NCBI GenBank assembly: GCA_013314815.1
Contig: JABUEY010000001.1
Location: 1 to 64,000 of the forward strand
Origin: Syntrophobacteraceae bacterium
GTDB taxonomy: Bacteria; Desulfobacterota; Syntrophobacteria; Syntrophobacterales; Syntrophobacteraceae
Length of the DNA stretch: 64,000 bases
Reading direction: 5' to 3'
Under the pieces are notes generated by a model, which saw only the letters and a list, made by a program, of their open reading frames with translations, had not been told where the DNA came from and did no database searches. This document shows positions 1 through 64,000 of this stretch, piece by piece. Position numbers and translations under genes: made by a program. Each line of letters begins with the position of its first letter. Within the stretch, counting starts at the first letter, position 1.

Positions 1-375
1 GACACGACCCCCGACTCGCTTTCCCTGCATCGCCTGGCGGAGAAGATGATTCGGATGAGGCCCGACGCCATCAAGATCGTCACCATGGCGAACTCCCCGG
101 AAGACAACCTCCGGGTCCTGGAACTCATCCCTTCGGTGCAGCATCGATTCGGCGTGCCCGTCGTCGCGTTCTGCATGGGAAGGTTCGGAATCTGGAGCCG
201 CGCGGTTTCGGTGATTCTCGGCAGTCCGTGGACCTACGTGCGGCTGCCGGGCCGGAGTGCATCGGCTCCCGGGCAGTTGAGTCCCGATGAAATGACAAAG
301 CTGCTGAACAGCCTGACCGGGGAGGGTGCCCCGGATTCCCGCGCTCAACTCGGAATTCCGCTTCAGCGGGAATGA
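1..375 (+). CDS. aroD: 3-dehydroquinate dehydratase type I, C-terminal part (5'-truncated by window)
   Basis: The reading frame is open from the first base, so the N-terminus lies outside the window. About 124 residues remain. Type I dehydroquinases make a Schiff base through a Lys in an IKIV-type strand followed by M-A; here AIKIVTMANSPED fits, with the Lys visible. The C-terminal GRFGIWSR segment and the SASAPGQLS substrate-binding loop (Ser and Gln of the family) are also present. The enzyme dehydrates 3-dehydroquinate to 3-dehydroshikimate in the cytoplasm, one step before AroE, whose gene follows 49 bases later. The gene is certain as a family member; its full length cannot be judged. 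Confidence 0.9.
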   Translation, partial: DTTPDSLSLHRLAEKMIRMRPDAIKIVTMANSPEDNLRVLELIPSVQHRFGVPVVAFCMGRFGIWSRAVSVILGSPWTYVRLPGRSASAPGQLSPDEMTKLLNSLTGEGAPDSRAQLGIPLQRE

Positions 376-424
376 AGAAAGCCGTCTACCTGTAACCCGG
401 TCTGCAGTCTGAAAGGAGTAACTC

Positions 425-1285
425 ATGATCCAACCCGTCCACGAGGATCTTTTCGCGGTGGTAGGCAACCCCGTCAGCCACAGCCTCAGCCCGGTGATGA
501 TGAACGCGGCATTCCGGAGCCTGGGGATTCCCGCCGTTTACCTGGCTCTTCAGATCGACAGTCCCGTCGATGACTTGAAGACGCTCTGGGAGACGGGATT
601 CAAAGGGCTGAGCGTCACACTGCCGTTCAAGGAAACGGTATATCGGGCGGCTGTTTCCGTGGACGAGACGGCCGAGGCGATAGGAGCCTTGAACACGCTG
701 CGCCGCTGCGATAAGGGCTGGGAGGGCATCAACACGGACTGGATCGGGGCGACACGGGCGATCGGCAGGTTCACCCGTCTTCATGGAAAGAATGCGCTGG
801 TCATCGGTGCAGGAGGAGCGGCCAGGGCCGTGGTGTACGGGTTAAAGCGCGAAGGCGCCCGAGTGACGGTTTCCAACCGGTGCATCGAACGGGGAAGATC
901 CCTTTCATCATCCATGCGCTGCGACTTCATCTCGCTGCCGGCTCTTGCAAAATCCGGCAACGGGCGGGACTTCGATATCGTGGTCCAATGCACGTCGGTC
1001 GGACTCATGGAAGAGCAATCCGCCCGCCTGGTGCCCGATTCGTTTTTCCACCCGGGCATGGTTGTCATGGAAACCGTCTACAGACCTCTGTGGACCGGAT
1101 TTCTGCTCCAGGCCCGGCAGGCCGGCTGCACAACCGTCCCGGGAATCGATATGCTGCTCCACCAGGGTGTGGCCCAGCTCGAATGGTGGCTCGATCGCCC
1201 GGTCCCGGCGTCCAACGGTATCGACGTGATGGAAAAGGCTCTGAAAAAGGCTCTCGAAGATGAACAGGACATCCAGAAAGATTGA
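425..1285 (+). CDS. aroE: Shikimate dehydrogenase (NADP+)
   Basis: The 286-residue protein has the AroE N-terminal pattern VVGNPVSHSLSP, the catalytic Lys in SVTLPFKE, the NTDWIGA substrate motif and a Rossmann glycine loop LVIGAGGAARAV. It reduces 3-dehydroshikimate to shikimate. The start ATG has an AAGGAG ribosome site about 7 bases upstream. Length is normal for the family. The 3' end overlaps the aroA start by 26 bases, which indicates translational coupling in an aroD-aroE-aroA-dacB run. The C-terminal GIDMLLHQGVAQ segment is typical and supports a complete gene. Confidence 0.95.
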   Translation: MIQPVHEDLFAVVGNPVSHSLSPVMMNAAFRSLGIPAVYLALQIDSPVDDLKTLWETGFKGLSVTLPFKETVYRAAVSVDETAEAIGALNTLRRCDKGWEGINTDWIGATRAIGRFTRLHGKNALVIGAGGAARAVVYGLKREGARVTVSNRCIERGRSLSSSMRCDFISLPALAKSGNGRDFDIVVQCTSVGLMEEQSARLVPDSFFHPGMVVMETVYRPLWTGFLLQARQAGCTTVPGIDMLLHQGVAQLEWWLDRPVPASNGIDVMEKALKKALEDEQDIQKD

Positions 1286-2549
1286 ACCCGTCGGCCCGGT
1301 GAAAGCCCGCGTGCGCCTGCCCGGTTCCAAGTCCGTTACGCACCGCGCACTGCTCATGGCCGCCCTGGCCGATGGTCCGAGCGAGATCTCGAACGCGCTG
1401 TCCGCCGAGGACACCCATCTGACCGCGAAGGCGCTGAGACAGCTCGGCACGGAAGTGGACTGGGGAGAAGACCTGGTGCGTATCGTACCGGCCCGGCAGC
1501 GATGGGTGGAACCCGCTGAACCCATCTACCTGGGCAACAGCGGCACCAGCACCCGCCTTCTGCTGGCCATCGCAGCGGCGGGAAAAGGCAGATTCGTGTT
1601 CGACGGGACGGAACGCCTCCGGGAGCGCCCCATCGGGCCTGTACTCGATGCGCTGGAAACCCTGGGAGTCCGCTGCAGGTGTTTGAACAAGCCGGGCTAT
1701 CCTCCCGTCGAGATCATCTCGAAGGGCCTGTCCGGCGGGCGGGTGCTCGTGGATGCCCGCCAGAGCAGCCAGTTCCTTTCGGCCCTGCTCATCGCCGCCC
1801 CGTGCGCTGCGGGAGACATCCTGGTCGAATGGCTCAAGCCCGTGGCATCCTTCCCCTATGTCGAACTCACCCTTGCAATGATGAAGGAATCGGGAATAGA
1901 ATACCGGCGGATCGGCGAAGATGGAGTTGCCGTGCCGGCTCCTCGACACTACAGGCCGCTTAGATACACCGTGGAAGGAGACTGTTCGTCGGCGTCCTAT
2001 TTCTGGGCTGCGGCGGCGCTGTGCGGCGGGGAAGTCTTCACGTATCCCGTATACCCGGACAGCCGGCAGGGAGACTGCCGCCTGCTGGAGATTCTCGAGA
2101 CGATGGGGTGCCGGATCGACCGCGGGAAAGAAGGTGTAACCGTCACCGGCTCGGGGAGACTCAAGGGAATGGATCTCGATATGAACCGAATGCCCGACAT
2201 GGTTCCTACCGTGGCCGTACTGGCGGCTTTCGCCGACGGGCAGACAAGGATCGGGAACGTGGCACACCTGCGGATCAAGGAATCCGATCGGCTGCACACA
2301 GTGGCCGTCGAATTGGCCAAGTTCGGAGTTCCCGTCCGGGAACTGCCGGACGGACTGATCATCGAAGGGGGAAGAGCCGCTTCGCCGGCGGGCCCGATCG
2401 AAACGTACGAAGATCACAGGCTGGCCATGGCCTTTGCGGTGATGGGGCTTCGGGTAGCCGGAGTGAGGATTCTCGGCGCCGAAGCCGTTGCCAAGTCCTT
2501 CCCGGGCTTCTGGGACCATTTCAACCGCCTGGGCGGAAAGCATGACTAG
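1260..2549 (+). CDS. aroA: 3-phosphoshikimate 1-carboxyvinyltransferase (EPSP synthase)
   Basis: The 429-residue protein shows the N-terminal LPGSKSVTHRALL motif that binds shikimate-3-phosphate, the PEP-site loop GNSGTSTRLL, and the RIKESDRL signature with the active-site Lys. A second conserved stretch EDHRLAMAFAV lies near the C-terminus. It joins shikimate-3-phosphate and phosphoenolpyruvate. The loop carries Ser and Thr where the common E. coli-type enzyme reads NAGTAMR, so this belongs to another sequence class; I do not infer inhibitor behaviour from that. The start lies inside aroE and the end overlaps dacB by 8 bases. Confidence 0.96.
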   Translation: MNRTSRKIEPVGPVKARVRLPGSKSVTHRALLMAALADGPSEISNALSAEDTHLTAKALRQLGTEVDWGEDLVRIVPARQRWVEPAEPIYLGNSGTSTRLLLAIAAAGKGRFVFDGTERLRERPIGPVLDALETLGVRCRCLNKPGYPPVEIISKGLSGGRVLVDARQSSQFLSALLIAAPCAAGDILVEWLKPVASFPYVELTLAMMKESGIEYRRIGEDGVAVPAPRHYRPLRYTVEGDCSSASYFWAAAALCGGEVFTYPVYPDSRQGDCRLLEILETMGCRIDRGKEGVTVTGSGRLKGMDLDMNRMPDMVPTVAVLAAFADGQTRIGNVAHLRIKESDRLHTVAVELAKFGVPVRELPDGLIIEGGRAASPAGPIETYEDHRLAMAFAVMGLRVAGVRILGAEAVAKSFPGFWDHFNRLGGKHD

Positions 2550-3981
2550 GCCACGCGCGATTCTCGTCGCACTTCTCGGAATCCTGGCCTGTGCCGGGGG
2601 GGCATGGAGCCAGGATGGAGCATCCTTCTTCCGGGAAAGCGTCGAGAGAATGCAGAAGACTTCGGGCGAGGTGGGCATCCAGGTGGTCTCGCTTCCCTCG
2701 GGGCAGGTCATGTGGGAACACCATTCCGGGGTTCCCCTGGTGCCCGCATCCCTGGTCAAAATCCTCACCAGCTATGCCGCACTCAAACATTTCCAACCCA
2801 CTTACCGCTTCAAGACGTTCGTTTATGCCACGGCTGCCCCGCGCAACGGAGTGGTCGACGGAGACGTATGGATCAAAAGCGAAGGAGACATTTTCTTTGT
2901 AACGGAAAGTGTTGCGGCTCTTGCCGACAAACTGAAGCAGGCGGGCGTAAGAGTCATCCGGGGCGGCATCTATACGGACAACAGCTATTTCCGCCCGGAA
3001 ACCGAACAGGTCTGCCTCGATGAGCGATGCGATCAAAGCTACAATCCCGTGATTTCCGCCACCGCCCTGGACTACAACACTCTTGCGTTCAAAGTCTCCC
3101 CAGGGGCCAGGGCCGGCTTGCCGGTCCGCGTCGAATGGTCTCCTCCGGGCGACTACGTTCATTTGAACAACCAGGCCGCCACCGGCCCTCGAAAGTCAAA
3201 GAACCAGCCAAACCTGCGCTCCGTGGGAGTCACCGGGGACGGACGGCAGAGGTTCCACCTGGCGGGAAAGATTCCATTGAACAGCCGGTATGCAAAGGAA
3301 TTCCGATTCCATGTGCGGGAGCCCGCATCCTTCTTTTCTCGTTCGGTGAAGAAACTGATCGAGGCGGAGGGCATCGAGGTGGCAGGTTCGAGGTCCGGGA
3401 AAGGTACGGTCCCGCCGAATGCCGTGACCCTGGCGGTGTACGAATCGCCCCCGCTGAGCGAATTGCTCGAAGGGTTGAATCGCTACAGCAATAATTTCAT
3501 GGCAGAGATGCTTTTGAGGAGCCTTGGCGGGTATACGGGCGGTTCGCCGGGCACGGCGGACAAGGGGATCGCGGCCGTCACCGGGACCCTGCGGGAACTC
3601 GATGTCCCGGAGCGGGAAGTGACTCTGCACAGCGGATCCGGGTTGAGCCGCAGCTGCCGGGTGAGCCCCCGCGTTTTCTGCCGGGTTCTTGCCAGCGCCT
3701 TCGCCGACCCTGTCATCTCGCTTGCCTTCCTGTCTTCCCTTGCCGAAAACGGATCCCAGGGCACCCTGAGAAAGCGCATCTGCACGCCCGATGTCCAGGT
3801 GCGAGGCAAGACGGGAACGCTCAATGATGTGGTCAGCTTTGCCGGGTATGTGTCCGGCTGCGGCCAAGGACCCGTAGCCGTGGCAGTGCTGTTGAACCAG
3901 GTTCAGAACCGATGGGAAGCGAGGGAGGCCCTGGATTCTTTCCTGGAAAGGCTTCCGCTGAATATTGAATCACCCCGTTGA
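2542..3981 (+). CDS. dacB: D-alanyl-D-alanine carboxypeptidase/endopeptidase (PBP4 family, S13)
   Basis: The ATG at 2542 is chosen over an in-frame ATG at 2488 because it begins a signal peptide (hydrophobic ILVALLGILACAGGAWS) and overlaps the aroA stop by only 8 bases. The 479-residue product matches the usual DacB length. Serine-acylase motifs are visible in order: PASLVK (SxxK nucleophile), YSNN (SxN) and KTGTLN (KTG) near the C-terminus. It would trim or cleave peptidoglycan peptide cross-links in the periplasm. Its overlap with aroA suggests co-transcription with shikimate genes, although the pathways are unrelated. Confidence 0.93.
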   Translation: MTRPRAILVALLGILACAGGAWSQDGASFFRESVERMQKTSGEVGIQVVSLPSGQVMWEHHSGVPLVPASLVKILTSYAALKHFQPTYRFKTFVYATAAPRNGVVDGDVWIKSEGDIFFVTESVAALADKLKQAGVRVIRGGIYTDNSYFRPETEQVCLDERCDQSYNPVISATALDYNTLAFKVSPGARAGLPVRVEWSPPGDYVHLNNQAATGPRKSKNQPNLRSVGVTGDGRQRFHLAGKIPLNSRYAKEFRFHVREPASFFSRSVKKLIEAEGIEVAGSRSGKGTVPPNAVTLAVYESPPLSELLEGLNRYSNNFMAEMLLRSLGGYTGGSPGTADKGIAAVTGTLRELDVPEREVTLHSGSGLSRSCRVSPRVFCRVLASAFADPVISLAFLSSLAENGSQGTLRKRICTPDVQVRGKTGTLNDVVSFAGYVSGCGQGPVAVAVLLNQVQNRWEAREALDSFLERLPLNIESPR

Positions 3982-4077
3982 GGGGCGACTCTCCCGCAGC
4001 TTCCCGCGGCGCCTCCGATGCACTCAGTCGAACGCCGGACCCGGCCTTCCTTTGCTGACATCTTTCACAGAGTCACC

Positions 4078-4803
4078 ATGAGAATCGCAGTCATCTCCGA
4101 CATCCACGGCAATCTCGAAGCCTTCGAGCAGGTGCTGGCAGATATGGACGAATCCTCCGTCGATGCGTCGGTCTGCCTGGGAGACAGCATCGGATACGGG
4201 CCGGACCCGGAAAAGGTGGTTCAGATTCTTCGCAAACGCTGCATCCCGTCGGTCATGGGAAACCACGAACTGGCCATCGCCCGTCCTGAACACCTCGGCT
4301 GGTTCAATCCCTCCGCACGCCGGTCGCTGCTCATCACCCGGGAACTCATTTCCGAGGGCACCCTCGATTATATCAGCCTGCTGCCGACATCTCTCGTTGT
4401 CGAAGGCGCACTCTTCGTCCACGGCTGCCCTCCCGATTCCATGACCCGGTACCTGCTGGATTTCTCGGAACGCCAGCTGGCTGGTCTTTTCCGAAGAATG
4501 GAACAGGATATCTGCTTTGTCGGCCATACGCATACACTGGAAATCGTGACCTTCGACGGATCCAGGGCCATCCGTTCTCCCTTGAGACAGGGAACTCATT
4601 CTCTGCGTGAAGGCTTTCGGTACATCGTCAATGTCGGCAGCGTCGGCCAGCCTCGCGACGGCGACAACAGGGCCAAGTATGTCTTATGGGATAACGTTGA
4701 AAACAGGCTGGAGACCCGGTTTGTACCCTACGATGCTCGAATCACGGCTGCGAAGATATTGGAGCTGGGCTTTCCCGGGATCAATGCAACTCGTCTCTTA
4801 TAG
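4078..4803 (+). CDS. Calcineurin-like metallophosphoesterase (YfcE/MJ0936-like)
   Basis: The protein begins MRIAVISDIHGN, the typical first strand and metal motif, so the ATG at 4078 is preferred to an in-frame ATG 60 bases earlier. The full metal-binding series is present: DIHGN, GDSIGYGPDP, GNHE, VHGCP and GHTH. At 241 residues it is a single-domain enzyme with no signal peptide, so it acts in the cytoplasm. Substrates of this family vary (nucleotide phosphodiesters, diadenosine tetraphosphate, unknown phosphoesters) and cannot be deduced here. It is the last + strand gene before the convergent hydrogenase operon; no clear terminator lies in the 77-base gap. Confidence 0.85.
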   Translation: MRIAVISDIHGNLEAFEQVLADMDESSVDASVCLGDSIGYGPDPEKVVQILRKRCIPSVMGNHELAIARPEHLGWFNPSARRSLLITRELISEGTLDYISLLPTSLVVEGALFVHGCPPDSMTRYLLDFSERQLAGLFRRMEQDICFVGHTHTLEIVTFDGSRAIRSPLRQGTHSLREGFRYIVNVGSVGQPRDGDNRAKYVLWDNVENRLETRFVPYDARITAAKILELGFPGINATRLL

Positions 4804-4880
4804 GGGAAGTACATGGTTTACCCGGAGAACCTCATGCATTGCAGGGGTCATACAGGAGGAGGGAGGGGAGGATTCGACTT

Positions 4881-5387
4881 CTATGGACCGGGGCTGCTCT
4901 CGACGAGCGGCCAGTTCCGGGGCATGGCTTCCAGGAAATCACCGACCTTCGAAAGGGCCCCGGCTGTGGCGTCACTGAATCCTTCGCCATGGTCGAAGTC
5001 TATGCCCGGCACGGTCACGAGCCATGCGTCGGGAGTCTTGCCGTAAAGATACCGGGCATAGGCCATCAGGGTCAACGGACCCATGTGATGACCCATGCCC
5101 GGCGAGAAATCCTCGGGGGAGGCCAGCCTGGATGCCTCTATCCTCAGGCTGTCGGAGCCCGGGGGGATGACCCGGGTATCCACGAATATCACTACGGATA
5201 TCGCATCGCCTGCCATCAGCTCGGCCAGTTCGGGGGTCAGCTGGTGAACGCTTTCCCGGTGCACCTTCAAGTTGCGTTCTTTCCAGATCCTCTCCAGAAT
5301 CTCGGCCAGCATCAGCCCTGCTCCGTCATCCCTGCGCAGGCTGTTTCCATAGGCGATGATAAGAATCATGCGGCGTCTGTCGGCCAT
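4881..5387 (-). CDS. hoxW: [NiFe]-hydrogenase maturation endopeptidase (HoxW/HycI-type)
   Basis: The 168-residue protein begins with ILIIAYGNSLRRDDGAG, the glycine-rich strand and first nickel-ligand acid of the HybD/HycI/HoxW protease family; an FVDT acid and a GHHMGPL His cluster follow. These proteases remove the C-terminal tail of the large subunit after nickel insertion. The gene start overlaps the hoxH stop (TAATG), placing it last in the hox operon. The adjacent HoxH does carry a tail beyond its terminal Cys-x-x-Cys motif, so a dedicated protease is expected. The family is sure; the name HoxW follows from context. Confidence 0.87.
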   Translation of the reverse strand: MADRRRMILIIAYGNSLRRDDGAGLMLAEILERIWKERNLKVHRESVHQLTPELAELMAGDAISVVIFVDTRVIPPGSDSLRIEASRLASPEDFSPGMGHHMGPLTLMAYARYLYGKTPDAWLVTVPGIDFDHGEGFSDATAGALSKVGDFLEAMPRNWPLVESSPGP

Positions 5388-6823
5388 TAATCCCTGAACC
5401 GCTCCGCCACAACCTCCCCGTTGGAATCCACTATCTGCACATGAAGCGGCATCTGACCCACGGCATGAGTCGAACAGCTCAGGCAGGGGTCATAGAGCCG
5501 GATTCCGTGTTCCACGCGATTGAGCAGCCCTTCGCTGATGTCGTTGCCGCTCAGGTAGGCTTCGGCAATCTGGCGTACGGTCTTGTTCATCGCCTGGTTG
5601 TTGTTGCCAGTTGCCACCAGCAGGTTGACCTTCTTGATGATCCCGTTTTCATCCACGTTGTATTCGTGAATGAGCGTTCCGCGGGGAGCCTCCATAATGC
5701 CGATACCCACCGGGCGGTTGACACCCGCATGGCTGCGCACATGATCGCTGGTGACGTCCGGATCCTGGATGAGTTCCTGGATTCTTTCGAGAGCGAACAG
5801 GATCTCGATCAGACGCGCGTAGTGGTAGTGGAAGCTGCTGGTCACCGGCCTGCCTCCCACTCCCAGCCTTCTGAACTGGCGCAGTTCCCGGTCTGCCCTC
5901 GGAGTACCCGCAAAATCGCAGATGTTGAGTCGAGCGAGCGGGCCGACCCGGTACAGTCCGGCCCCATTTTCGTATCCTGCCGGCTTGTAATACGGGAACT
6001 TCAGGTAGCTCCAGGTCTCCACCGCCTCGGCAATGATTTCCTTGTAGCGGTCGGTGTGGAGTCCCGGTTCGATGATCCTGCCTTCGGCATCCATCACTCT
6101 CAGGAGTCCGTCGTAATGTTCGAGGCCTCCGTCCGGAGTCACCAGCCCGATGTACAGGCTTGGAAAGTCGCCGTACCTTTCCGTTTCCGGCTTGAATTTT
6201 TCGTACCTGTCCTTGAGAAGATCGAGGGCGATCTCGGTGATTTCGAAGGCTTCCGGCAGCTTCCGGCTTATTTCGTTCAGGTTTTCGGCATTCAGGGGTT
6301 CGCGGACCCCGCCGGGAACGGCCCACGGAGGATGCACGCTCTTGCTCCCCAGCATGCGGATGATTTCCTGGCCGAACTGGCGCAGGCGAATGCCGCTGCG
6401 AGCGATCTCGGGATGCTGCTGGATAAGGCCCACAACGTTCCGGGCAGCCGGATCACTCTCCATGCCCAGCAGCAGATCCGGCCCACTCAGGTGGAAAAAG
6501 CTGAGCGCATGGCTTTGAACGTACTGTGCATGGTTGATGAGGCGCCGCAGCTTCTCAGCCGCGGGAGGGATGCTTACTCCCACAATGGCATCGCATGCCT
6601 TGGCCGAAGCCAGCATGTGGCTGACGGGGCAGATGCCGCAGATGCGCATGGTAATGCCCGGCATTTCCGGGAATGTACGTCCTTCGCAGAATCTTTCAAA
6701 GCCCCGGAACTCCGTCACGTGGAACCTGGCATCGGCTACCTTGCCGTCCTGGTCCAGGTGAATCGAGATCTTGCCGTGCCCTTCAATGCGAGTGACTGGA
6801 TCGATTACTATAGTCTTTGCCAT
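5387..6823 (-). CDS. hoxH: NAD-reducing [NiFe] hydrogenase large subunit
   Basis: The 478-residue protein has both nickel-binding motifs of [NiFe] large subunits: [10 protein letters not shown] near the N-terminus and [18 protein letters not shown] near the C-terminus. The N-terminal [12 protein letters not shown] is the usual signature. About 25 residues follow the DPCxxCxxH motif and are probably removed by the neighbouring protease. Absence of a signal peptide and the HoxY/U/F/E partners place it in the group 3d-like soluble bidirectional class. A GAAGGA ribosome site precedes the ATG. The enzyme splits or forms H2 while exchanging electrons with NAD(H). Confidence 0.95.
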
Positions 6824-6908
6824 ACTCGTCCTTCTTCACAAACGGATTGACTTGGTTGGTCTGCACTCGAACGAATGACAGCGTAATTCGTCCTTTGCCT
6901 TCATCCCG

Positions 6909-7466
6909 CTATCCGAAGCTGCGCATATCCTCGTCCAGCAGCACAGGCTCCCCTCTCAACAATGCCGTAACGGCGGCCCAGATCCGTTCTGGACTGGGAG
7001 GACAACCGGGCAGGTATATGTCGACGGGGATCACCTGGTGCAGAGGCATCACCTTGGGAACGAGCACCGGCATGATCTCCTTGAACTCGTCTGTTGGAGG
7101 CGGTGCCTTTCCCGGCCCTTCATGGTAAACGGAGGTCAGGACGTCGTCCAGGTTGAGACGGTTGCGCAGGCTGGGGACGTTCCCGGTAACGGCGCAGTCG
7201 CCGAAGCTGATCACGACTTTGCTCTTGTCACGAATTTCATGGGCCAGGTGTACGTGTTCGTCATTGGCGACGGCCCCTTCGACAAGGGTCACGTCGACCC
7301 CTTCCGGGAACACTTTGATATCGGCAATAGGGCTGTAAACGATGTCTACGAGCCCGACCACATCTATCAGGCGTTCATCCAGATCCAGCAAGCTCATATG
7401 ACAGCCGGCGCAGCCGCCGAACCAGGCAGTGGCCAGTCGTACTTTGTTGTCGGGTTTAGTGGTCAT
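6909..7466 (-). CDS. hoxY: NAD-reducing hydrogenase small subunit
   Basis: The 185-residue protein starts with [22 protein letters not shown], containing the CxxC proximal-cluster pair of hydrogenase small subunits (and NuoB relatives). Later cysteines in [10 protein letters not shown] and YLPGCPPSP complete one [4Fe-4S] cluster. It lacks a Tat signal and the extra cluster domain of membrane-bound small subunits, which fits the short cytoplasmic HoxY type. It carries electrons from HoxH to HoxU. An AGGAGAGG ribosome site precedes the ATG. The gene lies 85 bases upstream of hoxH and 18 bases downstream of hoxU in the same operon. Confidence 0.94.
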
Positions 7467-7484
7467 GCTGTGCCTCTCCTTTTA

Positions 7485-8204
7485 TCAGGACCATCGCCAT
7501 ATTTTCTTGTCCCGGCCATCGAGAATCCAAAGCAGAAAGTCATGCTGCTTCACCATCTCGGATGCAGTGGCTCCCTTCTTGAAAAGAGCTCCCGTCGGGC
7601 AGACCTGGACGCATTTGCCGCAGCCTGTGCAGCTCCGGCTCGTACCCCAGGGCTGATTCATTCCGGTAATCACTCTGCTGTCGATACCTCGACCTGCCGT
7701 ATCGAGGGTATGAGCCCCTTCCACCTCGTCACAGACCCTGTTGCAGCGACTGCACAGAATGCAGCGGTTGTGATCCAGGACATACCTCTCGTGGCTTGCG
7801 TCCATGGGCAGGTCGGGACAAAGATAATCGTACCGCACATGGTCCACTCCCAGCTTGGCCGCAACACTCTGCAATTCGCAGTTGCCGTTCATGACGCACC
7901 CGCAGCAGATGTGGTTGCGTTCGGCAAGGAGCAGTTCGACGATCATACGGCGATAATTGGTCAGGCGTTCGCTGTGCGTCGTAATGACCATGCCTTCCTG
8001 GACAGGAGTGACGCAGGAGGCGAGCAGCCTCGGACTTCCCTGCATTTCCACCATGCAGAGGCGACAGCCACCCCGCTCGCTCAATCCCTCCAGATGGCAG
8101 AGGGTAGGGATTTCTATCCCCTGGTCCTTGATCGCCCGCAGCAGACTCTTGTCCGCCTGGGCGCTGACGAGTTTATCGTTTATGGTGAGGGTGACAACCG
8201 ACAT
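7485..8204 (-). CDS. hoxU: Hydrogenase diaphorase subunit, iron-sulfur protein (NuoG-N-like)
   Basis: The 239-residue protein has an N-terminal [2Fe-2S] ferredoxin fold (cysteines in [15 protein letters not shown] and a later LLASC), a NuoG-type His/Cys cluster region ([12 protein letters not shown]), and two [4Fe-4S] motifs, [11 protein letters not shown] and [11 protein letters not shown]. This cluster order is that of HoxU and of the N-terminus of NuoG and of the FdhA protein further along the window. It would wire HoxY to HoxF. The ATG follows a GGAGG site at a good distance. Length is normal for HoxU. Confidence 0.94.
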
Positions 8205-8266
8205 TATGACACCTCCATTGGAGATTTAATCCAAATCATTCAAGTCAATACGGTTCGCCGGTCCTT

Positions 8267-9925
8267 TCACGGCTTTGCCGCCATCTGGCAGACTCCGGCC
8301 GGACAGTGATGCTCCTTGATGTGCGCTTCGTACTCATCCCGGAAGTACCTCAGCGTACTGTAAATGGGATTGGGCGCCGTCTGTCCCAGCCCGCAAAGGC
8401 TGGTCTCCTTCACCATCAGGCACAATTCCTCGAGCCTTGCCAGATCGTCCATGGTTGCCAGCCCCTTGGTAATCTTGTCCAGCATGCGATGCATCTGGAC
8501 CGTACCGGCCCTGCAGGGACTGCATTTGCCGCAGCTTTCATCCATGCAGAATTCCATGAAGAACTTGGCCACGTCGGGCATGCAGCTCTGATCGTCCATG
8601 ACGATGAGGCCACCCGAGCCCATGATGGAACCGAGTTTCTGGAGTGTTTCATAATCGATGGGGGTATCGAGGTATTCGGCGGGGATACATCCGCCGCTGG
8701 GACCGCCCGTCTGGGCCGCCTTGAAGGGGCGTCCGCCCGGTATGCCGCCTCCGATGTCGTAGACGATCTCGCGCAGCGTGATGCCGATGGGCACCTCGAT
8801 GAGTCCCGTATTGACGACCTTGCCCGCCAGGGCGAAGATCTTGGCTCCCTTGCTCTTCTCCGTCCCGTGGCTCGCGTACCAGTCCGCTCCCTGCCCGATG
8901 ATCGCCGCGATGTTCCCGAAGGTCTCCACGTTATTGATCAGCGTCGGGAATCCCCACAGTCCTTTGTTCGCCGGATAGGGAGGCCGGGGCACGGGCTGTC
9001 CGCGCCTGCCCATGATGGAAGCCATCAGGGCGGTTTCCTCACCACACACGAACGCTCCGGCACCCATGCGGATGTCGATGCGGAAGTTGAAGTTGCTCTC
9101 CATCACGCGCATACCGAGCATACCCTTGCGCTCCGCAGCCTTGATGGCACGCTCCAACCGCTTGGCCGCAAGGGGATATTCTCCGCGCACATAGATATAG
9201 CCCTGGTCCGCGCCGACCGCGTAACCCGCGATGGCCATCCCTTCAAGCACCCTGTGAGGATCGGATTCCATGAGCGTGCGGTCCATGTAGGCTCCCGGGT
9301 CTCCTTCGTCTCCGTTGGCAACGACGAACTTTCTCTCCCCCGGCGCCTTGCGCACCATATGCCATTTCAGCCCGGTGGGATAACCGGCGCCGCCGCGGCC
9401 TCGAATCCCGCTGCGAACGATTTCCTCACACACCTCTTCAGGCGACATTTCCCGCAGGGCATGGATGAGGGCCGTATATCCGCCTCGAGCGATGTAGCTG
9501 TCCAGTTTTTCGGGGTCGATCGTTCCACTGTCGGCAAGAACGATCTTCTTCTGTTTGACGAAGAAGGGCCAGTCGGAGGGAAGTGCACGTCCTTCGAGTT
9601 CTGGAGCGGACAGCTTCCGGACATGTTTATCGACGATCTTTTCGGCTATCTCCGGGGTTACGTTTTCATAAATAACATCTTCCTTGCCTTCCATTTTGAC
9701 CGTAACCAGCGGTCCGCGACTGCAGGGTCCCATGCAGCCCGTTGCGACAGCCTCGACCTCAGCCTGCAATCCGTCGGTCTCGATGGCCTTTTTCAAAGCT
9801 TCCTGCACAGCGAGTCCGCCGGAAGATATGCAAGGGGTACTGGCACAGCAGAGGAGCCGGCAGCGAAATTTCTGTTGTCGGTCCAGTTCGCTCTGGGCCA
9901 ATGCGTAGAGTTCCGTTCGGTTCAT
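8267..9925 (-). CDS. hoxF: Hydrogenase diaphorase subunit, NAD/FMN-binding (NuoF-like)
   Basis: The 552-residue protein has an N-terminal thioredoxin-like [2Fe-2S] domain (roughly residues 15-110, cysteines in [14 protein letters not shown]) followed by a NuoF core. The NADH/FMN signatures [23 protein letters not shown] and [13 protein letters not shown] are all visible, and the C-terminal [4Fe-4S] motif is [13 protein letters not shown]. It oxidises NADH or reduces NAD+. Unlike the paralogous formate dehydrogenase subunit at 17.8-19.6 kb it ends soon after the NuoF core and lacks a C-terminal 2x[4Fe-4S] ferredoxin extension. An 86-base gap separates it from hoxE. Confidence 0.95.
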
Positions 9926-10011
9926 AACGCTGTTCTCTCCTTAAGAGTTCTGACGTTTTCGTAGCGCTGTTTCCCCTCAAGTTCAACGTGTCATTTGAAA
10001 TCAGCATCGTC

Positions 10012-10593
10012 CTAAGTCGCAGCGGTTTCCTCCCGGGCACCGGACATAGCCTCGGCCGCAACAGCCGCTTCCACCTGGGCTCCTGCCAGGCGGGCCTTCA
10101 CCTTGGCCACCGTCGACTCGGGCGTCTCCTTGCCCAGCACCTGCTCGCCCAGGACCACCACCGGAGCCAGTCCGCAGCAGCCCAGGCAACGGGTCGTCGT
10201 GAGCGTCAGCTTGCCGTCGGGAGTCGTCTGGCCCGCTTCGATGTGGAACTCATCCTGCAGCGCATCCACGATTTCGTTCGCCTTTCCCACATAACACGCC
10301 GTCCCCAGGCATACGATGCAGGTATGTTCTCCCTGGGGTTTGAGCGAGAAGAAATGGTAAAAGGTCGCCACTCCATAGACCCAGCTGAAGGGAAGTTTCA
10401 ACTGCCTGGCAATGTAGATGAGCACCTCTTCGGGTAAATAGCCGAAGGCCTCCTGCGCGCTGGTGAGCACTTCGATCAGCGCATCCTGTTGATAATGCTG
10501 TTTTTTCAAAACACGATCGATGCCTTTGTAGCGGGGATCTCCGCTCGGATGTCCTTCCTGGACACCCTTTTTCTTCGTACCGGTCGTAGGCAT
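10012..10593 (-). CDS. hoxE: Hydrogenase subunit, NuoE-like [2Fe-2S] protein
   Basis: The 193-residue protein is a NuoE/24-kDa homologue: helical N-terminus with [14 protein letters not shown], then [10 protein letters not shown], and a thioredoxin-like fold with the [2Fe-2S] cysteines in CLGTACYVG and [11 protein letters not shown]. The C-terminus is an Ala-rich tail of about 30 residues that most relatives lack or vary. It is the first gene of the hox operon; a GGAGGA site lies 7 bases before the ATG. HoxE and HoxF together form the diaphorase entry. Its presence distinguishes the five-subunit HoxEFUYH form from four-subunit enzymes. Confidence 0.93.
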
Positions 10594-11181
10594 GGTAGAA
10601 TCCTCCGTGTTACCAGCGCTAGCAAGGGTTTTGTTGATTTATACTCCCAAGCAACAGTACAACGGGCGGCTGTATATTCTTCCAACCGCCGACAGCAAAT
10701 GCAAAAGCCTCAAAACGACTTCTAGATGGTTTGTTCGGGAGTGCCCCTGTAATGAAAGGGAAAATGAAAGATGGAGATCAGTTAATAACGCATTTCACAA
10801 AAAAAGAACACGCTATCATCTTTTCCGGCGCTTGATCGATCCCGCACCACAAGGAGCAGAACCGTCCTCTATCCACGACAGGCCCGGGCAGGACACACTC
10901 TATCTGCGCCTACTCACCCCGTCAGGATTGTAGCGTAAAGAATATTCCAGGTCATGTCAAGAGATTTTTTTAACAAGGCGAAAATGGTTTGCGATTTACA
11001 AGGATTCTCGATTGGTTAAGACCAAAGGAGCAAAGGATCGTGGGAACGATTCGTCAGGGTTTCCCGTCCGCTTGTGCATTTTCCGAATGCCCTTGGGACG
11101 AGGAATCCATGTGCCGTGAATGTAAAAACTCCGCAGCGTCGACGTTCCTATACGCCGGGTTGACTCTGACTCGAAGTGGGA
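10594..11181. other. Intergenic region between hoxE and the histidine kinase gene
   Basis: About 590 bases without a convincing gene. It holds the putative hox promoter near 10932-10960 and, between that promoter and hoxE, a leader of roughly 330 bases. The short open frames here have no recognisable motif or good ribosome site. AT content is higher than in the flanking genes near 10740-10830 and 10930-10990. I see no clear terminator for the upstream kinase gene. Confidence 0.5.
10932..10960 (-). promoter_or_regulatory. Putative sigma70-type promoter for the hox operon
   Basis: On the - strand there is a perfect -35 box TTGACA (10955-10960) and, after 17 bases, the hexamer TACGCT (10932-10937), a weak -10. 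The spacer contains the small palindrome GAATATTC. A start near 10925 would give a leader of about 330 bases before hoxE. The -35 and spacing are good, the -10 is poor, so this is tentative. Confidence 0.45.
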
Positions 11182-12639
11182 TCAGGCACCTGGCGTGCTG
11201 GACGCCAATGCACCGGTTCTGTCAGGTCTCTGTTCGGCAGATTCCTTGACGGGAAGCACGAAATAGATCAGGTTCCCGTAGCGTTGAGGTTCGCACCCCA
11301 CGACTCCTCCATGGACCTCAACAACATTTCGCACGAAATTGAGCCCGTGACCCGTTCCCTGTTCGATTTCGGAACCGGCCCTTCGATACCCTTCCTCGAA
11401 TATCCTCTGCGCCTCCCCCTCCTGCAGAGGGACACCCGTGGTGAAGAAGTTGAACCGTACTCCGTGTATCCCTTCACCAAAGAAATCCTTCTGAATCTGC
11501 CGATTGTAGGAAACAAGCTTGATGGTGTTCCCCAGCTGGTCTTCCACCGCCCGGGTATACTTGACGGCATTGGAGAACAGGTTATCAAAAACCTGTGATA
11601 TCAAACCCTTATCAACGAAAAGAGTGATCTGCTCGTCAGGGACGTTTTCCAGGCGATTGTCCACGGCGATGCCCCTCTTTTCGAACAGAGGGAGGTATCG
11701 GTCGAGCAGCGGCTGGATGATCTCCGTACGAAAGTTGCACGACTGCTTTCTCAGGACATATGTGCCCTTTTCAAAATGGTCGCGTCGAAACAGGGCTTCA
11801 AGAAAAAGGCTGCTGTGTTCGTAATGCTTGGAAAGAGCCCTGCATTCGGCCTGGAGGTTTTGATTGTTCTCATCCAGCGCGTGGTATATCTCGCACAGAC
11901 TCCTGGACAAATCCCGGTCCTGATCCTGCAAAAACAGGATGACGTCCTTCAGCTGGCTCTGCACCCGGGCACTGGATTCCAGATGTCTCTTCAGGCGGAT
12001 CAGGAAAAGCTTGTAGTACAGATTCGGGGATATGACATTGTGTTCGACGTCGGAAACCAGTTGATTGATGAACTTGATGTGGTTGAGGTTCTGCTGGATC
12101 AGCATCTTCTGGTGCAGGTTGTACCCGATTCGATTGGTGAACTTCTCCAGGAAGAAATGCTTCTTCGCATCGACCCTGTCGTGGGGATAGATTTCAAACA
12201 TCCCCAGCAGGGAACTCTGAGTCAGGAACGGAATGAGTTTGGTCAGAGCTTCGTTTCCACGAATGGGAAACACCCATGCGTCTTCCGTTTCGCAGGGTTT
12301 TTCACAGATGCGTATGGAGTGGTTCAGGCGATGTTCCGGTGCGATAAGCCCTTCTTCGCTGGAGCAAACTTTCTCGAGCAGGGACGTCTTCGAATCGATA
12401 ATGTACAATCTGCTTTCGAGGTCCAGAAACTCCTTGGGAACCGCGGTGCATATCAGGTAAAGCGTCGGTATGCTTGTATATTCCTGAGCAAGGTCGAAAA
12501 AGGTTGCAAAGGCTTCCTCCTGCACCCGTTCGAAGCTGTACCGGCTGTACCTGTTCTTTTTCTCTCTGACTCTTTCCCTGATGTCCAAAGCCAAATCCTG
12601 CACCATTTTCGTATCCGTGATTGTATGGAGGCAAGGCAC
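11182..12639 (-). CDS. Sensor histidine kinase, soluble, atypical
   Basis: The 485-residue protein has no membrane segments. Residues up to about 190 look like a GAF-type sensory region with no family I can name. A dimerisation helix follows with a probable phospho-acceptor His in DVEHNVISPN. The ATPase domain shows an N-box (VFDNLFSNAVKYT) and a G2 box (GTGHGLNFV) ending with EVHGG. The G1 position reads FNFFTTGVPL, so the usual Asp of DxGxG is replaced by Thr. A GTG start at 12639 with GGGGAG five bases upstream is preferred; ATG at 12606 is the alternative. It sits between the hox and formate-channel genes and may sense redox state or formate; that is inference. No response regulator gene is adjacent. 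Confidence 0.8.
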   Translation of the reverse strand: MPCLHTITDTKMVQDLALDIRERVREKKNRYSRYSFERVQEEAFATFFDLAQEYTSIPTLYLICTAVPKEFLDLESRLYIIDSKTSLLEKVCSSEEGLIAPEHRLNHSIRICEKPCETEDAWVFPIRGNEALTKLIPFLTQSSLLGMFEIYPHDRVDAKKHFFLEKFTNRIGYNLHQKMLIQQNLNHIKFINQLVSDVEHNVISPNLYYKLFLIRLKRHLESSARVQSQLKDVILFLQDQDRDLSRSLCEIYHALDENNQNLQAECRALSKHYEHSSLFLEALFRRDHFEKGTYVLRKQSCNFRTEIIQPLLDRYLPLFEKRGIAVDNRLENVPDEQITLFVDKGLISQVFDNLFSNAVKYTRAVEDQLGNTIKLVSYNRQIQKDFFGEGIHGVRFNFFTTGVPLQEGEAQRIFEEGYRRAGSEIEQGTGHGLNFVRNVVEVHGGVVGCEPQRYGNLIYFVLPVKESAEQRPDRTGALASSTPGA

Positions 12640-13000
12640 TCAGTCTCCCCGCCGGGCGACGAGGCGATCCCGGAACGGAGGCGCACAAACAGGGGGGGCT
12701 TTGACAACGCGTGCTCAAGGCAAAGTGACGGCCCTTTATCGGGTTCTTCCCGATGAGATATTTTTGAAGTTTACCAACATTTTTGCGGTTACACAAGCGC
12801 GGCGTATCCTTCTGTTTGCACAATCGGGCCATTCACGAAGCCCCGGGCAGCGGGCAAGAAATGCAGCCAGGACCCTGAAGATCGATCGTCGCATTCGAAC
12901 CCGAACAGCCCCAACCACGCAAAATCCGATGGAACTTCGCGCTTTCCAGTTCTTGTGTCATCCGCCCCCAGAAGCGTCGATACTTTGTTAAATAATTCTC

Positions 13001-13027
13001 TTGACATTGATCTACCCGTTTTATAAT
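13001..13027 (+). promoter_or_regulatory. Putative sigma70-type promoter upstream of the formate channel gene
   Basis: A perfect -35 TTGACA (13001-13006) and a perfect -10 TATAAT (13022-13027) lie on the + strand. The spacer is 15 bases, shorter than the usual 16-18, which weakens the call. The surroundings are locally AT-rich in an otherwise GC-rich region. The next gene on this strand starts 658 bases downstream. Confidence 0.5.
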
Positions 13028-13317
13028 CTGCTCCCGTGTAAATTGTGCAGGAGATACGGTCTTTCCACCACATGACAAATCTGGCGGTGCAGTGTTCTGG
13101 TAGGAAAAGAGTCATTTGTTGCAATGGCGGGTCGCCTTGGCGGACTGAAAGAGGGGGACTGGAAGCTCGTCGCGAATACCCGGTTTCGCTCTACGGGTAA
13201 GGATATCTTGCAGGCAGTGCTGTAAAGGGAGCGGTGCAATACTTATCCGGTGCGGCGGGTGGGGCACGAAGGATTCGCAATCCGTCGGCGGCAGAAATCC
13301 AGCCGACCCGACAGTTG

Positions 13318-13331
13318 TGTGATTTTTCACA
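13318..13331. promoter_or_regulatory. Inverted repeat TGTGA-N4-TCACA
   Basis: A perfect dyad TGTGA-TTTT-TCACA lies between the putative promoter and the formate channel gene. The half-sites are those of CRP/FNR-superfamily operators, but CRP and HcpR sites normally have a six-base spacer and this has four. It could equally be a small RNA hairpin in the leader. Function is unproven. Confidence 0.35.
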
Positions 13332-13555
13332 ATATCTGTTTTGCGCTGTCCAGCACAAAGGAGAGGGGGGATAATCGTTCGGGCGGTGGTCCCGAGAGGA
13401 ACGGTACTTGGAGAAAGCAGATTCGGCGGTTCGAGCGGAAAATGCGGTTTCGAGAAGGAGTGTCGATGGCGGAAACTGGGTTGGCGGCGACACTCGCTGT
13501 GCGGAAGACTTCCTGTTCAGGTGGTAGCCGGTCCCGGCTTATTGAAGACTCTTTT

Positions 13556-13606
13556 ACGGAGAGTCCGCGGCGGCTGTTATCCGGGGTGGGTTCTCCGTAT
13601 TTTTTT
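13556..13606 (+). terminator. Terminator-like hairpin (possible attenuator) in the formate channel leader
   Basis: ACGGAGA (13556-13562) pairs perfectly with TCTCCGT (13592-13598), and the right arm is followed by A and a run of seven T. The 29-base loop is GC-rich and can fold further. The structure stops 79 bases before the formate channel ATG. It would end transcripts that start upstream, or act as a regulated attenuator. The seven-pair outer stem with a long loop makes it weaker than a classic terminator. Confidence 0.5.
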
Positions 13607-13684
13607 AGCAGGCATTTTTCGGGAAGTGAGCAAGCAGTTTTTAGAAGTATCAGCTAAACGAACTACATTTCAAGGAGGCCTATT

Positions 13685-14632
13685 ATGAGTAACGGCGGAG
13701 TTTCTATTGATGCGCTAATGCCCAAAGACATGGCTGTCAAGGCCGAAAACATCGGTATCGCAAAGGCCGGCCTTGGAGCATATCGAATGTTTGCTTTGGC
13801 TATTCTGGCCGGCGCTTTTATCGCCATGGGGGCGAACTATGCCACCACGGTCTGGTCGGGACTGGGTAAAATCGTCGTCAGTTCGGGCAGTGAAACCGTG
13901 TTCACCACCGGTCTTCCTTACGGCATCATCCGCCTTCTGGGAGGCATTGTGTTCGCCACGGGCCTGATCATGGTCGTCATCGGCGGATCTGAACTGTTCA
14001 CAGGCAACTGCCTTATTCCCATGGCATGGGCATCCAAGAAGGTCACCACCGGCTCCATGCTGCGCAACTGGGTCATCGTCTACATCGGCAACTTCGTCGG
14101 TTCCGTGCTCACTGCTTATCTTGTATTCCTCGGAGGGCAGCATACATTCGGAGGAGGCGCGGTAGGCGTGACGGCTCTCAACATCGGAATCGCCAAGAAC
14201 AGCCTCGGATTTCTCCAATGCACCGTTCTCGCCATCTTCTGTAACGCCCTGGTGTGCATGGCCGTGTGGATGTGCTTCAGTGCTCGAAGCAACGTAGACA
14301 AGGTCTTCGTGATCATTCCTCCGATATCGGCCTTCGTTGCGTGCGGGTTCGAGCACTGTGTGGCCAACATGTACTTCATCCCGTCGGCTCTCTTCATCAA
14401 AGACCTCGACCCCACTTTCTTCGCCAAAGTGGTCGGCGGTCTTAAGGACGGAGGCGCGGCTCTCACCTGGGGTACATTCCTGTTCAACAACCTGCTGCCC
14501 GCAACGATTGGAAATATCATCGGCGGTGCACTTATGGTCGGCGGGATGTACTGGTTCATCTATCTGAGGCCCAGTTGGACGGGGAAGGCTGCCATGGGCG
14601 GGATCCCCCTGACCGAGCAGCAGAAGAAGTAA
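13685..14632 (+). CDS. Formate/nitrite transporter family channel (FocA-like)
   Basis: The 315-residue membrane protein has the FNT pattern: an N-terminal amphipathic helix, six hydrophobic segments, and the conserved loop GGSELFTGNC (about residue 100), which matches the FocA/NirC signature. Further conserved spots are NWVIVYIGNFVGS and GNIIGGALMVG. A strong AAGGAGG site precedes the ATG. FNT proteins form pentamers that pass formate, nitrite or hydrosulfide. Its position between a hydrogenase operon and a formate dehydrogenase operon argues for formate, which could leave the cell as an electron carrier or enter as substrate. Substrate is inferred from context. Confidence 0.93.
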   Translation: MSNGGVSIDALMPKDMAVKAENIGIAKAGLGAYRMFALAILAGAFIAMGANYATTVWSGLGKIVVSSGSETVFTTGLPYGIIRLLGGIVFATGLIMVVIGGSELFTGNCLIPMAWASKKVTTGSMLRNWVIVYIGNFVGSVLTAYLVFLGGQHTFGGGAVGVTALNIGIAKNSLGFLQCTVLAIFCNALVCMAVWMCFSARSNVDKVFVIIPPISAFVACGFEHCVANMYFIPSALFIKDLDPTFFAKVVGGLKDGGAALTWGTFLFNNLLPATIGNIIGGALMVGGMYWFIYLRPSWTGKAAMGGIPLTEQQKK

Positions 14633-14660
14633 GGCCTGGCCAACCTGTACAATGAAACAC

Positions 14661-14718
14661 AACCCGCTCGGCCTGAAAGCTTGGTTATTTCCTCCGGCTT
14701 CAGGCGGGCGGGTTTTTT
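14661..14718 (+). terminator. Rho-independent terminator of the formate channel gene
   Basis: AACCCGC...GCCTGAA on the left pairs with TTCAGGC...GGCGGGTT on the right, followed directly by a T run (TTTTTT). It lies 29 bases after the channel stop codon. The structure is long and GC-rich, a textbook intrinsic terminator. Confidence 0.85.
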
Positions 14719-15057
14719 GTGCCTTCCAGCAGCCCTGCAAAGAGAAGATGCCGCGGCTGTGACCAATACCCGATGCATGCCGAAGAACACATCTGTACAT
14801 CGAAAACCCACCCGCTGGTCAATAACATGCCGATAATTTTCTGCCCTTAACAAGGAAGGCCGCACAGCCCTCATCGCCGTGGCCCTCACCGGCCACATCG
14901 AAAAGAACCGGCAGGGGTTCATCCGGATTAAGGGCGACGGATGATGCAAGAAGCTTCAGGGAGGATAAAGTGCAGGGGTGCCGTACCATCCGGCACCCCT
15001 GTGCATACGTGTGGGCTACTGATAAATAATATTCAGATTATCTCGGATTGTGGTCGG
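14719..15057. other. Convergent intergenic region, formate channel / fdhA
   Basis: About 340 bases between two convergent transcription units. It contains the fdh operon terminator (14973-15001). An open stretch at 14837-14944 on the + strand, preceded by a stop and with no start codon, reads as about 35 protein-like residues ending in GFIRIKGDG. It may be a gene remnant or chance; I could not assign it. Confidence 0.4.
14973..15001 (-). terminator. Probable terminator of the formate dehydrogenase operon
   Basis: A perfect 11-base-pair stem CAGGGGTGCCG / CGGCACCCCTG with a 7-base loop lies 57 bases beyond the fdhA stop. The following sequence on the - strand (CACTTTAT) has only a short T stretch, so termination efficiency is uncertain. 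It could also protect the 3' end of the mRNA. Confidence 0.6.
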
Positions 15058-17760
15058 CTAGGCGACCTTCTCCACTCTCACAGCACACACCTTGTATTCG
15101 GGGATCTTGGCCTGAGGATCGAGTGCGGCCAGTGTGAGCTTGTTGGCCGCGGCCTCACTGAAGTGGAAGGGGACGAAGATCGTTCCTTCCTCCGTCATTT
15201 CTCCGACCCTCGCCTTGGCTTCCATCTGGCCCCGCCTCGTAACCAGCTTCACCCTATCAAGGTCCTTGATATTCAACCTGGCGGCGTCTTCCGTGTTGAT
15301 TTCCACCAGGCATTCGGAGTATCGCTCGTTCAATCCGACGGATCTTCTTGTCATGGTTCCTGTGTGGTATTGATACAGCACCCTGCCGGTGGTGAGCAGG
15401 AATGGATACTGGTCGTCGACGGGTTCCGCGGGCGGGATCCATTCGATGGCGTGGAACAGGCCCTTTCCGCGAACGAACTTGTCTTTGTGCAGGTATTTCG
15501 TTCCCGGATGCTCCTTGGTCGGACACGGCCACTGCAGACCGCCCGCATCGAGGCGCTGATAATCCATGCCCGCATACGAGGGTGTCACCGCACAGATTTC
15601 CTTGAAGATCGCCTCGGCGTCAGGATAGTTCATTTCGTATCCCATCCGTGAAGCGAGTGCCGCGATCGCCTGCCAGTCGGGAAGGGCCTTGCCGGGGGGA
15701 TCCACGGCCTTTCTGACTCTTTGCACGCGCCGCTCCGTGTTGGTAAACGTCCCTTCCTTTTCGGCAAAACAGGCGGCGGGCAGCACCACATCGGCCAACT
15801 GCGCGGTTTCCGTCAGGAAGATGTCCTGCACCACGAGGAAATCGAGGCTCTTCAGTCCCTCTTCCACATGGTGAAGATCCGGGTCGCTGACCATGGGGTT
15901 CTCACCCATAACGTACAGCGCCTTCACCTTCCCTTTCCCTGCCGCATCGATGGTCTCCACGATCGTCAGGCCGACATTTCCGGGCAGACTGTCCACTCCC
16001 CAGGCTTTGGCGAATTTCTCCCGGACATCGGGTATCGTCACGCTCTGGTACGCGGGGAACACGTTGGGCAGACATCCCATATCGCAAGCGCCCTGCACAT
16101 TGTTCTGCCCTCGAAGCGGGTTCACGCCGCCGCCTTCGATTCCGATATTCCCGCAGAGCATGGCGAGGTTGGCGACGCTCTTGACCGCGTCGGTTCCGTT
16201 GATATGCTGGGTAATACCCATGGCATACGCAATGGAAGCCGCGGGAGCAGAAGCATACAGCCTGGCCGCCGCAATCAGGTCGTCTTTGGGAATCCCCGAG
16301 ATTTCCTCGACTTTTTCGGGAGTATAGGCTGCAACAGCCTTCTTGAGCTCCTCGAAGCCTTCCGTTCTCTCATCCACGTACTTCTTGTCGTACAGCTCTT
16401 CCTTGATGATGACGTGCATCATGCCGTTGAGCCATGCCACGTCCGTTCCGGGCTTCTGCCTGAGCCAGATCTCGGCATGATCCACCAGGTCGATCTTGCG
16501 GGAATCGACTACGATCAGCTTGCACCTGCCGCTCTTGACCGCCCGCTTGATGGTCGATCCGATAACGGGATGCATCTCGGTCGTGTTTGACCCGGTAACG
16601 AGAATGACGTCGGAATTTTTCAAATCGTCGATGGAGTTCGTCATGGCACCGCTTCCGAACGATGTCGCGAGACCGGCCACGGTGGAGGCATGACAGAGCC
16701 GGGCGCAGTGATCGATGTTGTTGGTTCCGATCACCGCGCGCGCGAACTTGTTCAAAAGATAGTTTTCCTCGTTGGTGCAGCGTGCCGAAGAAAAGAAGGC
16801 CAGGGCATCCGGGCCGCTTTCTTTCCGGATGCTCTCGAACCGCCCGGCTATCCTGTCCAGAGCCTCCTCCCAGCTCGCTTGCCTGAACTCACCGTTCTCC
16901 TTGATCAAGGGAGTCGTCAGCCGGTCCGGATGATCGATGAAATCATTGCCGAACCTTCCCTTCACACATAGACTGCCTTGGTTGGGACCCGGGATTTCGT
17001 GGTCGGACGTGACCTTGACCACCTTGTTGTCCTTGACGTTGAGTTCCAGCTGGCAGCCCACTCCACAATACGTACACGTGGTGGCCACCTTCTTCAGTTC
17101 CCACGGACGCCCACGGAACCTTGCCTGCTTGTAGGTAAGGGCTCCGGTGGGACACGAGGCCACGCATTCCCCGCAGAACACGCACGTGCTGTCCTTGAGA
17201 GACTGGTGGTTGAAGGTGGTGATATAGGAATCCGATCCTCTTGCCGCCACATCGATCACTCCATTGACCTGCACTTCCAGGCACGCACGCACACACCGTC
17301 CGCACAGAACGCACTTGTTCTGGTCGCGAACGATCATGGTGTTGGAATCGTCTTTGGGGTGAGGCTTGAATTCCCCTTTAAAACGCACCTTCTCGATGCC
17401 GTGCTCGTAGACCAGGTCCTGCAGTTCGCAGTTGCCCGTCTGTTCGCAAAGAAGACAGTTGTGGTCTCCATAGGCCAGAAGCAGCTCGAGAACCGTCTTT
17501 CTCACCCGCATCAGCCGGTCCGTGTGCGTGGTTACCTCCATCCCGTCCGTGGCTGGTGTGGTGCACGACGGCGGCAGACCCCGCATGTTCTGGATTTCAA
17601 CGATGCACAGACGACAGCCGCCGTACGGGGGCATCTTGGGGTGATAGCAAAGGGTCGGGACGTGTATCCCATTGGCTCTGCACACCTCGAGTACGGTCTG
17701 CCCCTTTCTGCCCTGGACGCTCTTTCCGTTTACCGTCAGGGTGATGATTTCGTTTTCCAT
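15058..17760 (-). CDS. fdhA: NAD-dependent formate dehydrogenase, catalytic (molybdo/tungstopterin) subunit
   Basis: The 900-residue protein has a NuoG-like N-terminus ([2Fe-2S] cysteines, a CLLCEQTGNC cluster region, CVLCGRCVRAC and CVFCGECVASC), then a bis-pterin oxidoreductase core starting at CTYCGVGCQLEL. The active-site motif is CARLCHASTVAGL: Cys stands where selenocysteine occurs in FdhF-type enzymes, followed by the conserved His. A C-terminal MopB-binding domain closes the protein. The ATG at 17760 is chosen because AGAGGA lies just upstream; an in-frame start 33 bases earlier lacks one. It oxidises formate to CO2 or the reverse. No Tat signal is present, so the complex is cytoplasmic. 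Confidence 0.93.
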   Translation of the reverse strand: MENEIITLTVNGKSVQGRKGQTVLEVCRANGIHVPTLCYHPKMPPYGGCRLCIVEIQNMRGLPPSCTTPATDGMEVTTHTDRLMRVRKTVLELLLAYGDHNCLLCEQTGNCELQDLVYEHGIEKVRFKGEFKPHPKDDSNTMIVRDQNKCVLCGRCVRACLEVQVNGVIDVAARGSDSYITTFNHQSLKDSTCVFCGECVASCPTGALTYKQARFRGRPWELKKVATTCTYCGVGCQLELNVKDNKVVKVTSDHEIPGPNQGSLCVKGRFGNDFIDHPDRLTTPLIKENGEFRQASWEEALDRIAGRFESIRKESGPDALAFFSSARCTNEENYLLNKFARAVIGTNNIDHCARLCHASTVAGLATSFGSGAMTNSIDDLKNSDVILVTGSNTTEMHPVIGSTIKRAVKSGRCKLIVVDSRKIDLVDHAEIWLRQKPGTDVAWLNGMMHVIIKEELYDKKYVDERTEGFEELKKAVAAYTPEKVEEISGIPKDDLIAAARLYASAPAASIAYAMGITQHINGTDAVKSVANLAMLCGNIGIEGGGVNPLRGQNNVQGACDMGCLPNVFPAYQSVTIPDVREKFAKAWGVDSLPGNVGLTIVETIDAAGKGKVKALYVMGENPMVSDPDLHHVEEGLKSLDFLVVQDIFLTETAQLADVVLPAACFAEKEGTFTNTERRVQRVRKAVDPPGKALPDWQAIAALASRMGYEMNYPDAEAIFKEICAVTPSYAGMDYQRLDAGGLQWPCPTKEHPGTKYLHKDKFVRGKGLFHAIEWIPPAEPVDDQYPFLLTTGRVLYQYHTGTMTRRSVGLNERYSECLVEINTEDAARLNIKDLDRVKLVTRRGQMEAKARVGEMTEEGTIFVPFHFSEAAANKLTLAALDPQAKIPEYKVCAVRVEKVA

Positions 17761-17813
17761 TGTTCCTCTCTCAGTCCTTTTGGGATCCATCACATTATGA
17801 TCACAGACACATG

Positions 17814-19622
17814 TCAGTCTATTGCATGATACTTACATGCCAGGATGCACGACCGGCACTTGATGCACTTGTCCTTGTCGATCACCGCCGGCTGCTTTTT
17901 CACCCACGTGACCGCCTCGGCCGGACATGCCTTGAAACAGGCTCCGCACATCTTGCAGTTTTCCTCGTTCACCTCGAACTTGATCAGATCCACGCACACC
18001 CGCGCAGGGCATTCCCTGTTGATGATGTGCGCCTCGTATTCGTCCCTGAAATACCGGATGGTCGAGAGCACCGGGTTGGGAGCCGTCTGACCGAGACCGC
18101 ACAGGGAGCCGCCCTTGATGTCTTCGGCCAGTTCCATCAGCTGATTGAAATCCCGCATGTTGGCCCTGCCCGCGCAGATATCCTGCAAAATCTCGAGCAT
18201 CTTCTTCGTGCCCAGCCTGCACGGAACACACTTGCCGCACGATTCCTTCTGGGTAAAGGTCAGAAAGAACCTGGCCATATCCACCATGCAGGTGGTCTCG
18301 TCCGTGACGATCAGACCCCCCGATCCCATGATGGATCCGATCTGGGTCAGGTTCTCATAGTCCATGGGAGTCTCGAAATGACTCGCCGGGATGCACCCTC
18401 CCGATGGTCCTCCCGTCTGGGCCGCCTTGAACTTGCGCTTGTTCGGAATGCCGCCCCCGATCTCCTCGATGATTTCCTTCAGAGGCGTCCCCATGGGAAT
18501 CTCAACCAGCCCGCTGTAGTTGATCTTTCCGGCCAGGGCAAAAACCTTCGTCCCCTTGCTCCTTTCCGTCCCCACACTGGCAAACCAGTCTCCCCCCTTG
18601 GTCATGACCACCGGGATGTTGGCAAAAGTCTCCACGTTGTTGATATTGGTCGGCTTTCCAAAAAGCCCCTTCACCGCGGGAAACGGAGGCCTCGGATTGG
18701 GCATGCCCCGCTTGCCTTCAATGGACGCCATAAGAGCCGTCTCCTCCCCGCATACGAACGCCCCCGCTCCCAGCTTGAGCTTGATCTCGAAATCAAAGCC
18801 CGAATCGAAGATGTTCTTTCCCAGGTATCCCCGGTCCGTTGCCTGCTCGATGGCGATGAGCGACCGCTCGTAGGCCATGGGATATTCTGCACGGCAGTAA
18901 ATGTATGCCTTGGTCGCCCCGATCGCATACCCGGCGATCATCATCCCTTCCAGCACGCTGTGCGGATCCCCCTCGAGCACCGCACGGTCCATAAAGGCCC
19001 CAGGGTCCCCTTCATCGGCGTTGCAGATCAGGTACTTCTGATCCCCCGGCGAACGATGACAGAACTCCCACTTCATCCCCGTGGGAAAACCTCCACCTCC
19101 TCGGCCCCTGAGCCCCGACTTCTTCACCTCGTTGATTACATCGACCTGGGACATGCGAAGGGCTTTCCGGATTCCTTCATAGCCCCCTACACTGATGTAG
19201 TCGTCGATGTCCTCGGGATTGACAAACCCGCAGTTGCGCAAAACTATCCTGCGCTGCGGATTGAAAAACTTCATGTCCCTGTAGTCGAAAACCTTTTCCT
19301 TGCTCTTGGGATCCACAAACAACAGCCGCTCCACATGGCCGCCGTTCATCAGGTCCGCCTCCACAATCTCCGACACATCCTCGGGCTGCACATTGCAGTA
19401 AAACGTCCCCGCAGGCATGATGACCACCGTGGGCCCCATCTGGCACAGCCCATGGCAGCCCGTGAATTTCACCTCCACCAGGCCCGTCAGCCCGTGCTTT
19501 CGAACTTCATCCTGAAGGTTGGAATAGATGAGGTTGGCCTTCTGCGACTCGCACCCGGTCCCCCGGCAAACAAGGACCTGGTGACCTATGTCTGGCTTCG
19601 ATTTACTAGCTTCCGCTCCCAT
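17814..19622 (-). CDS. fdhB: Formate dehydrogenase, NAD/FMN-binding subunit with ferredoxin extension
   Basis: The 602-residue protein is a HoxF/NuoF homologue: N-terminal thioredoxin-like [2Fe-2S] domain (CRGTGCESQ, GCHGLCQMGP), NuoF core ([36 protein letters not shown]), the [4Fe-4S] motif ESCGKCVPCRLGT, then a C-terminal ferredoxin domain with two [4Fe-4S] motifs, CKMCGACFKACP and CIKCRSCILAC. The C-terminal extension is the layout of the HydB subunits of electron-bifurcating hydrogenases. The ATG overlaps the end of the NuoE-like gene by 17 bases and follows a GGAGA site. It passes electrons between FdhA and NAD(H), possibly with ferredoxin involved. Confidence 0.93.
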   Translation of the reverse strand: MGAEASKSKPDIGHQVLVCRGTGCESQKANLIYSNLQDEVRKHGLTGLVEVKFTGCHGLCQMGPTVVIMPAGTFYCNVQPEDVSEIVEADLMNGGHVERLLFVDPKSKEKVFDYRDMKFFNPQRRIVLRNCGFVNPEDIDDYISVGGYEGIRKALRMSQVDVINEVKKSGLRGRGGGGFPTGMKWEFCHRSPGDQKYLICNADEGDPGAFMDRAVLEGDPHSVLEGMMIAGYAIGATKAYIYCRAEYPMAYERSLIAIEQATDRGYLGKNIFDSGFDFEIKLKLGAGAFVCGEETALMASIEGKRGMPNPRPPFPAVKGLFGKPTNINNVETFANIPVVMTKGGDWFASVGTERSKGTKVFALAGKINYSGLVEIPMGTPLKEIIEEIGGGIPNKRKFKAAQTGGPSGGCIPASHFETPMDYENLTQIGSIMGSGGLIVTDETTCMVDMARFFLTFTQKESCGKCVPCRLGTKKMLEILQDICAGRANMRDFNQLMELAEDIKGGSLCGLGQTAPNPVLSTIRYFRDEYEAHIINRECPARVCVDLIKFEVNEENCKMCGACFKACPAEAVTWVKKQPAVIDKDKCIKCRSCILACKYHAID

Positions 19623-20058
19623 TCAACATCTCCATAATCTTCTCGGGTTTTACTCTGCCGAATGTATCCTTGTTGACAACCATGGCCGGAGCCAGGGCGC
19701 ACGCGCCGATGCACGCCACCGTTTCCAGCGTGAACCGCCCATCGGCTGTCGTCTGGCCAGGTCTGATCCCCAGCCGGCTCTGTACCTCCTCCAAAACCCT
19801 CGCACCCCCCATGACATGGCATGCCGTGCCCTGGCATACCATTACCAGGTTCCTTCCCACAGGGCTGAACTTGAATTGTGCATAAAACGTCGAAACTCCA
19901 TACACCTCCACAGGCGCCACTCGACAAAACCGGGCCGCAGCCTCCATGGCCTCCGGCGGCAGATACCCATATTCCGCCTGGATATCCTGCAATACCGGTA
20001 TCAGCGCATCACGTGTGCCGTGATGCCGGGAAAAGATTTGGTCCAGTTGCTCTTTCAT
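19606..20058 (-). CDS. fdhC: Formate dehydrogenase, NuoE-like [2Fe-2S] subunit
   Basis: The 150-residue protein is a NuoE/HoxE paralogue with IQAEYGYLPPEAME, YGVSTFYAQF, and the [2Fe-2S] cysteines in CQGTACHVMG and ACIGACALAP. The ATG at 20058 follows GGGGGAGA at a normal distance; an upstream in-frame TTG at 20079 is less likely. It is the first gene of a three-gene operon whose products resemble the HydABC/FdhABC NAD-linked type. The symbol is by position only; this gene is not related to FdhC-type transporters. Confidence 0.92.
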   Translation of the reverse strand: MKEQLDQIFSRHHGTRDALIPVLQDIQAEYGYLPPEAMEAAARFCRVAPVEVYGVSTFYAQFKFSPVGRNLVMVCQGTACHVMGGARVLEEVQSRLGIRPGQTTADGRFTLETVACIGACALAPAMVVNKDTFGRVKPEKIMEMLNGSGS

Positions 20059-20753
20059 CGCCGATCTCCCCCATATCAATTGGATATTATTACATTAATA
20101 GACATGAGTGTCCCAACGAAGCCTTGGCGCACTGCAGAATGCTGTATCGCCTGTGGCTCTGCTGATGACAGCTTGGAATCTGTGATCCATCGGTTCAAAA
20201 CCGGCTGCAGGATGCGCAACGGGAGGTCCCCGACGATGCGGCTTCCTGTCCGCCAGGTCTAAAACGACAGAGCGGGAGGGGTATTCCAGGTTTGATTGTC
20301 GAAGTCCGGATGGAGGGCGGTCAGCTCGGCAGGCGGACTTCGCAACGCCAATATCCTATTGGCCTGGAAGCCCTACTTCACAACTGGATATTCACGAATT
20401 GCATTCTCATTGAGAAAAGATCCCGTGAGTCTGTAAGAGAGCGGCTCATGTTGCCATTGTGAAATAGTTCACTTAAACGAACGCAAGCTCGTTTTCATCG
20501 CCTCATGGACAGCTTCCATACTCAATTGCCGATCCAGGGTGGCACTGATCTTACCGGCACCCGGACCTTCGTGTCCAATAGGAAAAAATAATGGAAACAG
20601 CGCAATCAAAAGGAAAAGCCTTCTTCTGCTTCCGCAATGGCCGTGCAAGGGATCATGCGAAGCAAGGCAGCCTGGTCTTTGAACCCGAGCCCGCTCGCCT
20701 GGCCGAACCTTTGCAGGCATCCTGTTTCCGGCCTGCGGTTTTCCGCCGGTCCG
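20059..20753. other. Intergenic region upstream of fdh and downstream of the efflux operon
   Basis: About 695 bases. Near the fdh start the sequence is AT-rich (20080-20105) with a weak promoter-like TTGGGA-N18-TAATAA on the - strand. A perfect dyad lies at 20347-20363 and a smaller one, TTCTCA-T-TGAGAA, at 20404-20416. An 83-codon open frame on the - strand (20469-20720) has a protein-like end but no recognisable domain or convincing ribosome site, and I do not call it. I see no strong terminator for the efflux operon. Confidence 0.45.
20347..20363. promoter_or_regulatory. Perfect inverted repeat GCCAATA-TCC-TATTGGC
   Basis: Two 7-base half-sites flank a 3-base centre, about 290 bases upstream of the first formate dehydrogenase gene. 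A 17-base dyad of this kind is typical of a dimeric repressor or activator site. The binding protein is unknown and the distance is large, so the target is not certain. Confidence 0.4.
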
Positions 20754-21395
20754 TCATCGCGTGAACGACTGGTGCGTTTCAGTCCTTTCCCTGAGACGCC
20801 TCAGGAGGCTGTCGAAGGATTCGCTGTTCAGGATGGATCCGAACTGCTGGCGGTAGTTGTCGACCAGGCTGACTCCCTCGATCACGACATCGTAGACCTT
20901 CCATTCGGTTCCAGTATTGAGCAGCCTGTAGTCGATCCGGATGAAGGGCTGGTTTTCGTTTTCGACTCGAGTCTTCACGAGCGCATATCGGCCATCGATC
21001 TGTTCTCCTTCGTAGAAGGTCCTGGTATTCGGCGTGGCTGTCGCCTCGATCCGACTCACATACGTGTTGAAGAGGAGCTGTTTGAAGAGCAGGACGAATT
21101 CCTTCTGCTTGTCTGGAGGGGTATGCCTCCAAGGTCTTCCCAGAGAACGTCTGGCCATTTCGTGGAAATCGAAATACTCTTCGACGATCCTGAGAATCTC
21201 GTCCCTGCGTTGCTGGAGGCTGGGGCCTTCTTCAAACAGTGAACTCTTGATGATCTGCAATCCGCGATCCGAACCGGATTGGATCACCTGGAGGGGAGAA
21301 GAGGAAGCTGAGGTGATCGACAACGGATACAAGGCGAGCAACGTCAGCAGCAGGAAGGTCGACGATAACCGAAGGATCCGTTCATTTTCACACAT
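20754..21395 (-). CDS. MlaC/Ttg2D-like phospholipid-binding periplasmic protein
   Basis: The 213-residue protein has a signal peptide (LSSTFLLLTLLALYPLSITSASS) and the MlaC/Tol-tol-Ttg2 pattern: IVEEYFDFHEMARRSLG, WRHTPPDKQKEFVLLFKQLL, the TFYEGEQIDGRYALVKT strand region and RIDYRLLNTGTEWKVYDVVIEGVSLV. MlaC ferries phospholipids across the periplasm. The start at 21395 is chosen because GGGAG lies 9 bases upstream and removes a non-hydrophobic prefix. It is the last gene of the efflux operon, 51 bases after an ABC-2 permease. No MlaF, MlaE or MlaD gene is in the window, so its partner may be the exporter itself. Confidence 0.87.
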   Translation of the reverse strand: MCENERILRLSSTFLLLTLLALYPLSITSASSSPLQVIQSGSDRGLQIIKSSLFEEGPSLQQRRDEILRIVEEYFDFHEMARRSLGRPWRHTPPDKQKEFVLLFKQLLFNTYVSRIEATATPNTRTFYEGEQIDGRYALVKTRVENENQPFIRIDYRLLNTGTEWKVYDVVIEGVSLVDNYRQQFGSILNSESFDSLLRRLRERTETHQSFTR

Positions 21396-21446
21396 GTGAG
21401 TATCTCCCATTGAAAGCCTGAGTTAGGGTAAGCGACCCGTGCTTCC

Positions 21447-22568
21447 TCATGCCGTGCCGCCCAGTGCTTTTCGGAAACGTGCCAGAGCCAGGCTGAACAG
21501 CATGGAACCGATCACCGCCAGAGCTGCAAATTGAGGCCATACGACACTCATGCCCGCGCCTCGATACAGGATGGCCTGGGCCAGCATGACAAAATGAGTG
21601 TTGGGCGCAGCCAGCATGACGATCTGCACGAACTCGGGCATGCTCTCTCTTGGCGTTGTGCCGCCGGAAAGCATCTGCAGCGGAAGCAATACGAGTATCG
21701 TCAGCAGACCGAACTGCGGCATGGAGCGTGCGATGGTGCCAAGGAATATCCCCATCGAGGTCGTTGCGAAGAGATGCAGGGTCGTTCCGGCCAGGAAAAG
21801 AGGAAGCGAACCTTCGATGGGCACGGACAGCAGCTTCTGGACCACAAAGACCAGTGAAAAGGCGGAGGAACCGAGCACAACCAGGGCCATGGTCCACACT
21901 TTGCCGCTCATGATCTCGAACGGTGTGACAGGCATGACCAGCAGGTGTTCGATGGTGCCGTGTTCGCGTTCTCGAATCAGCGCCGCACCGGTGAGTATGA
22001 TGGACAGGAGGGTGATTTGGTTGATCACCTGCATGACCGAGCCGAACCAGGACTTATCGAGCACCGGGTTGAACCTCACCCGCAGTTCGAGGTCGACCGG
22101 CGGTGTTTGCGCTGCCCTGTGACGAGCGACAAATGCGTTGACTTCACCGCTCACGATCGCCTGGACGTACCCGCTTCCCGTAAAGGCCTGGCTCATTCGA
22201 GTGGCATCGACATTGAGCTGGACGGCGGGCTGACGACCGGCCAGCACATCGCGCTGGAAGCCGGGAGGTATGTTCAGGGCAAAGGTGTAGAGCCCCGCAT
22301 CCATGCCGGCATCCATCTCCGGCCAGGAAATCATGGCCGGGGGCAGGAAATACGGCGGGAAAAAGGCGGAGACAATGCGCGTGGACAGGGGTGAGCGATC
22401 CTCGTCCACAATGGCGATGGGGGCCTTGTTCAGCGATTCCGGCATGGCCTTGGCGGCGGCGTAGATGGAGAAGGTGAACGCATAGACGATCAGCATGAGC
22501 ATGACTGGGTCACGGAGCAGGCTCCGCAATTCCTTGACGCCCAGGTGCAGGATATTGGCGGCGCGCAC
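21447..22568 (-). CDS. ABC-2 type permease (YhhJ/YbhR-like)
   Basis: The 373-residue protein has one N-terminal membrane segment (PVMLMLIVYAFTFSIYAAA), a periplasmic domain of about 150 residues, and five further hydrophobic segments beginning near VINQITLLSIILTGAALI. The motif REREHGTIEHLLVMPVTPFEIMSGK is the typical ABC-2 cytoplasmic loop. A GTG at 22568 is chosen: AGGAGA is 8 bases upstream and only 2 bases separate it from the preceding stop. It would pair with the fused ABC protein encoded immediately upstream to form an exporter of unknown substrate. Confidence 0.9.
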   Translation of the reverse strand: MRAANILHLGVKELRSLLRDPVMLMLIVYAFTFSIYAAAKAMPESLNKAPIAIVDEDRSPLSTRIVSAFFPPYFLPPAMISWPEMDAGMDAGLYTFALNIPPGFQRDVLAGRQPAVQLNVDATRMSQAFTGSGYVQAIVSGEVNAFVARHRAAQTPPVDLELRVRFNPVLDKSWFGSVMQVINQITLLSIILTGAALIREREHGTIEHLLVMPVTPFEIMSGKVWTMALVVLGSSAFSLVFVVQKLLSVPIEGSLPLFLAGTTLHLFATTSMGIFLGTIARSMPQFGLLTILVLLPLQMLSGGTTPRESMPEFVQIVMLAAPNTHFVMLAQAILYRGAGMSVVWPQFAALAVIGSMLFSLALARFRKALGGTA

Positions 22569-22570
22569 GG

Positions 22571-25366
22571 TCAGTTCTCCTGTTTCTTTAGAAGCACGGC
22601 GCACAGAACGATGAGGACCGGTACGCTGACGACCAGGGGGATGAACGATGCGTGGAGATCCGACAGGTCGAGAGCCTTGGAGAACGTCCCGCGTGAAATA
22701 ATCAAGAAATAGGTAGTGGGATAGATCCTGCCGATCAGGGCTCCTGCTCCCTCCAGTGACGAAACGGGGTCAATCATCCCCGAGAACTGTGTTGCCGGCA
22801 GAATGGTGAGCACGGCGGTGCCGAAAAGGGCCGCGATCTGGCTGCGCATGAAGGTCGAGATCAGCAGGCCGAAGGAGGTGGCTGCGATGACATACAGCAG
22901 GGCGCCGACTGTGAAGGCGAAGAAGCTTCCCTTGAAGGGAACCCCGAGGGCGGCGACTGCGAGCACCACCAGCAGCAGAAAACTGAGCATTGCCAGCACG
23001 ACATATGGAATCTGCTTGCCCAGCAGGAATTCGAGGCGAGTCACCGGGGTGACATACAGGTTGACGATGGATCCCAATTCCTTTTCGCGCACCACGGAAA
23101 GAGCGGTCAGAACGGCCGGGATCAGCATGAGCAGCAAGGGGATGACAGCCGGCACCATGGCGACCAGGCTCCTGACATCGGGGTTGTAGCGAAAACGCGT
23201 CTCGATGACCGCCAACTCGCCCGGAGCACTCGAACCCCGTGCTTTCGAGGAGCGCAAAGCAAGCCAGTGGGCATGCATTCCCTGTACATATCCGCGCACG
23301 GTCTCGGCACGCTGGGGCATGGCACCATCGATCCACGCCCCCACGGCAACCGGAGTCGAACGGTCGATATCTCGTGCAAATCCAGGCGGAAGCTCGATGG
23401 CCAGGCTGATTTCACCCGCTCGCATGCGCGCATCCAACTCCTCGTAGTCCCTGATCGGTGCGTGTTCGATGAAATAGCGAGACCCCGCGAGGTTAAGCGC
23501 ATAATCTCGGCTGGTCGTGGTTTGATCCCGGTCCAGCACGGCGAAGGAAAGATCTTCCACGTCCATACTGATACCGAACCCCATCACAAGCATCAGGATC
23601 ACGCTGCCCGCCAGAGCGAGGGTCAGCCGAACCGGGTCGCGGCGCAGTTCGACGGACTCGCGCCGACTGTAACTGAACAGGCGGCGAAGACTGAACCCCT
23701 GCGGCTTGTCCTGGCGGGCTTTCTGATCGGCAGGCAGAACGGGATCGGCGGCAGCTCCGGTTTTCGGCTTTTGCCGTCCCTCGGGTGTCGCCTCTTCGAG
23801 GTAGCTGATGAAGGCATCGTCCAGGGTTTTAGAATTCCGATCCGCCTTCAACGCTTCCGGTCTATCGGTTACGAGTACGCGGCCTGCATGCATGAGGGAG
23901 ATGCGATCGCAGCGTTCGGCTTCGTTCATGAAGTGAGTGGAAATAAAGATCGTGACTTTGTCCCGGCGAGCCAGGTCGATCATGATCTGCCAGAATGCAT
24001 CGCGCGCAATGGGATCCACGCCTGAAGTCGGTTCATCCAGGATGAGCATTTCCGGTTCATGGATCATGGCCACGCCCAGGGACAGCCGTTGGCGCACGCC
24101 GAGCGGGAGCGCATCGGGAAGGGTGTCCATGACGTCCGTCAGGCCGAATCGTTGAGAGATCTCGCGGACACGGGTGGGGATTCTTTCGCCGGGCAGTCGG
24201 AATAGCCGGGCATGCAGTTCGAGATTCTGTCGGACCGTGAGTTCCGTGTAGAGCGAAAACGATTGAGACATATAACCCACGCGCCGGCGGGTATCGAGAT
24301 CGCGCGGATCGACCGGTCGGCCGAACAGGAACGCTTTTCCTTCACTGGCCGACAAAAGGCCGGTGAGCATTTTCATGGTCGTGGTCTTGCCGCAGCCGTT
24401 GGAACCGAGAAAGCCGAAAATTTCACCGCGACCGATGCGAAAACTCACTCGATCGACGGCAACGAAGTCGCCGAACCGCATGGTGAGGTCACGCGCCTCG
24501 ATGGCGATTTCGCCGCCCGCTTTCTCTTCTCTCGGAGGAATCTCCACGGGCCGGTAGCCTTCGCGTTCCTCCGGGGGCAGCAACGCAATAAAGGCCTCTT
24601 CAAGCGTATCGGCGCCGGTGCGGCCCAGTAGATCGCCGGGAGTCCCCGCGTCGGGGATCCGGCCATGAACCATGGCCATCAACCAGTCAAAATGCAAGGC
24701 CTCCTCCATATAAGCCGTGGCTACCAGTACACTCATCCCGGGGCGACCGGCACGAATCTGATCGATGAGTTCCCAGAAAAGGCGCCGTGACAACGGATCG
24801 ACACCGGTGGTGGGTTCGTCGAGGATCATCAGGTCCGGGTCATGGATCAGTGCACAGCAAAGGCCGAGTTTCTGCTTCATGCCGCCGGAGAGCCTGCCGG
24901 CCTGTCTGTCCGAAAAAGGTGCCAGGTCCGTCGCCTCCAGCAGTTCGACAATGCGCCGTTCCCGTTCGCTTCGGTCATGTCCGAACAACCGAGCGAAGAA
25001 CTCGACGTTTTCGTACACCGAGAGGGTCGGGTAGAGGTTTCTGCCCAGCCCCTGGGGCATGTAGGCCACACGAGTACACATCAGCCGGCGATGCCCCGCA
25101 TCGGACATGTCTCCGCCAAGCACCTCGATGCGGCCGCTCTGCATCGCTCGTGCGCCCGCAATCAGGGACAGCAGGGTGGACTTGCCAACCCCATCGGGAC
25201 CGATCACACCGACCATTTTTCGAGCCGGCACATCCACGGTGATTCCATCCAGAGCCAGCGTCCTGCCATAGCGCATGGTCACACCGGACAGGCGCACGAC
25301 AGGAGCGGATTCCTCCCGCAAGGCTTCCTTGTCCGGTATGGTGCCGTCAGAACGATTCCTGCTCAT
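22571..25366 (-). CDS. RbbA-like fusion: two ABC ATPase domains plus ABC-2 permease
   Basis: The 931-residue protein has two ATPase domains and a membrane domain. Domain 1 (to about residue 250) has [20 protein letters not shown] and [13 protein letters not shown]; domain 2 (about 270-500) has GSNGCGKTT, a signature read as [12 protein letters not shown] (the usual SGG is replaced by LGV), and [12 protein letters not shown]. After a linker, residues from about 560 form an ABC-2 permease with loop [22 protein letters not shown]. The ATG at 25366 overlaps the preceding stop (ATGA). This architecture is that of RbbA/YhiH of the YhiI-RbbA-YhhJ exporters. The Walker A of domain 1 carries Asp in GPDGVGKS, as in RbbA. 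Confidence 0.92.
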
Positions 25367-26439
25367 TGCGGCAGTTTCACCTCCAGGTGAGCCGGCCATT
25401 CGACTCTGGGATCCAGGCGCACGTAAGCCATGCCGGGCAGTCCTGTTTTGACCTGCATAGCATACCTCTGAAGCAGCTCGGCGGGAACTCTCGCCCTGAT
25501 GCGAAACATCAGCTTTTCCCGCTCGCTTGCGGTCTCCACCGTCCTGGGTGTGAACTGGGCCACGTCGGACACAAAAGACACATGTGCCGGAAACACGTAT
25601 TGCGGAGCCACATCCACCACCAGGCGCACTTCGGAACCCATTGAGAGGCGCCCGGCCACCGCGGTGGGCATGAAGAAGGTCATGTACACATCGTTCAAAT
25701 CGACGAGGTTCAGCACCCGCCCGCCTGCTCCAACCACTTCGCCGGGTTGAGCCACCCGATACTGCACGCGCCCGTCGCGGGGCGCCTTCAAGTTGCTGTC
25801 GTCGATGTCGGCTTGTATGCGCTCGCACGTAGCGCTCGCAGCTTCGACCGCGGAACGAGCCCCGATCAGATCCGAACGCGCCGTGGCAATGGCCGCTTCC
25901 GCTGCCGCCACCTGCGCCTGTGCGGCAACAACGGCTGCTTCGTAACTTTGCACTCGAGCCCGGTCATCATCCGCTTCCTGCTGCGAACCGGCTCCTTCCC
26001 TCGCAAGCGCTGTCGTGCGTGCGGAGCGCTTGCGGGCAGCTTCAAGCTCCGCCTGCCTCTGCACCACCACGGCCTGTGCAGCCGCTTTTTCACTCTCGCG
26101 TTGGACAAGCCTGCTTTGAGCAGTCTCTATGGCGGCTTCCGCCTGCCGCTGCTGTGCCTCGGCCTGCCGAAGCTGCGCCTGGAGCACGTCCGTATCCATT
26201 TGGGCCACAACCTGACCGGCTGTTACGAAGTCCCCTTCGTTGGCGAGTATTGCCTTGATTCGCCCGGGTGACTTGGCTGCCACATCGATCTCGACGGCTT
26301 CGATACGGCCGTTGGCACCTGCAATGCCTCTGTGGTCCTCATCGCTTTTGAGAAGATAAAAGCCAGCCAGCGCAGCAACGGCAATGACCGCTCCAGCCCA
26401 TACAGCCTTTCTCAACCATGCTTTTTTCGATTCGCTCAT
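25363..26439 (-). CDS. HlyD-family membrane fusion protein (YhiI/YbhG-like)
   Basis: The 358-residue protein has one N-terminal membrane anchor ([19 protein letters not shown]), a biotinyl-lipoyl half ([24 protein letters not shown]), a long Ala/Gln/Glu-rich coiled-coil hairpin (roughly residues 85-210), the second lipoyl half ([20 protein letters not shown]) and a beta-barrel domain. The ATG at 26439 is preferred to 26493 because GGGGAAG precedes it. It would bridge the ABC permeases to an outer-membrane channel; the only such channel gene nearby is the one just upstream. The stop overlaps the next start (ATGA). Confidence 0.92.
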
Positions 26440-26496
26440 CCGTTTCTTCCCCACCGACGCGGATGCCGGCTCCCCCCTCGACTCCACCGGCATTCA

Positions 26497-27909
26497 TCAT
26501 TCCGGGTCGCCGCCACCGCCCAGCACCGCGTAGAGCCTGACCTGGTTGGCGAGCCTGGCAAAATGGACGGCTATGAGGCCCTGCTGCGCGGCGTAAAGGG
26601 ATCGCTGCGCGTCAAGAACGTTCAGATAGATGTCCGTCCCCTTCTCATATCGGACATAGGAGAGACGGTGGGCTTCCGCGGCGGCATTCACGAGGGACTG
26701 CTGTGCATCGAACTGGTCTCCGACGGTTCCCTGCCTGGCAAGCGCGTCGGCAACGTCTCTGAACGCAGCCTGTATGGCTTTTTCGTACTCCGCCAGGGCG
26801 ATCTCCCGCTCCACCTCGCTCGCCTTCAGAGACGTCCACAGGGCGGGATCGAAAACAGGCAGAACGGCCTGGGGAACGAAACTCCAGGCGAACGTTCCGG
26901 ATTGGAAAAGTTCGGTTAGATCCCCACTCGCGGTGCCGAGAGCCGTTGTAAGCGAAATCCTCGGAAAGAAAGCCGCCCGCACGGCACCGATATTCGCATT
27001 GGCCGCCTTGAGGCGGCTTTCGGCCTGAAGAATGTCCGGACGACGCAGAAGAACCTCGGAAGGTGTGCCGGGCGACACGTCGGGAAGAGGCGCGACAATG
27101 CTCAGAGCGTCGGGCAGCAGGTCGTCCGGCACGGAGGAACCCGCCAGCAGGTTGAGGGCATTGACATCCTGAGCAACAAGTTCGGTGTACCGGGCCACAT
27201 CCACCCGTGCCGCGTCCACTCTCGTCTGGACCTGCCGAACGTCCAGTTCGGGCACAAGCCCGACCTCGTAGCGCCGGCGAATCAGGTTATACGAAGCCTG
27301 TTGAGCCTCGAGGGTCGACCGGGCCAGTTCGAGGTTCTCGCGATCCGCAGCGAGAGCCAGGTAAGCAGCGGCTACTTCGGATACGAGCAATATCTGTGCA
27401 CTGCGGCGTGCCTGTTCCGTGGCAAAGTATTGCTCGAGCGCGCGCCTTTCGAGGCTTCGAATACGACCGAAGAAATCGATCTCCCAGGAAGTGATCCCAA
27501 GATTCGCGCTGTACTGCTCGACGGTCAGCGAATATCCGGTGCCGGAAATCTTGGCCGGCACCCGCTCCTGGAGGCCGGCGGCGGATGCGTTCACCGTCGG
27601 CAGAAGTTCGGCGCGCTGAATGCGGTACAACGCGCGAGCCCTTTCGACATTCAAGGCAGCCACCCGCAGATCACGGTTGTTTTGAAGGGCTGTCTCGATC
27701 ACTGCTTGAAGACGCTCATCCGTGAAGAACTTTCGCCACTTCAGTTCAGAGGCAAGAACATCCGGATCGGAAACGACATTTTCGTAGGCCTGACCTTCGG
27801 GCCACTCCGACGGAATCGGTGCGTCGGGCCGGGTGTACCGGGGTATCAGGGTACAGCCGTCAAGAAAAGCAACTGTCGATATCAATAGAACAAGCATCTT
27901 TCTCGTCAT
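26497..27909 (-). CDS. Outer-membrane efflux lipoprotein (NodT/OprM family)
   Basis: The 470-residue protein has a lipoprotein signal with lipobox FLDGC (Cys about residue 19) followed by the OprM-type PRYTRPDAPIPSEW start. Two repeated halves carry the usual motifs: NNRDLRVAALNVERARA in the first, and AESRLKAANANIGAVRAAFFPRISLT in the second. These trimers form the outer-membrane duct of tripartite pumps. It starts one base after the RND stop and precedes the HlyD gene by 57 bases, so it sits exactly between an RND and an ABC exporter and may serve both. Sharing is inference. Confidence 0.93.
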   Translation of the reverse strand: MTRKMLVLLISTVAFLDGCTLIPRYTRPDAPIPSEWPEGQAYENVVSDPDVLASELKWRKFFTDERLQAVIETALQNNRDLRVAALNVERARALYRIQRAELLPTVNASAAGLQERVPAKISGTGYSLTVEQYSANLGITSWEIDFFGRIRSLERRALEQYFATEQARRSAQILLVSEVAAAYLALAADRENLELARSTLEAQQASYNLIRRRYEVGLVPELDVRQVQTRVDAARVDVARYTELVAQDVNALNLLAGSSVPDDLLPDALSIVAPLPDVSPGTPSEVLLRRPDILQAESRLKAANANIGAVRAAFFPRISLTTALGTASGDLTELFQSGTFAWSFVPQAVLPVFDPALWTSLKASEVEREIALAEYEKAIQAAFRDVADALARQGTVGDQFDAQQSLVNAAAEAHRLSYVRYEKGTDIYLNVLDAQRSLYAAQQGLIAVHFARLANQVRLYAVLGGGGDPE

Positions 27910-27910
27910 C

Positions 27911-30900
27911 TCACTGCCCCTCCGAAGGACTCACCGGCTCCGAACCGGGCTTCATTGGCTGAGCGTCCTTCTTTCTTCCGAACCATTGAACGACCATCAC
28001 GTAAAAGAGAGGAATGAACGGTGTCGCCAGGAAGGTGGCCGCAATCATTCCACCCAGCACGCCGGTTCCGATCGCGGTCTGCGCTCCCGCACCCGCCCCC
28101 GTGGCCTTTGCAAGCGGGACAACACCGAAGCCGAAAGCCAGCGACGTCATCACGATGGGACGCAGCCTGAGCTTCGACCCTTCCAGCGTAGCCTCCACCA
28201 GGCCCACTCCCTCACGAACCCGGGTCATGGCAAACTGAACGATCAAAATGGCATTTTTGGTCGTGAGGCCCAGAACGGTAAGAAGCCCGATCTTGAAGTA
28301 GACGTCATTGGGGAAGCCTCGAAGAGTGGAGGCCGCCACTCCCCCGATGACTCCCAGCGGCAGCACAAGCATGATCGAAATGGGAACGGTCCAGCTCTCG
28401 TAAAGGGCTGCCAGGCAAAGAAAGATCACGATCATGGAAAAGGCGTACAGCAGCGGAGCCTGGGACTTGGCCATCCGCTCCTGGAAGGAGAGCCCGGTCC
28501 AGTCAAAACCGACGCCTCTGGGCAGCTTCGCCGCGATCTCTTCCATGGCCTGCATCGCTTCACCCGAGCTCCTTCCTGGAGGCGGTTCACCGAGGATATT
28601 CAGTGACGGGAACGCGTTGAACCGTTCCAGCCGCGGAGACCCGTAGGTCCATCGCCCCGAGGAAATGGAGGTGAACGGAGTCATCGTCCCGGACCCGTTG
28701 CGAACATAAAGCCGTTCGATATCGACCGGGAGCATGCGGTAGGGAGCGTCGGCCTGGACGTACACCCGTTTGACGCGCCCACCCTGAATGAAGTCGTTCA
28801 CATAGGCACTGCCGAATGCGGCTGAAATCGTGTTGTGAATGGAGCTGATGGGGACTCCCAGCGTACCCGCCTTTTCCCAGTCGACGTCGATGCGGTATTC
28901 GGGCACGTCTTCCAGCCCATTGGGGCGAACTCGAGTCAGCCTCGGATCCTTTGCGGCCATTCCCAGCAACTGGTTGCGGGCCGCCATCAATTCCAGGTGG
29001 CCCAACCCGCCCCGGTCCTGCAACTGGAAGTCAAATCCGACGGATATACCCAGTTCGGTGACTGCCGGAGGCGCAAAAGCAAACACTCTTGCGTTGCGGA
29101 TCTTCGAAAACCTGTTCATGGAACGTGCCGCCAATGCCTTGACTTTCAAATCCGGACGGTCGCGCAGTTCCCAGTCCCTCAGCCGCACGAATGCCAGCCC
29201 GGCATTCTGACCTGCACCGGAAAATCCCCTGCCGGCAAGAGTCATACACGCCTCCACCGCCTCTTTCTCCTCCACCAGCAGATAGTCCCGGATCTCGTCC
29301 ATGACCTTCTGAGTCTGCTCGATGGTCGATCCCGAAGGCAGCGTCGCCTGGATGAACATCGTGCCCTGGTCCTCGTCGGGCAGATAGGCCGAAGGCATTC
29401 GCTGAAACAGGTAACCCAGGGCGACAACGATCAGGAGATAGATGAACACGTAGCGCAGTCTCCTGGCCAGTATCCGGCCCACCATCGCCTGGTACTTGTC
29501 CCTGGCCCACTCGAACGCCTGGTTGAACCGCCGGAAGAAGGAAAGGAAAAGAAAGGAGCCGCCTCCCGCTCCATCATGCCCGCCGGCCTCGGGTTTCAGA
29601 AGCGATGCGCACAGAACCGGACTCAATATCAGGGCCACCACCACCGACAGCAGCATGGCTGCGATGATGGTCACGGAAAACTGCCGGTAGATCACTCCGG
29701 TCGAACCGCCGAAAAACGCCATCGGTCCAAATACCGCCGCGAGTACGACCCCGATGCCGACCAGTGCACTGGTGATTTGTCCCATGGACTTGCGGGTGGC
29801 CTCCCTGGCGGATATCCCCTCCTCGTTCATGACCCTTTCCACATTTTCCACCACCACGATGGCGTCGTCCACCAGGAGGCCGATGGCCAGCACCATGGCA
29901 AACATTGTCAGCATGTTGATGGAATATCCCAACAATCCGAGAACGGCGAAGGTACCCAGGATCACCACCGGGACGGCCATGGTCGGGATCAGGGTGGCCC
30001 TGAAGTTGCCGAGGAAAAGATACATTACGAGGAAGACCAGCACAATCGCCTCAAACAGGGTCTTGACCACCTCGTTGATAGCCACCTTCACAAACGGTGT
30101 GGTGTCATAAGGATAGATCACCTTCATGCCAGGCGGGAAATACCTGGACAGCTCCTCCATCTTGGCCTTGACGGCGTCGGCGGTATCCAACGCATTGGCG
30201 CCGGATGCCTGTCGGATGGCCAGGGCTGCATTGGGTTTCCCATTGAAAAGGGCGTTGATTTCGTAGCGCTCGGTGCCCAGTTCCGTGCGCCCGATATCCC
30301 GGACGCGCACGATGGAGCCGTCCGGGTTGGTGCGAAGCGGGATGTCGGCGAATTCCTCCGGAGTGCGAAGCAGGTTCTGGACGATGATCGAGGCGTTCAA
30401 CCTCTGCCCTTCCACCGCCGGCACCGCTCCGAACTGACCTGCGGAAATTTCCACGTTGTACGCGCGAATCCGTTCGATCACATCGTCGATCGTCAACCGG
30501 TAATCGGTGAGTCTTTCAGGATTGAGCCAGACGCGCATGGCATACTGGGAGCCGAAGCTTTCCACTTCTCCCACACCCGGCACCCGGGCCAGCACCTTCT
30601 CGATGTTCGATTGGGCATAGTCTCTCAGGTCAATTCCGTCCATGCTTCCATCTTCCGAGATGAGGCCTACCAGCATGAGGTAGTTTCGGGTGGACTTGCT
30701 GACCTTGACTCCCTGGCGCTGCACCACGTCGGGCAGGCTTGCCATGGCAAGCTGGAGGTTGTTCTGGACCTGGGACCACGCGAGATCGGGATCCGTGCCC
30801 GGCGCAAAGGTAAGCTCGATACGGCCCGCTCCGGATGCATCACTTGTGGCCGACATGTACAGGAGCTTGTCGAACCCGGTCATTTTCTGTTCAATGATCT

Positions 30901-31093
30901 GGACGACGCTGTTCTCAACGGTCTCGGCCGAAGCCCCGGGATAAAAGGCATCAATGGCGATGGACGGAGGGGCGATGGGAGGATACTGCGAGATCGGCAG
31001 ATTATAGATCGCCAGTGCACCCGCCAGCATCATGATGATGGCGATGACCCACGCAAAAACCGGGCGATCCAGGAAGAAGTTCGATAGCATCAC
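27911..31093 (-). CDS. RND multidrug efflux pump, HAE1/AcrB-MexB type
   Basis: The 1060-residue protein has the HAE1 layout: N-terminal FFLDRPVFAWVIAIIMMLAGALAI, twelve expected membrane segments in two repeats, and two large periplasmic loops. The proton-relay Asp pair is visible in AIGLLVDDAIVVVENVERVM. The C-terminal LTTKNAILIVQFA motif is also typical. Length matches AcrB (about 1050). It exports amphiphilic compounds using the proton gradient. The start lies 9 bases after the adaptor gene, and the following outer-membrane gene begins one base after the stop. Confidence 0.96.
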   Translation of the reverse strand: MMLSNFFLDRPVFAWVIAIIMMLAGALAIYNLPISQYPPIAPPSIAIDAFYPGASAETVENSVVQIIEQKMTGFDKLLYMSATSDASGAGRIELTFAPGTDPDLAWSQVQNNLQLAMASLPDVVQRQGVKVSKSTRNYLMLVGLISEDGSMDGIDLRDYAQSNIEKVLARVPGVGEVESFGSQYAMRVWLNPERLTDYRLTIDDVIERIRAYNVEISAGQFGAVPAVEGQRLNASIIVQNLLRTPEEFADIPLRTNPDGSIVRVRDIGRTELGTERYEINALFNGKPNAALAIRQASGANALDTADAVKAKMEELSRYFPPGMKVIYPYDTTPFVKVAINEVVKTLFEAIVLVFLVMYLFLGNFRATLIPTMAVPVVILGTFAVLGLLGYSINMLTMFAMVLAIGLLVDDAIVVVENVERVMNEEGISAREATRKSMGQITSALVGIGVVLAAVFGPMAFFGGSTGVIYRQFSVTIIAAMLLSVVVALILSPVLCASLLKPEAGGHDGAGGGSFLFLSFFRRFNQAFEWARDKYQAMVGRILARRLRYVFIYLLIVVALGYLFQRMPSAYLPDEDQGTMFIQATLPSGSTIEQTQKVMDEIRDYLLVEEKEAVEACMTLAGRGFSGAGQNAGLAFVRLRDWELRDRPDLKVKALAARSMNRFSKIRNARVFAFAPPAVTELGISVGFDFQLQDRGGLGHLELMAARNQLLGMAAKDPRLTRVRPNGLEDVPEYRIDVDWEKAGTLGVPISSIHNTISAAFGSAYVNDFIQGGRVKRVYVQADAPYRMLPVDIERLYVRNGSGTMTPFTSISSGRWTYGSPRLERFNAFPSLNILGEPPPGRSSGEAMQAMEEIAAKLPRGVGFDWTGLSFQERMAKSQAPLLYAFSMIVIFLCLAALYESWTVPISIMLVLPLGVIGGVAASTLRGFPNDVYFKIGLLTVLGLTTKNAILIVQFAMTRVREGVGLVEATLEGSKLRLRPIVMTSLAFGFGVVPLAKATGAGAGAQTAIGTGVLGGMIAATFLATPFIPLFYVMVVQWFGRKKDAQPMKPGSEPVSPSEGQ

Positions 31094-31102
31094 TGTACTC
31101 CG

Positions 31103-32320
31103 TCAGTTCGATTTATCGCGAGGAACTGCAGCATCCTTCGTTTCTTCGCCGCCCTTCTGGCTGTCCAGGGAAACGGCCTTCACCACACCGCCCGGCCGTA
31201 CGTTCAACATCCCCTCGACGATCAACCGGTCCCCGGCCGAAAGTCCCGATGTGACGAGCCACTTGTCACCGATAGCACGATCGAGCGTGAGAATCCGCTG
31301 CTGAACCGTTCCGCTCTCGTCCACGATCAGCGCGACAGGCTCCCCCTTCGGATTCCGGCCGATCCCCTGCTGAGGAGCGAGAATGGCCTGCTCCGCAATA
31401 CCCTCCTGCACGACAGCCCGCACAAACATGCCGGGCAGGAGCAGGTGTTCCGGGTTGGGTACCACGATGCGCACCGTGTAAGAGCCTGTTGCAGGGTCCA
31501 CCGAGACGTCCCGGAACTGCATAACGCCTTCCAACGGGTACGGAGTCCCGTCTTCGAGAAGTACATGCACTTTCTTTCCGTTTTCCCCGTCGGCACTGAG
31601 CCGACCGGCTTCCAGGTGTCGCTTGAGGCGCAGCAGTTCAGCCGAAGACTGGGTCACATCCACGTAGATGGGATCCAGCTGCTGGATTGTTGCAAGAGAC
31701 GCCGCCTGGTAGGCAGTCACCAAGGCGCCGTCCGTCACGCTGGATCTGCCGATGCGCCCGGAAATCGGTGCGGTGACACGAGTGTAGCCCAGATTGATCC
31801 GGGCGGCCTCGACCGCCGCCTTCCAGTACTCGATTTCGGCAAGAGCCTGAGCCACGGCGGCTGTCACATCATCGTAATCCTGCCGGCTGACCGCCCTGTC
31901 TACGAGCAGTTCCTTGTATCGCTCGGCCTTCGAACGAATCGAGGGCAGGTTGGCCTGAGCTTTGGCAAGAGATGCTTTGGCAGAGTCGTAAGCTACCTGA
32001 AAAGGAGCGGGATCGATCTGGTAAAGCAGGTCGCCGCCTTTGACATCGGATCCTTCCCGAAACCGGCGCTTCTGGATAATGCCGTTGACCTGCGGCCGGA
32101 CCTCCGCGACAAGATAGGCAGAGGTGCGCCCCGGCAGTTCAGTCGTCAATTCGACCCGCTGCGGCTCGATGGTTACGATGGCCACCTCCGGGACAGGGGC
32201 CGACGCGGGTTGCTGTTGCCCATGCCCCCTGTCGCAGCCACCCAGCAGAAGAAGACTCGAAAACGTCACAAGGGCCACAAACCATGTCATTGGCTGAAAA
32301 CACTTCCTGCTGAACTGCAT
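31103..32320 (-). CDS. RND efflux periplasmic adaptor (AcrA/MexA-like lipoprotein)
   Basis: The 405-residue protein has a lipoprotein signal ending LLLLGGC and the AcrA pattern: VTIEPQRVELTTELPGRTSAYLVAEVRPQVNGI, lipoyl motif RFREGSDVKGGDLLYQIDPAPF, a coiled-coil hairpin, then VTAPISGRIGRSSVTDGALV. The ATG at 32320 is chosen because GGAGGAAATCG lies just before it and because it starts the signal peptide; an upstream in-frame ATG at 32464 would run into the TetR gene. It links the RND pump to the outer-membrane channel. Confidence 0.95.
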   Translation of the reverse strand: MQFSRKCFQPMTWFVALVTFSSLLLLGGCDRGHGQQQPASAPVPEVAIVTIEPQRVELTTELPGRTSAYLVAEVRPQVNGIIQKRRFREGSDVKGGDLLYQIDPAPFQVAYDSAKASLAKAQANLPSIRSKAERYKELLVDRAVSRQDYDDVTAAVAQALAEIEYWKAAVEAARINLGYTRVTAPISGRIGRSSVTDGALVTAYQAASLATIQQLDPIYVDVTQSSAELLRLKRHLEAGRLSADGENGKKVHVLLEDGTPYPLEGVMQFRDVSVDPATGSYTVRIVVPNPEHLLLPGMFVRAVVQEGIAEQAILAPQQGIGRNPKGEPVALIVDESGTVQQRILTLDRAIGDKWLVTSGLSAGDRLIVEGMLNVRPGGVVKAVSLDSQKGGEETKDAAVPRDKSN

Positions 32321-32376
32321 CGATTTCCTCCCGAATATCAATGACATGAGCTCGGTAATGAAACACCTCCAAGAAA

Positions 32377-33000
32377 TCACGATTCCATCAGCTCCTTGAA
32401 GAAAATATTCAGAACAGCGTCCGGATCTTCCGGATACGGGTAACTCTCGGGAGATTCGAGCCATAGAAGGTGAAGGGCGTTGACGGCACTGTCCAGAGCG
32501 ACGGCCAGATAATAAGGATCGGCGATGGCCCTGAATCGCCCTCTCCGGATGCCGCTTTCAAAGATCGCAGCGAGTCTTTCCAGTATTCCGTGATACTTGT
32601 CTCGCAGCTCCGCGTACAGGCCAGGAGTGACCGTATAGCTCACTCCCCTGCTTTCAGCCAGATACAACCGAATGAAGGGAAGATTGTTGCGAAACATCTC
32701 GCCTTTGACTCGAACGTAATTCCGCAGCTGTTCGACCTCATCCTTCGACTGTTCCATTGCCCTCACAAAGGCATCGTGGAATTTGTGGCATTCTTCCATA
32801 AGTAGCGCCCTGTACAGGTCCTCCTTGCTCTGGAAGAACTTGTAGAGTGTTCCGATGGCAAACTCGGATTTCTCAGCGATTTCATGCATCGAGACGTTGT
32901 GGTATCCTTTCTCCGAAAAAAGTTCCAAGGCAGCGGCTAGCATCTCCTGCCGCTGCCGCAGCTTCTCTCTTTCCCGCCTGGTCAGCTTTTCCTTCTTCAT
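32377..33000 (-). CDS. TetR/AcrR family transcriptional regulator
   Basis: The 207-residue protein has a basic N-terminus (MKKEKLTRREREKLRQRQ), then the TetR helix-turn-helix: AALELFSEKGYHNVSMHEIAEKSEFAIGTLYKFFQSKEDLYRALL. The C-terminal ligand domain is not diagnostic. It is the first gene of the efflux operon and ends 56 bases before the adaptor gene, so it most likely represses its own operon until an effector binds. Repeats just upstream at 33029-33063 are candidate operators. Confidence 0.93.
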   Translation of the reverse strand: MKKEKLTRREREKLRQRQEMLAAALELFSEKGYHNVSMHEIAEKSEFAIGTLYKFFQSKEDLYRALLMEECHKFHDAFVRAMEQSKDEVEQLRNYVRVKGEMFRNNLPFIRLYLAESRGVSYTVTPGLYAELRDKYHGILERLAAIFESGIRRGRFRAIADPYYLAVALDSAVNALHLLWLESPESYPYPEDPDAVLNIFFKELMES

Positions 33001-33028
33001 TGAGGATCTCCCGTGGTATTCTATGAAT

Positions 33029-33063
33029 ATGAATTCATCTTTTAGATCAGGATTTCATCTTTT
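33029..33063. promoter_or_regulatory. Putative TetR operator region of the efflux operon
   Basis: Just upstream of the TetR start is a perfect 10-base palindrome ATGAATTCAT (33029-33038), overlapped by a direct repeat TTCATCTTTT at 33034-33043 and 33054-33063, a 20-base period equal to about two helical turns. The area is AT-rich, unlike the flanks, and carries TTGCAA on the - strand as a possible -35. The pattern fits an autoregulatory TetR site but binding is unproven. Confidence 0.5.
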
Positions 33064-33417
33064 GCAACATAAATTACAGAGAAGGACGGATGTGGCCGGA
33101 AGGAATGCCGGTGAAGAGGAAGTGGCTTTCATGCCTTTCCCGGACAGCCGTGGCAAAGGTCCGGGCGGTTTGGCGTCGGGCATTGACCGATCATGGCGAG
33201 GCTGCTTTCTCTGAGCGGGGCGGCAGAAAATGATGGCAGTACGGGTGTGCAGCGGCATGCAGCCCACTCACCGGCAGCGAGGTGGGAGGAAGGGAGAAGG
33301 GCGGTTCTTCCGGCATCTTCTCTTAAAACGCTTGCCCGGTCTCTTGTCGCACAAAGGTGGAATATTCCCACACCAACGTCATTTCCACGAGGGCGGGAAC
33401 CCAGGAAGGGCAACCAA

Positions 33418-33523
33418 CGGTTCTTTGTTTACATCATGACAGGCACACCAAACGGCACGCTGCACTTGGGTGTAACATCGAATACGGTGCAGCGGGCAGG
33501 GCATCACAAACAGGACGTTGTAA
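33418..33523 (+). pseudogene. GIY-YIG (UPF0213-type) endonuclease N-terminal remnant
   Basis: The frame reads FFVYIMTGTPNGTLHLGVTS then NTVQRAGHHK, which matches the start of small GIY-YIG proteins: the VYI strand, the GTLYIGVTS strand (His replaces the usual Tyr of YIG), the QR catalytic-Arg region and HK. After about 35 residues the similarity ends, and the rest of the usual domain of about 80 residues is absent. There is no clear ribosome site. The remnant lies beside a dispersed-repeat-like palindrome. Confidence 0.55.
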
Positions 33524-33663
33524 CGCCATCGATCTTCTCCCCACGCCAGGACTGGATCTGCCTGCGATCCTGCCGAATCGTATTCACACAAGTAGGATTC
33601 ATTGTCCATACAGCTGATAGGGGCGAACAATTTCTTTCCCCTACCATCGGGCAACATCCAGGA

Positions 33664-33699
33664 CAATGTCCGGGGCAATGTCCTGGGCAATGTTTGAGG
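33664..33699. repeat. Tandem repeat, three 12-base units
   Basis: Three consecutive units begin CAATGT: CAATGTCCGGGG, CAATGTCCTGGG and CAATGTTTGAGG. The first two differ at one position; the third is degenerate. The array lies in the gene-poor stretch between the TetR gene and the PAS kinase. Confidence 0.7.
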
Positions 33700-33921
33700 C
33701 TCTTTCGACGGCCCGGGACGGTGAAGGAACTTAGGCCTGCCGGGGTCGGAAGTACCCGCTGCCTGCCCGGGAAGATCACGCCGCCTGCAACATGAAAATC
33801 CGCCAGGGCGCTGGTGGAGATATGATGAAAGAAGATGCGGCGAAGGTTTCACGACATGTGACGACGGCGGCCGGAAGGTCTGCGCGGCCGGGTCGGCGTA
33901 TCTGTAAAAAGAGTGCAGCCG

Positions 33922-36345
33922 TCAAAGATCCCTGGCGATGGAGATCCGAAAGTGGGCTCCTCCCGCCGCTACATTTTCCACCCACACCCTGCCGCCGTGC
34001 TGTTCGGCGATTTCCTTCACGATGGCCAGTCCAAGACCGGTGCCCTGCACTTGTCCGGATGTGTCCGTTCTCTCGAATGCCCGGAAGATCTTCTCGGAAT
34101 CCCCCTCCCTCAATCCCCTGCCGTTATCGCTTACGGAAAAGACATGGAAATCGCCGGACTCCTCGTACCCAATCCGGATACTGCTCAACCGCTCGCCGCC
34201 ATATTTCAGCGAATTGTCCACCAGGTTTCTGAACGCGCGGAGGATGGACAGGCGGTCGGCGTGGATTTCCAGCGGAATGTCGGGAGTGAAAAGGCTGATT
34301 TCACGGATGCTGAGTTGAACGGAGAACTCGTCCCGGAGCATCTGCAGGATTTCTTGGATATTGACCTTTTCGATGGCCAGGCGGGCTTCCTTGGTGGATA
34401 TGTAGATGTTGATCTTTTCAACGAGGGCCGCGACGTGCTCGGACGCTCGCAGAATCTGATCGCAGTAGTCCCTCCCCTTTTCGTCGAGGACCTCTGACGC
34501 GTGTTTGCTCAATCGCCTCGTAAGCCCATAGATCCCTATCGCCGGGCTCTTCAGATCGTGGGCGACCGAGTAGGCAAAAAACTTCAGCTTCTGCGAAGCT
34601 TCCTTGAGTGCCTTTTCCGCCCGCGTCCGCTCCTCGATTTCATGAGTGAGCTGGCGGTTTGCCCAGGCCAGTTCATTGGTCCGTTCCATCACCAGTTCTT
34701 CGAGGTGCCGCCGGTACGTTTCCAGTTCCCCCTCCACCCTCTTTCGTTCGGAGATGTCCCTGACAACACCGACCAGGACCTGGCGCCCCTCCGATACGAA
34801 GGTTCCCGAGGCTATTTCAACGGGAAAGATTGAACCGTCCTTCTTCCTGTGATAACGAAGAGGCACCCTCGTTCTCCCACCGGTGGGACTATCCTGGATG
34901 GTCAACTCGGAAGGATCGGAATCGGCGGTGATGTCCTCATCATTCAATTCCAGGAATCGGCTGCGGGGATAGCCGTACAGTTGAAGGGCACTTTCGTTGG
35001 CGTCAATAAACCGGCGCGTTTCCGCATCGACGAGAGTGATCGCATCGGGCACGGTGGAAAACAATTCGCGGTACCTGCCTTCACTCTCCAGGAGCGCATT
35101 CTCGACCTCTTTGCGCTGGGAAAGGTCACGGCCGGTTACAATGAGAACCTTTTGCTTGCCGATAATGGCACGCCTGATGTTTATTTCTACCCAGAACAAC
35201 CGACCGCTCCGGTCTTTCGCTCTCCACTGAAAAACCTGCAGTTCTCCGTCGGCCGCTCTCTTCAGTCTTTCGATCACTTCGCGCTGTGTATACGGAGGTT
35301 CGCCCGAACTCAGATCCTCGACGCTGAGCCTGCGGATTTCATCTGGCGAATAACCGTACATTTCGCAGGTCTTCCGGTTCACTTCAATGATGGCGCCGCT
35401 TTCCTGTTCGTGGATGAATATGGCCTCATTGACGGAATCGAAGATGGTGCGGAAACGGGCCTCACTTTCCCGCAGAGCCCGCTCCGTCTGTTTCTGTTCG
35501 GTAATGTCGGTGATCGTGCCGACATAACCCTCGATCTGGCCCAACTCGTTCACCACGGGTGAAGACTGCCCGAGCACGGCTGTCACTTTACCCTGAGGGT
35601 GCTGGTACCTGTATTCCAAGCGGAAAGATGGATTGTTTCCGACGCTCCCGTACCACGCATCACGAACCCGTCGCCGATCCTCCGGATGGACAGCCTTCAC
35701 CCACCCATCGCCCAGCGCCTCCTCCAGAGTAATCCCCGTTATCTCGCACCACCGTTCATTCACATAGATGATATTTCCATCGATGTCCGTTCGAAAGATA
35801 CCCACGGGCGACAACCTGGCGAGGCTCTCAAAAAGCGCCTTACTCTTCACCAGGTCGCTTTCGGCACTCTTTCTGTCGGTAATATCGAGGATGACTCCCA
35901 CCAGCCCAAGTGGTGTACCACCAGGGGCGGCAAAGGTCGCTTTATGGAATATTACCGCCCGCCTGCTGCCGTCAGCTGCCTGAATGTACGATTCGTATAC
36001 CTGTTCGCCCGGGTTGGTGAAAAGGTGGGAATCCGCAATGCTGTAGCGACGGGCCAGTTCAACGGGCGCTATCTCGAACACGGTTTTCCCGATGATTTCG
36101 GATCTTCTCAGCCCGAGAAGTTCTTCAAATGCCCTGTTGCATCCCCGGTAGAGACCGTCTGTTCCCTTATAAAACACGGGGCTCGGAATCGCATCGATGA
36201 TTAGCTGAAGAAAGTCGGCGTGCGGCTTCGGATCGAATCGACCATCCTCATGAGACTCCGTCGCACTCTCGAGCCGGCAGATCTTTTCCCTCAGAGACTT
36301 CAGTTCTTCCAGCAGTTGTTTCTTCGTCTTGCTATCGTCTTTCAT
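33922..36345 (-). CDS. Soluble multi-PAS sensor histidine kinase
   Basis: The 807-residue protein starts with a coiled coil (KTKKQLLEELKSLREKI), then four PAS domains at about residues 45-160, 165-290, 295-410 and 415-540, several followed by PAC-type DITDRK/DITEQK motifs. A HisKA domain has SVAHDLKSPAIGIYG; the ATPase domain has FRNLVDNSLKYGG (N), VSDNGRGL (G1), FERTD (F) and GTGLGLAIV (G2), all intact. There are no membrane segments, so it senses an internal cue. The ATG at 36345 is chosen because the coiled coil starts there; no strong ribosome site is seen. No response regulator is adjacent. Confidence 0.92.
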   Translation of the reverse strand: MKDDSKTKKQLLEELKSLREKICRLESATESHEDGRFDPKPHADFLQLIIDAIPSPVFYKGTDGLYRGCNRAFEELLGLRRSEIIGKTVFEIAPVELARRYSIADSHLFTNPGEQVYESYIQAADGSRRAVIFHKATFAAPGGTPLGLVGVILDITDRKSAESDLVKSKALFESLARLSPVGIFRTDIDGNIIYVNERWCEITGITLEEALGDGWVKAVHPEDRRRVRDAWYGSVGNNPSFRLEYRYQHPQGKVTAVLGQSSPVVNELGQIEGYVGTITDITEQKQTERALRESEARFRTIFDSVNEAIFIHEQESGAIIEVNRKTCEMYGYSPDEIRRLSVEDLSSGEPPYTQREVIERLKRAADGELQVFQWRAKDRSGRLFWVEINIRRAIIGKQKVLIVTGRDLSQRKEVENALLESEGRYRELFSTVPDAITLVDAETRRFIDANESALQLYGYPRSRFLELNDEDITADSDPSELTIQDSPTGGRTRVPLRYHRKKDGSIFPVEIASGTFVSEGRQVLVGVVRDISERKRVEGELETYRRHLEELVMERTNELAWANRQLTHEIEERTRAEKALKEASQKLKFFAYSVAHDLKSPAIGIYGLTRRLSKHASEVLDEKGRDYCDQILRASEHVAALVEKINIYISTKEARLAIEKVNIQEILQMLRDEFSVQLSIREISLFTPDIPLEIHADRLSILRAFRNLVDNSLKYGGERLSSIRIGYEESGDFHVFSVSDNGRGLREGDSEKIFRAFERTDTSGQVQGTGLGLAIVKEIAEQHGGRVWVENVAAGGAHFRISIARDL

Positions 36346-36838
36346 CTTTAAGCTACACCAGGTTGATGGCGCATCCGGGTCATCTCCGGGACAGGTTGTG
36401 GAAGCTCGTGCAAAACCGGACACACTGTGCGGCAGGATACATTCCTTCGTCCTTTTTCACGAAACGAGGATGCACAGGGCTCACGTGAAGTCACTCAGAT
36501 CGAACAGGCCGATAATCTGAAAAAATTATATTAATGAAAACACAGATCGCTGGAAGAGTCCAGCATCCATCTGCAAATCAGGCACTCAATAAGGCAGGAT
36601 CGCAACCTGTGAGCCGGGTCGCTCACTGATGGGACAGGCAGGTTGAAAGGCCGTTTCTGAATTGCTCTGCAGCAGACCTGATGACGTATTCCAAGCATTC
36701 GAGTAAAATATATTGCAGAGAAACAGGAATGAAAAGAAGGATTTTAGCTACAAATTTCTAATATAAATGATAAAAGTATAATATTCGTATCATGGCATTT
36801 GACCCATGCTGAAGTCTTTTTGCAAAGGAGAATGCCCA
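36346..36838. other. Divergent intergenic region, PAS kinase / small-protein operon
   Basis: About 490 bases, notably AT-rich for this genome. For the kinase, a -10-like TATAAT lies on the - strand at 36525-36530, with no good -35. A perfect hairpin GCTGGA-AGAG-TCCAGC is at 36549-36564. For the rightward operon, a TATAAT is at 36777-36782. No open frame here is convincing. Confidence 0.5.
36777..36782 (+). promoter_or_regulatory. Putative -10 element of the small-protein/GNAT/M20 operon
   Basis: A perfect TATAAT in an AT-rich run lies about 57 bases before the small-protein ATG. The matching -35 position (36754-36759, ATTTCT) is poor, so an activator or another sigma factor may be needed. 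Confidence 0.4.
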
Positions 36839-36997
36839 ATGGCTGGCAGGGGGCGATTTGGAAAATACGGAGATTTGAAGCGAAAGGAAAAGCTCAGGAA
36901 GAACCGGCTGCTGTTCTCCGTTCAGGCGAGGAGCCTTTATGGTTCCGGGAAAGCGGCCGCAGACAGGCACACGCATAAAGGAGAAAACAACAAGTAG
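36839..36997 (+). CDS. Small basic protein, function unknown
   Basis: Fifty-two residues starting MAGRGRFGKYGDLKRKEKLRK, very rich in Arg and Lys, without cysteines. An AAAGGAG site lies 8 bases before the ATG, better than for many large genes here. The stop is 5 bases before the GNAT acetyltransferase gene, so the two are probably co-translated. The basic, glycine-containing start suggests RNA or ribosome binding, but I recognise no family. A longer in-frame start at 36806 is less likely. Confidence 0.6.
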   Translation: MAGRGRFGKYGDLKRKEKLRKNRLLFSVQARSLYGSGKAAADRHTHKGENNK

Positions 36998-37002
36998 GTT
37001 TT

Positions 37003-37569
37003 ATGGATTCACAGGAAAACTCAGAACCAAGAAGAAAACGTGCACAGGTATTCATACGTACGATGGAAATCGATGATCTCGCCACTGTTTTTCATCTCGG
37101 CGAGAGGCTTTTCACTGCCCGGGAAGCTCCGAATCTTTACAGAACATGGGACGAATACGAAGTGATCAACCTGTTTCAGGCAGACTCGGAATACTGCCTG
37201 GTGGCCGAGTCGGACGACCGCATCGTGGGATTCGCCCTGGGCACGACAGTCACCAAGAGCCACTCCGCTTGGAAATACGGTTACCTCGTGTGGCTCGGCA
37301 TCGATCCCGACTTTCACGCGCAGGGAATCGCATCAAGGCTCTTCACGAGATTCCGGGACCTGATGCTCGAAGATGGAGTCCGAATGCTCCTGGTGGACAC
37401 CGAGGCTGACAATCTCCCCGCTCTTCATTTTTTCAGGAAGATGGGATTCGGCCACCCCCAGGAGCACATCTACCTGGCTCTCAATCTCGATCCGCAATTG
37501 CGCCAGTACAGGGGAAAAAGATTGAACGGTCGTGCAGGTTCGAGGTACAGGGTAAACGGTGACGACTAA
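37003..37569 (+). CDS. GNAT family N-acetyltransferase (RimI-like)
   Basis: The 188-residue protein has the GNAT core: FIRTMEIDDLATVFHLGERLF at the start, GFALGTTV strand, then the acetyl-CoA loop in LGIDPDFHAQGIASRLFTRF, and LLVDTEADNLPALHFFRKMGF, the usual C-terminal part. The target amine is unknown. It follows the small basic protein by 5 bases and overlaps the M20 gene by 11 bases, so the three genes form one operon. The basic protein and the N-acyl hydrolase relatives next door make an acetylation/deacylation pair conceivable. Confidence 0.88.
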   Translation: MDSQENSEPRRKRAQVFIRTMEIDDLATVFHLGERLFTAREAPNLYRTWDEYEVINLFQADSEYCLVAESDDRIVGFALGTTVTKSHSAWKYGYLVWLGIDPDFHAQGIASRLFTRFRDLMLEDGVRMLLVDTEADNLPALHFFRKMGFGHPQEHIYLALNLDPQLRQYRGKRLNGRAGSRYRVNGDD

Positions 37570-38737
37570 ACTCTCGTCGGGGATCAAGGCAAGGCGCCTG
37601 CGAAAGCTTCTCCACCGGTTGGTGGACATATACAGCCCGTCAGGGAAGGAAGAGGAAATACTGCATTTTCTCTGCGGATACTTGAAACGGCACGGGCTCC
37701 CGGTAATCATGCAGCCCGTGGACACCAACCGTTACAATCTCGTGGTGAATCCCTCACCGGATGCCGCAGCGGCGGTATTCGTCGCCCATGTGGATACGGT
37801 GGTCGCCTATGACCTCGATCATCTGGGATGCGTGGAAAAGGGCGACATCATCGGAGGGCTCGGAGCCGCCGACATGAAGGGAGGCTGCGCCGCGATGATC
37901 GAAGCATGGATCTCCTTCATGGAGGCGGCTTCTTCTCCACCTCCCGTGGCTTTGGCCCTGGTGGTGGGGGAAGAGGAAGAGGGGGATGGGGCGCAGAAGC
38001 TCGTGAAAGAATACCATTTCCCATGGGCACTCATCGGAGAACCGACGGATCTTCATCCCTGTCTCGCTCACTATGGCTATATCGAAGTGCAGCTCACCGC
38101 CACGGGAAGGCGTATGCATGCATCCCTCGCCAACCAGGGGCGCAACCCCGTCGAGACGATGCTTCAGCTCCTGCTCAAGATCTCGCATTTCCTTGCCTCC
38201 GAACATCCCGAACTGGTCTACAACATCAGGGATCTATCGAGTGCCCGGGCTGGCTTTGCCGTGCCGGAGCGCTGCAACGCCTGGCTGGACATTCATCTGC
38301 CACCGACGGCTCCCCTGGGTGAAATATCTGCGGAAATTGAAGAAATTCTAATCCGCGAAAAACAGCTCCATCGGAAATTCAATGCTTCTCTGCGGTTCGC
38401 CAACATCCATTCGGGATATGAACTCCCCGAGAAAGGGGACCTCGTCGACATCCTCCGAGAAATCCTGCCGCGACACTCCAGCCCCTGGACTCCACAGGCC
38501 TTTCGCAGCCATTCCGATGCAAACCTCCTCTGGGCTCATGGAACCAAACCGATCCTGCTCGGCCCCGGCGTACTGGAAAAGGCTCATGCCCCGGACGAGT
38601 CCATTTCCTTCGACCAGGTGTTGTCCGCATCGCGGATCTATTACGACATTATGAAGGCACTGACTGCGCGGGAACAGAAAGTCGGCAACCAGAACCCGGA
38701 TCGACAGTCCTTCGGCGAGAACTTTCATCCTGATTGA
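37559..38737 (+). CDS. M20 family metallohydrolase (ArgE/DapE/LysK-like)
   Basis: The 392-residue protein has the M20 metal pattern: FVAHVDTV (His, Asp), GAADMKGG (bridging Asp), VVGEEEEGDGA (catalytic and metal Glu), GEPTD and a late FRSHSDANL (His). The N-terminal LVDIYSPSGKEEEI resembles LysK and acetylornithine deacetylase. It hydrolyses an N-acyl amino acid or small peptide in the cytoplasm. The GTG start overlaps the acetyltransferase stop by 11 bases. Exact substrate is unknown. Confidence 0.88.
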   Translation: MTTKLSSGIKARRLRKLLHRLVDIYSPSGKEEEILHFLCGYLKRHGLPVIMQPVDTNRYNLVVNPSPDAAAAVFVAHVDTVVAYDLDHLGCVEKGDIIGGLGAADMKGGCAAMIEAWISFMEAASSPPPVALALVVGEEEEGDGAQKLVKEYHFPWALIGEPTDLHPCLAHYGYIEVQLTATGRRMHASLANQGRNPVETMLQLLLKISHFLASEHPELVYNIRDLSSARAGFAVPERCNAWLDIHLPPTAPLGEISAEIEEILIREKQLHRKFNASLRFANIHSGYELPEKGDLVDILREILPRHSSPWTPQAFRSHSDANLLWAHGTKPILLGPGVLEKAHAPDESISFDQVLSASRIYYDIMKALTAREQKVGNQNPDRQSFGENFHPD

Positions 38738-39218
38738 CAGTACATTGCCCCTGAGGTTTGCGCCGCATCTTTCTTGGCTTTAGCAGCGGCCCGAAGGCAG
38801 AAACATGAAGTTGGCCAGACTCTTGGCCTGACCTGCCCTGGTTTCCGTTTTTGTCGAGCATCCGGGCATCCCTGTGGACGCACAGGGATGAATACAAATT
38901 GCGGCAGCCTTTAAGGAAGAACCGTGTTTTTCATCCTCCGTCCTTTATCCATATTTCTGCATCAACCGTCGGGGGGAGTCCCACCGATAGAGGCATTCTA
39001 TCGTCTGCTGTCGATCCGCTTTTCTTGGATGCAGAGGCTGTCCTGTATTCGAGTCCAAACCCGAAGGTCGACGGCTATTCGTTTTGCCATGGATGCGGCA
39101 AAACATGGAAGTGCCTATATTGACGTTACTGCATTGCGATGTCGGATGCGATGAGTTGCACTATCGAGGCAGGAGCACCTTCGTCCAACACAACAGCTAC
39201 AAGGGAGGGTTGAAATCT
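38738..39218. other. Intergenic region upstream of ppdK
   Basis: About 480 bases without a supportable gene. It holds a perfect hairpin at 38867-38890. I see no clear promoter; TTGACG at 39119-39124 lacks a good -10. Short open frames have no motif. Confidence 0.45.
38867..38890. other. Perfect 10-base-pair hairpin CATCCCTGTG-GACG-CACAGGGATG
   Basis: Two perfectly complementary 10-base arms flank a 4-base loop, about 130 bases past the M20 stop and 330 bases before ppdK. No T run follows on either strand, so a simple terminator is doubtful; mRNA end protection or an operator are alternatives. Confidence 0.5.
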
Positions 39219-41966
39219 ATGTCTAAGAAATGGGTCTACAGCTTCGATGAACTTGACCAGGCGGCATCCTACTGCGGCGGCGACTGGGAATGCGTCCGCG
39301 GCCTGCTCGGCGGGAAAGGAGCCAACCTCGCTGAAATGACTCGGATCGGCCTGCCTGTTCCCCCCGGTTTTACGGTAACCACCGAGGCATGCAATGCGTA
39401 CCTTGCCGCCGGAATGAAATTCCCGGAGGATATGTGGGAGCAGGAACTGGAAGCCCTGGCCTCCATCGAGAAGAAAACCGGCAAGAAGTTCGGCGACCCC
39501 GCCAACCCTCTGCTGCTTTCCTGCCGCTCGGGAGCCAAGTTCTCCATGCCTGGAATGATGGATACCGTGCTCAACATCGGTCTCAATGAAGAGACTGTCG
39601 AGAGCATGATCCAAAGCACGGGTGACGCCCGTTTTGTTTTCGATTCCTACCGCCGCCTGATCCAGATGTTCGGTTCCGTAGTCATGGGTGTGCCCGACGA
39701 GCCGTTCGAGGAAGTGATCACCGAGTGCCGCAGGAGCAGGGGAGTCAAGAACGATTCCGAACTGACCGCCGACGACTGGAAGGTGGTCGGCGAACGATTC
39801 AAGGACATTTTCCGGCGTCACAACCGCATCGATTTCCCCACCGATCCGTTCGAACAGCTCCGCCTGGCCACGGAAGCCGTCTTCAAGTCCTGGAACGGCA
39901 AGCGGGCCGTTGACTATAGAAACGCGGCAAAAATTCCTCACGACCTCGGCACTGCGGTGAACATTCAGACGATGGTGTTCGGAAACATGGGAGACGACAG
40001 CGCCACGGGCGTGGCCATGACCCGCAATGCCAGCACGGGAGAGAAGAAGATCGAGGGCGACTACCTGATCAACGCGCAGGGCGAAGACGTGGTGGCGGGC
40101 ATCCGCACAACGGAGCCGGTCGAGCACATGGCTGAAACGATGCCGGGGCCATGGAGCGAATTTGTCGAGATCACTCAGAAACTCGAAAAACACTACCGCA
40201 ATATGCAGGACGTTGAATTCACCGTGGAACGGGGCAAGCTATGGATGCTCCAGACCCGCGACGGAAAGCGCACCGCACAGGCTGCCGTACGCATTGCGGT
40301 GGAAATGGCCGAAGAGGGGCTGATCAGCCGTGAGGAGGCCGTAATGCGGGTGACCCCGGAACAGGTGGACTTCTTCCTGCACCCGCAGTTCACTTCCGCA
40401 TCCAAGAAGGTTGCCAAGGCGGAGGGCCGGCTGCTGGCCTCGGGATTGAACGTCTCCCCCGGTGCCGCCGTGGGCATGGTGGCTTTCGATGCGGACCTGG
40501 CTGAGAGTTGGGCGAAGAAAGAAGGGAAAAAGGTGATCATGGTGAGGCCCGAAACGAAGCCCGACGATGTCCATGGCATGCTGGCGGCCGAAGGGATTCT
40601 CACCAGTCGCGGCGGCCGGACCAGCCATGCCGCCCTCGTCGCCCGCCAGTTCGGCAAACCTGCCGTGGTCGGCGTCACCGCCCTCGATATCGATATGAAC
40701 CTGCGCCTGATGAAGGTGGGCGAGCAGGTGATCAATGAAGGCGATTACGTCGCCATCGACGGCTCGACGGGCGAGGTATTCCTGGGCAAGCTGGAAACCA
40801 TGGTGCCCGACATCTCCGATCCCTGGTTGATGAGGCTCTTGAAATGGGCCGATTCCTTCCGGCGCCTGGGGGTGTGGGCTAATGCGGACTACCCCGACGA
40901 TGCGAAGCGAGCCCGTGAATACGGCGCTGGAGGCATAGGGCTGTGCCGGACCGAGCATATGTTCTTCCAGCCTGAACGGCTGCCTCTCGTGCAGAAGATG
41001 ATCATGACCAATCAGCCCGCCGAACGGCGCGAGGCACTGGATGCTCTGCTGCCGTTTCAGCGCGAGGATTTCGTTGGCCTTTTCAGGGCGATGGACGGTC
41101 TGCCAGTGATTATCCGCCTCATCGATCCGCCTCTGCACGAGTTCCTTCCAAGCTTCGAGTCTCTCATGATCAGCCTGGCGGACAATAAAATCCGCCTGCT
41201 CAACGCAAAAAATCTGCAGGAAATCGATGAATTATTGCACAAGATCGAGGACGACGAGCATGTTCTCAAGCGGGTGGAAGCTCTGCATGAGGCAAACCCC
41301 ATGCTGGGCCTTCGGGGAGTGCGCCTGGGGATCATGATGTCCGACCTGACCCAGATGCAGGTGCGAGCTATATTTGAAGCTGCATGTCAATGCGTGAGGG
41401 AAGGCGTGGACGTCCATCCCGAGGTGATGATCCCTCTTACCGCCCACGTGAACGAACTCAAGGTGCAGCGCGAAGCTCTCGAAGCCGTGGCCAGGGAAGT
41501 GCTCGAAGAACACCAGGCCTCCATCGATTACAAGTTCGGCACGATGATCGAGATTCCGCGAGCCGCCCTCACCGCTGACGAAATCGCCGAACACGCCGAA
41601 TTCTTTTCCTTCGGCACCAACGACCTGACTCAAACCACCTACGGCATCAGCCGGGACGATGCCGAGAAGGGATTCCTTATCGATTATATCCAGCGGGGAA
41701 TTCTGCCCGAGAACCCCTTCGAGGTCATCGACGAGATGGGTGTGGGAAAACTCATGGGAATCGGCGTGGACCTGGGCCGGAAAACGCGCCCGGATCTCGA
41801 AGTGGGGATCTGTGGTGAACACGGTGGAGACCCGAAATCCATCGCCATCTGTCATAGGTTGGGGCTCAACTACGTCAGCTGCTCTCCCTTCCGCGTTCCC
41901 ATCGCCCGGCTGGCGGCGGCCCAGACAGCTCTTCGAGAGCACATGAACGTAGATGAAGACCTCTAG
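39219..41966 (+). CDS. ppdK: Pyruvate, phosphate dikinase
   Basis: The 915-residue protein has the PPDK order: N-terminal ATP-grasp (LLGGKGANLAEMTRIGLPVPPGFT, then SCRSGAKFSMPGMMDTVLN), the phosphohistidine domain with GGRTSHAALVARQF, and the PEP/pyruvate TIM barrel with EHMFF, GTNDLTQTTYG and CGEHGGDPKSI. ATG 39219 follows GGGAGG at nine bases; upstream in-frame codons are not PPDK-like. It interconverts pyruvate, ATP and Pi with PEP, AMP and PPi. In an anaerobe feeding on short acids it would support gluconeogenesis from pyruvate or a PPi-linked glycolysis; direction is inferred. Confidence 0.96.
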   Translation: MSKKWVYSFDELDQAASYCGGDWECVRGLLGGKGANLAEMTRIGLPVPPGFTVTTEACNAYLAAGMKFPEDMWEQELEALASIEKKTGKKFGDPANPLLLSCRSGAKFSMPGMMDTVLNIGLNEETVESMIQSTGDARFVFDSYRRLIQMFGSVVMGVPDEPFEEVITECRRSRGVKNDSELTADDWKVVGERFKDIFRRHNRIDFPTDPFEQLRLATEAVFKSWNGKRAVDYRNAAKIPHDLGTAVNIQTMVFGNMGDDSATGVAMTRNASTGEKKIEGDYLINAQGEDVVAGIRTTEPVEHMAETMPGPWSEFVEITQKLEKHYRNMQDVEFTVERGKLWMLQTRDGKRTAQAAVRIAVEMAEEGLISREEAVMRVTPEQVDFFLHPQFTSASKKVAKAEGRLLASGLNVSPGAAVGMVAFDADLAESWAKKEGKKVIMVRPETKPDDVHGMLAAEGILTSRGGRTSHAALVARQFGKPAVVGVTALDIDMNLRLMKVGEQVINEGDYVAIDGSTGEVFLGKLETMVPDISDPWLMRLLKWADSFRRLGVWANADYPDDAKRAREYGAGGIGLCRTEHMFFQPERLPLVQKMIMTNQPAERREALDALLPFQREDFVGLFRAMDGLPVIIRLIDPPLHEFLPSFESLMISLADNKIRLLNAKNLQEIDELLHKIEDDEHVLKRVEALHEANPMLGLRGVRLGIMMSDLTQMQVRAIFEAACQCVREGVDVHPEVMIPLTAHVNELKVQREALEAVAREVLEEHQASIDYKFGTMIEIPRAALTADEIAEHAEFFSFGTNDLTQTTYGISRDDAEKGFLIDYIQRGILPENPFEVIDEMGVGKLMGIGVDLGRKTRPDLEVGICGEHGGDPKSIAICHRLGLNYVSCSPFRVPIARLAAAQTALREHMNVDEDL

Positions 41967-42358
41967 ATAGTAAAACGTCCCGGACTCAACCCGCGGGTAA
42001 GCTCCGGAATCAACACATCGAATCCCTGCCTGCCGGCAAGCAAACCGGCAGCGCACGGATCGGAACTCTATTCAGCACTGAAGCAAGAAGGCGCTTTCCC
42101 TGTCCGTGAAGGTTCTCCGATGCCCTTCCGGTCAGGGAGAAGCCCCTTTTTCGAACGAACTTCGTTTCACCGCCCGACATTCGCGCTTACGGGCCAGCCG
42201 GCATTTTCTCATAAACGAGTACCTCTGTGCTTTTCCCACATGCAATGCTTTTCGCACATCCGGTGCTTTTTGCCGGAAGAACCCGATCGCTCCAATCCCG
42301 ACGGCGTGGAAAACGTCCTGTTGAAAAGGGAATCGACAGACGGCCGGCCGCCGCCCTC
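41967..42358. other. Intergenic region downstream of ppdK
   Basis: About 390 bases between convergent genes. A hairpin CTGCCGG / CCGGCAG lies near 42029-42050 without a T run and may end ppdK transcripts weakly. An 18-base tandem repeat is at 42228-42275. No gene is supportable here. Confidence 0.45.
42228..42275. repeat. Tandem repeat, 18-base units
   Basis: Units start TGCTTTT at 42228, 42246 and 42264, an exact 18-base period. Units 1 and 2 share TGCTTTT-C-CACAT with one mismatch in the middle; unit 3 keeps TGCTTTTTGC and then diverges. It lies between the ends of two convergent genes. Confidence 0.6.
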
Positions 42359-43519
42359 TCATCCTTCGCAGCTCAGCCGGTACATGATACCGGCGAGCAA
42401 TGCAGCCCGGGGCACAAGGCTTTCCACTTCAATCCGCTCTTCATCTCCGCACATGTCGTGGGTAAGCGGGCCCATGCCGTCCAGGGTCGCCACGCCGAGC
42501 GCGCCCGTAAAACACCCGTCCGAGCCTCCGTACTCCTCGATGGGTTCGAGCTCCATTCCCATCGCGCCGGCTACCTCTTCGGCAATCTTCAGAAGAACTT
42601 CCGTACCGGGGTTCGGTTCGAGAGGCGGACGGGTAAGTTTCCCTTCGAGCTCGATGCGTATACCGGGTAGAATCGGATTACGCGCTACATCCCTCACCCG
42701 GCTTTCGATCTCGCTCATGTGCGCGAGATCCCGAACGCGGACATCAATGTCCGCCCGTGCCTCGGCAGCGGTCACCTGCCGCGATCGACCTCCCTTGACC
42801 AGGTTCACCGATACCTTCACTCCCGATACGGGATCACTCAGTGATTCCAGCGCAAGGATCTTCAGGGCAAGTTCGCTGCATGCGTTCACACCGTTTGATT
42901 CCGGCTCGAGAACATGGGCGGCTCTGCCGTGGATGGTCAGGTAAAAGGAACCGAGCCCCCAGCGTCGCAAGCCGATGGAACCCGGCCTGGAGGACGGTTC
43001 CATAATCAGAGCCCAGGCGCAGTTCCGGGCGATATCCTCGATGCAGGGCCGCCCGCGCACGCTTCCTGTTTCCTCGTCGCCGGTGAGGAAGATCGAGACG
43101 GGAGGCGTGCCCAGACCGAGGTCGTTCAGTACTCTCAGCGCGTAGAGCATCTGCACGATGCCTCCCTTCATGTCTCCCACCCCCGGCCCGTACGCCAGGC
43201 CCCCTTCCAGTCGAAACGGCCTTTCAGCAGCGGTGCCTTCGGGGAAAACCGTATCCAGGTGAGCGGAAAGAAAGAGCCTCCGGCTTCCTCTTCCGAAACG
43301 TTCGGCCCGGATATGATCGCCGCTCTCCTTTTCATGAACAATCGAAACCTCGAATCCCAGGGCTTCGAGTTCCCTTGCCACGATACTTCCGCACATATCG
43401 ATGCCTTCTTTGCAGAAGGTCCCGCTGTCGATGTTGACCAGGCGCTCGATCAGGGCAAGCATTTCATTTCGTTTCTCCTGGAGTATCTGCAACATTCTTT
43501 CCATTTCGTTCCTTTCCAT
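42359..43519 (-). CDS. M20 family metallopeptidase (carboxypeptidase G2-like)
   Basis: The 386-residue protein has the M20 ligands FLSAHLDTVF, GVGDMKGG, LTGDEETGS (catalytic Glu pair), MEPSS and a late PLTHDMCG (His). The ILQEKRNEMLALIERLVNIDSGTF start resembles glutamate carboxypeptidase (CPG2) relatives. The ATG at 43519 follows GGGGAG by 7 bases; the upstream in-frame ATG at 43633 is in the regulatory gap. It is transcribed divergently from the hut operon, so it may act in the same catabolic response, for example by releasing histidine or glutamate from small peptides or acyl derivatives. That link is inference. Confidence 0.88.
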   Translation of the reverse strand: MERNEMERMLQILQEKRNEMLALIERLVNIDSGTFCKEGIDMCGSIVARELEALGFEVSIVHEKESGDHIRAERFGRGSRRLFLSAHLDTVFPEGTAAERPFRLEGGLAYGPGVGDMKGGIVQMLYALRVLNDLGLGTPPVSIFLTGDEETGSVRGRPCIEDIARNCAWALIMEPSSRPGSIGLRRWGLGSFYLTIHGRAAHVLEPESNGVNACSELALKILALESLSDPVSGVKVSVNLVKGGRSRQVTAAEARADIDVRVRDLAHMSEIESRVRDVARNPILPGIRIELEGKLTRPPLEPNPGTEVLLKIAEEVAGAMGMELEPIEEYGGSDGCFTGALGVATLDGMGPLTHDMCGDEERIEVESLVPRAALLAGIMYRLSCEG

Positions 43520-43586
43520 ATTTAACTCCCCGCATCGTTTGATCGTTTTTTTGCGGACCCGATCATTCACATCCCCCGTATTCGGG

Positions 43587-43607
43587 CATATATTCGAGAA
43601 ATATATG
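43587..43607. promoter_or_regulatory. Perfect inverted repeat CATATATT-CGAGA-AATATATG between M20 and hut genes
   Basis: Two 8-base arms are perfectly complementary around a 5-base centre, in the 239-base gap between divergent genes (M20 on - and hutU on +). It is 68 bases before the M20 start and about 150 bases before hutU. AT-rich dyads of this kind are typical repressor sites (HutC-type operators are also AT-rich palindromes), but no regulator gene is adjacent. Confidence 0.6.
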
Positions 43608-43758
43608 AGGGGATGGAATGGATGTAAACTCACCCCACGGAGGACTCCGGGGAAATGTGAAGCAAAGGGCCCTTTTCCATCGGGTCAACGGCCCGGAGAT
43701 AAAAGAGCATGGAGGCATTTGAACATGCAGAACGGGAAATGAAGAGGAGGTGGATGAC

Positions 43759-45516
43759 GTGAACACATCTGGCCGGCAACGCCTGATCGAGGATCTGCAA
43801 ATCGGCTGCGGCAGAGCTCGAGCTGTGCGGGCTCCCCGTGGAACGCGGCTTCACTGCAGAGGATGGCAGCAGGAGGCGGCTCTCCGGATGCTGTGCAACA
43901 ATCTCGATCCGGACTGCGGCGAAAAGCCCGACGAACTCATCGTATACGGCGGCACGGGTCGAGCGGTTCGGGACTGGAACTGTTTCGATGCAGTCGTTCG
44001 CTCCCTGCTTGAACTCCAAAACGATGAAACACTCCTCATCCAGTCCGGAAAACCCGTTGGAATCCTCCAGACTCATACATGGTCCCCCCGGGTTCTTCTC
44101 GCGAACTCGAACCTCGTACCCCGCTGGGCCGATTGGGAGCACTTTCACGAACTCGAGCGGAAAGGCCTCATGATGTACGGCCAGATGACGGCGGGTTCCT
44201 GGATCTACATCGGCACACAGGGCATCCTCCAGGGCACCTACGAGACCTTTGCGTCCCTTGCCCGAATGCACTTTGCCGGCACACTCCGGGGGAAGATCGT
44301 CCTGAGTGCCGGTCTTGGCGGGATGGGGGGCGCGCAGCCTCTGGCCGTCACGATGAACGAGGGCGTGCTTGTCTGCGTGGAAGTGGATCGCGGTAGAATC
44401 CAGCGTCGCCAGGACACCCGTTACCTCGATACCTACACGGACAGTATCGAACAGGCTGTGCGGATGAGCAGAAACGCTGCTGAACAGGGGCGGCCGCTGT
44501 CGATCGGACTTCTCGGCAATGCGGCGGAGGTTCTTCCGAAAATGGTTGAATTCGACTTCATTCCGGACGTCGTCACCGACCAGACAAGCGCCCATGATGA
44601 ACTGAACGGTTATGTACCCATGGGAATCCCGTACGAGGAAGCCCTCCTGTTGCGAAAGTCGGATCCCGCGCTCTACATAGACATGGCGCTCGATTCCATG
44701 GCGGTTCACTGCCGTGCCATCCTCGACATGCGGGATCGGGGTTCCGCTGCATTCGACTACGGCAACAATCTGCGCGCCCAGGCTCACAGGAGAGGAGTTC
44801 ACAACGCCTTCGATTATCCCGGTTTTGTCCCGGCATACATCCGGCCGCTTTTCCTTGAAGGGGAAGGCCCTTTTCGCTGGGTGGCCCTATCGGGCGATCC
44901 CGAGGATATTACGATAACGGATGGCGCTCTCATGGAAGCCTTCCCGTACAAGGACCGCATGATCCGATGGCTTGACATGGCCCGGGAAAAGGTCGGGCAT
45001 ATGGGACTGCCGGCGCGTATCTGCTGGCTCGGCTGCGGCGAACGGGAAAGAGCGGGAAGAATCTTCAACGATCTTGTGCGAAAAGGCAGGGTCAAGGCTC
45101 CCCTTGTCATCGGCAGGGATCACCTGGACTGCGGTTCCGTGGCATCTCCCCACAGGGAGACGGAAGGGATGAAGGACGGGTCGGATATCGTCGCCGACTG
45201 GGCTGTATTGAACGCCATGGTCAACGTGGCCTCAGGGGCAAGCTGGGTCGCTTTCCACGACGGGGGCGGTGTGGGGATCGGCTATGCGCTGCACGCGGGG
45301 CAAGTCACGGTGGTCGATGGAACGGATGAAGGGGAACGTCGAGCCTCGACGGTCCTTCGCAATGATCCTGCAACGGGCATCCTTCGACATGCGGACGCCG
45401 GCTATGATCGGGCCGTGGAAGTGGCCGGGGAACGCGGAATCAAGATTCCGATGATCAACATGTTCCAGGATCCGCCATCGAAGCAACCCGCAGTTGGTGG
45501 AAAGACCCGATCATGA
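43759..45516 (+). CDS. hutU: Urocanate hydratase
   Basis: The 585-residue protein has the urocanase motifs: [49 protein letters not shown], the NAD-binding loop [12 protein letters not shown], and the catalytic Cys in CWLGCGERE. It hydrates urocanate to imidazolonepropionate. A GTG at 43759 is preferred: AGGAGG is 8 bases upstream, while the GTG at 43750 overlaps that site. The product is about 30 residues longer than many urocanases. The stop overlaps the hutI start (ATGA). Confidence 0.95.
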
Positions 45517-46763
45517 ACAGGAAACTCTTCAGGAACGCCAGCATCTTTACTCCGGTCGACAGAGGAACCCCTCTTTCCGGAAAGGATCAGGGGAAGGTCG
45601 TCTGCCTGCCGAAAGGCGCCGTCTACTGTCGGTGCGGGGTGATCGAAGACATCGGCGAGGAACGGGAACTCCTGTCCAGGCTTTCCCCAAGCCAGGTCGA
45701 TGTGGAGATCGACTGCGGCGGACGATGTGTCATCCCCGGCTTCGTCGACTCGCACACACATATGTGCTTTGCAAAAAGGAGAGAAGAGGAATTCAACCTG
45801 AGGCTCGACGGGGTCGAATACCTCGAAATTCTTCGCCGGGGCGGCGGCATTCTCTCTTCGGTTCGTGCGGTGAGAGCTTCCTCGGAAGACGAACTCCACA
45901 CGGTGACAAAACAGCTTGCCCTGTCTGCACTCCGTCTCGGAACGACCACAGTCGAAATCAAGAGCGGCTATGGGCTGGATGTCGAGTCGGAACTGAAGAT
46001 GCTGCGGGTGATCCGGCGAATCGGCCGGGAGACTCCGCTGGATGTCGTCGCCACCTTTCTTGGCGCTCACGCCGTACCCGAGGAATTCTCGACAACGCCG
46101 GACGACTACGTGAACCTGGTCATCCAGGAGATGATCCCGGCTGTTTCAGCCCAGGGGATCGCCCGGTTTTGTGATGTCTTTTGCGAAAAGGGAATTTTCA
46201 CGGTGGATCAGAGCCGAAGAATCCTGGAAACCGCCCGCACCGCCGGCCTCGCTCCAAAAATCCATGCAGATGAAGTCCACGACCTTGGAGGATCGGCGTT
46301 GGCGGCCGAGTTGAAGGCGGTGTCCGCGGAACATCTCCTCCGCGCCAGCGATGCGAACATTCGTGCCATGGCACGGGCGGGCGTCGTGGGAGTGCTTCTG
46401 CCTGCGACAGCCTACAGCCTGAAAAAGGCTTATGCGCCAGGCCGCAGGATGATCGAATCCGGTCTGCCCGTCGCCATCGCAACCGACTGCAATCCGGGCA
46501 CAAGCTACACCGAATCCATGCCTTTCGTGTTCGGTCTTTCCGTTCTCCAGATGCACCTTTCGGTATCCGAAGCCCTTGTTGCGTCGACAATCAACGCCGC
46601 ACACGCCATCGGGATGTCCGAGTACGCCGGGAGCCTCGATGTCGGCAAGAAGGCGGATCTGCTTCTTCTCGACGGAGACAGCCCGGCCATCCTGGCGTAT
46701 CATGCTGGTGTATCTCCAGTCGTGCAGGTCTACAAACAGGCGGAACCTGTGCATGAAACTTAG
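45513..46763 (+). CDS. hutI: Imidazolonepropionase
   Basis: The 416-residue amidohydrolase has the HutI metal motif DSHTHMCF, the RTREEF-like stretch here [40 protein letters not shown] and the late TDCNPG. It opens the ring of imidazolonepropionate to N-formimino-glutamate. Length and start are normal; the ATG overlaps the hutU stop, showing translational coupling. hutH follows 75 bases later. Confidence 0.95.
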
Positions 46764-46838
46764 AAACAGGCCTTGCGAACTGACGGCCTTGTCCCGGCCG
46801 GGATCCAGGTTCTGCGCCATACGGGAGAGGATCGATCG

Positions 46839-48368
46839 ATGAAAGAAATCATACTCGGCATGGACGGCATGACCCTGGAAGACCTGGCGGCCATTGCGAG
46901 GGAAGGCGCCGCGGTTCGCCTTTCGACGGAATCGGAACTCAGCATCACCAAATCACGGAGGCTGGTGGAGAGATGGCTCCGTGAGGGGAGAATCCTCTAT
47001 GGTGTGACGACCGGGTTCGGAGCTCTCAGCAATGTCGTCATCCCTCCACGGGACGCCGAGCTCCTGCAGAAGAACGTGCTCATGAGCCATGCGGCGGGCG
47101 TAGGAGATCCCCTTGCCGAGGAGATCGTTCGTGCTATGATGGCTCTTCGCGCAAAGGACCTGGCAAGGGGGCATTCGGGTATACGCCTCCAGACGGTCGA
47201 GCGGCTCCTGGACCTGCTCAACCTTGGCATTCTGCCGGTTGTACCCGAAAAGGGGTCCGTGGGTGCGAGCGGAGACCTCGCCCCCCTGGCCCACATGTCC
47301 CTGGTTCTGATCGGCCTCGGGGAAGCCTTCCACCGGGGAAAAAGAATGTCCGGAGCCGATGCGCTCGCCCAATGCGGCCTTCAACCGCTGGAACTGGAAG
47401 CCGCGGAGGGGCTTGCCCTCGTCAACGGCACACAGATGACTGCCGCCGTGGGGGGCCTTGCCGTTCATGACGCCGAGCGGCTTTCCTCGACAGCCGACCT
47501 TGCCGCGGCCATGAGCCTCGAAGTGCTCCTGGGCAGCCGAACCGAGTTCGATCCGCGGATTCACCATGTGAGGCCTCATCCCGGGCAGGGATTCACGGCC
47601 GACAACCTGCGCCGCATCACACAGGGCAGTGAAATCATTTCCTATCATAAAGACTGTGGAAGGATCCAGGATGCCTATACTCTCCGATGCTCGCCCCAGG
47701 TGCATGGAGCCACCCGGGATGCCATTGCCTATGCGCGCCGGGTCCTCGAAACGGAGATGAATTCTTCGACGAACAACCCGCTGATCTTCGCCGATTCCGA
47801 GGAACTGCTGCTGGGAGGCAATTTCCACGGTCAACCCGTCGGGCTTGCGCTGGACTTTCTATGCATGGCGGTGGCTGAACTGGCCAACATATCCGAAAGA
47901 CGCATCGAACGGCTGGTCAATCCTCAACTGAGCGGACTTCCGGCCTTTCTGGTGAAGGAAGGAGGACTCCATTCGGGCTTCATGATCGCCCAGTACACGG
48001 CGGCGGCACTCGTCTCGGAAAACAAGATCCTCTCGCACCCCGCCTGCGTGGATTCCATTCCCACGTCGGCCAACAAGGAAGACCACGTGCCCATGAGTCC
48101 CATTTCAGCCCGCAAGGCAAGGGAAATCGTACAAAACGCGGAACACGTCATCGCGATCGAACTCCTCTGCGGCGCTCAAGGACTCGACCTGTTCACCAAT
48201 CTCAAGCCGGGCGAAGGAACCCTCGCCGCCTACAGGGTTATTCGCAGCACGGTTCCACACCTCGAAAAGGACCGGGTGCTCTCGCGGGATATCGATGCCA
48301 TGGTAGGCCTGATCAGGGAAGGGATTTTGCTGCACGAGGTTGAACAAGTCATCGGAGAGCTGCACTGA
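46839..48368 (+). CDS. hutH: Histidine ammonia-lyase
   Basis: The 509-residue protein has the Ala-Ser-Gly triad in GSVGASGDLAPLAH that forms the MIO cofactor, plus YGVTTGFG near the N-terminus, NGTQM, and NSSTNNPL and GNFHGQP, all HutH hallmarks. It removes ammonia from histidine to give urocanate. The ATG at 46839 follows GAGAGGA and gives the normal family length; an in-frame ATG at 46773 is too close to hutI. It is the last of three hut genes; no gene for formiminoglutamate breakdown follows. Confidence 0.96.
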   Translation: MKEIILGMDGMTLEDLAAIAREGAAVRLSTESELSITKSRRLVERWLREGRILYGVTTGFGALSNVVIPPRDAELLQKNVLMSHAAGVGDPLAEEIVRAMMALRAKDLARGHSGIRLQTVERLLDLLNLGILPVVPEKGSVGASGDLAPLAHMSLVLIGLGEAFHRGKRMSGADALAQCGLQPLELEAAEGLALVNGTQMTAAVGGLAVHDAERLSSTADLAAAMSLEVLLGSRTEFDPRIHHVRPHPGQGFTADNLRRITQGSEIISYHKDCGRIQDAYTLRCSPQVHGATRDAIAYARRVLETEMNSSTNNPLIFADSEELLLGGNFHGQPVGLALDFLCMAVAELANISERRIERLVNPQLSGLPAFLVKEGGLHSGFMIAQYTAAALVSENKILSHPACVDSIPTSANKEDHVPMSPISARKAREIVQNAEHVIAIELLCGAQGLDLFTNLKPGEGTLAAYRVIRSTVPHLEKDRVLSRDIDAMVGLIREGILLHEVEQVIGELH

Positions 48369-48378
48369 CCTCATGCAG

Positions 48379-48397
48379 GCAGGGGGTAAACCCCTGC
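48379..48397 (+). terminator. Probable hairpin terminator of the hut operon
   Basis: GCAGGGG and CCCCTGC pair perfectly around the loop GTAAA, 10 bases after the hutH stop. No T run follows, so it may be a weak or Rho-assisted end. Confidence 0.45.
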
Positions 48398-48563
48398 AGC
48401 GCGTCAGACCGGGCAGGAGAGCCAGGGTCTCGTTGCCGCCGCATCCACGTTCCTCCCCGGTTTGCTCTATACACGAACACGAAGGTTGCCATTGGCAACG
48501 CATAGAATCCAGGATGCGCCGGCACGGGTCCAAGGCGGGAGGGTGCCGACGCGGGCATGCGCC

Positions 48564-49016
48564 CTATTCGGCCCTGCCGTGAGTCCTTTCGCTGAAGATG
48601 TAGATGCCATCCTTGAAAGCGTCCTGGAATTTTTCACAGACTTCCACGACGGCATCCTCTATTTCGGGTGAGTAACTGATACGGATGAGCAGGGAGTAGC
48701 TGTCCGTCAGCACATCGGGGTCCGGGTGCCGCCTGATCTGGAGCATCTGCGGCCCTGGGTGATAGGAAACCAGCCATTTGAATGCCTGCTTCACATACCC
48801 GAGCGGTGACGAAGAACGTTTGTTTTCAACACGATACAGGGAATAATCCGCAAAATGCATGGCTTCCTTCCCGTCCACGTAGACCCTGAACCGCCCCCCT
48901 CCCTTTTCCAGCCTGCACCGGACCAGGGGTTCCAGCCTGCCCATCAACTCCTTGATGAAAGGGTCGAGCGGGTCTTGTCTGTCCCAGACGGTTAGCTTCA
49001 CGGACTGCCCTTCCAT
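48564..49016 (-). CDS. Conserved-looking protein of unknown function
   Basis: The 150-residue protein starts MEGQSVKLTVWDRQDPLD; a weak GGGGAT lies just upstream. It has no membrane segment, signal peptide or cysteine motif beyond scattered residues. The sequence has balanced amino-acid use with GRFRVYVDGKE and SYSLLIRISYSPEIEDAVVEV, consistent with a small alpha-beta protein. It stands alone between the hut operon and the NlpC/P60 gene and I do not recognise the family. Confidence 0.6.
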   Translation of the reverse strand: MEGQSVKLTVWDRQDPLDPFIKELMGRLEPLVRCRLEKGGGRFRVYVDGKEAMHFADYSLYRVENKRSSSPLGYVKQAFKWLVSYHPGPQMLQIRRHPDPDVLTDSYSLLIRISYSPEIEDAVVEVCEKFQDAFKDGIYIFSERTHGRAE

Positions 49017-49323
49017 AGATCCCCTCTTCCAACGGTTAACGCTCCGACTCCGCTTCCCTGCAATACCTGCGCGCCTGCCTTACTTCCACTCTGCACGGAT
49101 TCAGTCTATTCCAACTGGGAAAAGGATTCCAGCCAAAAAGTGGTCTGCTGAACCAACCGCGGCTCCAGGGCTTCGGGTCTTTTCATTCCATGGATTGCAA
49201 TTGTTTCGAAAACTCTGGTAAGAGTATTCGCGCAGGTGTTCGGACCACTGCTTGTTCCGGCACCTGAAGGGTCAAGAAAAGTGCACCGCCTTCCATGGGA
49301 TAAACGGCAAAAAGAAACGAATC
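49017..49323. other. Divergent intergenic region, unknown protein / NlpC lipoprotein
   Basis: About 305 bases with no supportable gene. I see no strong promoter or repeat in it. Confidence 0.4.
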
Positions 49324-50742
49324 ATGGAGAAAATTTTCCGGAATTTCCTTCTTCTCGGCTGCCTGATCGCGGTTTCGAACTGCGTGTCGAGTCCTGAAGT
49401 GATCAGGGATATCCGGGTACTGCCGCAGAGTCATCGCCATTACCTGGATGCAGAATCAGCGGACCACCCCCTGTTGACTCCGGAAGAACATCGGTGCGCG
49501 GTGGAAAGGTTTCAGGCAGCCTGTTTTTCGCCCTGGCACCGGGACGCTCCCGTCCATCCGAAGGAAGAGCTGGCGCTCCCATTCCTTAAAACGGCATTGA
49601 ATCCCGGTTATGGCGAGAACAAAAGGAGGCATTCCAGGGAATGGGTGGAATCCCTGGAACACAATGCCTGTCTCGAAGACTATCCCAACAGGGTGTTCAG
49701 AGCCATAACCGTGGACAATGCAGATCTGAGAGTCCTGCCGACCCACAGGCCCCATTTTACCAGTCCAGGCGGCCCGGGCACCGGCTTCCCTTTCGATCAT
49801 CTTCAGAACTCCTCGATTCATGTGCATACTCCCGTGCTCGTCACCCACGCATCCCGGGATAAATCCTGGCTCTTCGTTGAATCCCACACGGGTGCCGGAT
49901 GGATCGCCGCAAGGGATATTGCGGCGGTCGATCCGATTTTCATCAGCTGCTGGCAGGATCATCGCCTGCTGGCCGTCCTGAAGGATGAAACTCCCATTTA
50001 TGATGAAGCGGGCGTGTTTCTCTTCATGGCGGGCATCGGTGCCTTCTTTCCCCTGGTCGATAAAGATCGCGAACGATACTGCATCCTTGCCGCGACACCC
50101 GACGAAGACCGGAACGCACGGATTCGCCGCGCATGGGTGGATTCGGCCGCCGTCCGGCCCATGCCCCTGCCTCCGACTCAAGCCGACGTCGCTTCCCTGG
50201 CCGATGAACTTCTGAACAAACCCTACGGCTGGGGAGGCCTTTACCGCAACAGGGACTGTTCATCCACTTTGAAGGACCTTTTTACCCCTTTCGGCATATG
50301 GCTCCCAAGACACTCCTCGCACCAGGCAACCGAATCCGGGTTCTATATCGATCTCACCCCCCTGTCCTCCGAAAGCAAGAAACAAACGATCCTCGAAGAG
50401 GGAATCCCCTTCTTCACTCTGCTCTGGCTGGAAGGACACATCATGCTGTACGTGGGGAAACAGGATGGAGAACCCATCGTCTTTCACAACATGTGGGGAA
50501 TCAAAACGCGGAACATTCTCGGCCGGGAAGGCAGGAAGATCGTGGGGCACGCGGCCCTGACCACGCTTCACCCGGGAACGGACCTGCCCGACGTGGATCG
50601 CCCGGCAGCCAACCTTCTCACACGCATCAAAGGAATGACCCTGCTTGTCGACCCTGGCGGCACCGTCACGACAAGCCTGCCGGCACCTGCATCTCCTTTC
50701 GCTGAAGATCTTTTCGGCCCGCCGGACAGGAACGATCCGTAA
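49324..50742 (+). CDS. NlpC/P60 peptidoglycan endopeptidase with SH3b domains, probable lipoprotein
   Basis: The 472-residue protein has a signal peptide (FLLLGCLIAVSNC) with a possible lipobox ending in Cys; Asn at -1 is unusual. The middle (about residues 100-280) holds two SH3b-like segments (AITVDNADLRVLPT..., SWLFVESHTGAGWI). The C-terminal NlpC/P60 domain has YGWGGLYRNRDCSSTLKDLF (catalytic Cys), GHIMLYVG (catalytic His) and FHNMWG. Such enzymes cut gamma-D-Glu-diamino acid bonds in peptidoglycan stem peptides. An N-terminal extension before the SH3 region matches the multi-domain form known from Desulfovibrio. The ATG at 49324 starts the signal peptide. Confidence 0.87.
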   Translation: MEKIFRNFLLLGCLIAVSNCVSSPEVIRDIRVLPQSHRHYLDAESADHPLLTPEEHRCAVERFQAACFSPWHRDAPVHPKEELALPFLKTALNPGYGENKRRHSREWVESLEHNACLEDYPNRVFRAITVDNADLRVLPTHRPHFTSPGGPGTGFPFDHLQNSSIHVHTPVLVTHASRDKSWLFVESHTGAGWIAARDIAAVDPIFISCWQDHRLLAVLKDETPIYDEAGVFLFMAGIGAFFPLVDKDRERYCILAATPDEDRNARIRRAWVDSAAVRPMPLPPTQADVASLADELLNKPYGWGGLYRNRDCSSTLKDLFTPFGIWLPRHSSHQATESGFYIDLTPLSSESKKQTILEEGIPFFTLLWLEGHIMLYVGKQDGEPIVFHNMWGIKTRNILGREGRKIVGHAALTTLHPGTDLPDVDRPAANLLTRIKGMTLLVDPGGTVTTSLPAPASPFAEDLFGPPDRNDP

Positions 50743-50781
50743 TAAATCCTGCTCGAAGCTATACGATCCCGTTCCGTCAGC

Positions 50782-51093
50782 TTGTCCATGAAGACAGATC
50801 TCAAGACACTCCCCGCTTTCCCGCTCCGCACGAATAACGCATATCGCCATTGCTGCCCCCGCAGTCCAACCGACTTTTCCGTTTACAGCAGTTTGCGATC
50901 TGGATGCTTGAAGATCGAGGAGAAGAAAGAAACTTCGGCATACGACGAGGAAGAAGTGGAACTCGACGGAAGCCTCCCGGATGAACTTGAAGGACTTCCA
51001 GCGGAAATGTCCGTGGAAACGGACGATGAAACTTTCACGAATCTTCCCGCCGAAACGTCTGTTTCCATGAATGAAAACTCCGGGCCGCAATGA
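50782..51093 (+). CDS. Doubtful small acidic ORF
   Basis: A 103-codon frame whose second half is strongly acidic (DEEEVELDGSLPDELEGL, then SVETDDETF). The composition is protein-like, but there is no clear ribosome site, no recognised family, and the first half looks like noise. It lies in a 396-base gap between the NlpC gene and ruvB. Confidence 0.25.
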   Translation: MSMKTDLKTLPAFPLRTNNAYRHCCPRSPTDFSVYSSLRSGCLKIEEKKETSAYDEEEVELDGSLPDELEGLPAEMSVETDDETFTNLPAETSVSMNENSGPQ

Positions 51094-51138
51094 TCCGCAC
51101 CGCAGGTCGATATGGTTCGAGGATCCTGGGGTAGCAGG

Positions 51139-52164
51139 CTAGAAGAGCCCGAGCTGCCGGCCCGCTCGAAACGAAAACCCCAGGTGTTCGTAGGCCAGGC
51201 GAGTGGCAAGGCGCCCACGAGGCGTTTTGTTCAGAAAACCCTCCTGGATGAGATAGGGTTCATAGACATCTTCGATGGTATCCTTTTCCTCGGATACGGC
51301 TGCCGCCAGGGTTTCGATGCCTACGGGCCCCCCGTCGTACTTTTCGATAATAGTGGAAAGGATCTTGCGATCCATGGCGTCGAATCCCCTTTCGTCGACA
51401 TCGAGCATCTTGAGGGCCTGGTCGGCGACATCCCGCGTGACTTTTCCGTCCGCCCGGACCTCGGCGAAGTCACGCACCCTGCGAAGCAGACGATTGGCGA
51501 TGCGCGGCGTACCTCTTGATCGACGGGCGATTTCGAGAGCTCCGTGCGGGTCCACTGGAATTCCCAGTATCGCCGCAGATCGAGACACGATGAGGCTGAG
51601 TTCGTCCACCCTGTAGAATTCGAGCCTGAGAGTGACTCCAAACCTGTCACGAAGCGGCGGCGAAAGCAGGCCCGCCCGCGTGGTGGCTCCAACCAGGGTA
51701 AATGCGGGCAGGTCAAGCTTGATCGTCCTGGCGGATGGTCCCTGGCCGATGATGATATCCAACTGGAAGTCTTCCATGGCCGGGTAGAGGATCTCCTCCA
51801 CCACATGGTTCAGCCGGTGGATTTCATCGATGAAGAGCACATCTCCCGCCTCGAGGTTGGTCAGGATGGCGGCAAGATCCCCGGGCCGCTCGATCACCGG
51901 CCCTGAAGTGCTCCTCATGCTCACTCCCATCTCGTTGCTGATCACCGCGGCAAGAGACGTCTTTCCCAGGCCCGGGCATCCGTGGAAAAGCACATGGTCG
52001 AGCGGTTCGCCACGCTGCCTGGCCGCCTCGATGAAAACGGCCAGGTTTTCTTTCACCGTCTGCTGCCCGATGTACTCATCAAGGCGCCTCGGCCTCAGGC
52101 TGTTTTCGACAGGCAGGTCGTCATCATGAGGTCTGGATTCGATCACCCGGTCCACCCTGTCCAT
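51139..52164 (-). CDS. ruvB: Holliday junction DNA helicase RuvB
   Basis: The 341-residue AAA+ protein has [13 protein letters not shown], Walker [12 protein letters not shown], Walker [13 protein letters not shown], and the sensor/arginine-finger region [18 protein letters not shown], followed by a C-terminal winged helix ([20 protein letters not shown]). RuvB hexamers drive branch migration with RuvA. Length is normal. It is the last gene of the rlmE-yebC-ruvC-ruvA-ruvB run, 136 bases after ruvA. Confidence 0.97.
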
Positions 52165-52300
52165 GACACCCTCTCAACGCTCGTCTTTGCTCCAGATGCC
52201 GCCCGGCCCACCCACGGGCATTCTGCCTGCGTCCCCGCGCGCCCCATCCATGCCATCCTAAGGCATTCTATCTCCATTATGAGAAATCACGCACATCTTT

Positions 52301-52894
52301 TTAAGCCAGCTGCCTGAGGGCTTCCTTGAGGAGCTTTTCCACGGGGTGTCCTTCTCCCAGCGACTGGACCACCCGGGTCAGGGCCTTTTGAGCCTCCGAA
52401 GGCCGGTAGCCGAGGTTGATCAAGGCGGAAAAGGCGTCTGAATAGCCCTCATCCACACAGACCCCGGAAGGTTCGATGTCGACGTCCTTCTGGATCTTCA
52501 ACCTGTCTCGAAGTTCCAGCAGGATACGTTCGGCTATCTTCTTGCCGATTCCCGGAATGTTGCGCAGGCGCGACAGGTCGTTGTGGCCCACAACCCGCCT
52601 CAGTTCATCGGGGCTGATACCCGAGAGGATGTTCACCGCCAGCCGCGGTCCTACTCCGTTGACCGTCACGAGGTACAGGAACATCTCCCTTTCCGATGCG
52701 GTTCGGAAACCGAAGAGCTGAATGGCATCGTCTCGAACATGAGTGTGAATATGCAGGGACACAGTCTGCCCGGGCGGAGGCAGGTCGTAGAATGTGCTCA
52801 GAGGAACCTGCACCACATAGCCTACACCGTGGACATCCACGACGATGTGGTCGGGAGCCTTATGCCTGAGCTTTCCTTCCAGGTGACCGATCAT
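52301..52894 (-). CDS. ruvA: Holliday junction branch migration protein RuvA
   Basis: The 197-residue protein begins MIGHLEGKL, the usual RuvA start, with VVDVHGVGYVV, YLVTVNGVGPRLA and NIPGIGKKIAERILLEL (two helix-hairpin-helix motifs), then a C-terminal domain ending GEGHPVEKLLKEALRQL that binds RuvB. The ATG at 52894 overlaps the ruvC stop (ATGA). A longer open frame upstream is a shadow of ruvC. Confidence 0.96.
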   Translation of the reverse strand: MIGHLEGKLRHKAPDHIVVDVHGVGYVVQVPLSTFYDLPPPGQTVSLHIHTHVRDDAIQLFGFRTASEREMFLYLVTVNGVGPRLAVNILSGISPDELRRVVGHNDLSRLRNIPGIGKKIAERILLELRDRLKIQKDVDIEPSGVCVDEGYSDAFSALINLGYRPSEAQKALTRVVQSLGEGHPVEKLLKEALRQLA

Positions 52895-53394
52895 GACCTT
52901 TGACCCGGTTCCCAGCGAAGTCTTGAAGATCGCGTATTGAGATGGCACACGGCCACTGCGAGAGCGTCGGCGGCATTGGGATCGATGGAGTCGCGCAGTC
53001 CGAACAGGTACCGAATCATCTCCATAACCTGGTTCTTTCCCGCCTTGCCGTATCCTACAACGGCCTGTTTGATCTGGAGGGCGCTGTACTCGTACACGAC
53101 GAGCCCCGAATTGACTCCGGCGAGTATGGCGGCTCCCCGCGCCTGGCCCAGCCTCAGAGCGCTCTTTACGTTCTTGGCAAAAAACACGTCCTCTACCGCC
53201 ATACATTCGGGCCGGTTATCGTCGATGATGGTCATGAGCTGCCCGTAGATGATCTTCAGGCGGTCAGGGAAGAGCAGACCCGGGGAGATCCTGAGGGCTC
53301 CATTGGCCACGTGGCGAAGATGAGTCCCGTCGCCTTCCACAATCCCATACCCCGTACAGCGCGAACCGGGGTCAATGCCGATGGCACGGATCAT
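52891..53394 (-). CDS. ruvC: Crossover junction endodeoxyribonuclease RuvC
   Basis: The 167-residue protein has the four catalytic acids in AIGIDPGS, AVEDVFF and the late DPNAADALAVAVCH region. It resolves Holliday junctions together with RuvAB. ATG 53394 (MIRAIGIDPG) is preferred to the ATG two codons earlier. Its stop overlaps the ruvA start, showing coupling. Confidence 0.96.
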   Translation of the reverse strand: MIRAIGIDPGSRCTGYGIVEGDGTHLRHVANGALRISPGLLFPDRLKIIYGQLMTIIDDNRPECMAVEDVFFAKNVKSALRLGQARGAAILAGVNSGLVVYEYSALQIKQAVVGYGKAGKNQVMEMIRYLFGLRDSIDPNAADALAVAVCHLNTRSSRLRWEPGQRS

Positions 53395-53429
53395 AAGCAT
53401 CCAGGTTGTAAAGCGAATTCACGCAACTC

Positions 53430-54179
53430 TCACGCGCTCGCATCGAGAATTTCGTCCGGGATATCAAAATTGGCATAGGCATGCTGGACATCGTCGGAAT
53501 CCTCGAGGGCGTCCATCAGCTTGAGCAACTGCTGGGCCACCTTTTCATCCGAGATGGGAACAGTGGTCTGGGGCACCATGGTGATCTCGGCCAGTTCGTA
53601 GGAGAAGCCCTTTTCGTCGAAGACGTTCTTGACCGCCGCGAAATCCTCGATGGCCGTGGTCACCTCGAACTGATCGCCCTGGTCCTTCACGTCCTCCGCT
53701 CCAGCCTCCAGAGCCGCTTCCATCAGTTCTTCCTCGGACACCGCGTCCTTATTGAATACAATGCTGCCCTTCTTGCTGAACATCCAGGCGACGCACCCCG
53801 CCTCCCCCAGGCTCCCTCCGTTCTTGCTGAAGATATGGCGGATATCGCTGGCGGCGCGGTTCCGGTTGTCCGTCATTACATCCACCAGTATGGCCACTCC
53901 ACCGGGGCCGTACCCCTCGTAATTGATCTCCTCGTAATTCGCCCCTTCCAGTTCTCCGACACCCTTCTTGATCGCCCGTTCGATGTTGTCCTTGGGCATG
54001 TTTTCGGCCTTGGCCGCCAGTATGGCCGCTCGAAGCCGCGGATTGCTGTCAGGGCTCCCCCCGCCCATCCGGGCGGATACCATGATCTCCTTGATGAGCT
54101 TGGTAAAGATCTTGCCGCGCTTGGCGTCGGCGGCTCCTTTCTTGTGGCGGATGGTACTCCACTTCGAATGACCCGACAT
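53430..54179 (-). CDS. yebC: YebC/PmpR-family DNA-binding / translation-associated protein
   Basis: The 249-residue protein starts [28 protein letters not shown], the highly conserved YebC start, with [28 protein letters not shown] and [13 protein letters not shown]. Homologues have been described as transcriptional regulators and, for some, as ribosome-associated factors. It sits directly upstream of ruvC, the common order in bacteria, with only 35 bases between. Length is normal. Confidence 0.96.
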
Positions 54180-54190
54180 GAAACGTCCTC

Positions 54191-54793
54191 CTAAACCTCG
54201 TGAGATTTCCTAAAACGCATGGCAAGGATGTAGACTTCCTTGCTCTGTTTTCTCGTAGCATCCGGCTTGATCACCTTCACCCATTCCGACCGCTTTTTGA
54301 CTTCGAGAAGAAGTCCGTGGAATTCGGGCCCTTGAAAGATCTTGGCCAGAAAATGACCTCCGGGCTTCAACACAGCCCCTGCGATTTCCAGGGCCCTTTC
54401 AAAGAGCAGGGCGGACCGGGCGCTGTCCGCCACACGGATCCCGGATGTAGAAGGAGCCATATCACTCAGCACAACGTCGAAAGGGCCGTAAAGCTCCAGA
54501 AGCTTAGCCTCGAAAGCAGGTTCGAATATATCCTGTTCGAGGACAACCGTATTGGCGGGAAATGGATGTTGGATTTTCTTTATGTCCACTCCTACCAGGA
54601 ACCCCTTCGGGCCGACGATGGACGAGGTCAGCTGCATCCACGAACCCGGTGCGGCACCCAGGTCGAGGACCCGGTCCCCGGGACGCACAAGCCTGTATTT
54701 TTCCTGGATCTGCCGCAGCTTATAGACGGCCCTCGCAAGATACTGTTCCTTCTTGGCCCGGTGGAAAAAATGATCCTTCACTACATAAGACAT
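54191..54793 (-). CDS. rlmE: 23S rRNA 2'-O-methyltransferase RlmE (FtsJ/RrmJ)
   Basis: The 200-residue protein has the FtsJ methyltransferase features: [17 protein letters not shown] with the first catalytic Lys, the AdoMet loop [22 protein letters not shown] (Asp), HFLAKIFQG (Lys) and [10 protein letters not shown] (Glu), i.e. the K-D-K-E tetrad. RlmE methylates the A-loop U2552 of 23S rRNA. The ATG at 54793 gives the normal length; a longer in-frame start at 54925 runs through the promoter. It starts the operon that continues with yebC and ruvCAB. Confidence 0.94.
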
Positions 54794-54835
54794 GGCATAA
54801 CCGCCTTCAAGGACTTCTATTTTATGGGAAATTTT

Positions 54836-54865
54836 TGTATAGCATAAACAATCGCGGCTTGTAAA
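54836..54865 (-). promoter_or_regulatory. Putative promoter of the rlmE-yebC-ruvCAB operon
   Basis: On the - strand TTTACA (54860-54865), an 18-base spacer and TATACA (54836-54841) form a plausible sigma70 promoter in an AT-rich stretch. A start near 54829 gives a leader of about 36 bases before rlmE. Confidence 0.5.
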
Positions 54866-55004
54866 CAAAGCCCTTGCTCCGGTATCGATACTCCACGCAC
54901 GACCTGCCTTGCCGCCGTAATTCATTCTTTAATTTCATTGCGCTTTCAGGTAGGCTGAACTGGAATGCAATCGGATAGATCCATGTTCCGGGAGGGAAAA
55001 ACTC

Positions 55005-55520
55005 ATGGAAAAGACAATCAGGGGTAAAAAAATTGTGCTGATCCAGGGAGATCTGACCGAACTGGCCGTTGATGCCATCGTCAATGCAGCCAATGCTCAA
55101 CTTGTACTCGGGGGCGGTGTAGCTGGAGCCATCCGAAGCAAGGGGGGACCGACCATTCAGGAGGAATGCGACCGGATCGGGGGGACGAGTGTCGGGCAGG
55201 CGGTGATCACCGGGGCAGGCAACCTCAAGGCATCCCACGTGATCCACGCGGTCGGCCCGCGGTATGGAGAGGGCGACGAAGATGAGAAGCTGCGCAACGC
55301 CACCCTGAACAGCCTCAGGACGGCCACGTCAAACGGGCTCAAATCCATCGCCTTCCCGGCGATCAGCACGGGCATCTTCGGCTTTCCCAAGGACAGGTGT
55401 GCTGCAATCATGCTGGACACCGTCACTCGATACCTGGAAAACGAGGAAACAAGCCTCAGCGAGGTGATCTTCTGCCTGTGGTCCCGCGAGGACCTCGAAA
55501 TCTTCTCGCGGATGCTCTAA
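55005..55520 (+). CDS. Macro-domain protein (ADP-ribose / O-acetyl-ADP-ribose hydrolase family)
   Basis: The 171-residue protein is one macro domain: IVLIQGDLTELAVDAIVNAANAQL, GGGVAGAIRSKGG, GQAVITGAGNLKASHVIHAVGP and AFPAISTGIFGFPKD. These are the conserved ADP-ribose-binding loops of YmdB-type enzymes, which remove acetyl from O-acetyl-ADP-ribose or ADP-ribose from proteins. A GGGAGG site precedes the ATG. It stands alone, divergent from rlmE. Confidence 0.92.
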   Translation: MEKTIRGKKIVLIQGDLTELAVDAIVNAANAQLVLGGGVAGAIRSKGGPTIQEECDRIGGTSVGQAVITGAGNLKASHVIHAVGPRYGEGDEDEKLRNATLNSLRTATSNGLKSIAFPAISTGIFGFPKDRCAAIMLDTVTRYLENEETSLSEVIFCLWSREDLEIFSRML

Positions 55521-55670
55521 TACCTGTTCCATACGCTGTTTTCATCCGCAATTCTCACTTCCACATATCCATCTCACACTGACCAGATGATCCGCTTTTC
55601 GGAGGGCCGGTCCCTGCGAATGGCGGGCAGGAGGAGACTGGAGCTTTGCGAGAGGTGGAACGGACTGCAA

Positions 55671-57455
55671 ATGCAGAGCGACCCTTTGAGAACGGATCAG
55701 CCTTCACGAAAGCACACCGCCCTGAGAATTGCCGCAGGTTATGCCATGGCGGGTGCGGTGTGGATTGTCTTTTCCGATCTTCTGCTCGCCAGGTTCTTCG
55801 GTGACTCCAAAACCTTCTTCCTGCTCCAGACCGCAAAGGGCTGGTTCTTCATTGCCGCCACCGCCTTGCTTCTCTACGTGATCATTCACCGCAGCGTCCG
55901 TTCCCTGCAACGTTCGGAAAAAGCCCTGATGGAGAGCCGCCAGAGTCTTTCGAACCTCCTGGGCAACCTGCCAGGGATGGCTTACGAGAGTCGCAGCGAT
56001 GAAGAGCGGACTTTGAGATTCGTCAGCGCAGGCTGCTACGAACTGACGGGATACCTCCCCTCCGACCTGTTCCAAAAAAGGCTCGACGATCTCACCCATC
56101 CGGCGGACCTGGAACGGGTGCACAACGAGATTCATGCCGCCCTCCAGGAGATGCGGACTTTCCGCCTGACCTATCGCATCGTCTCGGCGACGGGTGATGA
56201 AAAATGGGTCTGGGAGCAGGGCTTCGGAGTGTATTCACCTTTGGGGGAACTCATCGCCATTGAAGGATTTGTGACCGACATTACCGAACGCAAGCGCGCC
56301 GAGGAAGCGCTCCGTGAATCCGAAGAAAGATACAGGGCCCTGGTGGAGGGGATCTCCCACGCCATCCTCATGGTCGACAAGGACAGAAACATCATATCCG
56401 TAAACCAGGCTTTCGTGGATCTGTTCGGCTACGAAAAGGAGGAACTCAAAGGGAAATCAGTCAGGATCGTTCATCCCTCGGAAGAAAGCTTCATGGAATT
56501 CGGGCGCCGAGCCTACCCAGTGCTGAAAAACATGGGGCCGCTTCGAACCGAATGGCAACTCATGCACAAAGACGGCACGATTTTTCCCATTGAAGGCACC
56601 TATTCGGCCGTCAAGGGCCGGGACGGCTCCATTCAAGGATACGTGGGTGTCATCAGGGACATTACAGACAGGAAGAAGGCGGAAGCCGAACTGCAAAGGT
56701 ATCGCGATCAACTCGAAGAAATGGTCATGGAGCGCACACGGGACCTGGAAATCGCTCAAAAGGCCCTGGTCCAGAGGGAGAAACTCAAGACGCTGGGAGC
56801 CATCTCCGCGGAGGTCGCCCACGAAATCCGCAACCCGCTGGTTTCCATCGGAGGTTTCGCCAGGCGCCTGCAGAAGAGATATCCCGATTCGAAGGAGGCG
56901 GCCATTATCTTGAAGGAATGCCACCGCCTAGAAATCATGCTCGACAGGATCAAAAACTATCTGAAGCCCATCGAGATCAAACCGCGAGAATGCCCTGTGA
57001 ACCGGGTCGTCGCTGAATGCGTGGACCTCCTTTCCCCGGAACTCGACCGGGAACAGGTGACCCTGCAGCTGGAACTCGAACAGAACCTTTCCGACGCCTT
57101 CGTCGATCCCGATATCCTCATCCAGGTTTTCGTCGACGTCATCCGGAGCTCCGTTCGGATCATGGGCACAAACAGGCGCCTCGTCATCAGAACCTACGCG
57201 GGCAACCAGAACATCTTCGTCGAATTCAAAAGTCCGGCGATGGAAAAGAAGATCAAGGACCCGGAACTCTTGCTGCTGCCCTTCGAAGAAGGCGAGCAGG
57301 GTATCGGAGTATCCTTCAGCTACAAGCTCCTCAAAGGCATGGGAGGAGTCTTAACGCTCTCCCAGTACAAGGAATACCTGGTATTTACCATCAGTTTGCT
57401 GAAGTCCGACTCCCTGGAAGCGGAGAAAGAGAAAAACGCCGGGGAATTCGCTTAA
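55671..57455 (+). CDS. Membrane PAS sensor histidine kinase with degenerate ATPase domain
   Basis: The 594-residue protein has two N-terminal membrane segments (about residues 17-40 and 50-75), two PAS domains (about 95-215, 220-345, each ending in DITERK or DITDRK), and a HisKA domain with AEVAHEIRNPLVSIGG. The ATPase domain is unusual: where the N-box should be, the sequence is VFVDVIRSSVRIM with no Asn; no DxGxG G1 motif is present, and only GEQGIGVSFSYKLLKG resembles G2. It may therefore lack kinase activity or act as a phosphatase or partner. The start is uncertain: ATGs at 55587 and 55620 are in frame, and no strong ribosome site is seen. Confidence 0.85.
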   Translation: MQSDPLRTDQPSRKHTALRIAAGYAMAGAVWIVFSDLLLARFFGDSKTFFLLQTAKGWFFIAATALLLYVIIHRSVRSLQRSEKALMESRQSLSNLLGNLPGMAYESRSDEERTLRFVSAGCYELTGYLPSDLFQKRLDDLTHPADLERVHNEIHAALQEMRTFRLTYRIVSATGDEKWVWEQGFGVYSPLGELIAIEGFVTDITERKRAEEALRESEERYRALVEGISHAILMVDKDRNIISVNQAFVDLFGYEKEELKGKSVRIVHPSEESFMEFGRRAYPVLKNMGPLRTEWQLMHKDGTIFPIEGTYSAVKGRDGSIQGYVGVIRDITDRKKAEAELQRYRDQLEEMVMERTRDLEIAQKALVQREKLKTLGAISAEVAHEIRNPLVSIGGFARRLQKRYPDSKEAAIILKECHRLEIMLDRIKNYLKPIEIKPRECPVNRVVAECVDLLSPELDREQVTLQLELEQNLSDAFVDPDILIQVFVDVIRSSVRIMGTNRRLVIRTYAGNQNIFVEFKSPAMEKKIKDPELLLLPFEEGEQGIGVSFSYKLLKGMGGVLTLSQYKEYLVFTISLLKSDSLEAEKEKNAGEFA

Positions 57456-57493
57456 CGAACCCATCGAGACGTGTTCGCACAGGCACGCTTCCC

Positions 57494-59944
57494 TCAAAAC
57501 ACAAAGACGGTCTTGAAGTCCCCCTCCTGGAGCCTGAGTCTTGCGGCGAATTCCCTCCCCTTCTTGGAAATGAAGCCGTGTATCACTTCCGTCTCCCCCT
57601 TGTCCAGGAGATCCCTCACGGCTCCCTCGGGAATCTCTCTTCCTGCAATGACCTTCCATATCACAAAGCGGCAGCCTCCATTCTGCTCCCGCCAGTTGCT
57701 GCATCCGTATCCCCTGCTTCCCTCGACCACCTCCCCTCCGCACCGGGGGCACCTGCCCAGCTCCGACGAACTCGAAGGCTCTTCTCCGGGATCCCCTTCA
57801 GTCTTTTCACGAAAGATGAACCGCGTGCTCCAGCTCCCATCCTGTTCCTTCCGGTCGAGTTTGAGTGAAGCGGTGAATTCCTTCCCCTCTTTCGACCGAA
57901 ATGTCAGCGCCGGGGTCGTTTCCCCCGCCAGGAGAGTCTTCACAGTTGCGGAATCAAGTGCGCGCCCCGCGATCTGCCTCCAGATCACAAAGCGGCAGCC
58001 TCCATTCTCCTCCTTCCAGTTGGAACAGCCGTAGCCCTTTTTCCCTTCGATGATCTCGCCTCCGCATGCCGGACACTTCCCGAAAACGACCATGGACGAC
58101 TCCTTCTTCATCATTTTGAATTCCTCCACTGCAGACTGCACAAAAACCCGGATCCCCGTGATGAACGCTTCCGCGTCCCCGGAACCCCGGGCAATCTTTT
58201 CGAGTTCCATTTCCCAGCGAGCCGTCTCTTCGGGCATGGTCACCGCGTTCGCCGACTCGAATCGCCTCAGATGTTCGATCATGAAACAACCCTTTTCCGT
58301 CGCCACCAGCTTTTTCCTTTCACGGGCGATATACTTCCTGGCAATCAACGTTTCGATGATCTGCGCCCTGGTAGCCTGGGTGCCGAGTCCCACCTCCCCC
58401 TTGAATATCTTCTGGAGCTCCTCTTCCGTCACATACCTGGAAGGGTTCGTCATGTCCTTGAGCAGCAGCGCCTCGGTATACTCGGGTGGAGGCTGGGTCA
58501 GCCTGTCTTCGATCCTGCATTCTTCAGCCTTTGCAGGATCGTTCTTTTCCAGAGGCGGCAGATTCACTTCTTCAGAATCCTCATCGCCGTCCTCTCCGAG
58601 GAACTCCTTCAGGCCGTAGACGCCCCTCCATCCCGGCAGGATCGGCCGGCTTCCCCTGGTCCTGAAGGTCTCTTCCTTCACTTCTGTCACGATTTCCGTA
58701 CTTTCGAACTCGTAGTCCGGATGAAAAGCAGCGGCAAAACGTTTGAGTACCCGTTCGTAGATGCGCTTTTCGTCGGAAGTGGCCTTTTGAGGCAAGGGGG
58801 CGAGCGGAATGAGTGCATGGTGGTCGGTGAGGCCGGCGTCGTTGAAAACACGCCTGTTGGCAGCAGTGATCCTCTTGCGGTCCAGCCCGCTGAAGAGATC
58901 CGGGTAGGAGGACGACAGTCTGTCAACGATCCTGGCGACCAGGTCGACGTTACTGGACCCGAGCACCCTCGAGTCTGTCCGCGGATAGGATAGGCACTTG
59001 CGATCGTCATAAAGGGTTTGAGCGACATCGAGAGTCTGTTGAGCGGAGAGGCCGAACTTTGAATTGGCGTCCCGCTGGAGGTCGGTGAGTGAATAGAGCG
59101 GAGGCGGCGGAACCTTTTTCCTGCTGCGCCTGATGGAGCGAATCCTCCCTTCATTCCTTGTAACCAGAAGGGCGATCCGATCCGCTTCTTCCCTTGTGTG
59201 CAGCCGGTTCTCATCCTTTTTGAACCTGGTCCCCCACCAGGTGCCTTTGTCGTTCTCGAACCTGACCTTCAGCACCCAGTAAGGCTCGGGCTTGAACCGC
59301 TCCCTTTCCCTTTTTCGGTCCACAATGAGTGCCAGCACCGCCGTTTGTACACGCCCCACCGAAAAGGTTTCGCGGCAGGTGCCCAAGCTGAGAGTCGCCG
59401 CCCGGGAGAGGTTCATTCCCACAAGCCAGTCTGCCGACTGCCTGATCCGGCCCGCCAGCCAGAGGCGGTCGAAGTTCGATGCGGGTTCGAGTTTCTTCAT
59501 GGTCTCCCTGACCACCTGTGGAGTAAGCGCCTGCGACGTCCAGAACCGGTAAACTTCCGGCCGGGACCCCTCGGCCCTCTCCTCTATGGTGCCGAGAATC
59601 GTCCGCGCAATAACCTCCCCTTCCCGGCCCGCGTCCGTCGCGATCACCACTCTGCCGACATCCCTGCGCCCGACCTGCTTCCGAATGACGGACAGCTGCT
59701 TTTTTCCTTTCTGAATCGGCCGGTATTTCAATTCGTCGGGAAGGATCGGCAGGGCGGACAGGCTCCACCTGCGCCATTTCACATGGTAATCCCCCGGCTC
59801 GGCAAGCTCCACGAGATGCCCCACCGCCCACGTGATCACCACATCCTCTCCTTCGATATAGCCGTCTCCTCTGTTTCGGACGCCCAGCGCACGAGCGAAG
59901 TCTTTGGCCACTGAAGGTTTTTCGGTCAGTATGAGTGTGATCAA
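57494..59944 (-). CDS. topB: DNA topoisomerase III (type IA)
   Basis: The 816-residue protein has the TOPRIM start LILTEKPSVAKDFARALG and ATDAGREGEVIAR, the type IA core, and the catalytic Tyr in CLSYPRTDSR (about residue 320). The C-terminal 200 residues contain two repeats of a Cys-rich unit (CPACGGEIIEGKKGYGCSNW and CPRCGGEVVEGSRGYGCSNW) each followed by a Topo_C-Rpt-like GREFAA strand. The enzyme decatenates DNA and resolves recombination intermediates. It is convergent with the PAS kinase gene with only 38 bases between. Confidence 0.95.
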   Translation of the reverse strand: MITLILTEKPSVAKDFARALGVRNRGDGYIEGEDVVITWAVGHLVELAEPGDYHVKWRRWSLSALPILPDELKYRPIQKGKKQLSVIRKQVGRRDVGRVVIATDAGREGEVIARTILGTIEERAEGSRPEVYRFWTSQALTPQVVRETMKKLEPASNFDRLWLAGRIRQSADWLVGMNLSRAATLSLGTCRETFSVGRVQTAVLALIVDRKRERERFKPEPYWVLKVRFENDKGTWWGTRFKKDENRLHTREEADRIALLVTRNEGRIRSIRRSRKKVPPPPLYSLTDLQRDANSKFGLSAQQTLDVAQTLYDDRKCLSYPRTDSRVLGSSNVDLVARIVDRLSSSYPDLFSGLDRKRITAANRRVFNDAGLTDHHALIPLAPLPQKATSDEKRIYERVLKRFAAAFHPDYEFESTEIVTEVKEETFRTRGSRPILPGWRGVYGLKEFLGEDGDEDSEEVNLPPLEKNDPAKAEECRIEDRLTQPPPEYTEALLLKDMTNPSRYVTEEELQKIFKGEVGLGTQATRAQIIETLIARKYIARERKKLVATEKGCFMIEHLRRFESANAVTMPEETARWEMELEKIARGSGDAEAFITGIRVFVQSAVEEFKMMKKESSMVVFGKCPACGGEIIEGKKGYGCSNWKEENGGCRFVIWRQIAGRALDSATVKTLLAGETTPALTFRSKEGKEFTASLKLDRKEQDGSWSTRFIFREKTEGDPGEEPSSSSELGRCPRCGGEVVEGSRGYGCSNWREQNGGCRFVIWKVIAGREIPEGAVRDLLDKGETEVIHGFISKKGREFAARLRLQEGDFKTVFVF
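57660..58008. repeat. Intragenic direct repeat within topB
   Basis: A 25-base identity, starting ATCACAAAGCGG, occurs at 57660 and again at 57984, 324 bases (108 codons) apart. It encodes the end of the repeated zinc-ribbon/Topo_C unit and shows a fairly recent or conserved duplication within the gene. Confidence 0.75.
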
Positions 59945-60455
59945 AAGATGTGTCTCTCTTTCGTCCTTCCCATCCGGGCATTTTTCGTCAAGAAGAACGG
60001 AACCGCCATCATTCGGTCCGCAAGGGCTTTAGCCGGCGACACGGGACAGCCGAAACCGCCCCCGAACACAGCACCTCACCTGTCCGTCGTTTTCCGCACA
60101 AAAGAGTTCATCCTGCAAAAGGTTCCTTCATAAACGAGCAACGCCGGTGTCTTTCACGCCTCCGGAGTCCTTCACGCAAAGGATCGATGGCATCCCAACG
60201 TCATTCGGCATCCCAACTAGATTCGACATCACATCGTCATTCCCGCAGCACCATCATCACCTCCACAACGTCATACAAAAGAAAGGAAAACATGCACCGA
60301 CTCGCGCGTGTTTATATCATAGTGAAGTCTTGGCAGGATAGAATAGTGATATTTTGTTATGATGGAAACATGGGCCATCTCGGCAATGGGTCGATGCACC
60401 CCGAACGGAGCGGAACCACCTTTCTGATCGGGCTCCACCGCCGCTGAACCAGGGA
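59945..60455. other. Intergenic region between topB and the ABC transporter operon
   Basis: About 510 bases, divergent, without a supportable gene. CATCGTCATTCCCGC near 60227-60245 resembles a common dispersed-repeat core, as does the related element near 33376. The stretch 60310-60370 is AT-rich and contains TATGAT, but I could not pair it with a -35. Confidence 0.4.
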
Positions 60456-61196
60456 ATGATGTCCGGCGGATTCAATGCCGGAGAAGAGACAGCCGTTATG
60501 ATGTCTGCACCGAAAGACGCACCGGCGATCGAAGCAACAGGACTGACCCGCATCTATCATCTTGGAGCCTCCGACGTTGTCGGCCTGGATCATGTGGACA
60601 TCCAGGTTCCTGCCGGGCAGATGGTGGTGCTCAAGGGAAACAGTGGTTCCGGCAAAAGCACCCTCCTGGCGCTCCTGGCCGGCCTCGATCGGCCCACCAG
60701 CGGCCGGCTGTTCGTCACCGGCCGGGATCTTCAGAAAGCATCGGAAGCGGAACTCACCCGGTTCAGACGAGATGTCGTCGGTATGGTTTTCCAATCCTTC
60801 AACCTGCTTCCCACGCTTACCGTCGAGGAGAACATTTGCCTGCCGGCACTTCTTGCGGGCAGACCGGTCGCCGAGAGCCGCAGCAAATCGGGGGAACTCC
60901 TCCAATGGCTGGATCTCGCCGCCCGACGTCACCATCTGCCGGCGCAGCTCTCGGGCGGCGAAATGCAGCGCACAGCCATAGCCCGGGCACTGATCAACAA
61001 CCCTGAAATCATTCTCGCCGATGAGCCCACGGGAAACCTCGACAGCCGAAATGGAGAAACGGTCATCCGGCTTCTTGCCGAACTGAACCGCGGCCTCGGG
61101 CGAACCGTTGTCATAGCCACCCACAGCACCCTTGCGGACAGGTTCGCCGGCATGACGGTTACCCTCAAAGACGGGAAAATCACTGAACGGGCATGA
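60456..61196 (+). CDS. ABC transporter ATPase (LolD/MacB type)
   Basis: The 246-residue protein has Walker A GNSGSGKST, the Q-loop FQSFNLLPTLT, signature LSGGEMQR, Walker B ILADEPTGNLDS and the switch His in ATHS, in the pattern of LolD/MacB-type ATPases. It powers the FtsX-type permease encoded next, with which it overlaps by 4 bases (ATGA). In-frame starts at 60456 and 60498 are both possible. Such pairs move lipoproteins, peptides or lipids out of the inner membrane. Confidence 0.92.
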   Translation: MMSGGFNAGEETAVMMSAPKDAPAIEATGLTRIYHLGASDVVGLDHVDIQVPAGQMVVLKGNSGSGKSTLLALLAGLDRPTSGRLFVTGRDLQKASEAELTRFRRDVVGMVFQSFNLLPTLTVEENICLPALLAGRPVAESRSKSGELLQWLDLAARRHHLPAQLSGGEMQRTAIARALINNPEIILADEPTGNLDSRNGETVIRLLAELNRGLGRTVVIATHSTLADRFAGMTVTLKDGKITERA

Positions 61197-63784
61197 AACG
61201 CTTCTTTCTTCTCGTGCAGATCTGGATATGGTTCAGTTTCAGGCACCTTCGGCGCCACCCGTGGCGCACCATGGCGGTGCTCATCGGGATTGGCCTGGGA
61301 GCCGCCGTTTTTTCCAGTGTCCGCCTGGCAACCGACGCTTCCCTCGATTCATTCAGCAGAAGCATGGACCATATCACGGGAAAGGCGGACCTGACCGTCA
61401 TCTGTCCCGGAGGCCGGGTTCCCGAGGAACTCGTTGCGAAGTTGATATCCCATCGTGCCGTCCGTTCCGCATCTCCTCTCATGACCACCTACGTGTGGAT
61501 TCCCGGAGAAAGACCCATTCCATTTCTTCTCGTCGGTATCGATCCACTGCTCGATCGCCCGTTTCGAGATCGCCCCCTGGCGGAAAACGATGCCGGCACC
61601 ACGTGGCTGGACATCATGGCGGAACCGTTCAGCCTTGTGCTGAGCCAAAAGCTTTCGGAACGGTTCGGAGTTCAACGAGGGGGAAGACTCGATCTGCAAA
61701 GCGCCCGACAATCGGCGGCTTTCACTGTGTCCGGCCTGCTGTCCCCGCGGGGTATCGCCCTGGTGGAAGGCAGGGAGGTCGCCGTAACGGATATATCCAC
61801 CATGCAGGAGTTCACGGGCATTTTCGGTCGAGTCGACCGCATCGATCTGCGCATTGACCCTTTGTCTTCACCGCAGGAGATTGAATCGCTCCGGTCGATC
61901 CTTCCCGCCGGGATCATTATCGAGGACCCCGGCGAGGCCAGGGATTCGGGGATGCTCATGATTCGATCCTATCAACTGAACCTCTCCGTGCTCAGCTTCG
62001 TATCCCTGTTCGTCGGCATGTTTCTCGTCTACAGCCTGATCTCCCTGCACGCCACTTCCCGCAGGCATGAACTGGCGGTCATGCGCTCGATCGGCGCGTC
62101 TCCGGGCATCGTCTTCTTCCTGTTCATCACTGAAGGATCCTTTTTCGGCCTTGCGGGCTGGATTGCCGGCGTGCCTTTTGGTTCTTTCCTTGTAAACCGC
62201 ATGCTGGCGACAGTCAGTTCAACCATATCCCATCTGTTCGTCCGCGTTCAGGTGGATGAACTGTCTTTGAGTGCCTGGGAGATCGGGCTTTCCCTGGTGC
62301 TCACGCTCTCCGTTTCACTCATCGCCGCTCTTCAGCCCGCCATCCAGGCAACCCGCATTCCCCCGCGTGAAGCTCTCCACATGCAGGAACTCTATCTCTC
62401 CCAGCGGGATTCCACCTCCTGGCTGGCAATCCTCGGCCTTCTGCTCATCGCCGCTGTGCATCCGCTCTCCCGCATTCCGGGCCCGATGGGCGTTCCCATT
62501 CCCGGATATGCGGCCACCTTTCTCCTCTTTGCCGGATTCTCCCTTCTCGCCCCCTGGTGTTTGCGCCGCACGGGCACCGTTCTGCCCCCTTTCCTTCGCC
62601 GTATCGGGGGAGTCCCCGCCTATCTGGGCGGCCGCTACGTCAGGGACTCGGGCACAAGATCAGCCGTTTCCGTCGGCGCTCTCATCACGGCCGTGGCGCT
62701 GTTTGTCTCCCTTGTGATCATGATCCACAGCTTTCGATCTACCGTCGAAACATGGGTCAACCAGAGTATTCGAGGCGACCTCTTCCTGAGACCCAAGATG
62801 GCCGAAATCAACCGGTACCGGGATCCTTTGCCTCCGGAAATCGTGGCCGAACTGGAAAAACTGGGCTCTTCCATCGACATCCTTGCCTACAGGAGAATAT
62901 CTTTGAGATACGGCAGGATCCCCTACCAGTTCGAACCTATCGATTTCGAGATCTATACAGGACATTCCCGGTTTCTTATGATCGAGGGAGACATCAGGGA
63001 CCTGCTGCCCCGGCTTTCAGCCGGAAAAGGAGTGATCGTCTCCGAGGTATTCTCCAACAAGACGGGCCTCAAGGTCGGAGACCGTTTCAGCGCGCATGTC
63101 GAAGGCGGCGACTTCGACGCCCCCATCCTGGGCATTTTCAGAGACTACCGCACCAGGGGAGGCGTAGTGCACTATTCGCTGCGTCATTTCCAGGAGGCGA
63201 CGGGGGATCGTTCGTGGAGCGGGGTCAATGTCTTTTTCAGAAGTGAAGCACTTGATCACACGGCCGACGCCTGGGAACTGAGGAATCACCTGCTGGTCCA
63301 TGCTTCCCAAGTGCACCGCACCCTGGACATCACCCTCGGCGAGGACCTGCGGCAAGCCATTCTGAAGATCTTCGACGAGACCTTCGCCGTCACCACCGTA
63401 CTGCTGCTCATCGCCCTTCTCGTCGCTTCCCTCGGCATTACGACCACGCTCACCGTTCTTGTCCTCGAACGTGCGCGCCAGATCCACACCCTCATCGCCG
63501 TCGGAGCGGGAAGGACGCAGGTCCGGGCCATGATTTTCTGGGAAGCCGTTCTCATGATCTTTGTGGGCGAGTGCATCGGGTCCGTCTGCGGTTTCTTTTT
63601 GTCTTACATCCTCATCTTTGTCATCAACCTGCAGTCTTTCGGCTGGACCTTCATCTATGGTGTCAACTGGAAGGGGCTTTTCCTGTCCCTGCCGCTTATA
63701 CCGACCACCGCGCTTCTGGCCGCCCTGCCCGCGGGTCGGCTGGTCTTCAGACAATCATCGGCGGCTGTGCTTCGGCAGTCGTAA
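61193..63784 (+). CDS. FtsX-like ABC permease, long form
   Basis: The 863-residue protein has an N-terminal membrane segment, a periplasmic MacB-type domain of about 220 residues, three segments with the FtsX core (LHATSRRHELAVMRSIGASP), two to four central segments (about 400-520), a second periplasmic domain and three C-terminal segments with LVLERARQIHTLIAVGAGRTQVRAM. The duplicated FtsX arrangement matches the long permeases found next to AttH-type lipocalins. It works with the upstream ATPase. Stop and next start overlap in TAATG, but a better start of the next gene lies 42 bases on. Confidence 0.92.
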   Translation: MKRFFLLVQIWIWFSFRHLRRHPWRTMAVLIGIGLGAAVFSSVRLATDASLDSFSRSMDHITGKADLTVICPGGRVPEELVAKLISHRAVRSASPLMTTYVWIPGERPIPFLLVGIDPLLDRPFRDRPLAENDAGTTWLDIMAEPFSLVLSQKLSERFGVQRGGRLDLQSARQSAAFTVSGLLSPRGIALVEGREVAVTDISTMQEFTGIFGRVDRIDLRIDPLSSPQEIESLRSILPAGIIIEDPGEARDSGMLMIRSYQLNLSVLSFVSLFVGMFLVYSLISLHATSRRHELAVMRSIGASPGIVFFLFITEGSFFGLAGWIAGVPFGSFLVNRMLATVSSTISHLFVRVQVDELSLSAWEIGLSLVLTLSVSLIAALQPAIQATRIPPREALHMQELYLSQRDSTSWLAILGLLLIAAVHPLSRIPGPMGVPIPGYAATFLLFAGFSLLAPWCLRRTGTVLPPFLRRIGGVPAYLGGRYVRDSGTRSAVSVGALITAVALFVSLVIMIHSFRSTVETWVNQSIRGDLFLRPKMAEINRYRDPLPPEIVAELEKLGSSIDILAYRRISLRYGRIPYQFEPIDFEIYTGHSRFLMIEGDIRDLLPRLSAGKGVIVSEVFSNKTGLKVGDRFSAHVEGGDFDAPILGIFRDYRTRGGVVHYSLRHFQEATGDRSWSGVNVFFRSEALDHTADAWELRNHLLVHASQVHRTLDITLGEDLRQAILKIFDETFAVTTVLLLIALLVASLGITTTLTVLVLERARQIHTLIAVGAGRTQVRAMIFWEAVLMIFVGECIGSVCGFFLSYILIFVINLQSFGWTFIYGVNWKGLFLSLPLIPTTALLAALPAGRLVFRQSSAAVLRQS

Positions 63785-63825
63785 TGACAACGGGGGAACC
63801 CCTCAACAAGGAAAGGCTACTTCAC

Positions 63826-64000
63826 ATGCTGCACAGCCACCCGGTTCGAACAGGACGATTCGTTGTCTCCTGCTTTCTGTTCTTCCTTTTCGCAGGGCCG
63901 TTTCCGAGTCAGGCGTCACAGGCCGTTGACCACAACGGTTTCTACGCCGTCACCGGCCCATGCAACCTCGAATTCCCCGCAGATCACGGTCCACACCCCG
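63826..64000 (+). CDS. AttH/carotenoid 1,2-hydratase-like lipocalin, N-terminal part (truncated by window)
   Basis: From ATG 63826 the frame encodes a signal peptide (FVVSCFLFFLFAGPFPSQASQA) and then FPADHGPHP, the usual start of AttH/CrtC-type lipocalin domains, where it is followed by a WWYYTG segment that lies beyond the window. An AAGGAAAGG site precedes this ATG. An in-frame ATG at 63784 overlaps the permease stop and gives a longer start. Genes of this family commonly follow ABC ATPase-FtsX pairs. Their substrate is unknown; the name carotenoid hydratase need not apply here. Confidence 0.75.
   Translation, partial: MLHSHPVRTGRFVVSCFLFFLFAGPFPSQASQAVDHNGFYAVTGPCNLEFPADHGPHP

Follow-up and report, generated by a model that had tools for sequence, protein, structure and literature searches.

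A long focA leader with a Rex-type site and an intrinsic terminator in a Syntrophobacteraceae bacterium: candidate redox control of formate export

The focA locus and its promoter

The window, i.e., the whole stretch of 64,000 nucleotides analyzed here, carries a gene of the formate/nitrite transporter family, focA, which is preceded by a long leader and faces the formate dehydrogenase operon fdhE-F-A. The following elements are considered (positions are those of the window):

13001-13027, plus strand: sigma-70 type promoter TTGACA-N15-TATAAT, 12/12 hexamer matches, short spacer
13034-13684, plus strand: long untranslated focA leader, its start predicted from the location of the -10 element; rich in G (GC skew +0.24) and free of gene-like ORFs
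13315-13332, unstranded: Rex-type operator TTGTGTGATTTTTCACAA, 2 mismatches to TTGTGAA-N4-TTCACAA
13466-13657, plus strand: 63-codon ATG ORF with Shine-Dalgarno sequence AAGGAGTG, which spans the terminator and does not look coding
13547-13565, plus strand: short hairpin GACTCT/AGAGTC (-9.7 kcal/mol), candidate antiterminator
13555-13606, plus strand: intrinsic terminator, 17-bp hairpin (-23 kcal/mol) followed by T7
13672-13678, plus strand: focA Shine-Dalgarno sequence AAGGAGG
13685-14632, plus strand: focA, formate/nitrite transporter family (PF01226, 2.4e-73)
14663-14718, plus strand: intrinsic terminator after focA (-29 kcal/mol, T6)
15058-20079, minus strand: fdhE-F-A operon
20457-20474, unstranded: second Rex-type site TTGTGAAATAGTTCACTT, intergenic, approximately 380 nt before fdhE-F-A

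The two terminators are of the same class, and focA appears to be monocistronic. On its other side, across an intergenic region of 1 kb, lies a divergently oriented histidine kinase gene with a HATPase domain (11182-12639), the product of which is a possible regulator.

Both promoter hexamers are exact, with the -35 element at 13001-13006 and the -10 element at 13022-13027. The spacer measures 15 nt, such that a standard promoter scan, which allows spacers of 16-18 nt, misses this promoter. In good accordance with the earlier note, which had placed the pair about 658 bases before the ATG, the -10 element ends 657 nt upstream of the focA start codon at 13685. The whole 4.06-Mb genome contains five exact TTGACA-N15..19-TATAAT pairs, compared to one in the reversed control. 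All four other pairs are located upstream of a co-directional gene, which argues that 13001-13027 is likewise a promoter, and we hold this with high confidence. On the plus strand, neither the region between promoter and terminator nor the last 79 nt before focA contains a promoter-like site with at least 9 of 12 matches.

The statement that no supportable gene lies in between holds as well: for the ORFs in 12640-13684, the Pfam search gave zero matches and none shows coding-like codon usage, which speaks against a hidden gene in the leader. As DNA, the leader is present in a single copy in its own genome, and a search of 56 genomes of the class returned only itself and short partial matches. 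The best of the latter, 41 nt at 13580-13620 that overlap the terminator, matches the ispG antisense strand of the relative G021 at 85% identity (E 1.5e-5); since no such match exists in the own genome, it is probably due to chance.

Rex-type sites in the window, the genome and the family

The canonical Rex operator is TTGTGAA-W4-TTCACAA (PMC2883068). The leader element TTGTGTGATTTTTCACAA is an 18-bp palindrome of this form whose two mismatches both fall within one half-site, and it is located 287 nt after the -10 element. Sites with at most two mismatches occur only twice in the 64 kb, once before focA and once before fdhEFA; shuffled versions of the window yield 0.09 such sites each, with 0.5% of them reaching at least two. 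The genome encodes a full-length Rex (PF06971, 1.3e-20; NCBIfam Rex equivalog, 315 bits). Other sites of Rex form are found in the genome approximately 560 nt before nuoA and before hdrA- and hdrC-like genes, the names of the latter two being based on inspection by eye and ferredoxin-domain matches only. Judging from these elements, the Rex site of the focA leader is probably functional, while repression from an operator 287 nt past the -10 element is putative. A reading of the palindrome as a CRP site was set aside: Rex is favored by the TTGTGAA-N4-TTCACAA form, by the presence of a rex gene and by the identity of the targets.

Two loci related to this subject are recorded in passing. Locus L143 carries, from approximately position 1615, an HdrA-like gene with an in-frame TGA (...NDCAM-TGA-IISPKL...), about 115 nt after a Rex-like site; by its sequence, it probably encodes a selenoprotein. 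On L149, rex is located close to ATP synthase genes, with an AtpB-like protein on the same locus.

Within the family, six of eight focA leaders contain a Rex-like site with at most three mismatches, the expectation by chance being 3-13% per leader, and the best site in the relatives' leaders has a single mismatch. In three relatives (G013, G019 and G021) the -10 element is followed by the site at a distance of 45-46 nt, and the G021 leader has little other sequence in common with the other two. Family-wide, one-mismatch Rex places number 18, compared to 5 in the reversed control. In the S. fumaroxidans-like genome G004, a one-mismatch Rex-type site precedes the first gene of fdhEFA-focA by 27 nt; here, as in one copy in G014, focA directly follows a formate dehydrogenase gene. 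Since Rex-type sites are found both before focA leaders and before this fdhEFA-focA cluster, the site seems to stay with the formate genes while gene order changes. The order in G004 fits that published for S. fumaroxidans, where Fdh1 is Sfum_2703-2706 and the formate transporter Sfum_2707 (PMC8691401).

The leader terminator and alternative readings

The sequence 13555-13599 folds into a single hairpin (-23.0 kcal/mol) with 14 outer and 3 inner pairs, directly followed by the T tract at 13600-13606, which ends 79 nt before the focA ATG. This is the G+C-rich stable hairpin plus T tract of an intrinsic terminator, and it is sited as an attenuator would be, between the promoter and the controlled gene. 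The stem ACGGAGA/TCTCCGT with seven T at this distance, described previously, is thus real and longer than stated (17 bp instead of 7 bp). The hairpin has a z-score of -3.0, with 6 of 1,000 shuffles equally stable, and shuffling of the intergenic region produced a run of at least six T with a hairpin of -20 kcal/mol or lower in 29 of 3,000 cases. On these grounds, a functional terminator is very likely. In the global fold of the leader the terminator is not formed (pairing probability 0.03); despite this, co-transcriptional folding should favor the local hairpin. Judged by folding, the short hairpin at 13547-13565 is a possible competitor for the 5' arm of the terminator. A conserved antiterminator did not emerge, and neither a sensor element nor a leader peptide nor a binding site for an antiterminator protein was identifiable in the leader.

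Eight focA leaders, that of the window and seven of the family, were compared by pairwise local alignment. The window leader reveals no similarity to the seven others (z at most 1.3), and only the same-genus pairs G006/G014 and G013/G019 can be aligned along their length. The earlier note had made its proposal depend on conservation of the leader in relatives with the same gene; at the level of sequence this fails, and the layout alone recurs. G006 and G014, two species of a related genus, share a conserved focA leader, at the end of which an intrinsic terminator (-23.6 and -22.5 kcal/mol; z -4.7 and -5.4) leaves 49-57 nt to the start codon. Because the gap after this terminator hardly holds a separate promoter, focA is probably read through it in these genomes. 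Most relatives are without a strong terminator before focA, and hence, the terminator is not a general need. Attenuation in the window draws its support from the recurrence of the terminator layout rather than from sequence conservation.

On L007 (1300-1497) and L013 (minus strand, 328-530), from two species of one genus, lies a conserved focA leader with a strong intrinsic terminator. Just upstream of the terminator, both carry TGCGG-GCTTA-CCGCA, which could act as an antiterminator hairpin. L013 additionally contains, at approximately 973-986, a palindrome that is a perfect FNR-type site by form, TTGATTTAGATCAA, in the interval separating focA from a divergent gene resembling that of hybrid cluster protein (hcp).

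The earlier note had seen in this locus the layout of attenuation or of a small RNA. The former part stands as a plausible reading, given the promoter, the terminator, the lack of a promoter-like site between them and the leader with terminator in a related genus; that termination before focA is regulated is a tentative step further, to which we give slightly less than even weight.

The terminator might instead be constitutive and partial, imposing a fixed, unregulated reduction of focA output and leaving all control to Rex and the promoter. The evidence for Rex does not depend on RNA, several relatives combine a Rex-like site with the lack of a terminator, and a conserved antiterminator was not seen. 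However, three genomes from two genera share the presence of a strong terminator, and in each of the three (the window and the L007 and L013 sequences) a short hairpin overlaps its 5' arm. We consider this reading unlikely.

A free-standing small RNA of approximately 570 nt ending at 13606, with focA expressed from its own downstream promoter or by leakage, would account for a gene-free stretch bracketed by promoter and terminator. Yet the 79 nt before focA contain no promoter-like match on the plus strand, the gap after the terminator in G006 and G014 is too short for a promoter, the single-copy leader has no relative elsewhere in the family, and absence of CsrA excludes a sponge RNA of the CsrB type. 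This makes the small RNA a rather improbable rival to attenuation.

The expression-platform-like arrangement behind a long upstream region would also suit a new metabolite-binding riboswitch for formate or a redox cofactor that controls the terminator. But no Rfam family matched the leader at the gathering threshold or at E 5, which agrees with the previous statement that no known riboswitch class was recognizable, and among the relatives' focA loci the search gave nothing beyond one weak chance match. The leader folds no better than its shuffles (z -0.97), and relatives carrying focA show no conserved, covarying aptamer. The formate- or redox-sensing RNA proposed earlier is therefore unsupported and very improbable; the accompanying guess of redox control gains support, albeit through Rex operators in the DNA and not through RNA.

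Finally, a ribosome on the 63-codon ORF, which the earlier note had overlooked, would melt the terminator, and the well-spaced Shine-Dalgarno sequence AAGGAGTG before its ATG, its course across the terminator and its stop 27 nt upstream of focA would permit such coupling; however, with a per-codon usage score of -0.19, lower than the 5th percentile for coding segments, no Pfam match and no counterpart in the relatives' leaders, the ORF is at most a leader peptide, and translation-coupled attenuation is highly unlikely.

A model of focA control and its relation to known systems

We somewhat favor a model in which a sigma-70 promoter drives transcription of a long leader, Rex confers redox control, and the intrinsic terminator serves as an attenuator. 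This model is based on the sequence elements, on the rex gene of this genome, and on the fact that Rex-like sites and the terminator layout recur in relatives; from these we infer promoter use, Rex binding and read-through, with regulated termination as a candidate addition. RNA polymerase would start from 13001-13027 and produce a leader of approximately 650 nt in a single-gene focA unit. Rex, a repressor sensing NADH/NAD+, would bind at 13315-13332 and probably block the passing polymerase there, within the transcribed leader. Release of Rex by high NADH is established in other bacteria, and here it would free the leader operator. At the terminator, a substantial fraction of transcripts would stop short of focA, the expression of which would hence depend on read-through, i.e., attenuation. 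Rex and terminator together would link formate export both to the redox state and to how strongly the NADH-linked formate dehydrogenase is expressed; release of Rex would raise both the dehydrogenase and formate export, as suits a syntroph that sheds electrons as formate. A more ambitious version, in which a regulated attenuator and a Rex roadblock in one leader couple export to NADH and a second signal sensed by an undescribed RNA or RNA-binding protein, strikes us as a long shot.

The transfer of formate between species is one of the central questions of syntrophy. In S. fumaroxidans, the formate transporter varies up to 60-fold depending on the partner, and the partial text of PMC8691401 names no regulator for it. 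Rex-type sites before formate dehydrogenase and formate channel offer a simple, testable cause: at high NADH, repression would be relieved and the route for formate opened. In addition, focA might be gated a second time by the terminator. A literature search on focA attenuation, formate riboswitches and a link between Rex and focA found nothing relevant.

Among known systems, the CsrB/RsmZ sponge RNAs resemble the purine-rich, non-coding leader with its terminator and nine A(N)GGA motifs, but here the motif excess is weak (50 of 1,000 shuffles reach it) and a search of the genome found no CsrA, while control genomes scored positive; a sponge RNA was therefore rejected. With the intrinsic-terminator attenuators of 5' leaders, the locus shares the promoter, the long leader, the strong terminator near the gene and the short, potentially competing hairpin; it differs in the lack of an identified sensing component. 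The Rex regulon agrees in length and spacing of the palindrome, in the presence of rex and in sites before NADH-linked and energy-metabolism genes, to which the formate genes fit; in contrast, the predicted operator here lies deep in the leader and carries two mismatches. The fdh1-focA operon of Syntrophobacter fumaroxidans (Sfum_2703-2707) comprises the same genes, with the Rex-type site of G004 directly upstream, but there no leader separates focA from the preceding dehydrogenase genes (PMC8691401), whereas focA of the window is a separate unit, convergent with fdh and with a long leader of its own. The Rex-type operator and the terminator-gated leader would thus be elements of known kinds, with a testable link to interspecies formate transfer.
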